42,612 bases of DNA from Eubacterium sp. Lineage in GTDB: Bacteria > Bacillota > Clostridia > Lachnospirales > Lachnospiraceae. Shown here one piece after another: positions 1-42,612 of this stretch. The number at the start of each line of letters is the position of its first letter. Position 1 is the first letter of the stretch. The DNA lies in assembly GCA_024698585.1 (NCBI GenBank), contig JAILRB010000011.1, forward strand, positions 1-42,612, given 5' to 3'. The notes under the pieces are model-generated. The model was given only the letters and a program-made list of their open reading frames with translations, was not told the origin of the DNA and did not search any database. Both the position numbers and the translations under genes were made by a program.

Positions 1-1
1 A

Positions 2-118
2 CCAATATCAGATAGTGAGTTGGAATATCTTGAAAAGTATGGAGACCAAGCATTTGAAGAATTGTTAGAAGAAAAAAATACAGAAGTATTTGACATTTAT
101 AGAGATTCAGTAGTTTAA
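2..118 (+). CDS. C-terminal tail of an unidentified protein (5' truncated by window edge)
   Basis: An open frame enters from the left edge and stops at TAA 116-118, giving 38 visible residues that are very acidic (ELEYLEKYGD, FEELLEEKNTE). No start is inside the window and no family can be named from this piece. A ribosome binding site for the next gene follows about 6 bases after the stop, so the two are probably co-transcribed. Because the next gene looks like an immunity protein, this could be the end of a toxin or of another immunity gene, but that is inferred from position only. Confidence 0.6.
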   Translation, partial: PISDSELEYLEKYGDQAFEELLEEKNTEVFDIYRDSVV

Positions 119-138
119 AAGAGTGGAGAATTGAGAAA

Positions 139-615
139 ATGAGAGGGAAAGAAATATATTTGAACGAATCGGACGAAAAAATAACTACTAATGAGATAGA
201 AGCATTCGAAACAGAGATAGGAATGGTATTTCCGTTAGACTTTAAGAATTTTTATCTTAAGTCAAATGGTGGTTATCCAGAAAAAGAGTTGTACACCGGA
301 CCGTTTCTTGAAAAAAATCCTAATACAGGTGATGTGTTTGAACAAGATACAGATGTGGATAAGTTTTTTTCATTAAATGAGATAAAATTCGAGTACGGAG
401 ATATTCTTGATGAAGAATATATACCAAATGCATATGTACCTTTTGCTAGAACTTCATTCGGTAATTTACTATTAATTAGAATAGATGAATGTGACCTATA
501 TGGACATATTTTCTTTTCTAATCATGACTTGTTTGATTCTAATAAAAATCAATTTACAATATCAAAGGTTTGCAATTCTTTTGATGAATTTATTGATAGA
601 TTAGAAGAAGAGTAG
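139..615 (+). CDS. SMI1/KNR4 (SUKH) family protein, probable immunity protein
   Basis: The 158-residue protein carries the N-terminal signature of the SUKH/SMI1-KNR4 superfamily at about residues 19-45: an initial helix, then IGMVFPLDFKNFYLKSNGG, matching the family's pattern of a P-x-D/E-[FY]-K-x-[FY]-[LM] helix followed by N-G-G. The length is normal for a single SUKH domain. There is no signal peptide or membrane segment, so it should be cytosolic. Family members often neutralise toxins of contact-dependent or type VII-like systems, and are usually encoded just downstream of the toxin; some have other roles. GTGGAG at 123-128 gives a ribosome binding site 10 bases before the ATG. The low GC and the neighbouring unknown genes fit an accessory island. 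The family call is firm; the immunity role is inferred. Confidence 0.75.
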   Translation: MRGKEIYLNESDEKITTNEIEAFETEIGMVFPLDFKNFYLKSNGGYPEKELYTGPFLEKNPNTGDVFEQDTDVDKFFSLNEIKFEYGDILDEEYIPNAYVPFARTSFGNLLLIRIDECDLYGHIFFSNHDLFDSNKNQFTISKVCNSFDEFIDRLEEE

Positions 616-705
616 GAAATGAATAATGTGGAAAAATGTGCAATTGATTGAATTGATGATAACGATTTGATAAATAAGTGAAAGAGATTTACAGAGAGGA
701 ACCAA

Positions 706-1569
706 ATGGCAACGAAAGAATATAAAGAAATCAGTCTTCCGTTTAGACTGATTCAAAGTAAACAAGATATTGATGATGGTGCAATTACCATAGAAGCCAA
801 GGGAGTGGTAGATGGGAAAACTCACTATTTTCTAGCTTGCTTTATGAGTTTAAATCAGGAATCCGATTATATAGAAATGCGTGAGTTGTTAAGCAATGTC
901 TCCAATAAAGAAGTTCATCTGACATTGATTTTTAAGAAGAGTCAACTGAAAGACTTTAAGCTGGATACAGAGAACTTGGCTGAAATTATGGGGGATGAAC
1001 GTTTTAAGAATATGGAATTGCTTCTAAGGGGAATTAATGAAACACCACAGGAAGATAATCCGAAGGAAATGCTTCAAAGAAAAACAGAGGAAAGGGAAGA
1101 AAAACCGAAAAAAAGAAAACATAAAAGAAATGAGTTTACGGTATACAGTAAAGGTGTTATACCGGGAATTATGGTGTGGATCACTTTTTTCTTGATAATT
1201 TTTATTCCGTTCATATGGTTATATTTTATTGATAAAAGATCAATAGGTGTCGCCTTCTTTGTCTCCATAATATTTATGATAATAACTGGTGGTTATTCTT
1301 TATTTGGTTTATGTACTTTTTGCAATAAGTGTTACATAAAAGATAAACAGATAAAAATAAGAAAATGGTATGGCACTTCAAGAAGTTGCTCGGTGGAAAA
1401 CATTGATAAGGTTGTCTTTGAACGAGTTGATAATAGACTATGGCATGCAACCATTTGGATTAAAAAATTTCATATCGCGTATAATGATGCAATGGAAAAT
1501 TATGGCGCTCTGAAAGATTTTCTGTGTGAAAATGTAGATGAATCAAGAATTGAAATCATAGAAAAATAA
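706..1569 (+). CDS. Unrecognised membrane protein with two transmembrane segments
   Basis: The 287-residue protein has three parts. Residues 1-115 form a soluble N-terminal region rich in alternating hydrophobic residues, likely beta strands. Residues about 118-145 are a highly charged Glu/Lys/Arg linker. Two hydrophobic segments at about 150-176 and 182-208 would make a membrane hairpin. The last 80 residues look like a small beta-rich domain of bacterial PH-like type (IKDKQIKIRKWYGTSRSCSV then WHATIWIKKFHIAY), though I cannot name a family. GAGAGGA at 693-699 is a good ribosome binding site for the ATG. It lies in the same low-GC block as the SUKH gene and may belong to the same accessory cassette. 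Function unknown. Confidence 0.7.
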   Translation: MATKEYKEISLPFRLIQSKQDIDDGAITIEAKGVVDGKTHYFLACFMSLNQESDYIEMRELLSNVSNKEVHLTLIFKKSQLKDFKLDTENLAEIMGDERFKNMELLLRGINETPQEDNPKEMLQRKTEEREEKPKKRKHKRNEFTVYSKGVIPGIMVWITFFLIIFIPFIWLYFIDKRSIGVAFFVSIIFMIITGGYSLFGLCTFCNKCYIKDKQIKIRKWYGTSRSCSVENIDKVVFERVDNRLWHATIWIKKFHIAYNDAMENYGALKDFLCENVDESRIEIIEK

Positions 1570-1662
1570 GATGGGGCAAAAATGTGATTGAAGAATCTGA
1601 TTCAATAGATATTTCGTTACTGAATGATTTCACACTTTTACAGAGAATCAAAGAAAAGGTTC

Positions 1663-1691
1663 TTTACAAACCCTTGCAACTATGTTATCAT
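1663..1691 (+). promoter_or_regulatory. Sigma-A type promoter of rpsO
   Basis: TTTACA at 1663-1668 and TATCAT at 1686-1691 are separated by 17 bases. They lie about 90 bases before the rpsO start, so transcription would begin near 1698 and give a leader of about 85 nt. Read from sequence only. Confidence 0.65.
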
Positions 1692-1708
1692 ACTTTGGTA
1701 TGTTAACC

Positions 1709-1749
1709 GGCACACAGTATCCGGATACTCCAACCGATACTATAGTGTC
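1709..1749 (+). promoter_or_regulatory. Structured rpsO leader, candidate S15 autoregulatory site
   Basis: GGCAC (1709-1713) can pair with GTGTC (1745-1749). Inside, AGTATC (1716-1721) can pair with either GATACT at 1724-1729, which has almost no loop, or GATACT at 1736-1741. The element ends about 20 bases before the AAGGAGG of rpsO. Ribosomal protein S15 is known to bind structured leaders of its own mRNA in several bacterial groups, with differing folds. Whether this fold binds S15 is inference. Confidence 0.45.
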
Positions 1750-1781
1750 AGGGGATATTAAAATTTAAGGAGGATGTAATT

Positions 1782-2048
1782 ATGATTACAAAGGAAATCA
1801 AGGCTCAGTTAGCAGCAGAATATGGTAAGACACCTACAGACACTGGTTCACCAGCAGTTCAGGTAGCAATCTTAACATACAGAATTAAGGACTTAACAGA
1901 ACACTTAAAGGTAAATCAGAAGGATCACCACTCAAGAAGAGGTCTTCTTAAGATGGTAGGTAAGAGACGTGGTTTACTTGACTACATCAAGGAAAACGAT
2001 GTAAATGAATACAGAGAATTAATCGAAAAGCTTGGAATCAGAAAGTAA
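1782..2048 (+). CDS. rpsO: 30S ribosomal protein S15
   Basis: The 88-residue product has the standard S15 length and its hallmark sequence: [15 protein letters not shown] near residues 21-35, then the basic segment [21 protein letters not shown] that contacts 16S rRNA helices 20-22. S15 is a primary-binding protein of the 30S platform. AAGGAGG at 1767-1773 is a near-perfect ribosome binding site. The gene has its own promoter and terminator, so it is probably monocistronic here. In many bacteria rpsO is directly followed by pnp; here a secreted protein gene separates the two. Confidence 0.98.
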
Positions 2049-2073
2049 TTCTGAATCAGGCAGATTTCAAAAG

Positions 2074-2105
2074 AAAAGAATATCCAGTATGGGTATTCTT
2101 TTTTT
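2074..2105 (+). terminator. Rho-independent terminator of rpsO
   Basis: AAGAATA (2076-2082) pairs with TATTCTT (2094-2100), extended inward by CC/GG, followed at once by a run of T. Confidence 0.85.
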
Positions 2106-2142
2106 GTGGAAAAATACATTATGCCGCTTGTGGAAAAAGGTG

Positions 2143-2148
2143 TATAAT
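2143..2148 (+). promoter_or_regulatory. Possible -10 element for the beta-helix protein gene
   Basis: A perfect TATAAT lies 30 bases before the start codon and after the rpsO terminator. No good -35 hexamer is placed at 16-18 bases, so the promoter call is weak. Confidence 0.35.
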
Positions 2149-2178
2149 GAAGGGGAAATATTGCCAAGGTGAAAGAAT

Positions 2179-4137
2179 ATGAAAAGAATTGTATGGTGCA
2201 CGGTGATGTTGGCCTTGATGTTCTTTGGGGGAACGAAGAACGTGCAAGGAAGTGAACTGAATCTCTCGGAACACCTTTCTATTACAGGATTTCAGATTTC
2301 CACCAATGTAATCTTAAGAGGGGAAAATGTTGGTGTCGGTGTCAGAACCGTTTTTGAGGCGACGTCTGAAATCCAAGGAAAGCACGTGGAACGCGTTGGA
2401 TTAATTTACGGTTTAGTAAATGATTCTAATCGCCACAGTGAACTGAAGTTAGATGCGGGTCGGAGTGATGTTCAGCCCATTGAAACACCGGAGAATGGGA
2501 AAATATCAGAAAGAGAAGAAGATGGCGTGGTGATAGATCGTTACGCCATGATTATGCCGGTTTATCAGGGATTAGAACAGGCTTATTACGTGCGCCCTTA
2601 TGCATTGCTGGAAGATGGCAGCGTGGTTTATGGCCACAGTGGAACCTACAGTGCCTTTGTCATTGCAGATTATCTGTATCAAAGATGTTTGCTCCCAAAC
2701 GAACAGGTACACCGGGAGTACTACGAAAGGGTTCTACAGCGTGCTCGCATGGATTATGAAAAGGTGGCATATCAGCCAATAGATCATCCGGAGCCCACAG
2801 TGGAACCTGTCTATTATGAAAGTCTGGAAGTGGCATTGGAAGATTTGAAAAATGAAACGGAGGAGAATTCATTGCAGAATCCGGAACAGGCGAAACTTCT
2901 TCTTCGGCACAATGAGAATGGTGTGGTGCTGAAACTGTTGGCGGATTTGGAATTGGATACAACGGTTACAATCCCGGAAGAGATGATTGTCAATTTAAAT
3001 GATTATACGATGTGGACGGACAATGGTTCTACCTTATCCTTCGAAAAAGATTTGACCATAAAAAACGGAACCATGGAATTTCAGGATGCAGTCATTGCCA
3101 TCAATGATGGTTCGGCAGAACCGAATCATTTGACCTTGCGCCAGGTGAAAATCAAGCATGATAATACTGTGGAAGGAAAGAAAATAGTAACTGTGAATGC
3201 AGATAATCTAACGGCAAATAAGGTTACGATTCATACGAATGGAATGCAAAACACTCAGGGAGTAGTTGTAAAGGGTGAGAACTCTGAAATAAATAATTCG
3301 GAAATCAATGTGAAGAGCATGGCGAGCAATGGATTTGGAATCGTCGCAGCAGGCGGTGGGACTTTGAAGGTAACTCGTGTGAAGGGGTGTGTGAATGCTG
3401 CCCAATGGAGTATGGGTCATTATGTTTCGAATCAATCCAAGGTTCAGCTATGGGATTGCGAAATCCTATGCGCTGGAAAAGAAAACAATGTTCCGATTTA
3501 TGTGGAAAGTTATGCTGAGGCTAGCGTTTTTAGTGGACGATATGAAGGGATTCCGGTACCGTCTAAAAACGGGGATTCTTATGGAACAGGGATTTTTAAT
3601 CTCGGAACGGTTACTGTAAGTGATGGAGAAATAATTGGAGGAAACTGTGGAATTTCATGTAAAGAAGGAAGCAACACTGTGATTACCGGCGGAACTTTTC
3701 TGTCGCCAAATCATGGAGGAATCTATTGTTCCTGTGGCTCCACGGGAACGTGTAAAATCAATGGTGGAACCTTCCGGTGTAACCGAGGAGATTACGAAGA
3801 AGAACAACTTGGGGATATTGTATCTTTCGGTGCGGGCTATTTTGGGTGTCAGGGAAGTTCCGAACAATGGTATGTAGAGATTCATGACGCAGTCTTTTCT
3901 AATCCATACGGAAATGCGGTGGTTCAGAAATCGAATAATAACTATATCCCGGCAACTCTTAATTTATATTACTGTGAAATTGAAGCGAAGAATTACGCTG
4001 TATGGATTCAGAATAATGAATCAGTAGACCAATATGATGTGATGGTGAATCTGTTCTTCTGTCAGCCGGTGAAAGGAAGTTTGTGTGATGACCGGTATCG
4101 GGTAACAGGTATTTCGCGTATTTCTTTGATGTATTAG
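2179..4137 (+). CDS. Secreted right-handed beta-helix (pectate-lyase-like) surface protein
   Basis: The 652-residue protein starts with a signal peptide: a basic n-region (MKR), a hydrophobic core (IVWCTVMLALMFFGG) and a likely cleavage near residue 24. Residues about 25-170 form a globular region of unknown family. After a Glu/Asn-rich linker, residues about 250-640 show short strand-turn repeats such as LTIKNGTMEF, VTVSDGEIIGGNCGISC, TVITGGTFLSPNHGGIYC and CKINGGTFRC, typical of right-handed parallel beta-helices. Several Cys occur in the helix, unusual for such repeats in an anaerobe. No LPXTG, cohesin or dockerin is seen, so it is probably released or held by unknown means. The fold may bind or cleave polysaccharide, but no catalytic triad can be pointed to. 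AAGGTGAAAG just upstream serves as the ribosome binding site. Confidence 0.75.
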   Translation: MKRIVWCTVMLALMFFGGTKNVQGSELNLSEHLSITGFQISTNVILRGENVGVGVRTVFEATSEIQGKHVERVGLIYGLVNDSNRHSELKLDAGRSDVQPIETPENGKISEREEDGVVIDRYAMIMPVYQGLEQAYYVRPYALLEDGSVVYGHSGTYSAFVIADYLYQRCLLPNEQVHREYYERVLQRARMDYEKVAYQPIDHPEPTVEPVYYESLEVALEDLKNETEENSLQNPEQAKLLLRHNENGVVLKLLADLELDTTVTIPEEMIVNLNDYTMWTDNGSTLSFEKDLTIKNGTMEFQDAVIAINDGSAEPNHLTLRQVKIKHDNTVEGKKIVTVNADNLTANKVTIHTNGMQNTQGVVVKGENSEINNSEINVKSMASNGFGIVAAGGGTLKVTRVKGCVNAAQWSMGHYVSNQSKVQLWDCEILCAGKENNVPIYVESYAEASVFSGRYEGIPVPSKNGDSYGTGIFNLGTVTVSDGEIIGGNCGISCKEGSNTVITGGTFLSPNHGGIYCSCGSTGTCKINGGTFRCNRGDYEEEQLGDIVSFGAGYFGCQGSSEQWYVEIHDAVFSNPYGNAVVQKSNNNYIPATLNLYYCEIEAKNYAVWIQNNESVDQYDVMVNLFFCQPVKGSLCDDRYRVTGISRISLMY

Positions 4138-4187
4138 AAAGCAGGTTTTGGTAAAAGCATTTTTTGCCGAAACCTTGCTTTTTTTGT
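4138..4187 (+). terminator. Rho-independent terminator of the beta-helix gene
   Basis: AAGCA plus GGTTT on the left pairs with AAACC plus TTGCTT on the right, followed by seven T. The right arm also holds the likely -35 hexamer of the pnp promoter. Confidence 0.8.
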
Positions 4188-4203
4188 GTGCATTTATTAT
4201 AAT
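4175..4203 (+). promoter_or_regulatory. Promoter of pnp overlapping the upstream terminator
   Basis: TTGCTT (4175-4180), a 17-base spacer and a perfect TATAAT (4198-4203). Transcription would start near 4210, leaving a leader of about 158 nt before pnp. The -35 hexamer lies in the 3' arm of the preceding terminator. Confidence 0.55.
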
Positions 4204-4232
4204 ATTTAAGATTGCGTGCATTTTGTTAATTG

Positions 4233-4308
4233 CCGAAGCCACTGCAAGGTGCAAAACCGGTGTTTTGCCTTTTGCAGTTGTTTCGGAAACAATGTGGAAA
4301 ACTTCCAC
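4233..4308 (+). promoter_or_regulatory. Long hairpin in the pnp leader, candidate RNase III / autoregulatory element
   Basis: CCGAA at 4233-4237 pairs with TTCGG at 4282-4286; ACTGCAA pairs with TTGCAGT and GCAAAAC with GTTTTGC around a CGGT loop. The result is a nearly continuous stem of about 22 pairs. A second small hairpin, GTGGAA/TTCCAC, follows at 4294-4308. In Escherichia coli pnp is autoregulated through RNase III cleavage of a long leader stem; the same mechanism here is inference. Confidence 0.55.
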
Positions 4309-4367
4309 GGAGGCACGAATCAAATATAAAAGAAGGAGAAAGTTACGCGAGGTAACGAAAGAAGATT

Positions 4368-6452
4368 ATGTTTAAGAGTTTTAGTATGGAACTTGCCGGC
4401 AAGACACTGACTGTTGATGTAGGACGTGTTGCAAAGCAGGCAAACGGTGCAGCATTAATGCATTATGGTGATACAACAGTATTATCTACAGCTACGGCTT
4501 CTGATAAGCCAAGAGATGGGATTGATTTCTTCCCACTTTCTGTAGAATTCGAAGAAAAGATGTATTCTGTAGGAAAGATTCCTGGAGGATTCAATAAGAG
4601 AGAAGGAAAGGCGTCTGAAAACTCTGTTTTAACAGCCAGAGTTATTGACCGTCCAATGCGTCCTTTATTCCCTAAGGATTACAGAAATGATGTTACATTA
4701 AATAACCTTGTAATGTCTGTAGATCCTGAATGCAGACCGGAAATCGTTGCTATGCTTGGTGCAGCAATTTCTACATGTATTTCAGATATCCCATTTGACG
4801 GACCATGTGCTATGACACAGGTTGGTTTAGTAGATGGAGAATTCGTGGTAAACCCAAGTCAGAAGATTTGGGACGAAGGAGATCTTCAGTTAACTGTAGC
4901 ATCTACAAAGGAAAAAGTTATCATGATTGAAGCAGGAGCAAACATCGTTCCTGAAGATAAGATGATTGAAGCAATTTACATGGCTCATGACATCAACCAG
5001 ACAATCATTGAATTTATTGAAAAAATCGTGGCAGAAGTTGGTAAGGAAAAACATGCATACGAAAGTTGTGCAATTCCTGAAGAATTATTTGCTGCAATTA
5101 AGGAAATTGTTCCTCCGGCTGAAATGGAAGAAGCAGTTTTCACAGATGATAAGCAGACAAGAGAAGCAAACATCAAGGCAGTAACTGAGAAGTTAGAAGA
5201 AGCGTTTGCTGAAAATGAAGAATGGCTTGCAGTTCTCGGAGAAGCAATCTATCAGTATCAGAAGAAGACTGTTAGAAAGATGATCTTAAAGGATCACAAA
5301 CGTCCGGACGGAAGAGCAATCGATCAGATTCGTCCACTTGCAGCAGAAACAGATATCATTCCTAGAGTTCATGGTTCTGCAATGTTTACAAGAGGACAGA
5401 CACAGATTTGTAATATTACAACATTGGCTCCATTATCAGAAGCACAGAAGATTGATGGATTAGATGAAAATGTGAAGACAAAGAGATATATGCATCATTA
5501 TAACTTCCCTTCATATTCCGTAGGGGAAACAAAGCCATCCAGAGGACCGGGACGTCGTGAAATCGGACATGGTGCTTTAGCTGAAAAGGCATTGATGCCG
5601 GTTCTTCCTTCAGAAGAAGAATTCCCATATGCAATCAGAACTGTATCTGAAACATTTGAATCAAACGGTTCTACATCTATGGCATCTACTTGTTCATCTT
5701 GTATGTCATTGATGGCAGCAGGTGTTCCATTGAAGGCAATGGTAGCTGGTATTTCCTGTGGTCTTGTAACAGGAGAAACAGATGATGAATATGTTCTTTT
5801 AACTGATATTCAGGGATTAGAAGATTTCTTCGGAGATATGGACTTTAAGGTAACCGGTACTACAGAAGGTATCACAGCAATCCAGATGGATATTAAGATT
5901 CACGGATTAACACGTCCAATTGTTGAAGGTGCTATTCAGAGAACAAGAGAAGCAAGATTATTCATCATGGATACTTGTATGAAGAAAGCAATCGCTGAAC
6001 CACGTAAGGAACTTAGCGAATATGCTCCAAAGATTGAAACAGTACAGATTGATCCGGACAAAATCGGTGATGTTATTGGTAAGAGCGGTAAGGTCATTAA
6101 CGCAATTATTGAAGAAACCGGTGTTAGCATGGACATTTCTGATGAAGGAATGGTTTCTATCTGCGGTGTTGATAAAGATATGATTGAAAAGGCTAAGAAG
6201 TATGTTGAAACAATCGTAACAGACTTCGAAGAAGGTCAGCTTTACGAAGGAACTGTTGTAAGCATTAAAGAATTTGGTGCGTTCGTTGAATTCGCTCCTG
6301 GTAAGGAAGGAATGGTTCACATTTCTAAGATTGCTAAGGAAAGAGTTGAACATGTAGAAGACTTCTTAACACTTGGTGATAAGGTTAAAGTAAAATGTCT
6401 TGGAAAAGATAAGATGGGAAGAATCAGCTTCTCCATCAAGGACGCTCAGTAA
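4368..6452 (+). CDS. pnp: Polyribonucleotide nucleotidyltransferase (PNPase)
   Basis: The 694-residue protein has the complete PNPase architecture: a first RNase PH domain (residues about 10-140, opening MFKSFSMELAGKTLTVDVG), an alpha-helical linker, a second catalytic RNase PH domain (about 310-540, with SNGSTSMASTC and GDMDFKVTGT), a KH domain (IGKSGKVINAIIEE, GxxG present) and a C-terminal S1 domain (GTVVSIKEFGAFVEF). The enzyme degrades RNA 3' to 5' by phosphorolysis as a trimer, in the cytosol. The start at MFKSF matches the family N-terminus; the ribosome binding site is weak (AAGAAG, with GAGG further up), which fits post-transcriptional control through the hairpin leader. Confidence 0.98.
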   Translation: MFKSFSMELAGKTLTVDVGRVAKQANGAALMHYGDTTVLSTATASDKPRDGIDFFPLSVEFEEKMYSVGKIPGGFNKREGKASENSVLTARVIDRPMRPLFPKDYRNDVTLNNLVMSVDPECRPEIVAMLGAAISTCISDIPFDGPCAMTQVGLVDGEFVVNPSQKIWDEGDLQLTVASTKEKVIMIEAGANIVPEDKMIEAIYMAHDINQTIIEFIEKIVAEVGKEKHAYESCAIPEELFAAIKEIVPPAEMEEAVFTDDKQTREANIKAVTEKLEEAFAENEEWLAVLGEAIYQYQKKTVRKMILKDHKRPDGRAIDQIRPLAAETDIIPRVHGSAMFTRGQTQICNITTLAPLSEAQKIDGLDENVKTKRYMHHYNFPSYSVGETKPSRGPGRREIGHGALAEKALMPVLPSEEEFPYAIRTVSETFESNGSTSMASTCSSCMSLMAAGVPLKAMVAGISCGLVTGETDDEYVLLTDIQGLEDFFGDMDFKVTGTTEGITAIQMDIKIHGLTRPIVEGAIQRTREARLFIMDTCMKKAIAEPRKELSEYAPKIETVQIDPDKIGDVIGKSGKVINAIIEETGVSMDISDEGMVSICGVDKDMIEKAKKYVETIVTDFEEGQLYEGTVVSIKEFGAFVEFAPGKEGMVHISKIAKERVEHVEDFLTLGDKVKVKCLGKDKMGRISFSIKDAQ

Positions 6453-6472
6453 GAAAAATAAAAGTGATTTGA

Positions 6473-6502
6473 GAGGTGCCACATTATGTGACACCTCATT
6501 TT
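6473..6502 (+). terminator. Terminator of pnp
   Basis: GAGGTG (6473-6478) plus CAC pairs with GTG plus CACCTC (6492-6497) across ATTAT, followed by ATTTTTA. Confidence 0.85.
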
Positions 6503-6504
6503 TA

Positions 6505-6640
6505 TTGCATAGGAAAGTTCATTGAACTTTCCTGTGTAATAAAAATGCTCCGCAAGGATGCGCAGTTCGCGGAGCGGTATTTATGCTAACGCATCCGCTC
6601 GCGCGCGAAGTGTCGCAAGCGACACTTTGCCCTATTGTCC
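6505..6640. other. GC-rich multi-hairpin intergenic element
   Basis: Three adjacent stems lie between the pnp terminator and the cysK promoter. First, an 11-bp perfect inverted repeat with one base between arms (6511-6533), extended imperfectly to 6505-6539. Second, GCTCCGC (6547-6553) with GCGGAGC (6569-6575); the same stretch also has GGATGCG (6556-6562) able to pair with CGCATCC (6590-6596), so two folds compete. Third, AAGTGTCG with CGACACTT (6608-6627) around a CAAG loop. The base composition is far more GC-rich than the flanks. It could be a dispersed palindromic repeat or a small RNA. Confidence 0.55.
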
Positions 6641-6647
6641 TACTTTC

Positions 6648-6677
6648 TTGCTAGGAATTGGACGTTTTTTGTATAAT
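6648..6677 (+). promoter_or_regulatory. Promoter of the cysteine synthase gene
   Basis: TTGCTA (6648-6653), an 18-base spacer and a perfect TATAAT (6672-6677), about 55 bases before the start codon. Confidence 0.6.
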
Positions 6678-6732
6678 GTCATAGGTGAAAATTCAGCCCA
6701 AATAGAAAGTGGCTGATTGATTGGAGATTAAG

Positions 6733-7662
6733 ATGATTTACAATAATGTATTAGAATTTGTTGGACATACTCCGATGGTTCGTTTGAATCATATGGTGGA
6801 TGAGGATTCCGCAGAAGTATTAGTAAAATTTGAGGGACTGAATGTGGGTGGATCCATTAAAACGAGAACCGCATTACAGATGATTAAAGCAGCAGAAAAA
6901 GAAGGAAAGATTGATCAGGATTCCATTATTGTGGAACCGACCAGCGGGAATCAGGGAATTGGTTTGGCACTGGTTGGTGCGGTAAAAGGATATAAGACCA
7001 TTATCATTATGCCGGATTCCGTTAGTGAAGAACGAAGAAAACTGGTGAAACATTATGGGGCAGAAGTGATTCTGATTCATGATGATGGTGATATTGGAAA
7101 ATGTATTGAGACTTGTCTGGAAACTGCATTGAAGATGGCGGAAGAAAATCCAAAGGTCTTTGTGCCACAGCAGTTTGAAAATCCGAATAACATTCGAGCA
7201 CATAAGCATCATACCGGATTGGAAATTATGGAACAGGTGGAAGGCCCAATTGATGGATTTTGCTCCGGAATCGGAACCGGTGGAACTATTACCGGAATCG
7301 GAAAAGTATTGAAGGCACAAAACCCGGATATTGAAATCTGGGCAGTGGAACCGGAAAATGCTGCAATCCTTGCCGGTGGAAATATTGGAACACATTTACA
7401 GATGGGAATCGGGGATGGAATCATTCCGGAAATTCTTGATCAGAACATTTATGATGAGATTTATATTGTAACAGATGAGGAAGCCATTCGGACCGCACAG
7501 GACCTGGCACGCAAGGAAGGGCTGATGTGTGGAATTTCCAGTGGAACTAATGTGGCAGCAGCATTAAAGTTGGCAAAGAAACTGGGAAAAGGAAAGACTG
7601 TTGTGACAGTTCTTCCGGATACGGCAGAGCGTTATTTCTCTACACCGCTTTTTGAAGAATAG
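6733..7662 (+). CDS. cysK: Cysteine synthase family PLP enzyme
   Basis: A 309-residue fold-type II PLP enzyme of the cysteine synthase/cystathionine beta-synthase family. Visible landmarks are the PLP-lysine segment GGSIKTRTAL, the substrate loop TSGNQG, MPDSVSEERRKLVKHYGAE, the phosphate-binding GIGTGGTITG, and CGISSGTN near the C-terminus. It should make cysteine from O-acetylserine and sulfide in the cytosol. The substrate loop reads TSGNQG rather than the usual TSGNTG, and the lysine context is KTR rather than KDR, so a subfamily with another acceptor or nucleophile is possible. The ATG at 6733 is chosen because GGAG at 6723-6726 lies 6 bases upstream; an in-frame TTG at 6721 overlaps that site. 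The sulfhydrylase gene downstream supports a sulfur-assimilation role. Confidence 0.88.
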   Translation: MIYNNVLEFVGHTPMVRLNHMVDEDSAEVLVKFEGLNVGGSIKTRTALQMIKAAEKEGKIDQDSIIVEPTSGNQGIGLALVGAVKGYKTIIIMPDSVSEERRKLVKHYGAEVILIHDDGDIGKCIETCLETALKMAEENPKVFVPQQFENPNNIRAHKHHTGLEIMEQVEGPIDGFCSGIGTGGTITGIGKVLKAQNPDIEIWAVEPENAAILAGGNIGTHLQMGIGDGIIPEILDQNIYDEIYIVTDEEAIRTAQDLARKEGLMCGISSGTNVAAALKLAKKLGKGKTVVTVLPDTAERYFSTPLFEE

Positions 7663-7682
7663 GGATGTCGGGGAAATATTGG

Positions 7683-7711
7683 TTGTAAATTTAGATTTCC
7701 TAGAGTAAAAT
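7683..7711 (+). promoter_or_regulatory. Promoter upstream of the small membrane protein and sulfhydrylase genes
   Basis: TTGTAA (7683-7688), 17 bases, TAAAAT (7706-7711). It lies in the gap after cysK and would serve the genes at 7759 and 7999. Confidence 0.55.
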
Positions 7712-7758
7712 AGGGAAGTGGAAAATGTTAATAACCGGTGTGAGAAGGAGTCGTGAGG

Positions 7759-7968
7759 ATGACAGAGGAAAAGAAAATTAAGATAGGTTTGATTCTGAAT
7801 AAAGTTTGTACGGTATTGGCCGTTTTGTTTTTTCTGGTGACCTGCGTGGTTATGACGTTGGTAAAGTTTCAGGTCTATTTAATTTTAGTTATTTCCATTG
7901 CAGTGCTATTTGGTATTTGTAGCGTAACATCTCATTTCCTGTTAAAAGACTATAAACCAGAGAAATAA
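7759..7968 (+). CDS. Small two-helix membrane protein of unknown function
   Basis: The 69-residue protein has a short charged N-terminus (MTEEKKIKIG), two hydrophobic segments at about residues 11-36 and 38-60, and a basic C-terminal tail (LLKDYKPEK). The ATG at 7759 is preferred over an in-frame GTG at 7753, because GAAGGAG (7744-7750) is 8 bases from the ATG and only 2 from the GTG. It lies 30 bases before the O-acetylhomoserine sulfhydrylase gene, so the two are likely co-transcribed. No family is recognised; the strong ribosome binding site and promoter support a real gene. Confidence 0.65.
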   Translation: MTEEKKIKIGLILNKVCTVLAVLFFLVTCVVMTLVKFQVYLILVISIAVLFGICSVTSHFLLKDYKPEK

Positions 7969-7998
7969 AGAACAAGTTAGAAAGTTGAGGACAGAATT

Positions 7999-9282
7999 AT
8001 GGCAAAGAACAACAAGGGAACAATTTGTGTACAGGGAGGATGGCAACCAAAGACCGGTGAGCCAAGAGTTCTTCCGATATATCAGAGTACAACATTTAAA
8101 TATGACACTTCAGAACAGATGGGAAAATTATTTGATTTAGAGGCCAGCGGATATTTCTATACCCGTTTGCAGAATCCTACCAATGATACTGTGGCACAGA
8201 AAATTTGTGATTTAGAAGGCGGTGTGGCAGCGATGCTGACATCTTCCGGACAGGCTGCAAATTTCTATGCAGTATTTAACATATGTGAAGCAGGAGATCA
8301 TTTCATTTGTTCCTCTAACGTATACGGTGGAACATTTAACTTATTCGGAATTACAATGAAGAAAATGGGAATCGACGTAACTTTCGTTGATCCGGAAATT
8401 TCTGAAGAAGAATTAGATAAAGTATTTCAGGAAAACACAAAGTGTGTCTTTGGAGAGTCCATCTCGAATCCGTCTTGTGTTGTATTTGACTTTGAAAAAT
8501 TCAGTAAGGCCGCACACAGTCATGGTGTGCCATTGATTGTTGATAATACCTTTGCAACACCAATCAACTGTCGTCCTTTCGAATTTGGAGCAGATATCGT
8601 GACACATTCCACAACAAAGTACATGGATGGTCATGCAATGGCAGTGGGTGGTGCGATTGTTGACAGCGGTAATTTTGATTGGGCTGCACATGCAGAAAAA
8701 TTCCCGGGAATGACAGAACCGGATGAATCTTATCACGGATTGATTTACTGCGAAAGCTTTGGTAAAGCGGGTTATATCACAAAGGCAACAACACAAATCA
8801 TGAGAGACTTAGGCTCCATTCAGTCTCCAATGAATGCCTTCCTGTTAAATGTAGGATTGGAAACATTACACCTTCGTATGAAGAAGCATTGTGAAAATGC
8901 ACAGAAGGTAGCAGAATATTTAGAAGCAAATGAAAATGTGGCATGGGTTAATTATCCGGGGCTTAAGAGTAATAAGTATTACGAAAGAGCACAGAAATAT
9001 ATGCCGGACGGAACTTGTGGTGTTATGTGTTTCGGAATCAAGGGTGGTAGAGAAGAATCAATTAAGTTCATGGATTCTTTGGAATTCATCGCAATAGTTA
9101 CACATGTTGCTGATGCACGTTCTTGTGTATTGCATCCGGCCAGCCATACTCATAGACAGTTGACAGATGAACAGTTAGAAGCCGCAGGAATTCCGGCTGA
9201 CTTGATTCGTTTCTCAGTTGGTATCGAAGATGTGGAAGATATCATTGCTGATTTGGAACAGGCATTTGCAAAATTAAAATAA
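7999..9282 (+). CDS. O-acetylhomoserine sulfhydrylase / Cys-Met metabolism PLP enzyme
   Basis: A 427-residue member of the Cys/Met metabolism PLP-dependent family. The start (TICVQGGWQPKTGEPRVLPIYQSTTF), the YTRLQNPTND motif, the SSGQAA segment and the PLP-lysine motif THSTTKYMDGHA point to the MetY-type O-acetylhomoserine aminocarboxypropyltransferase, and the length of about 425-430 residues is typical of that group rather than of the shorter cystathionine synthases. It would make homocysteine from O-acetylhomoserine and sulfide. A cystathionine gamma-synthase or methionine gamma-lyase activity cannot be excluded from sequence. The cysteine synthase upstream suggests a sulfur amino-acid cluster. 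No S-box or T-box is evident in the short upstream gap. Confidence 0.88.
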   Translation: MAKNNKGTICVQGGWQPKTGEPRVLPIYQSTTFKYDTSEQMGKLFDLEASGYFYTRLQNPTNDTVAQKICDLEGGVAAMLTSSGQAANFYAVFNICEAGDHFICSSNVYGGTFNLFGITMKKMGIDVTFVDPEISEEELDKVFQENTKCVFGESISNPSCVVFDFEKFSKAAHSHGVPLIVDNTFATPINCRPFEFGADIVTHSTTKYMDGHAMAVGGAIVDSGNFDWAAHAEKFPGMTEPDESYHGLIYCESFGKAGYITKATTQIMRDLGSIQSPMNAFLLNVGLETLHLRMKKHCENAQKVAEYLEANENVAWVNYPGLKSNKYYERAQKYMPDGTCGVMCFGIKGGREESIKFMDSLEFIAIVTHVADARSCVLHPASHTHRQLTDEQLEAAGIPADLIRFSVGIEDVEDIIADLEQAFAKLK

Positions 9283-9293
9283 AAGGTTTGGGT

Positions 9294-9325
9294 AAGCAGA
9301 AATGATTCGTTTCTGCTTATCTTTT
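9294..9325 (+). terminator. Terminator-like hairpin after the sulfhydrylase gene, running into the hisA ribosome binding site
   Basis: AAGCAGAAA (9294-9302) pairs perfectly with TTTCTGCTT (9310-9318) around seven bases, followed by ATCTTTTT. The T run is followed directly by AGGAG of hisA (9327-9331). Confidence 0.7.
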
Positions 9326-9339
9326 TAGGAGTGAAAATT

Positions 9340-10110
9340 ATGAAGTTTAGACCATGTATTGATATTCATAACGGAAAAGTGAAACAGCTTGTAGGTGGAA
9401 GTCTGAAAGATGAAGGAAACCAAGCAAAGGAAAATTTTGTGTCAGAGCGAAATGCTCAGGATTTTGCAAAACTTTATGAAAAAGATGGTTTGAAAGGTGG
9501 TCATATCATTATTTTAAACCATAAGGATTCCGAATATTTTGAAGCAACCAAAGCTCAGGCAGTCAGTGCCTTGAAAGCTTATCCCGGTGGAATGCAGATT
9601 GGTGGTGGAATCAATGATGGAAATGCAAAAGAATTTATTGAAGCAGGAGCGTCACATGTGATTGTGACTTCTTTTGTGTTCCGTGATGGAAAAGTTGATT
9701 ATGATAATTTAGAAAAATTGGTTGCAGCAGTAGGAAAAGAACATATCGTCCTAGATTTGAGCTGTAGAAAAAAAGAAGGGGATTACTATATTGTTACCGA
9801 TCGCTGGCAGAAATTTACCGAGGAGAAAGTTTCAGTGGAAATGCTGGAAAAATTAGGGGACTACTGTGATGAATTCCTGGTTCACGGCGTGGATGTGGAA
9901 GGAATGGGCTCCGGAATGGAAGAAGACCTGGTAAAACTTCTGGCAAAGTATGACGGGAATGCCATAACTTATGCCGGTGGAATTGCATCCATGGAACAGA
10001 TTGAACGCTTTGGTGCATTGTGTGACAGGAAACTGGATTTTACCATTGGAAGCGCTTTGGATTTGTTTGGTGGAAACCTCTCGTACGACATGGTAAAGGA
10101 TGTTCACTAA
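9340..10110 (+). CDS. hisA: HisA isomerase of the eukaryotic (yeast HIS6-like) type
   Basis: The 256-residue protein is a TIM barrel that matches the fungal/plant form of phosphoribosylformimino-5-aminoimidazole carboxamide ribotide isomerase, not the usual bacterial HisA. Segments that I recognise from that group are FRPCIDIHNGKVKQ, QIGGGIND, VIVTSFVF, VLDLSCRKK, EFLVHGVDVEG, ITYAGG and FTIGSALDLFGGNLSYD. The two catalytic aspartates expected of HisA fit Asp in CIDIHNG and in LDLSCRK. It catalyses the ProFAR to PRFAR ring-opening isomerisation in histidine synthesis. The start at 9340 is chosen because AGGAG (9327-9331) is 8 bases upstream; an in-frame GTG at 9331 overlaps it. No other his gene is nearby. 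The subtype call rests on memory of the yeast sequence. Confidence 0.88.
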   Translation: MKFRPCIDIHNGKVKQLVGGSLKDEGNQAKENFVSERNAQDFAKLYEKDGLKGGHIIILNHKDSEYFEATKAQAVSALKAYPGGMQIGGGINDGNAKEFIEAGASHVIVTSFVFRDGKVDYDNLEKLVAAVGKEHIVLDLSCRKKEGDYYIVTDRWQKFTEEKVSVEMLEKLGDYCDEFLVHGVDVEGMGSGMEEDLVKLLAKYDGNAITYAGGIASMEQIERFGALCDRKLDFTIGSALDLFGGNLSYDMVKDVH

Positions 10111-10116
10111 GTGAAG

Positions 10117-10530
10117 TGCATAGAAAAAGCATAAGTGGTCTGAATCTATGCGTTAGTAGAGGCGGTCTGAAACGTTGTATGCATAGAAAAGACGAAAAAG
10201 GTTGGAATTTATGCAACTATCTAGGTTATTTGAAGTGCGGAATGCATAGAATTCGTACAAAAAGCAGAAATCTATGCATTTATTTAGGAAATATGAAATG
10301 TCGTATGCATAGAAGAAGCAAAAACGATGAGGATCTATGCATTGATTGATCTGATTGGAAAAGTTGCATGCATAGAAGACGTGAAATTTGTTAGAATTTA
10401 TGCACTAAAAAAGAAAAAACGGTAAGTTGTATGCATAGAACAGGCAAAATAAGCTGGAATCTATGCAATGGACGTGAAAAAATATTGAATTGGATGCATA
10501 GAACACGCATAAAAAACAGAAGTCTATGCA
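10117..10530 (+). repeat. Array of seven spaced inverted repeats, exact 63-bp period
   Basis: Seven elements start at 10117, 10180, 10243, 10306, 10369, 10432 and 10495, always 63 bases apart. Each is 36 bases long: left arm TGCATAGA (7 of 7 identical, next base A in all), a 20-base interior, and right arm TCTATGCA (4 exact, TTTATGCA twice, TCTATGCG once). Spacers between elements are all 27 bases. Interiors and spacers are A-rich and mostly diverged, with weak shared features (GGAA before the right arm, TTGAA in the spacer). It fills the gap between hisA and the ClpP-like gene. It is neither a typical CRISPR nor a coding repeat. An RNA of seven hairpins or a platform for a dimeric DNA-binding protein are both possible. 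Confidence 0.9.
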
Positions 10531-10557
10531 TTCGAAAAAGAATAAAAAAGAATATCT

Positions 10558-10587
10558 CCTCCATACTACAAGGTATGGAGGTTTTTT
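10558..10587 (+). terminator. Terminator-like hairpin containing the Shine-Dalgarno of the ClpP-like gene
   Basis: CCTCCATAC (10558-10566) pairs perfectly with GTATGGAGG (10573-10581) around six bases, followed by six T. The start codon of the next gene comes immediately after, at 10588, and its GGAGG ribosome binding site (10577-10581) is inside the right arm. The hairpin could therefore stop transcription, block translation, or both. Confidence 0.8.
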
Positions 10588-11235
10588 ATGGATAGAGAAA
10601 AAGAGTATGGACAGGAGAAGCTGGATCAGAATCAAAAGGGAAAGAATATTCAGCTGATTAGTATTATCGGAGAGGTGGAAGGACATGAGCAACTGGCTTC
10701 CGGGATGAAGGCAACGAAATATGAGCACCTGCTACCACAGTTGGCGAAAATCGAGGATGATGAAGAAATTGAAGGGGTGCTCATTATTATTAATACGGTA
10801 GGAGGAGACGTGGAGTGCGGTCTGGCCATTGCAGAGATGATAGCAGGGCTTAGCAAACCTACGGTGTCGTTGGTTCTGGGAGGGAGCCATTCCATTGGTA
10901 TTCCTCTGGCAGTTGCAGCAGATTATTCCATGATTGTGGAGACGGGAACCATGGTGGTACACCCAGTACGAATGGACGGAACCTTTATCGGGGTAAATCA
11001 GACGTTTCGCTATTTTCAGAAAATACAGGAACGGATTAACTGGTTTGTCACCCATCATAGTAATATAACAGAAGAGCGGTTCACGGAACTGATGAAAGAA
11101 ACCGAAATCATGACAAAGGATGTGGGAAGTATTTTGGTGGGAAAACAGTCAGTGGATGAAGGGATTATTGATGAACTGGGAGACTTGAAAAGTGCATTGA
11201 GAAAACTTTATTGTATGATAGAAAATAAGCAATGA
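10588..11235 (+). CDS. tepA: ClpP-like serine protease of the TepA family
   Basis: The 215-residue protein belongs to the ClpP/crotonase-like peptidases, resembling Bacillus TepA (YmfB). Residues 25-40 form the first strand (LISIIGEVEGH), followed by IINTVGGDVECGLAIAEMI, the nucleophile motif GGSHSIGIPLA with the putative catalytic Ser, and the MVVHPVRMDG segment with the conserved His-Pro. The C-terminal VGKQSVDEGIIDELGD is typical of the family. There is no signal peptide, so it is cytosolic or peripheral. In Bacillus subtilis tepA lies next to spoIIIE; here uppP separates it from ftsK, so the neighbourhood is partly conserved. Its ribosome binding site is buried in a terminator-like hairpin and no alternative start fits. 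Substrate unknown. Confidence 0.82.
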   Translation: MDREKEYGQEKLDQNQKGKNIQLISIIGEVEGHEQLASGMKATKYEHLLPQLAKIEDDEEIEGVLIIINTVGGDVECGLAIAEMIAGLSKPTVSLVLGGSHSIGIPLAVAADYSMIVETGTMVVHPVRMDGTFIGVNQTFRYFQKIQERINWFVTHHSNITEERFTELMKETEIMTKDVGSILVGKQSVDEGIIDELGDLKSALRKLYCMIENKQ

Positions 11236-11236
11236 T

Positions 11237-11275
11237 AAGAGAGGAAAGGCTTGCCAAAAGGTGAGCCTTTCTCTT
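11237..11275 (+). terminator. Terminator of the ClpP-like gene
   Basis: GAAAGGCT (11244-11251) pairs with AGCCTTTC (11264-11271), extended by AGAG/CTCT outside with one bulge, then TTTG. The T run is short. Confidence 0.65.
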
Positions 11276-11297
11276 TGTGGCATATTTGCTGTTTTCC

Positions 11298-11326
11298 TTG
11301 AATAAATAATCAAAAAATAGTAAAAT
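11298..11326 (+). promoter_or_regulatory. Promoter of uppP
   Basis: TTGAAT (11298-11303), 17 bases, TAAAAT (11321-11326), 40 bases before the start codon. Confidence 0.6.
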
Positions 11327-11366
11327 ATTAAACGACTATGGTCATTTAAGAAGATAGGAGAACACA

Positions 11367-12239
11367 ATGAGTATTTTTAAAGCAATTTTAATGGGAATTA
11401 TCCAGGGAGTGACAGAGTTTCTTCCGGTTAGTAGTTCAGGACATCTGGCGATTTTTAAGAAGGTTTTTCATATGGCAGACGTGGGAACATCCTTTGATGT
11501 ATTTCTGCATTTGGGAACCTTGTTAGCGGTATTTATAGTTTATTGGAAAGATATTGCAAAATTGATTTCGGATGGAATTGGAATCCTGGTGGATTCATTC
11601 CATAACCTGGCAGAATGGATTATTGAAAAGAGAGGACTTCGTGAGCCAAATTACCGAAAGGTGATTAACTCATCTTATAGAAAGTTTGCAATGTTGGTAA
11701 TTGTATCCACCATCCCGACAGGAATTATCGGTGTGATGGGAGAAAAATTGATTGATGATGCAGCCACATCCCTTCTGGTTCCGGGAATCTGTCTGATTGT
11801 GACAGCAGTATTGCTTTATGTTTCAGATCAGTTAGAAGACGGAGATAAGACACCGAAGAAGACTACTTATGCCAATGCGGGATTTATCGGTGTGTGTCAG
11901 GGAATCGCAACTCTTCCGGGACTTTCCCGTTCAGGAACTACCATTACAGCCGGTTTGCTTTGTGGATTGAAACGAGACTTCGCAGTGAAGTATTCTTTCA
12001 TCATGTCAATTCCGGCAATTTTGGGCGCGGCAGTTTTTAAAATTCCTGATATGAAAAATGATATTGCGGCAACCAGTCCGGCAGGATATATTGCAGGAGC
12101 GATTACAGCAGCCGTGGTAGGATATATTTGTATTAAGACAATGCTGGTCATTGTTAGAAATAAACAGTTTAAGTATTTTTCAATCTATTGTGCAATCGTC
12201 GGCCTCGTGGCAATTGTGGCAGCGTTTATTGTAGAATAG
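11367..12239 (+). CDS. uppP: Undecaprenyl-diphosphate phosphatase
   Basis: A 290-residue polytopic membrane protein of the BacA/UppP family. The two active-site motifs are present: GVTEFLPVSSSGHL near residues 11-24 and GLSRSGTTIT near residue 189, where the family's Glu, Ser, His and Arg residues act. About eight membrane helices are visible. The enzyme dephosphorylates undecaprenyl diphosphate at the membrane to regenerate the lipid carrier for peptidoglycan synthesis; overproduction gives bacitracin resistance in other species. AGGAG lies 9 bases before the ATG, and a promoter with a 17-base spacer is just upstream. ftsK follows after 34 bases without a visible terminator, so transcription probably continues into it. 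Confidence 0.96.
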   Translation: MSIFKAILMGIIQGVTEFLPVSSSGHLAIFKKVFHMADVGTSFDVFLHLGTLLAVFIVYWKDIAKLISDGIGILVDSFHNLAEWIIEKRGLREPNYRKVINSSYRKFAMLVIVSTIPTGIIGVMGEKLIDDAATSLLVPGICLIVTAVLLYVSDQLEDGDKTPKKTTYANAGFIGVCQGIATLPGLSRSGTTITAGLLCGLKRDFAVKYSFIMSIPAILGAAVFKIPDMKNDIAATSPAGYIAGAITAAVVGYICIKTMLVIVRNKQFKYFSIYCAIVGLVAIVAAFIVE

Positions 12240-12273
12240 AGCGAATTCAATGAAGTTATTGAGGTGAAGTGAG

Positions 12274-14889
12274 TTGGCGAATACAAAAAAGAAAAGTGGA
12301 GCCAAAAAATCAAATACGAAAAGCAGAAGCAATTCCAAGAAGAAAACCTCTCGCAGAATCACGAAGGCAGAACTGGAAAAGAGAAAAAAGTTAAGGGCAG
12401 AAATTGCTGTCTGGGTATTTCTGGCAATTTCCATCTTCCTGTTCCTGAGTAATTTTGGAATCTGTGGTTATGTGGGAAATGTTTTCCGCAGCGTAATGTT
12501 GGGATGCTTTGGAACTCTGGGATATATCTTTCCGATTATTCTTGTGGTTCTGGTTGGATTTATTGCATTTAATGAAGCGAACACAAGAGTATTCGTTAAA
12601 GTATCCGGTATTGTTTTGTTATATGTGGATCTTTGTATTCTGTTACATCTGCTGAGTTATGGAAGTGCCACCGGAGAATTGTCATACTTTTATGAAAATG
12701 CTTCCCATGGAGAATTCGGAGGCGGATGGATTGGCGGAGCACTGGGCCGTATCTTTTGCAGTGGTCTTGGAATCGTTGGAGCATATCTGCTGGTAATCAT
12801 TCTGCTGATTATCTGTCTGGTGGTACTAACGGAAAAGTCTATTATGGATGGTCTGAAGGATAAAGGGCAGTATGCTTTGGAAAATGCCAAGGAAGAAGCA
12901 GCAATCCGTCGGGAAGAAAATCAGATCCTCCGGGAAAAGAGACGGGAAGAAAAACGTCAGGCAAGAAACAGAGCGCGAGTAGTGGGCGTGGATTTTGGTG
13001 ATACCACCATTACACCGGGAGCAGATCAAAACAAAAAGAAAAAGGATTCACTTCAGGAGGTCCATGAAATACATATCGAAGGATTTGATGAGGAACCAAA
13101 GGAAGAGCCAATTCAGGATCCAGAGATTTACACGTATGATGCAAAGAAGCCTTCTAAGCAGATGAAAATCGAAGGCCTAGAAGAAACACCAAAGGCTTCT
13201 GAACACGCCACAGACGGAGAATTCCAACCAAAGGAACGGGTGATTGTCAGCGAGGAAGCAAAAGCTGCTATGAACAGAAAACCTTATGGAATGGGTGGAA
13301 GCGATGGAAGTGCACAGACACCGGATGCGGATGGTCAGATTACTCCGGACGCTGTGACAGAAATTCAGAAGAAAGCGTCCAATGAGGGAAAAATCATTGC
13401 ACCAACGAAGAAGAAAATGGTTTATAAGAAACCACCGTATTCCCTCTTAAAGGACAATCCTGGAGGAAAGAGTGGTACCACAAAGGCTGAGTTGATGGCT
13501 ACTGCCAATAAACTGAAACAGGTTTTAGCAAACTTCGGCGTCAATGTGGAAGTAACCAATGTTAGCAAAGGACCATCGGTGACTCGGTATGAATTGCAAC
13601 CGGAATTAGGAACCAAGGTTAGCAGAATTACCGGACTGACAGATGATATTAAATTAAATATGGCGGCAGCAGATATCCGAATTGAAGCACCGATTCCGGG
13701 AAAGGCAGCCGTGGGTATTGAAATTCCAAATGAAGGAAGAGATCCGGTTTACTTAAAGGAATTATTGAATTCACCGGATTTGAAGAGTCATAAATCGAAA
13801 CTGGCATTTCCGGCAGGAAAGGACATTGCCGGTCGTGTCGTGGTGGCGGATATTGCAAAAATGCCACATATGCTGATTGCAGGAACCACCGGTTCCGGTA
13901 AATCCGTATTTACGAATTCGATTTTAATGAGTATTCTTTACCGGAGCACCCCGGAAGAGGTTCGATTAATTGTGATTGACCCGAAGGTGGTGGAATTCCA
14001 GGTATACAATAAAATTCCGCATTTGCTTTATGATGTGGTAACGGACCCGAAAAAGGCAGCAGGAATTTTAAATTGGGCAGTGGCAGAAATGACGACCCGA
14101 TATAAAAAGTTTGCAAACCTTGGGGCAAAGGATATTGGAAGCTATAATGCGAAGGTTGCCAGCGGTGATTTCCCGGCAGATGGAGAAGCACCGGAAAAGA
14201 TGCCGCAGATTCTGATTATTATCGATGAGTTGGCAGACTTAATGATGGTAGCAGCTAAAGAAGTAGAAGAAGCAATCTGTCGTCTGGCACAGCTTGCCAG
14301 AGCGGCGGGAATTCATATGGTCATTGCAACCCAGAGACCTTCGGTGGATGTCATCACCGGATTGATTAAGGCGAACATCCCGTCCCGTGTTGCATTGACG
14401 GTAGCATCCGGTACAGACTCCAGAACCATCATTGATATGTATGGTGCGGAGAAACTGCTGGGAAATGGTGACATGCTGTTTTATCCGGCAGGTTATGTAA
14501 AACCGGTACGATTACAGGGTGCGTATGTTTCTGAAGGAGAAATCGCAGAAACCGTACGCTATATCATAGATCACAGTGGTGAGGCTGAGTATGATACATC
14601 CATTGACGCAAAGTTAGTGAACGATCAGGAAGCTTCAGCTGGGGGCGGAGATGAGCGAGACCCAATCTTTGCAGAGGCAGGTCGACTTTGTATTGAAAAA
14701 CAAAAGGGGTCAACCAGTATGATTCAACGACAATTTAAAGTCGGCTTTAACAGAGCCGCCAGAGTTATGGAACAGCTTTATGATGCCGGTGTGGTTGGAC
14801 AGGAAGAAGTCAATAAACCACGAAAGGTCATTATGAGCATGGAAGAATTTGAAGGGTTATTACAAGGAGGATCAACGAATGAAGAGTGA
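12274..14889 (+). CDS. ftsK: DNA translocase FtsK/SpoIIIE
   Basis: The 871-residue protein has a Lys/Ser-rich N-terminus, a membrane domain at about residues 40-195 with four to five helices, a charged Glu/Lys linker to about residue 390, and the RecA-like motor. The motor shows Walker A (GTTGSGKS near residue 537), a Walker B region ([12 protein letters not shown]) and [12 protein letters not shown]. The C-terminal winged-helix gamma domain ([23 protein letters not shown]), which reads KOPS/SRS sequences, is complete. It pumps DNA across the division or sporulation septum. The start is TTG, set by GAGGTGA six bases upstream. The end overlaps fhs by 11 bases, and the strong fhs ribosome binding site is inside the last ftsK codons. 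Confidence 0.96.
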
Positions 14890-16549
14890 TATTGAAATCG
14901 CACAGGAAGCGGTAATGAAGCCGATTAAAGAAGTAGCAGCAGGATTAGGAATGACAGAAGATGATCTGGAATTATACGGAAAGTATAAGGCAAAGATTTC
15001 CAATGAATATTTCGAAAAAATCAAGGATCGTCCGGATGGAAAACTGATTCTTGTAACAGCAATCAATCCGACACCGGCAGGAGAAGGAAAAACGACAGTA
15101 ACCGTTGGATTAGGAGAAGCTTTTGGAAAATTAGATAAGAAAGCTGTGATTGCATTAAGAGAACCGTCTCTCGGACCTTGCTTTGGTATTAAAGGTGGTG
15201 CTGCCGGCGGTGGATACGCTCAGGTTGTTCCAATGGAAGATTTAAATCTTCATTTTACTGGAGACTTCCATGCGATTACTGCAGCTAATAACCTTTGTGC
15301 TGCAATGTTGGATAATTCCATCCAGCAGGGAAACGAATTAAACATTGATCCAAACCAGGTTGTTTGGAAGCGATGTGTAGATATTAATGACAGAGTGTTA
15401 AGAAACATTATTGTTGGGTTAGGAAGAAAAGTGGACGGTGTGGTAAGAGAAGACCATTTCGTAATCACTGTTGCTTCAGAAATCATGGCAATCCTTTGTC
15501 TTGCAACAGACTATGCAGACTTAAAGGATCGTCTTGGTAAGATTGTTTTGGCTTACACCTATGATGGACAGCCGGTTACAGCAAAAGACATCAAGGCTGT
15601 TGGTTCCATGGCAGCATTATTAAAAGATGCTATGAAGCCAAACCTGATTCAGACCCTGGAACATACTCCGGCATTGGTACATGGTGGACCATTCGCAAAT
15701 ATTGCACACGGATGTAATTCTGTTAAGGCAACAAAGACAGCATTAAAGATGGCAGATTACGTAATCACAGAAGCTGGATTCGGTGCAGATCTTGGAGCAG
15801 AGAAGTTCCTTGACATCAAGTGTAGAAAAGCCGGATTAAAACCGGATTGTGTGGTATTGGTTGCGACAGTTCGTGCATTGAAATATAACGGTGGTGTGGC
15901 AAAAGAAGATCTTTCCGAAGAAAATCTGGATGCGTTGGCAAAGGGAATTGTAAACCTAGAAAAGCACATTGAAAATCTTCAGAAATTCGGCGTTCCTGTC
16001 GTAGTAACATTGAACCAGTTTATTACAGATACTGACGCAGAATATGAATTCATCAAGAACTTCTGTGAAGAAAGAAATTGTGAATTCGCTCTTGCAGAAG
16101 TTTGGGCAAAAGGTGGCGAAGGTGGTGTTGCCTTAGCAGAAAAGGTTATCGAAACCATTGAAACAAAGCCGTCAAACTATGCACCGCTTTACAGTGATGA
16201 ATTATCCATTAAGGAAAAAATCGAAACAGTTGCAAAGGAAATCTACGGAGCAGATGGTGTGACTTATTCACCGGAAGCCAATGCAGCAATCAAGAAAATC
16301 GAAGATATGGGATACGGTGATTATCCGGTATGTATGGCAAAAACACAGTACTCCTTATCTGATGATATGAAGAAGTTGGGAAGACCAACCGGATTTACAA
16401 TCAATATCCGTGAAGTTTACATTTCAGCAGGTGCCGGATTCGTTGTAGCAATTACCGGAAGTATCATGACAATGCCGGGACTTTCCAAGAGCCCTGCAGC
16501 CTTCGGAATTGATTTAACAGATGATGGTAAAATTACAGGATTATTCTAA
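14879..16549 (+). CDS. fhs: Formate-tetrahydrofolate ligase
   Basis: The 556-residue enzyme has the family length and its landmarks: the N-terminal [19 protein letters not shown], the ATP loop [18 protein letters not shown] at residues about 65-82, [23 protein letters not shown], and [13 protein letters not shown]. It makes 10-formyl-tetrahydrofolate from formate, THF and ATP, in the cytosol, and is also the entry step of the methyl branch in acetogens. The ATG at 14879 is chosen because AAGGAGG (14864-14870) is 8 bases upstream and the family N-terminus begins there; it overlaps the end of ftsK, implying coupled translation. folD follows after 20 bases. Confidence 0.98.
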
Positions 16550-16569
16550 GAATCAGAGAGGATAAAAAT

Positions 16570-17415
16570 ATGGCTAAGATTATTGATGGAAAAGCAATTT
16601 CATTGCAGATTAAGGATGAATTAAAGAAACAGGTTGCTGCCTATAAGGAGCAGGGAATCGAAATTACAATGGCTGTTGTAAAAGTCGGAAATGATCCGGC
16701 TTCAGCAGTTTATGTAAGAAACAAGGAAAAAGCTTGTGAATATATTGGAGTGACTTCCAGAACCTTAGCGTTACCGGAAGAAACAACAGAAGAAGAATTA
16801 TTGAATACCGTGAAGGAATTAAACGAAGATCCTTCCGTAAACGGAATTCTTGTTCAGCTTCCCCTTCCAAAGCATATCGATGAAAGCAAGATTCTTCTTG
16901 CCATTGATCCAAAGAAGGACGTGGATGGATTCCATCCGGTAAACGTAGGAAAAATGGTGATTGGAGAAGATTCGTTCCTTCCATGTACACCGGCAGGAAT
17001 CATTGAAATGCTGAAGCGTTCTGATATTGATATGCAGGGCAAGGAATGTGTGGTCATCGGAAGAAGTAATATCGTAGGAAAGCCAATGGCAATTCTGATG
17101 CTTCGTGAAAATGCCACAGTAACCATTGCACATTCCAGAACAGCAGACTTAAAGGAAGTTACCAAGAGAGCAGACATCCTTGTAGCTGCAATCGGAAAGG
17201 CAAAATTCGTTACAGCTGATTATGTAAAAGAAGGTGCAGTTGTCATTGACGTAGGAATGGACCGTGACGAAAACGGAAAGCTTTGCGGAGACGTGGATTA
17301 CGATGATGTATCCAAGGTTGCTTCTGCAATCACACCGGTTCCGGGCGGTGTTGGACCGATGACGGTAACCATGCTTATGGTAAACTGCCTGCGAAGCGTT
17401 GAATTAAACAAATAG
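16570..17415 (+). CDS. folD: Methylenetetrahydrofolate dehydrogenase / methenyltetrahydrofolate cyclohydrolase
   Basis: The 281-residue protein is a full-length bifunctional FolD. The substrate-site sequence [16 protein letters not shown] with the catalytic Lys, [10 protein letters not shown], the [11 protein letters not shown] segment, the nucleotide-binding [11 protein letters not shown], and [13 protein letters not shown] are all present. It interconverts 5,10-methylene-, 5,10-methenyl- and 10-formyl-THF, usually with NADP. AGAGAGGA precedes the ATG by about 7 bases. With fhs it forms a one-carbon module whose product feeds Fmt encoded further along the same series, as well as purine and thymidylate synthesis. 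Confidence 0.98.
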
Positions 17416-17447
17416 TTTTTTAACAGGTCAAAGAGGGAGGAGAAGAT

Positions 17448-19679
17448 TTGAAATTTGCAAATATTATCATTGATATTTCTCATGAAAAATTAGATCGTCC
17501 CTTTGGTTACATCATTCCGGAAGCACTGGAGGATGTGATTCAAGTTGGAAGCTCCGTGAAGATTCCTTTTGGAAGAGGAAACCGGATGATTCGCGGTTAT
17601 GTGATTGAAATCGTGGAGCAGCCATCCTTTGAACTTCAGAAAATGAAATATATTGATTCCGTGGAAGAAAATGCCACAGCCATTGAAGGTCAGCTAATTC
17701 AATTGGCATGGTGGATTAAGGAAAACTATGGTTCCACCATGAATCAGGCATTAAAGACGGTGATTCCCGTGAAGCGTAAGATTCAGGAACGAACAGTGAC
17801 GACCATTGTTCTGAACTTATCGGAGCCGGAAGTGGAGGAAAAGCTTGCGGCGTATGAAAAGAAAAATGCCAGGGCAAGAGTTCGACTTCTGACGGAATTA
17901 AGAACCACCCCACGACTTCCGAAAAGTCTGGTGGTGGACAAACTTAATATCTCTGACAGTACCTTGAAGGCAATGGAAAAACTGGGAGATATTCAGATTG
18001 AAAAAAATAAGCAATATCGAAACCCTGTAGAGCAGGTGGAAACAAAGGCTTATGGAATTATATTAAATGAAGAGCAAAAGACCGTGGTGGATAATATCCG
18101 AAAGACCATGGATTTTCAAAAGAAACCGGAACTGAACATTCACCTGATTCATGGTGTGACGGGAAGTGGTAAGACAGAAGTTTACATGGACCTGATTGAA
18201 TATACCATTCAGCAGGGAAAGTCAGTGATTGTGCTGATTCCGGAAATTGCCTTGACCTATCAGACCGTGATGCGATTCACGAAACGATTTGGAAATCAGG
18301 TATCCATTATTAATTCAAGGCTTTCCCAAGGAGAACGATACGATCAATTTGAACGGGCAAAAAACGGTGAAATCAAAATCATGATTGGTCCTCGCTCCGC
18401 ATTGTTTACTCCGTTTTCAAATTTGGGGCTCATTGTAATTGATGAAGAACATGAAGGGGCATATAAGAGTGAGTCGGTTCCGAAATATAATGCCATTGAA
18501 GTGGCACAAAAGCGAATCGCAGACACCGGAGCTACTTTGGTTCTAGGCTCTGCTACACCGTCCATGGAATCCTTCTATCGGGCGGAAAAGGGATTGTATA
18601 AGCTTCATCAATTAACACGGCGTGGGAAAGGAAAAATGGCGGAGGTTTCTGTAGTGGACCTTAGGGAAGAATTACAGAAAGGAAATAAGTCCATTTTCAG
18701 TGAAGAATTAAAAACATTGATGGAAGAACGTTTGCAGAAAAAAGAGCAGACTATGTTGTTTATTAACCGGCGAGGGTATGCAGGGTTTGTTTCTTGTAGG
18801 GATTGTGGAAAATCATTGCGCTGTCCCCACTGTGATGTAACCTTGAAACTTCATCGCAACCGGAAACTGATTTGTCATTATTGTGGACATACGGAAGATT
18901 TGCCGGGATTGTGCCCAAGCTGTGGTTCCAAGTATCTGGGAGGGTTCGGGATTGGAACCCAACAGATTGAAACCATGTTACGCAGGGAATTTCCACAAGC
19001 AAGGATACTTCGAATGGATGCAGATACCACCAATGGAAAGGGAGGGCATGAAGAAATTCTTTCCGCCTTTGCCGATGGAAAAGCAGACATTCTGGTTGGA
19101 ACCCAGATGATTGTCAAGGGACATGATTTCCCAAATGTGACATTGGTGGGAGTGATTGCAGCAGATTTATCCCTGTACGAATCAGACTTTCGTGCTACAG
19201 AACGAACCTTTCAGCTACTTTGTCAGGCGGTTGGAAGAGCAGGACGTGGCAGTAAGCCGGGAAACGCAGTGATTCAGACCTATGCACCGGATCATTACAG
19301 CATCCAGACCGCAGCCGCCCAGGATTATCAGGCATTCTTCGAGGAAGAGATGGCTTACCGCAGTCTTATGGGGTATCCACCGGTAGAAAACATGTTGTGT
19401 GTTCTGCTGATGAGTGAAAATAAGAAGGAACTGGATGAAGGCACGGAAGAACTGCTTGTTCATATCCGTAAGGTGAAAGAAAATCAGTTGGAGAAACTGA
19501 TGGTGATTGGACCGGCCACTCCACCGGTGAGTAAAATCAAGGATGTGTACCGGAATGTTATTTACCTGAAAGATCACAGAAGACAAAATCTGGTGGCAAT
19601 CAAGGACTATTTGGAAGGTATTACAAATGGTTCACAGAAATTTAAAAATATTCGTATACAATACGATTTTAATATGTAA
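17448..19679 (+). CDS. priA: Primosomal protein N', replication restart helicase
   Basis: The 743-residue protein has the PriA order of domains: an N-terminal 3'-DNA-binding domain (ANIIIDISHEKLDRPFGYI), a winged helix, the SF2 helicase core with Walker A (GVTGSGKTEVYM), DEEH box, and GSATPSMES, and a zinc-binding insertion with eight Cys in four CxxC pairs (CRDCGKSLRCPHC, CHYCGH, CPSCGSKY). It reloads the replicative helicase at stalled forks. The start is TTG, supported by GGGAGGAG 7 bases upstream and by the family N-terminus. There is no terminator between it and def, which matches the conserved priA-def-fmt order of Firmicutes. Confidence 0.97.
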   Translation: MKFANIIIDISHEKLDRPFGYIIPEALEDVIQVGSSVKIPFGRGNRMIRGYVIEIVEQPSFELQKMKYIDSVEENATAIEGQLIQLAWWIKENYGSTMNQALKTVIPVKRKIQERTVTTIVLNLSEPEVEEKLAAYEKKNARARVRLLTELRTTPRLPKSLVVDKLNISDSTLKAMEKLGDIQIEKNKQYRNPVEQVETKAYGIILNEEQKTVVDNIRKTMDFQKKPELNIHLIHGVTGSGKTEVYMDLIEYTIQQGKSVIVLIPEIALTYQTVMRFTKRFGNQVSIINSRLSQGERYDQFERAKNGEIKIMIGPRSALFTPFSNLGLIVIDEEHEGAYKSESVPKYNAIEVAQKRIADTGATLVLGSATPSMESFYRAEKGLYKLHQLTRRGKGKMAEVSVVDLREELQKGNKSIFSEELKTLMEERLQKKEQTMLFINRRGYAGFVSCRDCGKSLRCPHCDVTLKLHRNRKLICHYCGHTEDLPGLCPSCGSKYLGGFGIGTQQIETMLRREFPQARILRMDADTTNGKGGHEEILSAFADGKADILVGTQMIVKGHDFPNVTLVGVIAADLSLYESDFRATERTFQLLCQAVGRAGRGSKPGNAVIQTYAPDHYSIQTAAAQDYQAFFEEEMAYRSLMGYPPVENMLCVLLMSENKKELDEGTEELLVHIRKVKENQLEKLMVIGPATPPVSKIKDVYRNVIYLKDHRRQNLVAIKDYLEGITNGSQKFKNIRIQYDFNM

Positions 19680-19716
19680 ATAGATTCTACAAAAGAATTG
19701 AAGGGAAGGTAAAAAA

Positions 19717-20211
19717 ATGGCTATTAGAAATATTCGTGAATTAGGAGATGCGTCCTTACGCAAAATCTGTAAACCGGTAAAGGAAGTAAATTCTAGAACC
19801 ATGGATTTGATTGATGATATGTTTGAGACCATGTATGAAGCCAATGGTGTGGGACTGGCAGCACCACAGGTTGGAATTTTAAAGAGAATCTTCGTAATTG
19901 ACTGCGGGGATGAAGAAGGAAATTCAGTGCCATATGTTTTCATCAACCCGGAAATCATCGATCGTGAAGGCGTGCAGGTGGACTTTGAAGGTTGTCTCAG
20001 TGTTCCGGGAAAATCCGGAAAGGTTCCGAGAGCCTTAAAGGTAACGGTTCGTGCCTTTGACGAAAACATGGAAGAATTTGAATTAGAAGCAGAAGGATTA
20101 TTAGCTCGATGCATTCAGCATGAAAATGATCATTTAGATGGAATTGTCTATGTAGATAAAGTAGAAGGTGAAATCTACGACAATTCAGAATTGTATGGAG
20201 AGGAAGAATAA
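19717..20211 (+). CDS. def: Peptide deformylase
   Basis: The 164-residue protein has all three deformylase motifs: GVGLAAPQVGI (motif 1), EGCLSVPG (motif 2, with the metal-binding Cys) and QHENDHLDGI (motif 3, the HExxH-type metal site with catalytic Glu). It removes the formyl group from the N-terminal Met of new proteins at the ribosome exit. The length and the absence of the typical insertion suggest a type 1-like enzyme. GGGAAGG gives the ribosome binding site. The stop codon is one base away from the TTG start of fmt. Confidence 0.97.
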   Translation: MAIRNIRELGDASLRKICKPVKEVNSRTMDLIDDMFETMYEANGVGLAAPQVGILKRIFVIDCGDEEGNSVPYVFINPEIIDREGVQVDFEGCLSVPGKSGKVPRALKVTVRAFDENMEEFELEAEGLLARCIQHENDHLDGIVYVDKVEGEIYDNSELYGEEE

Positions 20212-20212
20212 T

Positions 20213-21139
20213 TTGAGAGTTGTATTTATGGGAACGCCGGATTTTTCCGTGCCGGCATTGGAAAAAATAGCACAGGTACATGAAGTGGTTGGTGTGGTAA
20301 CACAGCAGGATCGTCCAAAGGGACGTGGACACAAGATGCAGTTTACACCGGTCAAAGAAAAAGCAGTGGAACTGAACCTTCCGGTATATCAGCCGGAAAA
20401 GGTTAAGGCACCGGAGTTCGTTCAGGTTTTAAAAGAACTGAATCCGGATGTAATCGTTGTCATTGCTTTCGGACAGATTGTATCCAAGGAAATTTTGGAT
20501 TTACCAAAGTATGGATGTATTAATGTGCATGCCTCCTTACTTCCGAAATACCGGGGTGCGGCACCAATTCAGTGGGCGGTTATCAATGGTGACAAGGAAA
20601 GTGGTGTAACCACAATGGTTATGGCAGAAGGCATTGATACCGGTGATATGTTAGACAAGACAGTGGTTACCTTGAGTCCTGAGGAGACCGGCGGAAGCCT
20701 GTTTGACAGACTTTCCGTAACGGGTGCGGAACTGATTGTGGAAACCTTAGAAAAATTAGAAAAGGGGACGGCAGTTCGTACACCGCAGAAGGAAGAGGAA
20801 GCAACGCACGTAGGGAAAATCACAAAAGATTTGGGACAGATTGATTTCCAAAAATCAGCAGTGGAAATTGAACGCCTGGTTCGTGGATTAAATCCATGGC
20901 CAAGTGCTTATACGAAATTAGAGGGAAAAACTTTAAAGATCTGGAAAGGGGAAGTGTTGGAAGGTGCATGCAATGAAGCGCCGGGAACCATCCTCTGTGC
21001 AGATAAGAAGGGAATTCAGGTTGCCACCGGCGATGGGATTCTTAATATTTTGGAACTGCAGGCGGAAGGGAAGAAACGTATGAGCGTCAGGGACTTCCTG
21101 AACGGATACGAAATCTCTGCTTCCATGTTAGGTGAATAG
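20213..21139 (+). CDS. fmt: Methionyl-tRNA formyltransferase
   Basis: The 308-residue protein begins MRVVFMGTPDFSVPALEKI, the standard Fmt N-terminus, and contains HASLLPKYRGAAPIQWAVINGD with the catalytic Asn/His/Asp region and the C-terminal OB-like domain. It transfers the formyl group of 10-formyl-THF to initiator Met-tRNA. The start is taken as TTG at 20213, because the family N-terminus starts there and GGAGAGGAAG (20197-20206, inside def) is a fitting ribosome binding site; in-frame starts further up would lie in def. Coupling with def is thus tight. Confidence 0.96.
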   Translation: MRVVFMGTPDFSVPALEKIAQVHEVVGVVTQQDRPKGRGHKMQFTPVKEKAVELNLPVYQPEKVKAPEFVQVLKELNPDVIVVIAFGQIVSKEILDLPKYGCINVHASLLPKYRGAAPIQWAVINGDKESGVTTMVMAEGIDTGDMLDKTVVTLSPEETGGSLFDRLSVTGAELIVETLEKLEKGTAVRTPQKEEEATHVGKITKDLGQIDFQKSAVEIERLVRGLNPWPSAYTKLEGKTLKIWKGEVLEGACNEAPGTILCADKKGIQVATGDGILNILELQAEGKKRMSVRDFLNGYEISASMLGE

Positions 21140-21150
21140 GGGGGAAAACA

Positions 21151-21870
21151 ATGTTTTACGGTTATTATCTTGATTGGACTTATATCTTAGTAATTATTGG
21201 TGCAATTCTTTGTATGGTTGCATCATCCAATGTGAATTCGACTTACCGAAAGTATGCAAGAATCCGCAATCGTTCCGGTATTACCGGAGCACAGGCGGCA
21301 AAGATGATTTTGGATGCCCAGGGGATTTATGATGTGCGAATTGAACATATTCGTGGGAATTTGACAGATAATTACGATCCTTCGAATAAGGTGGTACACC
21401 TTTCGGATACAACCTACAATTCGGACAGCGTGGCAGCAGTTGGAGTAGCAGCCCATGAGTGCGGTCATGTAATTCAGCACCATAAGGGATATGCTCCGAT
21501 TGCAGTCAGAAATGCTATTTTGCCTTTGGCAAACGGTGGAGCAAAGTTGTCCTGGATTCTGATTATTGTAGGCGTAGTCCTGACAGGAATCGGAACAGGA
21601 GGCGCAGGAAACCTGATTATCCACGTGGGAATTCTGGCTTTCTCCATGGCAGTGTTATTTCAGATTGTTACATTGCCTGTGGAATTTAATGCTTCCAGTC
21701 GTGCTTTGAAAATTCTGGGGGAATCCGGAATGTTTGACAGGACGGAAGTGGGACAGACGAAAAAGGTGTTAAGAGCAGCAGCGTTAACTTATGTGGCAGC
21801 AGCAGCATCTTCTATTTTGCAGTTGCTTCGATTACTGATTATCTTTGGCGGAGGCAGAAGTGATGACTAA
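21151..21870 (+). CDS. YugP-type membrane zinc metalloprotease
   Basis: The 239-residue protein belongs to the neutral zinc metallopeptidase family that includes Bacillus YugP. It has an N-terminal membrane helix (about residues 7-25), a soluble part with AAHECGHVIQHH (HExxH zinc motif near residue 106), two further membrane helices at about 125-180, and a C-terminal one near 210-232. Processing of membrane or exported proteins is likely, but the substrate is unknown. It sits between fmt and rsmB, where Bacillus subtilis has no such gene, and overlaps the rsmB start by 8 bases, so it is a stable part of this operon. Confidence 0.88.
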   Translation: MFYGYYLDWTYILVIIGAILCMVASSNVNSTYRKYARIRNRSGITGAQAAKMILDAQGIYDVRIEHIRGNLTDNYDPSNKVVHLSDTTYNSDSVAAVGVAAHECGHVIQHHKGYAPIAVRNAILPLANGGAKLSWILIIVGVVLTGIGTGGAGNLIIHVGILAFSMAVLFQIVTLPVEFNASSRALKILGESGMFDRTEVGQTKKVLRAAALTYVAAAASSILQLLRLLIIFGGGRSDD

Positions 21871-23215
21871 GCAACCGATTAATTTAAGAAATGCCGTATT
21901 GTCCATGCTTTTGGAAACGGCAAAAGGTGAAAAAAGTCATATTGTCTTAAAGCACTATCTGGATCAGCATGGAGACCTGGAAAAACAGGAACGGGCATTT
22001 ATTACCCGATTGTTTGATGGAACCATAGAACGACAGATTGAATTAGATTATATCATTAATCAAATTTCTAAAACGAAAACAAAAAAGATGAAACCGGTGA
22101 TTCTTCAGATTTTACGAATGTCGGTTTATCAGTTGAAATATATGGATTCCGTACCGGAATTTGCGGTATGCAATGAAGCAGTGAAATTGGCAGGGAAACG
22201 TGGCTTCGGAACATTGAAAGGCTTTATTAATGGAGTACTTAGAAATGTGGCGAAACAGATGGACACCCTGGAACTGCCGAAAGAGGAACTGGAACGGTTA
22301 TCCGTACAGTATTCCGTTCCGAAATGGATGCTGGAATTGTGGAAACAGGATTTTGGCATGGAACAGGTACGGGAGATTTTAGCGCATCTTTATGAGGAAC
22401 GACAGACTACGCTTCGAATCCAGCTTTCTGCAAGGTCAGGAGATAAAGAGACATTCATTGAAGCAGTGAAAGATTCCCTGAAGGTGGAAGGGAGTACTGT
22501 TACGGATACCATCTTACCGAATGTAATCCGAATCAGTGATTATGATTCCCTGGGACGTCTCAGTGCTTTTCGAAACGGATGGGTTGTGGTACAGGATTTG
22601 AGCTCTGTTCTGGCATCAGTTGTGGCAGCTCCAAAGAAAGGGGCACAGGTCATTGATGTTTGTGCAGCTCCCGGAGGAAAAAGTCTTTGTGTGGCAGATT
22701 TGTTAGAAAACACAGGAAACGTTGATGCCAGAGACCTGACAGAAAAGAAGGTTCAGTTAATTAATGAAAATATTCAAAGAACCGGAATGAAAAATGTAAC
22801 GGCAAAGGTAGCAGATGCCACAAAACTTGATGAGGCATCTATTGAAGCCGCGGATGTGGTTATTGCAGATTTACCATGTTCCGGACTTGGTGTTATTGCA
22901 AATAAAAGTGATATAAAATATAATGTCTCTTTGGAACAGATAGAGGAATTATCGAAACTTCAAAGAGAAATCCTGAAGGTGGTTTCTAAGTATGTGAAGC
23001 CGGGTGGAACATTGGTTTATAGTACCTGTACGGTGAACAAAAAGGAAAACGAAGAAAACGCTTTGTGGATTGAACAGGAATTGGGATTTACGCCGAAAGG
23101 ATTTCCGGAGGAGTTTCCAAAAGAATTGCTGACTGACAGTAATATGAATCAGTTGCAAATCTTTCCTGGAGAACTGGGAATGGATGGCTTCTTTATTTCC
23201 TTATTCCAAAAGTAG
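21863..23215 (+). CDS. rsmB: 16S rRNA m5C967 methyltransferase
   Basis: The 450-residue protein has an N-terminal NusB-like RNA-binding domain (residues about 5-135) and a C-terminal Rossmann methyltransferase. The SAM site is DVCAAPGGKS, followed by ADLPCSGLGV with the Cys of the PC motif and YSTCTVNKKENE with the catalytic TC Cys. It modifies 16S rRNA at the position equivalent to C967. The ATG at 21863 is preferred because GGAGG (21850-21854) is 8 bases upstream; a GTG directly before it is also possible. It overlaps the metalloprotease gene before it and touches the rlmN frame after it. Confidence 0.95.
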   Translation: MTKQPINLRNAVLSMLLETAKGEKSHIVLKHYLDQHGDLEKQERAFITRLFDGTIERQIELDYIINQISKTKTKKMKPVILQILRMSVYQLKYMDSVPEFAVCNEAVKLAGKRGFGTLKGFINGVLRNVAKQMDTLELPKEELERLSVQYSVPKWMLELWKQDFGMEQVREILAHLYEERQTTLRIQLSARSGDKETFIEAVKDSLKVEGSTVTDTILPNVIRISDYDSLGRLSAFRNGWVVVQDLSSVLASVVAAPKKGAQVIDVCAAPGGKSLCVADLLENTGNVDARDLTEKKVQLINENIQRTGMKNVTAKVADATKLDEASIEAADVVIADLPCSGLGVIANKSDIKYNVSLEQIEELSKLQREILKVVSKYVKPGGTLVYSTCTVNKKENEENALWIEQELGFTPKGFPEEFPKELLTDSNMNQLQIFPGELGMDGFFISLFQK

Positions 23216-23229
23216 TGAGAGTGTGTAAG

Positions 23230-24288
23230 ATGGAAGACAAGAAAGATATTAAATCTTACAATTACATAGAGTTAGAACAGGAAATGAAGGCAATGGGAGA
23301 AAAAGCTTTTCGCGCAAAGCAGATATACCAGTGGCTTCATAAGGAACGGGTGAAATCCTTTGATGAAATGACAAATCTGTCAAAGGCATTACGGGAAAAA
23401 CTGTCTGAGAATTTTATGATTAACACCTTGGAACAGGTGGATGTATTGATTTCAAAGATTGACGGAACGAGAAAATATTTGTTCCGCATTCAGGGAGGCT
23501 CCATCATTGAGAGTGTGTTCATGAAATATCACCACGGAAATTCCGTTTGTATTTCTACCCAGTCCGGGTGCCGTATGGGATGTAAGTTCTGTGCATCTAC
23601 ATTAAACGGCCTGGAACGAAATCTGACACCTTCCGATTTATTGGAGCAGATTTACCGGATTGAAGAAGATACGGGAGAAAAAGTTTCCAACATTGTGTTA
23701 ATGGGCAGTGGAGAACCTATGGATAATTTTGACAATGTTGTGAAATTCCTGGGCATGATTACCGATGAATACGGAAAGAATCTCAGTCAAAGAAACATCA
23801 CCGTTTCCACTTGCGGCCTGGTTCCGAAAATCAGGGAACTGGCGGATATGAAATTACAGATTACTCTGGCACTTTCCTTGCATGCATCGGATGATGAAAC
23901 ACGAAAGGAACTGATGCCGATTGCCAATAAATATACCATTGATGAGGTGCTGGATGCCTGTCGGTATTATTTTGACCAGACCGGTCGCCGAATCACCTTT
24001 GAGTATAGTTTGGTGGCAGGGGTCAATGATACTGTGGAAGAAGCGCAGAAACTGGCAAATCTCGTGAAAAGAATCAATTGTCATGTAAATTTGATTCCGG
24101 TAAATCCAATCAAGGAAAGAGACTTTGTGCAGTCAGAAAATAAAGCAGTTCAGGCATTTAAATCAAGGCTTGAAAAAAATAAAATAAATGCTACCATAAG
24201 AAGAGAGATGGGCAGGGACATTAATGGTGCCTGCGGACAGCTTAGAAATGAAGTTATGAAAAAAGGAGAGGAGGTTCGAAATGTCTGA
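23230..24288 (+). CDS. rlmN: Dual-specificity 23S rRNA/tRNA adenine C2 methyltransferase (radical SAM)
   Basis: The 352-residue enzyme carries the radical SAM cluster SGCRMGCKFCAST (CxxxCxxC), the GSGEPMDNFDNV motif, and the C-terminal Cys in INGACGQLR that takes part in methyl transfer; the other catalytic Cys candidate is in VSTCGLVPKI region or nearby. It makes 2-methyladenosine in 23S rRNA (A2503) and in some tRNAs. The ATG at 23230 is chosen; an in-frame GTG at 23215 touches the rsmB stop and lacks a ribosome binding site. The end overlaps the phosphatase gene by 8 bases. Confidence 0.95.
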   Translation: MEDKKDIKSYNYIELEQEMKAMGEKAFRAKQIYQWLHKERVKSFDEMTNLSKALREKLSENFMINTLEQVDVLISKIDGTRKYLFRIQGGSIIESVFMKYHHGNSVCISTQSGCRMGCKFCASTLNGLERNLTPSDLLEQIYRIEEDTGEKVSNIVLMGSGEPMDNFDNVVKFLGMITDEYGKNLSQRNITVSTCGLVPKIRELADMKLQITLALSLHASDDETRKELMPIANKYTIDEVLDACRYYFDQTGRRITFEYSLVAGVNDTVEEAQKLANLVKRINCHVNLIPVNPIKERDFVQSENKAVQAFKSRLEKNKINATIRREMGRDINGACGQLRNEVMKKGEEVRNV

Positions 24289-25051
24289 GAATAAAATAAA
24301 TGCATTTGGAAAAACAGATGTAGGGCTGATGCGTACGATTAATCAGGACAGCATCTTCATATCGACATCACCGGTTGGAAAACTTCCGAACCTTTTCATT
24401 GTTGCGGATGGAATGGGTGGTCATAAGGCCGGGGACGTTGCTTCCAGAGAAGCGATTGAACGATTTGTAAAGTATGCCTGTACGACCCATATGTCTGATC
24501 CGGCGAATGTGCTGGATTCCGGAATTATTTCGATTAACCAGGATATTTATGAAATGGCAAATTCCAATAAGGATTACAATGGAATGGGAACCACTTTTGT
24601 GGCAGCCTGCATTGTGGACCGCCATGTGTATATTGCTAATGTAGGAGACAGCAGATTATATCTGGTTAATAACGACATTCATCAAATTACAAGAGACCAT
24701 TCTCTGGTAGAGGATATGGTGCGTATGGGAATGCTTCAGAAGATGGAAGCGAGAACCCACTTTAATAAGAATGTCATTACAAAGGCCATTGGAGTTGCAG
24801 AAGATAAAACATCCACCCCGGATATCTTTGAAATTGAGATTGAACCGGGCGATCGTTTACTGCTGTGTTCTGATGGATTGACCAATATGGTCGAAGATTA
24901 TGAAATGAAAAAAATCATAAAGAACAGTGTGTCTATTGAAGAAGCTGTTACAAAACTGATTCAGCAGGCGAACGAGAACGGTGGAAAGGATAATATTTCT
25001 GCAATTATTGTTGATGCTTGTGTTGAGGACACATTGGGAGGGAATTCATGA
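24281..25051 (+). CDS. prpC: PP2C-type serine/threonine phosphatase
   Basis: The 256-residue protein is a stand-alone bacterial PP2C (PrpC/Stp1 type). The metal-binding and catalytic signatures are in order: GLMRTINQDS, VADGMGGHKAGDVAS, GMGTTFVAA, ANVGDSRLYL, ITRDHSLVEDM, LLLCSDGLTNMV and GGKDNISAIIV. It reverses phosphorylation by the adjacent PASTA kinase, in the cytosol. A strong GGAGAGGAGG lies just before the ATG. It overlaps rlmN by 8 bases and pknB by 4 bases (ATGA type), so kinase and phosphatase are translationally coupled. Confidence 0.97.
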   Translation: MSENKINAFGKTDVGLMRTINQDSIFISTSPVGKLPNLFIVADGMGGHKAGDVASREAIERFVKYACTTHMSDPANVLDSGIISINQDIYEMANSNKDYNGMGTTFVAACIVDRHVYIANVGDSRLYLVNNDIHQITRDHSLVEDMVRMGMLQKMEARTHFNKNVITKAIGVAEDKTSTPDIFEIEIEPGDRLLLCSDGLTNMVEDYEMKKIIKNSVSIEEAVTKLIQQANENGGKDNISAIIVDACVEDTLGGNS

Positions 25052-27084
25052 TAGAAAAAGGGAACTTTATTAATAACCGTTACGAGGTAATCAGCCGTGT
25101 GGGTGCCGGTGGAATGTCAGATGTTTACAAGGCGAAGGACCATAAGTTAAACCGTAACGTAGCAATTAAGGTATTAAAAAAAGAATTTAGTAACGATAAA
25201 AATTTTGTTTCGAAGTTTAAGGTGGAAGCACAGTCAGCTGCCAGCCTGATACATCCAAATATTGTAAATGTATATGATGTCGGGGAAGAGAATGGAACAT
25301 ACTACATTGTTATGGAACTGATTGAAGGAATCACCCTGAAAAATTATATTGAAAAGAAGGGACATCTTTCGGCCAGAGAAACCATCAGTATTGCAATTCA
25401 GATTGCCAATGGTATCGAATGTGCTCATAACAATCAGATTATCCATCGAGACATTAAACCGCAGAATATCATGATTTCCAGAGAAGGAAAGGTGAAGGTA
25501 ACAGACTTTGGTATTGCCAGAGCTGCATCCTCTAATACCATTAACGGAAATGCCATGGGCTCTGTGCATTATATTTCACCGGAACAGGCCGGTGGAAAAT
25601 ATGTGGATGAAAAGAGTGATATTTATTCCTTAGGGATTACCATGTATGAAATGCTTACCGGAAGAGTTCCATTTGATGGGGAATCGACTGTAAGTATTGC
25701 TTTAATGCACATCCAGAATCAGGTTCCAAGCGTTCGGGAACTCATTCCAAATGTTCCAATCAGCATGGAAAAGATTGTTTTAAAATGTACACAGAATAAA
25801 GAAGATAACAGATATCCGAAGATTTCTTCGTTGATTGCAGACTTAAAGAGAGCATTGACAGAGCCGGATGTGGATTTTGTCCAGTTAGAACAGGACAATA
25901 AGGGAAACACCACCATCATGATTACGGACGAACAGATTAAGGAAATCCGTAAAGAATCCGGTCAGTCAGAAACTGCGACAAACATTAATGATTATACCAA
26001 TGATGACATTGATGCAGTGGATCCGAAAATGGACCGCTTTATGACCATTGGTGGAGTTGTTGTGGGTATTTTGGCATTAGTTATCGTTTCTGTCATTGTA
26101 ACGAATTTTGTATTCTCTTATGTCAATGATTCTGAATTGTCTTTACAGGCATCCATGGGCTCAAATATTGAACAGGAAACCTTGCCGGAAGGAAAAGCGA
26201 AGGTTCCGTCTGTTGTTGGATTAAGCCAGAGTGATGCAGAAGAAACATTGAATAAAGCGCATTTAGGATGTGACGTAACAAGCTGGGAATACAGCGACGA
26301 ATATAAGTATGGACAGATTATCAGCCAGGATGTTACTCCTGGAAGCATTGTGGATACCGGTGCCACTACCGTAAAACTTGTAGCCAGCTATGGTAGTGAG
26401 AAAGTTCAGGTTCCGGGTGGATTGGAAGGCGAAAACGTTGCGAAAGCCATCAAGGAGTTAGAAGAACTGGGATTTGAATGGGAAGTGACCTATGAATACA
26501 GTGCCAAGGAAATTGACACCATTATTTCCTATTCACCAAATGATAAGGCAGAGGTTTCCAAGGGAGAAATCATTAAGCTGAAGGTCAGCCGTGGAAATGA
26601 GTCTTCCGGTGAACCAATCTCCATCGGTACTATTCCAAATGTGGTAGGAAAGACGCTTGCGCAGGCACAGTCTTCCATTAGTAATGCTGGATTTAACGTA
26701 GGCTCTAAAAAGGAAATCTTCAGTGAAGACGTGAAAAAGGGCGTGGTAATTCGCCAGAGCATTAAGTCCGGACGTGCACCATACGGATTGACTATTAATC
26801 TGGTTGTCAGCAAAGGTTCCGAAAAAGAAGATAAGAAGTATACAGCCAGCTGTACTATTGCAATGGAAAACTTGTTGGATGCAGAAGGAAATCCAATTAC
26901 TTCCGGTGTAGTTACGGCGGTTCTGAATGGGGCTCCGGTTGAGGTTGATGAAGCATATCAGAATGTGGAAAACTGGCCGGGCGATTATACAATGAATTTA
27001 ACCAGTGGTGAAAAAGGAAAAGCAACCTTATACATCTATATCGATGGCGTGGAAGCTTTTGAAACGACAGTAAAATTGAAATAA
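25048..27084 (+). CDS. pknB: PASTA-domain serine/threonine protein kinase
   Basis: The 678-residue protein has a kinase domain (residues about 10-275; glycine loop VGAGGMSDV, Lys41, HRDIKPQN with Asp135, DFG at 153-155), an acidic linker, one membrane helix (about 333-358), and three extracellular PASTA repeats (about 385-448, 453-516, 526-590). After the third PASTA comes an extra domain of about 85 residues with no recognised family (TASCTIAMENLLDAEG onwards). PASTA repeats bind muropeptides or lipid II, linking wall status to growth and division. GGGAGG precedes the ATG. It overlaps prpC, the phosphatase that opposes it. Confidence 0.97.
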   Translation: MIEKGNFINNRYEVISRVGAGGMSDVYKAKDHKLNRNVAIKVLKKEFSNDKNFVSKFKVEAQSAASLIHPNIVNVYDVGEENGTYYIVMELIEGITLKNYIEKKGHLSARETISIAIQIANGIECAHNNQIIHRDIKPQNIMISREGKVKVTDFGIARAASSNTINGNAMGSVHYISPEQAGGKYVDEKSDIYSLGITMYEMLTGRVPFDGESTVSIALMHIQNQVPSVRELIPNVPISMEKIVLKCTQNKEDNRYPKISSLIADLKRALTEPDVDFVQLEQDNKGNTTIMITDEQIKEIRKESGQSETATNINDYTNDDIDAVDPKMDRFMTIGGVVVGILALVIVSVIVTNFVFSYVNDSELSLQASMGSNIEQETLPEGKAKVPSVVGLSQSDAEETLNKAHLGCDVTSWEYSDEYKYGQIISQDVTPGSIVDTGATTVKLVASYGSEKVQVPGGLEGENVAKAIKELEELGFEWEVTYEYSAKEIDTIISYSPNDKAEVSKGEIIKLKVSRGNESSGEPISIGTIPNVVGKTLAQAQSSISNAGFNVGSKKEIFSEDVKKGVVIRQSIKSGRAPYGLTINLVVSKGSEKEDKKYTASCTIAMENLLDAEGNPITSGVVTAVLNGAPVEVDEAYQNVENWPGDYTMNLTSGEKGKATLYIYIDGVEAFETTVKLK

Positions 27085-27093
27085 CAGAAATTT

Positions 27094-27114
27094 GCCCACC
27101 TCATAAAGGTGGGC
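27094..27114 (+). other. Hairpin without T run between pknB and rsgA
   Basis: GCCCACCT (27094-27101) pairs perfectly with AGGTGGGC (27107-27114) around CATAA. ATCTGT follows instead of a T run, so it is not a normal terminator. It may stabilise or process the operon mRNA. Confidence 0.6.
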
Positions 27115-27138
27115 ATCTGTGCGAATGAAAGGATTTCG

Positions 27139-28020
27139 ATGGAAGGAAAAATCGTCAAGGGAATTGCCGGATTTTATTACGTTTATGTAGAAACATTGGG
27201 TCTATATGAATGTAAGGCAAAAGGAATATTTAGAAACAGAAAAGTGAAGCCTCTAGTGGGGGACAATGTTTCTATTGAGGTGATAGATGAAGCTGAGAAG
27301 AAGGGGAACATTGTGGATATTCTTCCCAGGGAGAATGAACTGATTCGACCGGCGGTTTCCAATGTGGATCAGGCAATGATTGTTTTTGCAGTGAAGCAAC
27401 CGGATCCTAACCTAAACCTCCTGGACCGCTTTCTGGTTATGATGGAATATCAAAATATTGAAACCATTATTTGCTTTAACAAGACAGATATCGGGGACGA
27501 TTCCCTTATGGATGAATTAAGAACTGTGTACAATCAGGCAGGATATCAGGTGATTTTCACCAGCACCACAGAAGAAACCGGTGTGGAAGAAGTAGAACGT
27601 CTGCTTCGCGGAAAAAGCACTGTGTTTGCCGGACCATCCGGCGTGGGAAAATCTTCCATGCTAAATGCATTGACGAAAGATTACACGATGGAAACCGGTC
27701 AGGTGAGCAATAAAATCGGGCGTGGAAAACATACCACGAGACATTCGGAAATTTTTCATATCGCAGAAAATACCTACGTCATTGATACACCGGGATTCAG
27801 TTCCCTGTTTGTGCCGGGAATGACGAAAGAACGCCTGGAGGATTGCTTTCCGGAATTTTATCAGTATACCGGTAGTTGCCGCTTCGTGGGGTGTGCCCAC
27901 ATTAATGAACCGGACTGTCAGGTGAAAGATGCCCTGGAAAATGGAAGCATTTCTGAGAGTAGATATCATAACTATAAATTGATGTATGAAGAATTAAAGG
28001 ATCAGGAAAACCGTTATTAA
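27139..28020 (+). CDS. rsgA: Ribosome small-subunit biogenesis GTPase RsgA
   Basis: The 293-residue protein has the circularly permuted GTPase order of RsgA (YloQ/CpgA): an N-terminal OB fold, then NKTD (G4, in CFNKTDIGDD), P-loop GPSGVGKSSMLNAL (G1), the G2 threonine region RGKHTTRH, and DTPGFSS (G3). The C-terminal zinc knuckle CRFVGCAHINEPDC is complete. It helps late 30S maturation. The ATG at 27139 is chosen because GAAAGGA is 6 bases upstream and the family N-terminus starts there; an upstream in-frame start at 27109 lies in the hairpin. In Bacillus, CpgA is a substrate of the neighbouring kinase. Confidence 0.97.
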   Translation: MEGKIVKGIAGFYYVYVETLGLYECKAKGIFRNRKVKPLVGDNVSIEVIDEAEKKGNIVDILPRENELIRPAVSNVDQAMIVFAVKQPDPNLNLLDRFLVMMEYQNIETIICFNKTDIGDDSLMDELRTVYNQAGYQVIFTSTTEETGVEEVERLLRGKSTVFAGPSGVGKSSMLNALTKDYTMETGQVSNKIGRGKHTTRHSEIFHIAENTYVIDTPGFSSLFVPGMTKERLEDCFPEFYQYTGSCRFVGCAHINEPDCQVKDALENGSISESRYHNYKLMYEELKDQENRY

Positions 28021-28044
28021 GTTCGAAAACGAGAGGAGAATACT

Positions 28045-28704
28045 ATGATTAAATTAGCACCATCAATTTTATCAGCAGACTTTGCAAACTTAGGAAAAGA
28101 CATTGAACGCATTGACAAGGCAGGATGCGACTGGATTCATGTAGACGTTATGGACGGAATGTTTGTACCAAACATTTCCATTGGCGTTCCGGTTGTAAAA
28201 GATGCCAGAAAGCACACAGAGAAATATTTTGACGTACATTTGATGATTCAGGAACCAATCCGTTATATTGATGCATTTAAAGACGCCGGAGCCAATATGC
28301 TGACCATTCATGTGGAAGCATGTGAAGACGTTCAGGCAACCATCGATGCAATTCACGAAGCAGGATTGAATGCCGGGCTTGCATTGAATCCGGAAACTCC
28401 GGTAGAGGATATTACACCATTCATTAATCAGGTGGAAATGATTCTTATCATGACTGTTCATCCGGGATTTGGCGGACAGTCTTATATTGATGAATGTACA
28501 GAAAAAATCGAGGTTGTGAATGCCATTGTAACAGAATACAATTTAAAGACACTCATTGAAGTAGATGGTGGTGTAAAACTTTCCAATGTGGATATTCCAT
28601 TGGAAGCGGGAGCAAACGTGATTGTTGCCGGTTCTGCGGTTTATGGTGGAAACGTGGAAGAAAACGTTCAGGAATTCAAGAAGAGCTTCGCAAAGTATGA
28701 GTAA
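28045..28704 (+). CDS. rpe: Ribulose-phosphate 3-epimerase
   Basis: The 219-residue protein is a TIM barrel with the Rpe motifs: KLAPSILSADFANLG at the start, HVDVMDGMFVPNISIG, DVHLMI, MTVHPGFGGQSYI and EVDGGVK. Metal-binding His and Asp residues in these motifs are present. It interconverts ribulose-5-phosphate and xylulose-5-phosphate in the pentose phosphate pathway. GAGAGGAG precedes the ATG. The prpC-pknB-rsgA-rpe order is conserved in Firmicutes. The stop overlaps the next gene by 8 bases. Confidence 0.98.
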   Translation: MIKLAPSILSADFANLGKDIERIDKAGCDWIHVDVMDGMFVPNISIGVPVVKDARKHTEKYFDVHLMIQEPIRYIDAFKDAGANMLTIHVEACEDVQATIDAIHEAGLNAGLALNPETPVEDITPFINQVEMILIMTVHPGFGGQSYIDECTEKIEVVNAIVTEYNLKTLIEVDGGVKLSNVDIPLEAGANVIVAGSAVYGGNVEENVQEFKKSFAKYE

Positions 28705-29020
28705 GACGAGCGAATACTTCGTGTATATTCTACGCTGTGAAGATAATTCCCTCTATACCGGCATTACCACGGATGTGGAACGGAGATTTCAGGAACATGC
28801 CGAAAAAGGGGAAAAGGGGGCAAAATACACGCGAACCCGTGATGTGAAATGCATAGAGGCGGTATGGCGTTGCGCGAATCGTCCTCAGGCTTCGAAGTTG
28901 GAATATCGAATTAAAAAATTGGATAAAAAGAAAAAGCAAACCCTCATTGACGAAAATGATTTTTCGGTATTTCCGAAGGAAACCATTGACCCGGATCAAT
29001 ACGAGAGAGTGGAAGCATAA
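28697..29020 (+). CDS. GIY-YIG domain protein (UPF0213/YhbQ-like)
   Basis: The 107-residue protein is a single GIY-YIG nuclease-fold domain: YFVYILRCEDNSLYTGITTDV with the two GIY/YIG-like strands (VYI, YTG), then RRFQEHAEKG and the Arg/Lys-rich RASKLEYRIKKLDKKKK region. It resembles the YhbQ/UPF0213 group, whose role is poorly defined; a structure-specific DNase activity is plausible. The ATG at 28697 lies inside the end of rpe; a longer frame starting at 28622 would lie fully within rpe and is not supported. It is the last gene of the long series and runs toward a shared terminator with ychF. Confidence 0.88.
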   Translation: MSKTSEYFVYILRCEDNSLYTGITTDVERRFQEHAEKGEKGAKYTRTRDVKCIEAVWRCANRPQASKLEYRIKKLDKKKKQTLIDENDFSVFPKETIDPDQYERVEA

Positions 29021-29095
29021 AAAAAGAACGGAACAATTGAGGTGACCCAAAAGGTTTAACTTTTTGGAGTTGCCTCACAACGTCCCGTTCTTTTT
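29021..29095. terminator. Bidirectional terminator between convergent genes
   Basis: AAAAAGAACGG (29021-29031) pairs with CCGTTCTTTTT (29085-29095). Inner arms TGAGG/CCTCA and CCAAAAG/CTTTTTGG extend it into a long stem. Flanking A and T runs let it work for both the GIY-YIG gene and ychF. Confidence 0.88.
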
Positions 29096-29098
29096 ATA

Positions 29099-30196
29099 TT
29101 ATACGTTGAATCGGAAGGTGATTACGTCGCCATCCTGAACGACATAATCTTTACCCTGTAATCCAACCAGTCCTTTTTCCTTTGCCTTTGTGAAGGAACC
29201 ACTTTCGATTAAGTCGGTATATTTTACAACTTCTGCGCAAATGAATCCGCGTTCAAAGTCTGTATGAATCTTTCCGGCAGCCTGAGGAGCTTTGGTACCA
29301 ACCTTAATGGTCCAGGCTCTTGTTTCATCTTCTCCGGATGTTAAATAACTAATCAATCCGAGAAGAGAGTAGCTCGCCTTAATTAATTTATCAAGTCCGG
29401 ATTCCTTGATTCCTAAATCATCTAAGAACATTTCTTTTTCTTCATCATCTAATTCAGAAATTTCCTGTTCGATTTCAGCACTGATTACAAACACTTCGCT
29501 GTTGTTTTCTGCAGCAAACTTGCGAACTGCAGCAACGTTTTCGTTTGTGGCACCGTCATCAGCCAAATCATCTTCAGAAACATTTGCCGCAAAGATAACT
29601 GGCTTTGCTGTCAGAAGATTGTACTCAGCCATCCATGCCTCTTCGTCCTCGTCATCTAATTCCATCTTAATCGCAAGATTTCCTTCTTCCAGGAAGGCTT
29701 TAACTTTTTCCTGAAAAGCCAATTCCTTAGCCAGTGCCTTATCATTTCTGGCACCACGTGTTGTCTTAGCAATTCTACGTTCCAGAATTTCCACGTCAGA
29801 GAAAATCAATTCATAGTTAATTGTTTCAATATCGCGGAGCGGATCAATGTTTCCGTCTACGTGAACGATGTTAGAATTCTCGAAACAACGAACCACATGT
29901 ACAATGGCATCTACCTCACGGATGTTTGCGAGGAACTGGTTTCCTAAACCTTCTCCCTTAGATGCACCTTTTACCAATCCGGCAATGTCAACGAATTCGA
30001 TAACAGCAGGAATGGTTTTCTTTGAATTATATAAAGCAGTAAGCTTATCCAGACGTTCATCCGGTACCGGAACAACTCCGACATTCGGGTCGATGGTACA
30101 GAAAGGATAGTTTGCTGATTCAGCACCTGCTTTCGTTAATGAATTAAATAAAGTACTTTTGCCCACATTAGGAAGGCCAACAATACCAAGCTTCAT
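29099..30196 (-). CDS. ychF: Redox-regulated ATPase YchF (Obg family)
   Basis: The 365-residue protein starts [21 protein letters not shown] (P-loop) and contains [28 protein letters not shown] (G3), a coiled-coil insertion, and a C-terminal TGS domain ([27 protein letters not shown]). YchF prefers ATP over GTP and associates with ribosomes. The start on the minus strand is ATG at 30194-30196, with GGAGG (complement of 30205-30209) nine bases upstream; an in-frame TTG overlaps that site and is less likely. It is the only minus-strand gene in the window. Confidence 0.97.
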
Positions 30197-30244
30197 AATA
30201 AAAACCTCCAATAATACAATGCTGGTGAAAACACACTAAAGAAC

Positions 30245-30273
30245 AGTTTACCATATTTTATTGATTTTGAAAA
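30245..30273 (-). promoter_or_regulatory. Possible promoter of ychF
   Basis: On the minus strand TTTTCA (30268-30273), 17 bases, TAAACT (30245-30250). It overlaps the divergent lgt promoter. The match to consensus is moderate. Confidence 0.35.
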
Positions 30274-30289
30274 TGATAACTAGTACAAT
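30261..30289 (+). promoter_or_regulatory. Promoter of lgt
   Basis: TTGATT (30261-30266), 17 bases, TACAAT (30284-30289). Transcription would start near 30296, which is where the structured leader begins. Confidence 0.6.
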
Positions 30290-30298
30290 GGAATAGCA

Positions 30299-30430
30299 CA
30301 AAGCCGGGAACACAAAAGAAAAAGGAAGCCTTCGGGCACTTGTGCACGAAAACTTCCTTTTTCTTTTGTGTTGTTGGCGTGAGCCAACCAGCGAGAAAAT
30401 CTATGAATTTCGAGCTGGCCCCCGGCTTTG
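30299..30430 (+). ncRNA. Candidate structured RNA: compact four-way junction in the lgt leader
   Basis: Four stems abut each other. P1 is a perfect 10-bp helix, CAAAGCCGGG (30299-30308) with CCCGGCTTTG (30421-30430). P2 is a hairpin at 30309-30372 with a perfect 20-bp lower stem (30309-30328 with 30353-30372) and an inner TTCG/CGAA and GCAC/GTGC extension. P3 is GTTGGC-GTGA-GCCAAC (30373-30388). P4 is CAGC/GCTG plus GAAA/TTTC (30389-30417), with facing GA dinucleotides that could form tandem sheared G-A pairs. Only three bases (30418-30420) are unpaired at the junction. It starts at the predicted transcript end. I do not know this RNA. Confidence 0.6.
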
Positions 30431-30486
30431 TAGGAGTGGGAGGACAGAGCGAGAAAATCTATGGATTTCGAGCTGGCCCCCGGCTT
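30391..30486 (+). repeat. 38-bp direct repeat, two copies 58 bp apart, in the lgt leader
   Basis: Copies at 30391-30428 and 30449-30486 differ at one position (A/G in CTATGAATT versus CTATGGATT). Each ends in CCCGGCTT, so either copy can pair with AAGCCGGG at 30301-30308. Only the first extends the pairing to 10 bp. Confidence 0.9.
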
Positions 30487-30513
30487 GAGAGAGATGGAAA
30501 GGACGAACGAAAC

Positions 30514-31425
30514 ATGCTATTAACATCAATACAATTTCCAAATTTGCATATCACATTAAACAATCTTCCAAAATCAATTAATGTTTTTGGATTCGACATT
30601 GCTTTCTATGGACTGATTATCGCCTTTGGAATGATTATGGGAATTATGATTGCCTGTCATGAGGCAAAGGTAACAGGTCAGGATCCGAATGATTACTTAG
30701 ATTTTGCAATTTATGTAATCATTTTAAGTGTGATTGGGGCAAGAATTTATTATGTTGTTTTTTCATGGGAAGACTATCGGGGAAATCTTAAGGAAATCAT
30801 CAATATACGAAACGGTGGCTTGGCTATTTACGGTGGTGTCATCACGGCAATTCTCACCTGCTTTGTTTATTCGAGAATTAAGAAAATGTCATTCCCGAAG
30901 ATGTGTGATACCGGAATTCTTGGCTTGCTTTTAGGTCAGATTATCGGACGCTGGGGAAACTTTTTTAACCGAGAAGCTTTCGGTCAGGTAGTATCGGATG
31001 ACCACTTGTTTGCCATGAGAATTTATTTTGATAAATTTTATGACCGCTTCCAGGTTCCGGATGCTGTTGCGAAAGGAATGGAAAAAATGACAGGGAAACC
31101 CTTGGAAGAACTCGGTTATATTCAGGTGCAACCGACGTTCCTTTATGAATCTGTATGGAATCTTACCTTGTTATGTGTCATGCTGATCATGAAGAAATAT
31201 AAAAAGTTTGATGGAGAAGTGATCCTTTGGTATTTGATGGGATATGGATTGGGACGCTTCATTATAGAAGGGTATCGCTCGGATCAATTAATTATGCCGA
31301 TTACCGGATGGCCGGTGTCGCAGGCATTGTCGGCAGCTGTTTTTGTGGGCACGGCAATCATCTGGATTGTAAAGCGCGTGAAGTGTAGTAAAAAAGAAAA
31401 CGACGACATAGTCGCAGAATCATAA
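30514..31425 (+). CDS. lgt: Prolipoprotein diacylglyceryl transferase
   Basis: The 303-residue integral membrane protein has about seven hydrophobic helices and the Lgt motifs: GARIYYVVFSW, NGGLAIYGG, the signature GRWGNFFNREAFG with the essential Arg/Asn, and the C-terminal GYGLGRFIIEGYRSDQL with conserved Arg/Glu/Arg. It transfers diacylglycerol from phosphatidylglycerol to the lipobox Cys of prolipoproteins at the membrane. The start at 30514 (MLLTSIQFPNLHIT) fits the family N-terminus, with AAAGGA 10 bases upstream. The longer frame beginning at 30340 crosses the structured leader and repeats and is rejected. The long leader suggests control at the RNA level. Confidence 0.95.
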   Translation: MLLTSIQFPNLHITLNNLPKSINVFGFDIAFYGLIIAFGMIMGIMIACHEAKVTGQDPNDYLDFAIYVIILSVIGARIYYVVFSWEDYRGNLKEIINIRNGGLAIYGGVITAILTCFVYSRIKKMSFPKMCDTGILGLLLGQIIGRWGNFFNREAFGQVVSDDHLFAMRIYFDKFYDRFQVPDAVAKGMEKMTGKPLEELGYIQVQPTFLYESVWNLTLLCVMLIMKKYKKFDGEVILWYLMGYGLGRFIIEGYRSDQLIMPITGWPVSQALSAAVFVGTAIIWIVKRVKCSKKENDDIVAES

Positions 31426-31436
31426 AATGTGAGATG

Positions 31437-31490
31437 AAAAGTCTCCTCTTTACTGAATTCGATTGAAGAACAGTAAAGAGGGGACTTTTT
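31437..31490 (+). terminator. Terminator of lgt
   Basis: AAAAGTC plus CCTCTTTACTG (from 31437) pairs with CAGTAAAGAGG plus GACTTTTT (to 31490), one mismatch, 15-base loop, ending in T run. Confidence 0.9.
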
Positions 31491-31533
31491 ATTTGGAAGT
31501 TAAAGACCTTACAAAACGAAAATGAAAAAATAT

Positions 31534-31924
31534 AAGGTACAGTTTGAGAGATGAAAAAGTGGAGGCATACCATAAGCTGGGGAAAAAGTTGAGGAGTAAG
31601 GTACATTTTCAAATAGCAAAAAAGTAACGGTGTACCATATGAAATTAAAAAGTGTTGAGGACAAGGTACGGTCTCGATTTACGAAATGAATCAATGTACC
31701 ATATGAAACTGAAAATTGATTGACGTAAGGTACAAAAGAAATGAAGGAAAAAATAGACCGTACCTTAAAAAATGAAAAAAGTTGAAATATATGGTTTGTA
31801 CATACAAAAAGAGAAGTTGCGGTGTACCGTATGAAATGACAAAGTAGAAAAGTTATGGTAAGGCCGCCTGAAAAACAAAAAATAGGTGTACCTTACAAAA
31901 TAAAAAAAGAAAAAGACGGGGTAC
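31534..31924 (+). repeat. Second array of spaced inverted repeats, about 64-bp period
   Basis: Six clear units start at 31534, 31598, 31663, 31727, 31791 and 31855 (steps 64, 65, 64, 64, 64). Left arms are AAGGTAC in the first four and ATGGT in the last two; right arms are (G)TACC followed by ATA, TTA or GTA, 34 bases after the left arm start (35 in unit 2). A half unit precedes (ACCTTAC at 31506-31512) and a decayed left arm (GGGGTAC, 31918-31924) follows. Between arms the plus strand is very A-rich; GAAA and GTTGA recur at fixed positions. It occupies most of the gap between lgt and mraZ. Geometry is like the array at 10117, with a different arm sequence. Confidence 0.8.
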
Positions 31925-31984
31925 TTCGTAGCAAAAAACTGAAAAAATGAGATGAATATTCCATCAAAAATGCAAAAAAGACAC

Positions 31985-32079
31985 AAAGTGGAAAGGAAAA
32001 TGCCAAAAAGTTGGGTTTCTTTTCCACTTTTTGACACTTCATCAAATTTCCCTGGATTTTCCCCATAAATAAAGGGAAA
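31985..32079 (+). other. Two hairpins between the second array and the mraZ promoter
   Basis: The first stem has 14 of 15 pairs between 31985-31999 (AAAGTGGAAAGGAAA) and 32016-32030 around 16 bases. The second is TTTCCCT (32047-32053) with AGGGAAA (32073-32079) around 19 bases, followed by an A-rich tract. The first is followed by TT only, so neither is a classical terminator in the plus direction. No gene is seen in this stretch. Confidence 0.55.
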
Positions 32080-32106
32080 AAAAGAAAAATTTTTCTGAAA
32101 AAGGGG

Positions 32107-32135
32107 TTGCAATAGTGGTAAAAATAGTATAAAAT
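32107..32135 (+). promoter_or_regulatory. Promoter of the dcw cluster (PmraZ)
   Basis: TTGCAA (32107-32112), 17 bases, TAAAAT (32130-32135), about 100 bases before mraZ. The spacer contains an AGTGGTA box. Confidence 0.55.
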
Positions 32136-32182
32136 TTGCTTATAAGTGGTAAATTGATGTCAATAAGTGGTAGAAAGTGGTA
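32114..32182 (+). promoter_or_regulatory. Four AGTGGTA direct repeats, candidate MraZ operator
   Basis: AGTGGTA occurs at 32114-32120, 32145-32151, 32166-32172 and 32176-32182. The last two are 10 bases apart, one helical turn. MraZ proteins of other bacteria bind short GTG-containing direct repeats with about 10-bp spacing at their own promoter; by analogy these are likely its sites here. The first box lies between -35 and -10. TACC, the inverse of GGTA, follows at 32199 and 32209. Confidence 0.65.
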
Positions 32183-32238
32183 AAAAATACGAAAAAAGTA
32201 CCATAAAATACCAAAACACGAAAAAAGAGGATCCCGAA

Positions 32239-32688
32239 ATGTTTACAGGAGAGCATACGCAAAAAATGGATACCAAGGGACGTACCATTGTCCCAGCAAA
32301 GTTCCGTGAAGAGCTTGGTACTACCGTTGTGGTTACCAGGGGCTTGGACGGGTGTCTTTTCGCGTACTCAAAAGAAGCTTGGGAGGCACTGGAAGAAAAA
32401 TTAAGCAGTTTACCATTTGCTGATAAGAAAGTCAGAGATTTCAATCGATTTTTCCTCGCAGGCGCATTTACCCTCGAAACTGATAAATTGGGACGAGTTC
32501 TCATGCCACCGGCTTTGAGGGGATTCGCGTCATTAGATAAAGAAGTTGTCTGGGTTGGCGTAGGAAACCGAATGGAAATTTGGAATATAGATAAGTGGAA
32601 TGAGCAGATGTTTGCTTATATGGAAGGTGAAGACGTAGAAGCGAAGATTGATGACTTGGCTGCTTATATGGCTGAAAAAGGAATTTAA
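32239..32688 (+). CDS. mraZ: Transcriptional regulator MraZ
   Basis: The 149-residue protein contains two tandem SpoVT-AbrB-like swapped-hairpin domains: MFTGEHTQKMDTKGRTIVPAKFRE (first) and LETDKLGRVLMPPALRGFA (second), each with the DxxGR core that contacts DNA. MraZ forms a ring and controls the dcw operon by binding repeats at its promoter. The start at 32239 fits the family and has GAGGA close upstream; a 24-codon upstream extension in the same frame would run over the AGTGGTA boxes and is rejected. rsmH follows after 30 bases. Confidence 0.96.
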   Translation: MFTGEHTQKMDTKGRTIVPAKFREELGTTVVVTRGLDGCLFAYSKEAWEALEEKLSSLPFADKKVRDFNRFFLAGAFTLETDKLGRVLMPPALRGFASLDKEVVWVGVGNRMEIWNIDKWNEQMFAYMEGEDVEAKIDDLAAYMAEKGI

Positions 32689-32718
32689 TCAGTAGAGATT
32701 AAGAAAGAAGGCGTTGAG

Positions 32719-33651
32719 ATGGATTTCAAACATGTATCAGTATTGTTAGAAGAAACCATTGAAGGCTTAAACATAAATCCGGATGGAATCTATGTTGACG
32801 GAACGCTAGGCGGTGGAGGACATTCCTATGAAATATGCAAAAGGTTGTCTGAAAAAGGCAGGCTGATTGGAATCGATCAGGACGGAGATGCATTAGAAGC
32901 AGCGAGAAAACGCTTAAGTGAATTTGAAGACAGAATTACATTGGTTCGAAGCAACTATTGTGAAATAGAGACGATATTAAAGGATTTAGGAGTCTCAAAG
33001 GTGGATGGGATTGTTTTAGACTTAGGAGTTTCTTCCTATCAGTTGGACAATCTAGATAGAGGTTTTTCTTATAAAAGTGATGCACCATTAGATATGAGAA
33101 TGGATCAGAGACAGGTCATCACAGCAGAAAACATTGTAAATGAATACAGTGAAAATGATTTGTTCCGAATTATAAGGGACTATGGAGAAGATAAATTCGC
33201 AAAGAACATAGCAAAACATATCTGTATGGCGAGAAAGAAAAAGCCGATTGAGACGACACAGGAATTGAGTGAAATCATAAAGGGTGCCATCCCGATGAAG
33301 TTTCAGAAAAACGGACATCCTGCAAAGAAGACGTTTCAGGCGATCCGAATTGAGGTAAACAGAGAATTAACAGTTTTGCGGGAATCAATCGATGCGATGA
33401 TTGAACATTTAAATCCGAATGGAAGAATATGTATCATAACATTCCATTCCTTAGAAGACAGAATCGTAAAGACAAAGTTCAGACAAAATGAAAATCCATG
33501 TACTTGTCCACCGGACTTTCCGGTTTGCGTATGTGGAAAGAAATCGAAAGGAAAAGTGATTACGAGAAAACCAATCGTTCCTTCCGAAGAAGAAATGGAA
33601 ATGAACACCAGATCAAAGAGTTCGAAGTTACGAATCTTCGAGAGAGTTTAG
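32719..33651 (+). CDS. rsmH: 16S rRNA m4C1402 methyltransferase
   Basis: The 310-residue protein (MraW) has [13 protein letters not shown] as SAM-binding motif, [26 protein letters not shown], and the C-terminal [12 protein letters not shown] and CxCP-type segment [15 protein letters not shown], all typical. It methylates C1402 in the ribosomal P site. AAGAAGG upstream is the ribosome binding site. mraZ-rsmH-ftsL is the standard dcw start. Confidence 0.97.
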
Positions 33652-33685
33652 AGTGAACAGAAGGGTTCGCTGGTAAGGAGGCAAA

Positions 33686-34144
33686 ATGAATAATCAGAAT
33701 ATGGGTTATTACAAAAGTGAATATGTAAACGGGAATACTGTGAGAGAAGCAGCCCCAATTAGCAGACCGAATCCGCAGAGAAAAGATGAGAGAAGAGTTC
33801 ACCCACAGAGTGAAAAGTCATTATCCATTAATGGAACATCGGTTTTTATTATGGGAATGATTTCACTTGCATGTATTGTCATGTGCGTTGTATACTTAGG
33901 AATGCAGTCTAAGATATCAGAGACAAGAACAAACATTTCAACATTGAAGAGCCAGATTAGCACTGTTCAGTCTCAGAATGATGCGTTGAATTATTCGATC
34001 AACAGCTATATTGATACAGACTACATCTATAAAACAGCAAAGAAGGATTTAGGAATGAAGCAGGCTGGAGAAGAACAGATTGTTACATATCATTCCAGCA
34101 ATAATGGATATATGGTTCAGTATGGAGACATTCCTACAAAATAA
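33686..34144 (+). CDS. ftsL: FtsL-like division protein
   Basis: The 152-residue protein has a variable cytoplasmic N-terminus of about 50 residues, one membrane helix (about residues 52-73), and an extracytoplasmic coiled coil (KISETRTNISTLKSQISTVQSQNDAL), ending in a segment like the FtsL/DivIC family (AKKDLGMKQAGEEQIVTY). It would join FtsQ/DivIB and DivIC to hold the septal synthase complex. AAGGAGG precedes the start. Family sequence identity is always low, so position between rsmH and the PBP genes is part of the evidence. Only 2 bases separate it from the next gene. Confidence 0.85.
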   Translation: MNNQNMGYYKSEYVNGNTVREAAPISRPNPQRKDERRVHPQSEKSLSINGTSVFIMGMISLACIVMCVVYLGMQSKISETRTNISTLKSQISTVQSQNDALNYSINSYIDTDYIYKTAKKDLGMKQAGEEQIVTYHSSNNGYMVQYGDIPTK

Positions 34145-34146
34145 TT

Positions 34147-36108
34147 ATGAGTAGAAGAATTAGAAAGAAAAAAAGAAGATTAAGATTTAATAGGAAAATG
34201 TATACAAAGCTAGCAATTCTGTTCTGGGCAGTGGTTCTAGCTTTGTTTGCATTGTGCGGAAGAATTGCATACCTTAACGTGAAAAAAGGGAATGAGTATT
34301 CCATTAAGGTATTGGCACAGCAGAGCTTTACCAGCACAACCATTCCGTATAAAAGAGGCGATATCAAGGATCGAAATGGAAACGTGTTGGCTACCAGTGT
34401 AATGGTTTACAATCTGATTGTGGATTCTAAAATCATTATGAGCAATGAAGAAAAATACCTGGAGCCTACAGTCAGCGCTTTAGCGAAATATTTTGACCTG
34501 GATAAGGACGATCTAAAAACGACAATTCGCGAAAAGAAAAACAATAGTTATTGGATTATATTAAAAAATCTGGAATATTCTCAGATTGAAGATTTTCAGG
34601 ATTACCAGAACTATGAATTTGCTGATACGGACCATGACCGGGAAATGGTGGATAACACGAAAGGGGTATGGTTCGAAAAGAAATATAAAAGAATGTATCC
34701 TTATAATAGTTTAGCGTGTACCGTGCTTGGATTTGCGAACAGTGATAATTCCGCTACCGTGGGGATTGAAAGCAGTTACGGTGATTTCCTGAAGGGAACG
34801 GATGGAAGAGAATACGGTTATATGGGCTCCGATAACAATATGGAAGTCGTTGTAAAGGATGCCATCAATGGTGATAACGTTGTATCATCCATCGATATGA
34901 ACATTCAGAGAATTGTTCAGAAGGCAATCAAGAAATATATGAAGAAGTACAATCCGAAGATGATTGCGGTGGTTATTGCTGACCCGAATACCGGAGAAAT
35001 CCTGGCGATGGCCGATGATACTACTTTCAATTTGAATCAGCCATATGATTTAAGTGGACGATATAGTGAATCAGAAATTGAAAAAATGTCTCAGAAGAAA
35101 CAGTCAGAAATCCTGAATGGAATCTGGAATAATTACTGTATTACGGATTCCTTTGAACCGGGTTCCACAGCGAAACCGTTTACTGTTGCGGCAGCATTGG
35201 AAGAAGGAAAGATTAAGAAAAACGATAAGTTCTTCTGTGATGGATATGAGCAGGTAGATGTCTTTAAGATTAAGTGTCACAGCTATGATAAGGGTGGACA
35301 CGGAACATTGGATGTCAAAGGGGCGATTGCTGAATCCTGTAATGATTACCTGATGCGTATCGGAAAGTTACTTGGAAAAGAAGATTTTGTAAAATATCAG
35401 GCAATTTTCGGTTTTGGAACGAAGACCGGAATTGATTTACCGGGAGAAACCAGAGGTCTGGTTTATGGTAAGGATATGGGAATGTCTACACTGGCAACCA
35501 ACTCCTTTGGTCAGAACTTTACTGTAAATATGATTCAGATGGTGGCAGGTTTTTCATCCTTGATTAACGGTGGCTACTATTATGAACCGAGAGTGGTAAA
35601 ACAGATTGTGAAGCCGGACGGAGAAGTGGCGAAAAATTACTCCAAGACCTTGGTGAAGCAGACAGTTACTAGAGATACATCAAACTTTATTAAGCAGTGT
35701 CTTCGTGCGGTAGTAACGGACGGAACAGGTTCCACGGCTGCCATTGACGGATACACGGTTGGTGGAAAGACAGGTACTGCGGAAAAGGTTGATACATCCG
35801 GAAAAGGAAAGGGAAGATTGAGCAATCAGTACATCCTTTCATTCCTGGGATGCGTTCCTTGTGAAAACCCACAGGTGGTTTGCTATACCGTTATGGATAC
35901 TCCAAAAGAAAATCCACAGGCTACCGCGTTTAACACGGACCTTTGGACATATATTATGAAGCAGGTTCTTCCTTATATGGGAATTGAAAAATCTGCTAAG
36001 TTAGAAAAAAAAGCGATTAAGCAAAAGTTAGAAACCGAATTCTACTCTGATGGAATCATCGAAGGGGATGACGGAAAACTAATCTTAAAAGAAGACGAAG
36101 AAGAATAG
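34147..36108 (+). CDS. Class B penicillin-binding protein (FtsI/PBP2 type)
   Basis: The 653-residue protein has a basic cytoplasmic start, one membrane helix (about residues 20-42), a dimerisation/pedestal domain (KRGDIKDRNGNVLA) and the transpeptidase domain with Ser340 (STAK), SCN (397-399) and K541-T-G-T. It cross-links septal peptidoglycan with FtsW as its likely glycosyltransferase partner. No PASTA repeats follow; the C-terminus is a charged tail. No clear ribosome binding site precedes the ATG and the gap to ftsL is 2 bases, so translation is probably coupled. It is the first of two tandem class B PBPs. Confidence 0.93.
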   Translation: MSRRIRKKKRRLRFNRKMYTKLAILFWAVVLALFALCGRIAYLNVKKGNEYSIKVLAQQSFTSTTIPYKRGDIKDRNGNVLATSVMVYNLIVDSKIIMSNEEKYLEPTVSALAKYFDLDKDDLKTTIREKKNNSYWIILKNLEYSQIEDFQDYQNYEFADTDHDREMVDNTKGVWFEKKYKRMYPYNSLACTVLGFANSDNSATVGIESSYGDFLKGTDGREYGYMGSDNNMEVVVKDAINGDNVVSSIDMNIQRIVQKAIKKYMKKYNPKMIAVVIADPNTGEILAMADDTTFNLNQPYDLSGRYSESEIEKMSQKKQSEILNGIWNNYCITDSFEPGSTAKPFTVAAALEEGKIKKNDKFFCDGYEQVDVFKIKCHSYDKGGHGTLDVKGAIAESCNDYLMRIGKLLGKEDFVKYQAIFGFGTKTGIDLPGETRGLVYGKDMGMSTLATNSFGQNFTVNMIQMVAGFSSLINGGYYYEPRVVKQIVKPDGEVAKNYSKTLVKQTVTRDTSNFIKQCLRAVVTDGTGSTAAIDGYTVGGKTGTAEKVDTSGKGKGRLSNQYILSFLGCVPCENPQVVCYTVMDTPKENPQATAFNTDLWTYIMKQVLPYMGIEKSAKLEKKAIKQKLETEFYSDGIIEGDDGKLILKEDEEE

Positions 36109-36154
36109 ATCAAAAAAGAGATGAATAGATTATAATAAAAAAGTTGGAGAAGGC

Positions 36155-37876
36155 TTGGACACAATTAAAACAAGACAACGAAAACTTCTGTTAATCTATT
36201 CTTTTCTTATGATTATCTTTTTTGTGGCAATTACCGGAAGACTGATTTATCTCATGGTATTCCGGTCGGCCTATTACACGGAACGGGCGGCAGAAGTTCA
36301 GGAAAGAGAACGAAAGATTAAAGCCCCCCGCGGGAAAATACTGGATCGGAACGGAAACGTTCTGGCGTCTAATGAGACAGTATGTACCGTTTCCGTGATT
36401 TATAATCAAATTGAGAACCCGGAAAAGGTGATAGAGATTTTATCCAAGGAAATGGATTTGCCGGAAGAGGAAGTTCGTAAGAAAGTTAAGAAAAAATCTT
36501 CCCGGGAGAAGATTCAATCCAATGTGCCGAAAACTGTCGGAGATAGAATCAGAACCTATGAATTACCGGGGGTTAAGGTTGACGAAGATTACAAAAGGTA
36601 TTATCCTTATGGAGGTCTTGCATCCAAGGTCCTTGGATTTACAGGAGCTGATAATCAGGGGATTATCGGTCTGGAAGTCCAATATGATCAATATCTGGAA
36701 GGTCAGGAAGGCATTATTTTAACTCCGACAGACTCCAGAGGCATCGAACAGGAAGGAGCCTTGGAAAGCAGAGTAGAGCCTGTTGCAGGTGGAAATCTGA
36801 TAACTTCCATGGATTTAAATATTCAGAAGTATGCACAGCAGATTGCCGATTTTGCCCGGGAGGCGAAGCAGGCAAACTATGTATCCATCATCGTAATGAA
36901 TCCGAAAAACGGTGAAATTTATGCTATGGTAAACAGCCCGGAATTTGACTTGAATCATCCTTATGAACTTCAAGGACAATCCGGAAAGGGGAAAAAGGCG
37001 GATTTGTTAAACCGGATGTGGAGAAATCAATGTATCAATGATACATACGAACCGGGATCTACCTTTAAGGTGATTACTGCTACGGCAGCGCTGGAGGAAA
37101 ACGTTGTAACAACGAAATCCAGATTTTTCTGTCCGGGTTATAAAGTAGTGGATGACCGCAGAATTAAATGTCATAAGACCACTGGTCATGGCAGCGAAAG
37201 CTTTGTGGAAGGGACTATGAATTCCTGCAATCCGGTCTTCATTCAGGTGGGACTGGAATTGGGACCGAAGAAGTTTTATCAATATATGGGAAAACTTGGG
37301 TTGTTCCGGAAAACAGGGATTGACTTGCCGGGAGAAGCATCCACGATTGTTCATAAGATTCAAAAGGTGGGGGATGTGGAATTGGCAACCATGTCCTTTG
37401 GACAGTCTTTTCAGATTACTCCCATGCAATATTTGGTGGCCGCCAGTGCGGCAATCAATGGCGGAACTTTGGTAACGCCGCATTTTGCTTTACGGGCAGA
37501 AAAAGACAATGGCGAATTGATTCAGAACTTTTCCTTCGGGAAAGAAAACAAAGTAATTTCAGCAAAGACTTCTAAGACTTTGCGGCAGATTTTAGAAAAA
37601 GTTGTGGCAGAGGGAACCGGAAGCAAAGGTCGGGTAGAAGGATTTCGAATTGGAGGAAAGACAGCAACCTCGCAGAAACTTCCCAGAGGTTCAGGGAAAT
37701 ATATTGCTTCCTATATGGGCTTTGCTCCGGCGAATGATCCGGAAATCATTGCAATGGCCATTGTGGATGAACCAAAAGGGATTTATTATGGCGGTCAGGT
37801 GGCAGCACCGTTGATTAGCAGGTTATACGAAAATATTCTTCCATATATATTGGAAGAAAAGAAACAAGGAGAATAG
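36155..37876 (+). CDS. Second class B penicillin-binding protein (SpoVD-like), KTA variant
   Basis: The 573-residue protein has one membrane helix (about residues 12-33), the pedestal segment APRGKILDRNGNVLASNE, and a transpeptidase domain with Ser302 (STFK), a SCN motif in MNSCNP, and K502-T-A-T. The third motif is therefore KTA instead of the usual KTG. The start is TTG, supported by GGAGAAGG 3 to 10 bases upstream. Paralogy to the preceding PBP is clear. In spore-forming relatives the second dcw PBP is SpoVD, used for cortex synthesis, but without PASTA repeats or sporulation genes in view this is only a possibility. Confidence 0.9.
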   Translation: MDTIKTRQRKLLLIYSFLMIIFFVAITGRLIYLMVFRSAYYTERAAEVQERERKIKAPRGKILDRNGNVLASNETVCTVSVIYNQIENPEKVIEILSKEMDLPEEEVRKKVKKKSSREKIQSNVPKTVGDRIRTYELPGVKVDEDYKRYYPYGGLASKVLGFTGADNQGIIGLEVQYDQYLEGQEGIILTPTDSRGIEQEGALESRVEPVAGGNLITSMDLNIQKYAQQIADFAREAKQANYVSIIVMNPKNGEIYAMVNSPEFDLNHPYELQGQSGKGKKADLLNRMWRNQCINDTYEPGSTFKVITATAALEENVVTTKSRFFCPGYKVVDDRRIKCHKTTGHGSESFVEGTMNSCNPVFIQVGLELGPKKFYQYMGKLGLFRKTGIDLPGEASTIVHKIQKVGDVELATMSFGQSFQITPMQYLVAASAAINGGTLVTPHFALRAEKDNGELIQNFSFGKENKVISAKTSKTLRQILEKVVAEGTGSKGRVEGFRIGGKTATSQKLPRGSGKYIASYMGFAPANDPEIIAMAIVDEPKGIYYGGQVAAPLISRLYENILPYILEEKKQGE

Positions 37877-37878
37877 AA

Positions 37879-38859
37879 ATGAGTACAAGTACATCAATAA
37901 TTGTTGCAGTAATTATGGCATTTGCGGTAAGTGTGATTTTGTGTCCGTTTGTGATTCCAATGTTGAAAAAACTGAAATTCGGACAGTACATCCGTGAGGA
38001 AGGACCGAAATCTCACCAGAGCAAAACAGGAACCCCGACCATGGGTGGAATGATTATCTTGGCAGGTGTCATTGTAACATCGCTTGTATTTATCATTTTT
38101 GCACATAATTATAAGATTGTTCCGGTATTATTTGTTACAATCGGATTTGGATTGATTGGATTTTTAGATGATTACATCAAAGTCGTAAAAAAGAGAAACT
38201 TAGGATTAACAGAAATCCAGAAGATGGCAGGACAGATTATTGTCAGCGGAATCTTTGCTGTTTATCTGATTTTTTATTCCGGAAACGGAACGAAGGTAAT
38301 TATTCCGTTCACCCACGGAAATACCTGGGAAATGCCAATCTGGTTATTTGTAATCTTTACCATGATTGCAGTGATTGGGACCGTAAATGGTTCAAACTTC
38401 ACGGATGGATTAGATGGACTTGCTACCAGCGTGACTATTGTAATTGCAGTGTTCTTTACTGCAGTTTCCGTTGGAACAGGGGTAGAACCGATTTCTGCCG
38501 CTTTCGTAGGGGCACTGATGGGATTCTTCTTATACAATGTATATCCGGCCAGAGTGTTTATGGGCGATACCGGTTCTCTGGCATTGGGTGGATATGTGGC
38601 AGCAGTGGCCTTTGTCTTAAAGATGCCAATCTTCATTATTATCGTGGCATTTATCTATTTAATTGAAGTAATTTCTGTAATGCTCCAGGTATCCTGGTTT
38701 AAGTATACAAAGAAGAAGTATGGGGAAGGACGAAGAATTTTCCGTATGGCTCCGCTGCACCATCATTTCCAGGAAGGTGGTTATACGGAGACACAGGTTG
38801 TCGCGGCTTTTGCAATTACCACAGCAATTCTTTGTATGATTGGATATTTAGCGTTATAA
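37879..38859 (+). CDS. mraY: Phospho-N-acetylmuramoyl-pentapeptide transferase
   Basis: The 326-residue protein has about ten membrane helices and the MraY motifs: GPKSHQSKTGTPTMGG near the start, FLDDYIKVVKKRN with the Asp pair, NFTDGLDGLA, and MAPLHHHFQ. It transfers phospho-MurNAc-pentapeptide to undecaprenyl phosphate, making lipid I, with UppP upstream in this window supplying recycled carrier. AAGGAG precedes the ATG, inside the end of the PBP gene 2 bases before. Confidence 0.98.
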   Translation: MSTSTSIIVAVIMAFAVSVILCPFVIPMLKKLKFGQYIREEGPKSHQSKTGTPTMGGMIILAGVIVTSLVFIIFAHNYKIVPVLFVTIGFGLIGFLDDYIKVVKKRNLGLTEIQKMAGQIIVSGIFAVYLIFYSGNGTKVIIPFTHGNTWEMPIWLFVIFTMIAVIGTVNGSNFTDGLDGLATSVTIVIAVFFTAVSVGTGVEPISAAFVGALMGFFLYNVYPARVFMGDTGSLALGGYVAAVAFVLKMPIFIIIVAFIYLIEVISVMLQVSWFKYTKKKYGEGRRIFRMAPLHHHFQEGGYTETQVVAAFAITTAILCMIGYLAL

Positions 38860-38898
38860 TAGGAGCGTATGAAGCAAACAGAAAGGGAAGGTACTAAA

Positions 38899-40254
38899 AT
38901 GGACGTAAAAGGATGTAATGTATTAGTGGCAGGTTCCGGAAAGAGCGGAATCGGAGCAGCTGATTTATTAAAAAAATATGGTGCCAATATCATGATCTAT
39001 GATGGCAATGAAAAGTTAAATAAAGAAGATATCTTGAATAAGTTAGAAGATTCCACAGATGTGGAAGTGATTCTTGGAGAATTGTCTGATGATACGATTG
39101 AAATCGTGGACTTAATGATTTTAAGCCCTGGAATCCCTGTGGATGCACCTTTCGTTAATCGTGTAAGAGAAGCAGCCACACCGATTTGGGGTGAGATTGA
39201 ATTAGCCTATGTGGCTTCCAAAGGAAAATTAGTTGCGATTACCGGAACAAACGGAAAGACAACTACGACAGCGTTGGTTGGAGAAATCATGGAAGCATAT
39301 TTTGATAAAGTTGATGTGGTTGGAAATATCGGAAATCCATATACCACCACAGCGTATGATTCCACGGATGATACTGTGACGGTAGCGGAAATCAGTAGTT
39401 TCCAGTTAGAAACCATACATACTTTCCATCCGAACGTAAGTGCAGTGCTGAACATCACACCGGATCATTTGAACAGACATTATACAATGGAATGCTACAC
39501 GGACTGTAAGATGCGCATTGCAGAAAATCAGAATCCGGATGAACCAATCATCCTGAACTATGAGGACAGTATTTTGCGTGAATATGCAAAGAAGTTAACC
39601 AATAAGATTATCTGGTTCAGCAGTCAGCAGAAGGTGGACTGTGGGGTATATTTAGATGGCGAAAACATTATGTACCGTGATGAACATGGTGACGTTTTTG
39701 TAACGACAGTTAACGATACTACGTTGGTGGGAATTCACAATACAGAAAATATCATGGCTGCCATTGCAATTTCCATGAGCATGGGAGTGCCGGTAGATGT
39801 GATTCGTGAAGCAGTTAAGAAATTCAAGGCAGTGCCTCATAGAATTGAATATGTAAAGACCGTAAATGATGTAATTTATTATAATGATTCCAAGGGAACG
39901 AACACCGATGCTTCCATCAAGGCGATTGAAGCAATGACAAGACCGACGATTTTAATTGCCGGTGGTTATGATAAGAAGGTTTCCTTCGACGAATGGGCAG
40001 ACAGCTTCGGAGAGAAGATTAAATATCTGGTTCTTTTAGGGCAGACTGCAGAACAGATTGCAGAAACAGTGAAGAAAAAAGGATTTACCAACATTGTTTT
40101 TGCGAAGGATTTAAAAGAAGTTGTTGATCAGTGTTACAAACTGGCTGAGCCGGGGGATGCGGTGTTATTATCACCTGCCTGCGCCAGCTGGGGAATGTTT
40201 GATAACTATGAACAACGTGGAGATATGTTTAAGGAATATGTAAACGCATTATAG
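38899..40254 (+). CDS. murD: UDP-N-acetylmuramoylalanine-D-glutamate ligase
   Basis: The 451-residue Mur ligase has an N-terminal Rossmann-like UDP-binding domain (KGCNVLVAGSGKSG), the ATP loop ITGTNGKTTTTALVGE, the central motif VLNITPDHLNRH, and YNDSKGTNTDAS with the conserved Lys region. It adds D-Glu to UDP-MurNAc-Ala. Two starts are possible: ATG at 38869 (AGGAG only 3 bases away) and ATG at 38899 (GGGAAGG 7 bases away). The second fits both spacing and the family N-terminus. Confidence 0.96.
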   Translation: MDVKGCNVLVAGSGKSGIGAADLLKKYGANIMIYDGNEKLNKEDILNKLEDSTDVEVILGELSDDTIEIVDLMILSPGIPVDAPFVNRVREAATPIWGEIELAYVASKGKLVAITGTNGKTTTTALVGEIMEAYFDKVDVVGNIGNPYTTTAYDSTDDTVTVAEISSFQLETIHTFHPNVSAVLNITPDHLNRHYTMECYTDCKMRIAENQNPDEPIILNYEDSILREYAKKLTNKIIWFSSQQKVDCGVYLDGENIMYRDEHGDVFVTTVNDTTLVGIHNTENIMAAIAISMSMGVPVDVIREAVKKFKAVPHRIEYVKTVNDVIYYNDSKGTNTDASIKAIEAMTRPTILIAGGYDKKVSFDEWADSFGEKIKYLVLLGQTAEQIAETVKKKGFTNIVFAKDLKEVVDQCYKLAEPGDAVLLSPACASWGMFDNYEQRGDMFKEYVNAL

Positions 40255-40262
40255 GAGTGGGC

Positions 40263-41441
40263 ATGGCAAGAAGAGAATATGATCCGGTTACCGGGGAAGA
40301 AATCGAGCAGAAAAGAAAGTTAAACTATAGGGAACAGTATTTCGACTATAGTTTATTACTTGTGTGGATTTTTATCATGCTTCTCGGTTATGTGCTTCTA
40401 TATAGTGCCAGTTCCTTTGTTGGCTTGACTGCCATGGTAGACTCTGCATTTTATCTGAAAAATCAGATTCGAGCGACCTGCTTCGGATTGGTTGGAATGA
40501 TTCCTGTGATTTTTCTCGATTATCGTTGGTGGAAAAAGTTTGATAAATTCATTTATATCGTATCCATCGCATCGGTTGCTCTCGTACAAACACCATTGGG
40601 AATTGAAAGCCATGGTGCGAAACGTTGGGTAAAAATGGGACCGATTCAGTTTCAGCCGGCGGAGTTGGTAAAAATCGGAGTGATTGTGATCACTGCTTAT
40701 ATGATTTCAAAGTGCAGTGTGAATGCATTGAAAAATATTAAGACCTGTTATCAGATTTTCGCGGTGACTATCGTGGGAGCCGGGTTGATTGTTGTATTGA
40801 CCTCAAATCTGAGTTCGGCAATTATCATTGTAGGAATTAGTACGGTGATGTTGCTGGTAGCGGGAGCGTGTAAGAAATTCGTGTTCTCCTTGGGAATTCT
40901 AGGAGGCGGTGCCATGATGCTCATTGTCATGGCGGGGGCCGTGGCCGGAAAATCATTCCGATTATCCAGAATCATGGTTTGGCTTCATCCTGAGGAATAT
41001 TCTGATTCCGGCGGATATCAGGTGTTACAGGGCTTATATGCCATTGGTTCCGGAGGATTGTTTGGAAAAGGCTTAGGAAACAGCGCTCAGAAATTGGGAT
41101 TTGTCCCGGAAGCAAGTAACGATATGATTTTTTCCATTATCTGTGAGGAGTTGGGAATCTTTGGAGCAGTTTGTATTATGTTACTGTTTGCTTTCATGAT
41201 TCGTCGTATGAGAGTGATTGCAAGCAATGCTTATGATTTATACGGTTCCATGTTGGTAATTGGTGTCATGGCACACATTTCCATTCAGGTAATCTTGAAT
41301 ATTGCGGTAGTTACCAATAGTATTCCAAATACCGGTGTGTCATTACCGTTTATCAGTTATGGTGGAACATCCTTGGCGTTTTTGATGGTAGAGATGGGGA
41401 TTGTTTTCTCTGTTTCCAGAAGAATCAGAAGGATTCGTTAG
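40263..41441 (+). CDS. ftsW: Septal peptidoglycan glycosyltransferase FtsW
   Basis: The 392-residue SEDS-family protein has a charged cytoplasmic N-terminus of about 25 residues and about ten membrane helices. Visible family features are GAKRWVKMGPIQFQPAE, which includes the conserved FQPAE/K segment, the GGYQVLQGLYAIGSGGLFGKGLG loop with the catalytic Asp region nearby, FVPEASNDMIFSIICEELG, and PNTGVSLPFISYGG. It polymerises lipid II at the septum with a class B PBP. The ATG at 40263 is chosen, with AGGAG 5 bases upstream; an in-frame GTG at 40257 overlaps that site. Confidence 0.95.
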   Translation: MARREYDPVTGEEIEQKRKLNYREQYFDYSLLLVWIFIMLLGYVLLYSASSFVGLTAMVDSAFYLKNQIRATCFGLVGMIPVIFLDYRWWKKFDKFIYIVSIASVALVQTPLGIESHGAKRWVKMGPIQFQPAELVKIGVIVITAYMISKCSVNALKNIKTCYQIFAVTIVGAGLIVVLTSNLSSAIIIVGISTVMLLVAGACKKFVFSLGILGGGAMMLIVMAGAVAGKSFRLSRIMVWLHPEEYSDSGGYQVLQGLYAIGSGGLFGKGLGNSAQKLGFVPEASNDMIFSIICEELGIFGAVCIMLLFAFMIRRMRVIASNAYDLYGSMLVIGVMAHISIQVILNIAVVTNSIPNTGVSLPFISYGGTSLAFLMVEMGIVFSVSRRIRRIR

Positions 41442-41464
41442 AGGAGAAATAAAAAGAGGAACAA

Positions 41465-42331
41465 ATGGTTAGTAGAAGAAAGAAAAGAAGAAAATTAAAA
41501 AAGACAATCAAACGGATATTGATTGCGATTCCGGTTCTGGTCATTATCGTGTTGATTCTGGTTTATGGATTCCAATTAAAAACGGTGGGATACACATCAG
41601 ATCTGAATCAGTTCACGGCACAGGAAGTGCAGGATTATCTGAAAGAACATAAGGTTAAGAATACTTTGTGGTTCTGGTTAGAAAGTGTGATTGGTCAGAA
41701 GGAAGAAATCGCTATGCTGGAAGACTACACAGTTTCCATCAATTCTCCTGTAAAAGTAACAGTTCACGGGAAAGAGAAGAAATTGAGAAGCTGTATTCAG
41801 TATGCCGAGAATTATTTCTATATGGATTCCAAGGGGATTGTTCAGAAAAATGAACCTTGTTCCTACATTGAGACAAAGAAGAAAAAGAAAAAACTGTTAC
41901 CGAACTCCCTGGGTGTCATTCCTTACACCAATGTGGAAGTCGAAGAAGTGGTTTTTTATCAGAAATTGAAAACAAAGAGTCCGGAAGGCCTGGAAGGCAT
42001 TGTTCGAATGACGGATGCTTTTGATGCCATGAGCGTTGCTTTAGACAAGGCGAAGGAACAGTATCCGGGACTTAAGGAACCTACTGTTGAAAAAGTATAT
42101 TTCTCTAAAGACTATGATATTACCTTATTCCTTCAGGGCGGTTTGAAAGTCGCATTGGGAAAAGACAATCAGCTGAAGGAGAAGATGGAAGATTTTATTG
42201 ATATTTACGGAAGTACCTATGAACAGCTTACGAAATATCAGGGAACCTTGCAGATGCAGTGGATTAGTGAGGATGCATCCTATACCTTCATTAAAGATGA
42301 AGTGAAGAAAGAGAAAAAGAAGAAAAAATAA
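41465..42331 (+). CDS. ftsQ: Cell division protein FtsQ/DivIB
   Basis: The 288-residue protein has a very basic N-terminus (VSRRKKRRKLKKTIKR), one membrane helix (about residues 18-36), and an extracytoplasmic part starting with a short POTRA-like region (LNQFTAQEVQDYLKEHKVKN) and a beta domain. The C-terminus ends in a poly-Lys tail. It is divergent from model FtsQ/DivIB proteins, so the call leans on topology and on its place between ftsW and ftsZ. It would bridge FtsL/DivIC to the division machine. A hairpin TGATTTTAT/ATAAAATCA follows at 42335-42373. Confidence 0.85.
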   Translation: MVSRRKKRRKLKKTIKRILIAIPVLVIIVLILVYGFQLKTVGYTSDLNQFTAQEVQDYLKEHKVKNTLWFWLESVIGQKEEIAMLEDYTVSINSPVKVTVHGKEKKLRSCIQYAENYFYMDSKGIVQKNEPCSYIETKKKKKKLLPNSLGVIPYTNVEVEEVVFYQKLKTKSPEGLEGIVRMTDAFDAMSVALDKAKEQYPGLKEPTVEKVYFSKDYDITLFLQGGLKVALGKDNQLKEKMEDFIDIYGSTYEQLTKYQGTLQMQWISEDASYTFIKDEVKKEKKKKK

Positions 42332-42383
42332 AAGTGATTTTATTTGAAAATGAAAAATATTTTTATAAAATCAAATTTTCTTG

Positions 42384-42412
42384 TTGATATTTTTCTAAAA
42401 GAATTATATTAT
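42384..42412 (+). promoter_or_regulatory. Promoter of ftsZ
   Basis: TTGATA (42384-42389), 17 bases, TATTAT (42407-42412), about 80 bases before ftsZ. A small hairpin TAAATGGG/CCCGTTTA (42424-42449) lies in the resulting leader. Confidence 0.65.
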
Positions 42413-42491
42413 ATACTTATGTGTAAATGGGTAGGACTATGCCCGTTTATAATTAAAATCAGGAAAATAGGAAACGAAGGAGGATAAACTC

Positions 42492-42612
42492 TTGTTAGAA
42501 ATTACTACAAACGAAAGTGAAGCAGTTGCAAAAATTATTGTTGTAGGTGTTGGTGGAGCAGGAAACAACGCTGTCAACAGAATGATAGATGAAAATATCG
42601 GTGGTGTAGAGT
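42492..42612 (+). CDS. ftsZ: Cell division GTPase FtsZ (3' truncated by window edge)
   Basis: The first 40 residues are visible. They read as an FtsZ N-terminus: a short acidic start, then AKIIVVGVGGAGNNAVNRM, the first strand and first GTP-binding loop of the tubulin-like GTPase, and NIGGVE. The start is TTG, set by AAGGAGG (42477-42483) 8 bases upstream. It has its own promoter. ftsA, which often lies between ftsQ and ftsZ, is absent here. Confidence 0.95.
   Translation, partial: MLEITTNESEAVAKIIVVGVGGAGNNAVNRMIDENIGGVE

Follow-up and report, generated by a model that had tools for sequence, protein, structure and literature searches.

We have found that the seven evenly spaced hairpins between hisA and the next gene in the stretch of Eubacterium DNA studied here (42,612 bases, hereafter the window) belong to a wider set of intergenic tandem hairpin arrays. 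They probably act as RNA stem-loops and bear a loose resemblance to REP/REPIN and BOX elements; we put the probability of this reading at about 0.5. To judge from the sequences, it is pairing and dimensions that are conserved in the arrays, rather than one fixed sequence, and selection on the paired hairpins is very likely. We refer to the genome of the window as G000 and to related genomes by other G labels; C denotes contigs and L fetched loci.

The window array (10117-10530) is made of seven units of 36 nt, each an 8-bp stem with a 20-nt loop, and keeps a 63-nt step throughout, all units having the form 8-20-8 with spacers of 27 nt. The left arm is TGCATAGA in all seven units; the right arm is TCTATGCA in four, TTTATGCA in two (10180 and 10369) and TCTATGCG in one (10117), giving a unit formula TGCATAGA-N20-TCTATGCA with a single base changed in three of the seven. 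On the + strand, each of the 56 stem pairs is either a Watson-Crick or a G.U pair. The features are as follows.

9331 to 10110, + strand: hisA, the upstream gene, stop codon at 10110 (TIGR02129 above cut-off)
10117 to 10152, + strand: hairpin unit 1; 3' arm TCTATGCG, with a U.G outer pair; orthologue kept in G009
10180 to 10215, + strand: hairpin unit 2; 3' arm TTTATGCA, with a G.U pair
10243 to 10278, + strand: hairpin unit 3; arms perfect
10306 to 10341, + strand: hairpin unit 4; arms perfect
10369 to 10404, + strand: hairpin unit 5; 3' arm TTTATGCA, with a G.U pair
10432 to 10467, + strand: hairpin unit 6; arms perfect; we place one end of the 315-bp difference from G009 in its right arm
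10495 to 10530, + strand: hairpin unit 7; arms perfect; orthologues in G009 and in G007, where it is the sole unit
10153 to 10494, no strand: stretch in which units 1 to 6 are each followed by a 27-nt spacer (six in all)
10558 to 10581, + strand: terminator-like hairpin and T-run directly 3' of the array (terminator scan)
10588 to 11235, + strand: ClpP-related protein, downstream (called tepA in the initial annotation); NCBIfam matches all below cut-off

Matches to this pattern at up to three mismatches in the whole window are the seven units and nothing else; 100 shuffles of the window give a mean of 0.15 matches and a maximum of 2. The seven units, the exact period and the geometry given in the initial annotation are all confirmed, and that annotation understated the extent of the phenomenon. 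Its statement that interiors and spacers have diverged almost completely fits mean between-unit identities of 0.53 for loops and 0.47 for spacers (arms, 0.95), but is slightly strong given that the loops are A-rich.

The array follows the hisA stop codon and precedes the terminator, and we therefore expect it to be transcribed as part of the hisA message. A similar terminator-like hairpin follows hisA in G006 and G019, which are without the array. A scan for intrinsic terminators, covering loops of 3-8 only, reports 10558-10581 and none of the seven units, and on reading the sequence a T-run, the feature of intrinsic terminators, is absent after all seven. No Rfam 15 family reaches its gathering score in positions 9300-11300 of the window or in loci L110-L113.

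The same dimensions recur at other loci and with a second stem. We scanned the fetched loci in a length-free manner (at most one mismatch in each arm, loops of 8-40 nt, orthologues counted separately); among these loci, most of which were first found with 20-nt patterns, 147 of 152 units have a 20-nt loop (57/62 for the first stem, that of the window, and 90/90 for the second) and 100 of 106 steps measure 63 (36/41 and 64/65). That no unit is off by even one base, as had been claimed, is true of the window array, but over all the first-stem loci, with the window included, 5 of the 41 steps deviate to 61, 62 or 64 and 5 of the 62 loops are other than 20 nt. An in-register count, under a rule that retained weak units only if they were in register and that the length-free scan dropped, gives steps of 63 in 132 of 137 cases (first stem 50/53, second 82/84). 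Units were otherwise found with fixed 20-nt patterns; in one search that allowed 18-22 nt, the exact-arm matches were all of 20.

The initial annotation had proposed looking for the layout in related genomes with other arms allowed, and this was productive: the first stem is found in G007 and G009, and other stems, mostly with 20-nt loops, were found as well. In the window's own genome, first-stem clusters (at most three mismatches) lie on C8, C28, C33, C41, C52 (the window) and C64, with steps of 63 and one exception of 62, and single or degenerate sites lie on C17 and C3. Consecutive first-stem arms occur in 3 of 23 genomes of the genus (G000, G007 and G009), and a reversed-pattern control gives none. 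In genome_contigs (84,980 species), three consecutive arms yield 11 stretches in three assemblies, Tb.RUG.99, RUG11188 and Tb.RUG.215, where RUG presumably stands for rumen uncultured genome. Among 392 genomes drawn from the order, a degenerate three-arm pattern matches in the window's own genome only (0/391 others). We also considered viral spread and rejected it, three patterns having zero matches in viral_contigs.

The second stem, TGCACCCT/AGGGTGCA, is present in 5 of the 23 genus genomes, with more than two matches in three of them (73 in G006, 25 in G016, 14 in G009, 2 in G007 and 1 in G000, at up to two mismatches). Its reversed-pattern control gives 0 everywhere except for one match in G002, a genome without a true match. 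G009 therefore carries both stems, in one geometry. Loci at which both neighbours exceed a family cut-off include rnhB/yraN, desulfoferrodoxin/GH16, feoB/GtrA, thiI/radical SAM, U32/Mg-chelatase and AMP-binding/amidohydrolase, and other flanking genes include rsmH, dnaE and one for a ClpX-like ATPase. The neighbours are varied and mostly housekeeping, which argues against a pathway-specific regulator. We note that in G007 the contig pairs C40/C49 and C42/C52 carry near-identical arrays at contig ends; the assembly probably breaks there, and the true unit number may be higher.

Still other stems appear further afield. An RNA model of the first stem led to G020, whose arrays have the stem GGCATATA/TATATGCC, 20-nt loops in 23 of 25 units and 64-nt steps in 14 of 18; the thiI array of this genome lies between stop codon and terminator, as in the window. 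When a model (R3) built on the first stem together with that of G020 was run over 397 genomes of the family, 22 genomes, G000 included, matched at E<=0.01. In the 24 matching loci read from the 21 other genomes, tandem arrays are evident in G457 and G686 only, the remainder being by appearance single hairpins or chance; at L125, L133, L142 and L146 the reading covered the locus start only, and three matches there were probably missed. Read by eye, the G457 array has the stem GGCACAGG/CCTGTGCC at a step of 52, and the G686 array has a step of 51 with the stems GGGCGTGT and GGGCATAG within the same array. A stem-agnostic scan of 396 kb of G000 and 400 kb of G019 is noisy (places in the sequence and in its mirror control number 4 and 8 for G000, 3 and 15 for G019, 1 and 0 for the window) and so on its own proves nothing; we kept only places that we could read as sequence. 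These include further G000 arrays with a step of about 64 (L256:9521-9778 and L261 at about 12021, both on C41, and L269 at about 7327 on C59), with the stems AAGGTACA/TGTACCTT and GTGTACCC/GGGTAC, and arrays in G019, which is without the window's stem, with steps of 72 (L246:13206-13500) and 71 (L245, about 14687).

Comparison of orthologous gaps indicates what is kept and what is not. The hisA-tepA gap holds seven units in G000, two in G009, one in G007 and none in G006 and G019. The two units of G009 correspond, by our reading, to units 1 and 7; the difference from G000 is 315 bases (5 x 63), and we place its ends in the right arm of unit 1 and in that of unit 6. At the rnhB-yraN gap a difference of 126 bases likewise ends in arms, as does a larger one between C3 and C40, where the junction was read by eye and automatic alignment is poor. 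As read from these junctions, the arrays differ by complete units, at short stretches of homology within the arms, and we infer that the whole-unit differences between species are losses. Degraded arms at the same gap in close relatives had been named as an outcome that would undo the argument for selection; the arms remaining in G009 and G007 are intact or nearly so. YraN is present in 22 of the 23 genus genomes, and in 13 of the 19 besides G000, G007 and G009 the stretch upstream of it was read. There G006 has an array with the TGCACCCT/AGGGTGCA stem in an identical 8-20-8 layout, eleven genomes have the rnhB end but no array, and in G019 the upstream sequence is different.

Between orthologues, 8 of 432 arm positions have changed against 60 of 999 elsewhere (Fisher P=3.7e-4, pooling 11 comparisons of orthologous stretches that are partly dependent). 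In the eight most diverged first-stem arrays, loop identity is 0.32-0.54 and arm identity 0.81-0.95; some arrays are near-identical, with loop identity up to 0.95. Together with the 100 of 106 steps at 63, these figures uphold the suggestion that length and arms are kept while content drifts.

Covariation provides the second line of evidence for selection on pairing. We used alignments of 45 (A1) and 60 (A3) units, hand-picked to be non-redundant, and of 94 units picked by script (A4). In the 60 units, which cover the first and G020 stems, 97.1% of cells are paired, and both sides have changed in 46 cells against 15.2 +/- 2.8 after shuffling, a value reached by none of 500 shuffles; with slid registers pairing drops to 14-58%. 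When the second stem is added (94 units, three stems), 93.8% of cells are paired vs 71.8%, although these cells reflect few independent stem changes and many of the units were found with palindrome patterns, so that the counts overstate independence. The G006 stem, which came from reading the orthologous gap, and paired changes within single units are free of that weakness; both arms have changed inside single units at the rnhB-yraN and C40 loci. The 45 first-stem units taken by themselves do not surpass the shuffles (96.7 vs 96.3 paired; covariation score reached in 55/500), and the evidence of covariation thus comes from stems that differ between genomes and from the single units. A further helix within the loop lacks conservation, with 41% of its cells paired.

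It is more likely that the arrays work as RNA hairpins than that they act as DNA, and we consider action at the RNA level probable, with action as DNA possible. The proposal of a string of RNA hairpins, made in the initial annotation, is backed by the covariation and mostly by orientation. The A-rich loop strand is the sense strand of co-directional neighbours at 22 of 25 loci (7/7 for the first stem, 9/12 for the second and 6/6 for the G020 stem, where two of the six may be one array split by an N run). With distinct locus events as the unit of counting, scored on the gene strand and with sense set by hand for four loci (L029, L030, L034 and L035), changes to G.U outnumber those to A.C by 15 to 4 in the first stem (P=0.019); the counts are 11 vs 9 in the second stem, 2 vs 3 in the G020 stem and 28 vs 16 in all (P=0.096). 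The five-unit AAGGTACA array has five G.U pairs and no A.C, in a register picked for maximal pairing, which favours G.U. Folding of the interiors relative to shuffles gives a mean z of -0.46 for the sense and -0.36 for the other strand, and carries no strand signal.

Each unit is a 36-nt stem-loop with an A-rich 20-nt loop, the 27-nt spacer setting the 63-nt step, and we suggest that a row of such stem-loops would be transcribed as the 3'-terminal part of the hisA message. There they would most likely change decay or processing of the message, or a putative hairpin-binding protein would hold them. A role in 3'-end stability or processing is our tentative suggestion for what the arrays actually do. 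Several observations count against this reading. The G.U excess is weak over the three stems, the A-rich sense strand may be ordinary composition, and the inner loop helix is not kept. Among 31 loci, with neighbours taken as open reading frames found by length and those overlapping the array set aside, four arrays lie between divergent and two between convergent genes, and transcription of the array is not assured there. At L038 a terminator, identified by eye, immediately precedes the array. Of all the facts, independent RNA hairpins account least well for the constant length of the spacers.

A bolder and rather doubtful possibility is that the arrays are a new, length-ruled hairpin-array system in which the geometry is shared and the stem is a replaceable code, different from array to array and from species to species, read by a putative hairpin-binding partner, the arrays being multivalent landing sites in RNA (or extruded DNA) across the genome. 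Interspersed palindromes of bacteria usually form one-sequence families linked to a transposase. The present arrays, diverged and near-identical alike, hold their dimensions while stems are swapped and loops drift, and may thus be regarded as a natural experiment on what selection sees, namely pairing and length. The kept dimensions would predict that a partner gauges how large the hairpins are and how far apart they lie. The arrays also point to a class of intergenic repeats in Lachnospiraceae for which no Rfam family reaches threshold in the stretches searched.

About as doubtful is the possibility that the arrays are a non-autonomous mobile or parasitic repeat of the REP/REPIN or BOX kind, without host function, whose arms are kept for recognition by a transposase or recombinase. 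Dispersal among varied, mostly housekeeping genes, the empty state of the same gaps in relatives and the variable unit number would all agree with this, as would a Y1 transposase (PF01797) over cut-off in three array-bearing genomes, G000 (two matches), G457 and G686. However, PF01797, the only transposase family searched, is over cut-off in just one (G000) of the five array-bearing genus genomes tested; it is below cut-off in G006 and gives no match in G007, G009 and G020, although these are incomplete MAGs in which absence is uncertain. Arms are moreover conserved inside diverged arrays and between orthologues, and loops and spacers differ between loci, unlike those of recent copies.

REP, REPIN and BIME elements are, according to PMC3116915 and PMC3733652, short dispersed extragenic palindromes that can fold in mRNA or single-stranded DNA, and REPINs sometimes form tandem clusters whose units are nearly identical, flanks included. 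The arrays, too, are dispersed extragenic palindromes, but their loops and spacers often differ from unit to unit, the loop is variable and 20 nt long, and several unrelated stems share one geometry. Across 29 distinct first-stem spacers no tetranucleotide of the GTAG or CGTC type is conserved beside the arms; an A precedes the 5' arm in 23 of the 29, the spacers are purine-rich, and otherwise nothing next to the arms is conserved. A REP family driven by a RAYT is unsupported both by the distribution of PF01797 and by the missing tag. Pneumococcal BOX elements are described in PMC3049150 as modular intergenic repeats with a variable number of tandem boxB modules, predicted to form RNA stem-loops in transcript extensions. 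Like them, the arrays are intergenic and tandem, vary in unit number and are predicted to form stem-loops; in the arrays, however, the stem is conserved and the loop variable, instead of a module being conserved, and inspection by eye of the flanks listed revealed no shared sequence of the boxA/boxC type. REP/REPIN and BOX are the closest known kinds, even though the tag that defines REP/REPIN was not found and the RAYT is absent or below cut-off in four of the five array-bearing genus genomes tested. The literature that we found, in which subscription journals are thinly covered and which includes the abstract of PMC8355165, does not describe this layout.

Somewhat less probable again is a phased platform at the DNA level, on which a dimeric or polymerising protein would bind the arms as duplex half-sites, with 63 bp placing all units on one face of the helix. 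Six helical turns at 10.5 bp make 63 bp, and so the same-face argument of the initial annotation is arithmetically sound for this step; steps of 51-52 and 63-64 are close to five and six turns, but those of 71-72 are not whole turns, nor is the distance of 28 bp between half-sites within a unit. The 63-bp step is held exactly in 100 of 106 cases despite differences in loop and spacer between loci, and 4 of the 31 loci lie between divergent genes, as such a platform might lead one to expect. Because every 63-bp repeat carries power at 10.5 bp, we compared AA/TT harmonics with the arms masked and used random windows as controls. Among eight harmonics, the one at 10.5 bp has the most power in 10 of 23 arrays with a 63-bp step, some of them orthologues, and ranks second in eight more; it is first in 12% of 1500 random G000 windows and 14% of 600 AT-rich windows. 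However, it is first in none of 11 arrays with other stems or steps. Strand-wide DNA curvature was accordingly rejected as a general feature, being seen in many 63-bp arrays and absent from others. A single sequence-specific protein would not explain several stems per genome, and a platform of this kind predicts neither changes in both arms of one unit nor the orientation of the loops with the genes. The initial interpretation as a whole, which had offered RNA hairpins and such a platform side by side, is partly supported.

An improbable explanation is neutral tandem duplication, by which the exact period would simply be inherited from a founder unit. Near-identical arrays (loop identity up to 0.95) would fit this, as would changes of copy number by whole units with ends inside the arms. 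Against it, diverged arrays keep their arms over their loops, arms are under-substituted between orthologues, the stem pairs covary, and the second stem holds identical dimensions. Least of all do we credit a 21-codon tandem protein repeat (63 = 3 x 21), which stops and the non-triplet periods of relatives (64 and 52) refute, and with it the idea, raised in the initial annotation, that a conserved reading frame explains the period: the sense TGC-ATA frame, which has one stop in the C33 array and none in those of C8 and of G007 C72, holds 11 stops in the window array, the other sense frame holds two in the window and 9-11 in the C28, C33 and C8 arrays and orthologues, and left-arm positions 3 and 6, synonymous sites in the TGC-ATA frame, are invariant in 44 of 44 units.

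Two further systems invite comparison with the arrays. Like a CRISPR, an array has a regular step, a constant part that is partly palindromic and a variable part of fixed length; unlike a CRISPR, it has only two 8-bp arms that are constant, stretches of 20 and 27 nt that vary (window loop identity 0.53), no identical full-length repeat, and a step common to unrelated loci. Partition sites of the sopC/parS type consist of tandem direct repeats with an inverted repeat in each. Array units are likewise tandem repeats that each contain an inverted repeat, but the arrays occur at many chromosomal sites, with several stems and species-dependent steps.

Lastly, we note some other repeats and hairpins encountered in these genomes. 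On C33 of G000 (L264:1741-1900) there is a tandem array of roughly 27-bp units, GTGGCTGAACGTTAGTTAGCCAGTCGA-like and apparently unrelated to the 63-bp arrays. Two relatives have TGCATA/TATGCA palindromes upstream of genes read as argC (L120 and L126), which resemble what we take to be arginine boxes and are presumably false positives of the hairpin model. At L118 and L121 (G014 and G002) a terminator-like hairpin with a TGCATA stem and a T-run precedes a gene read as spoIIID. In G019 a lone hairpin, TGCACAGA...TCTGTGCA with an inner AGCA/TGCT stem (L116, about 3065; G019:C1:1703065), sits between a gene end and a promoter-like stretch.
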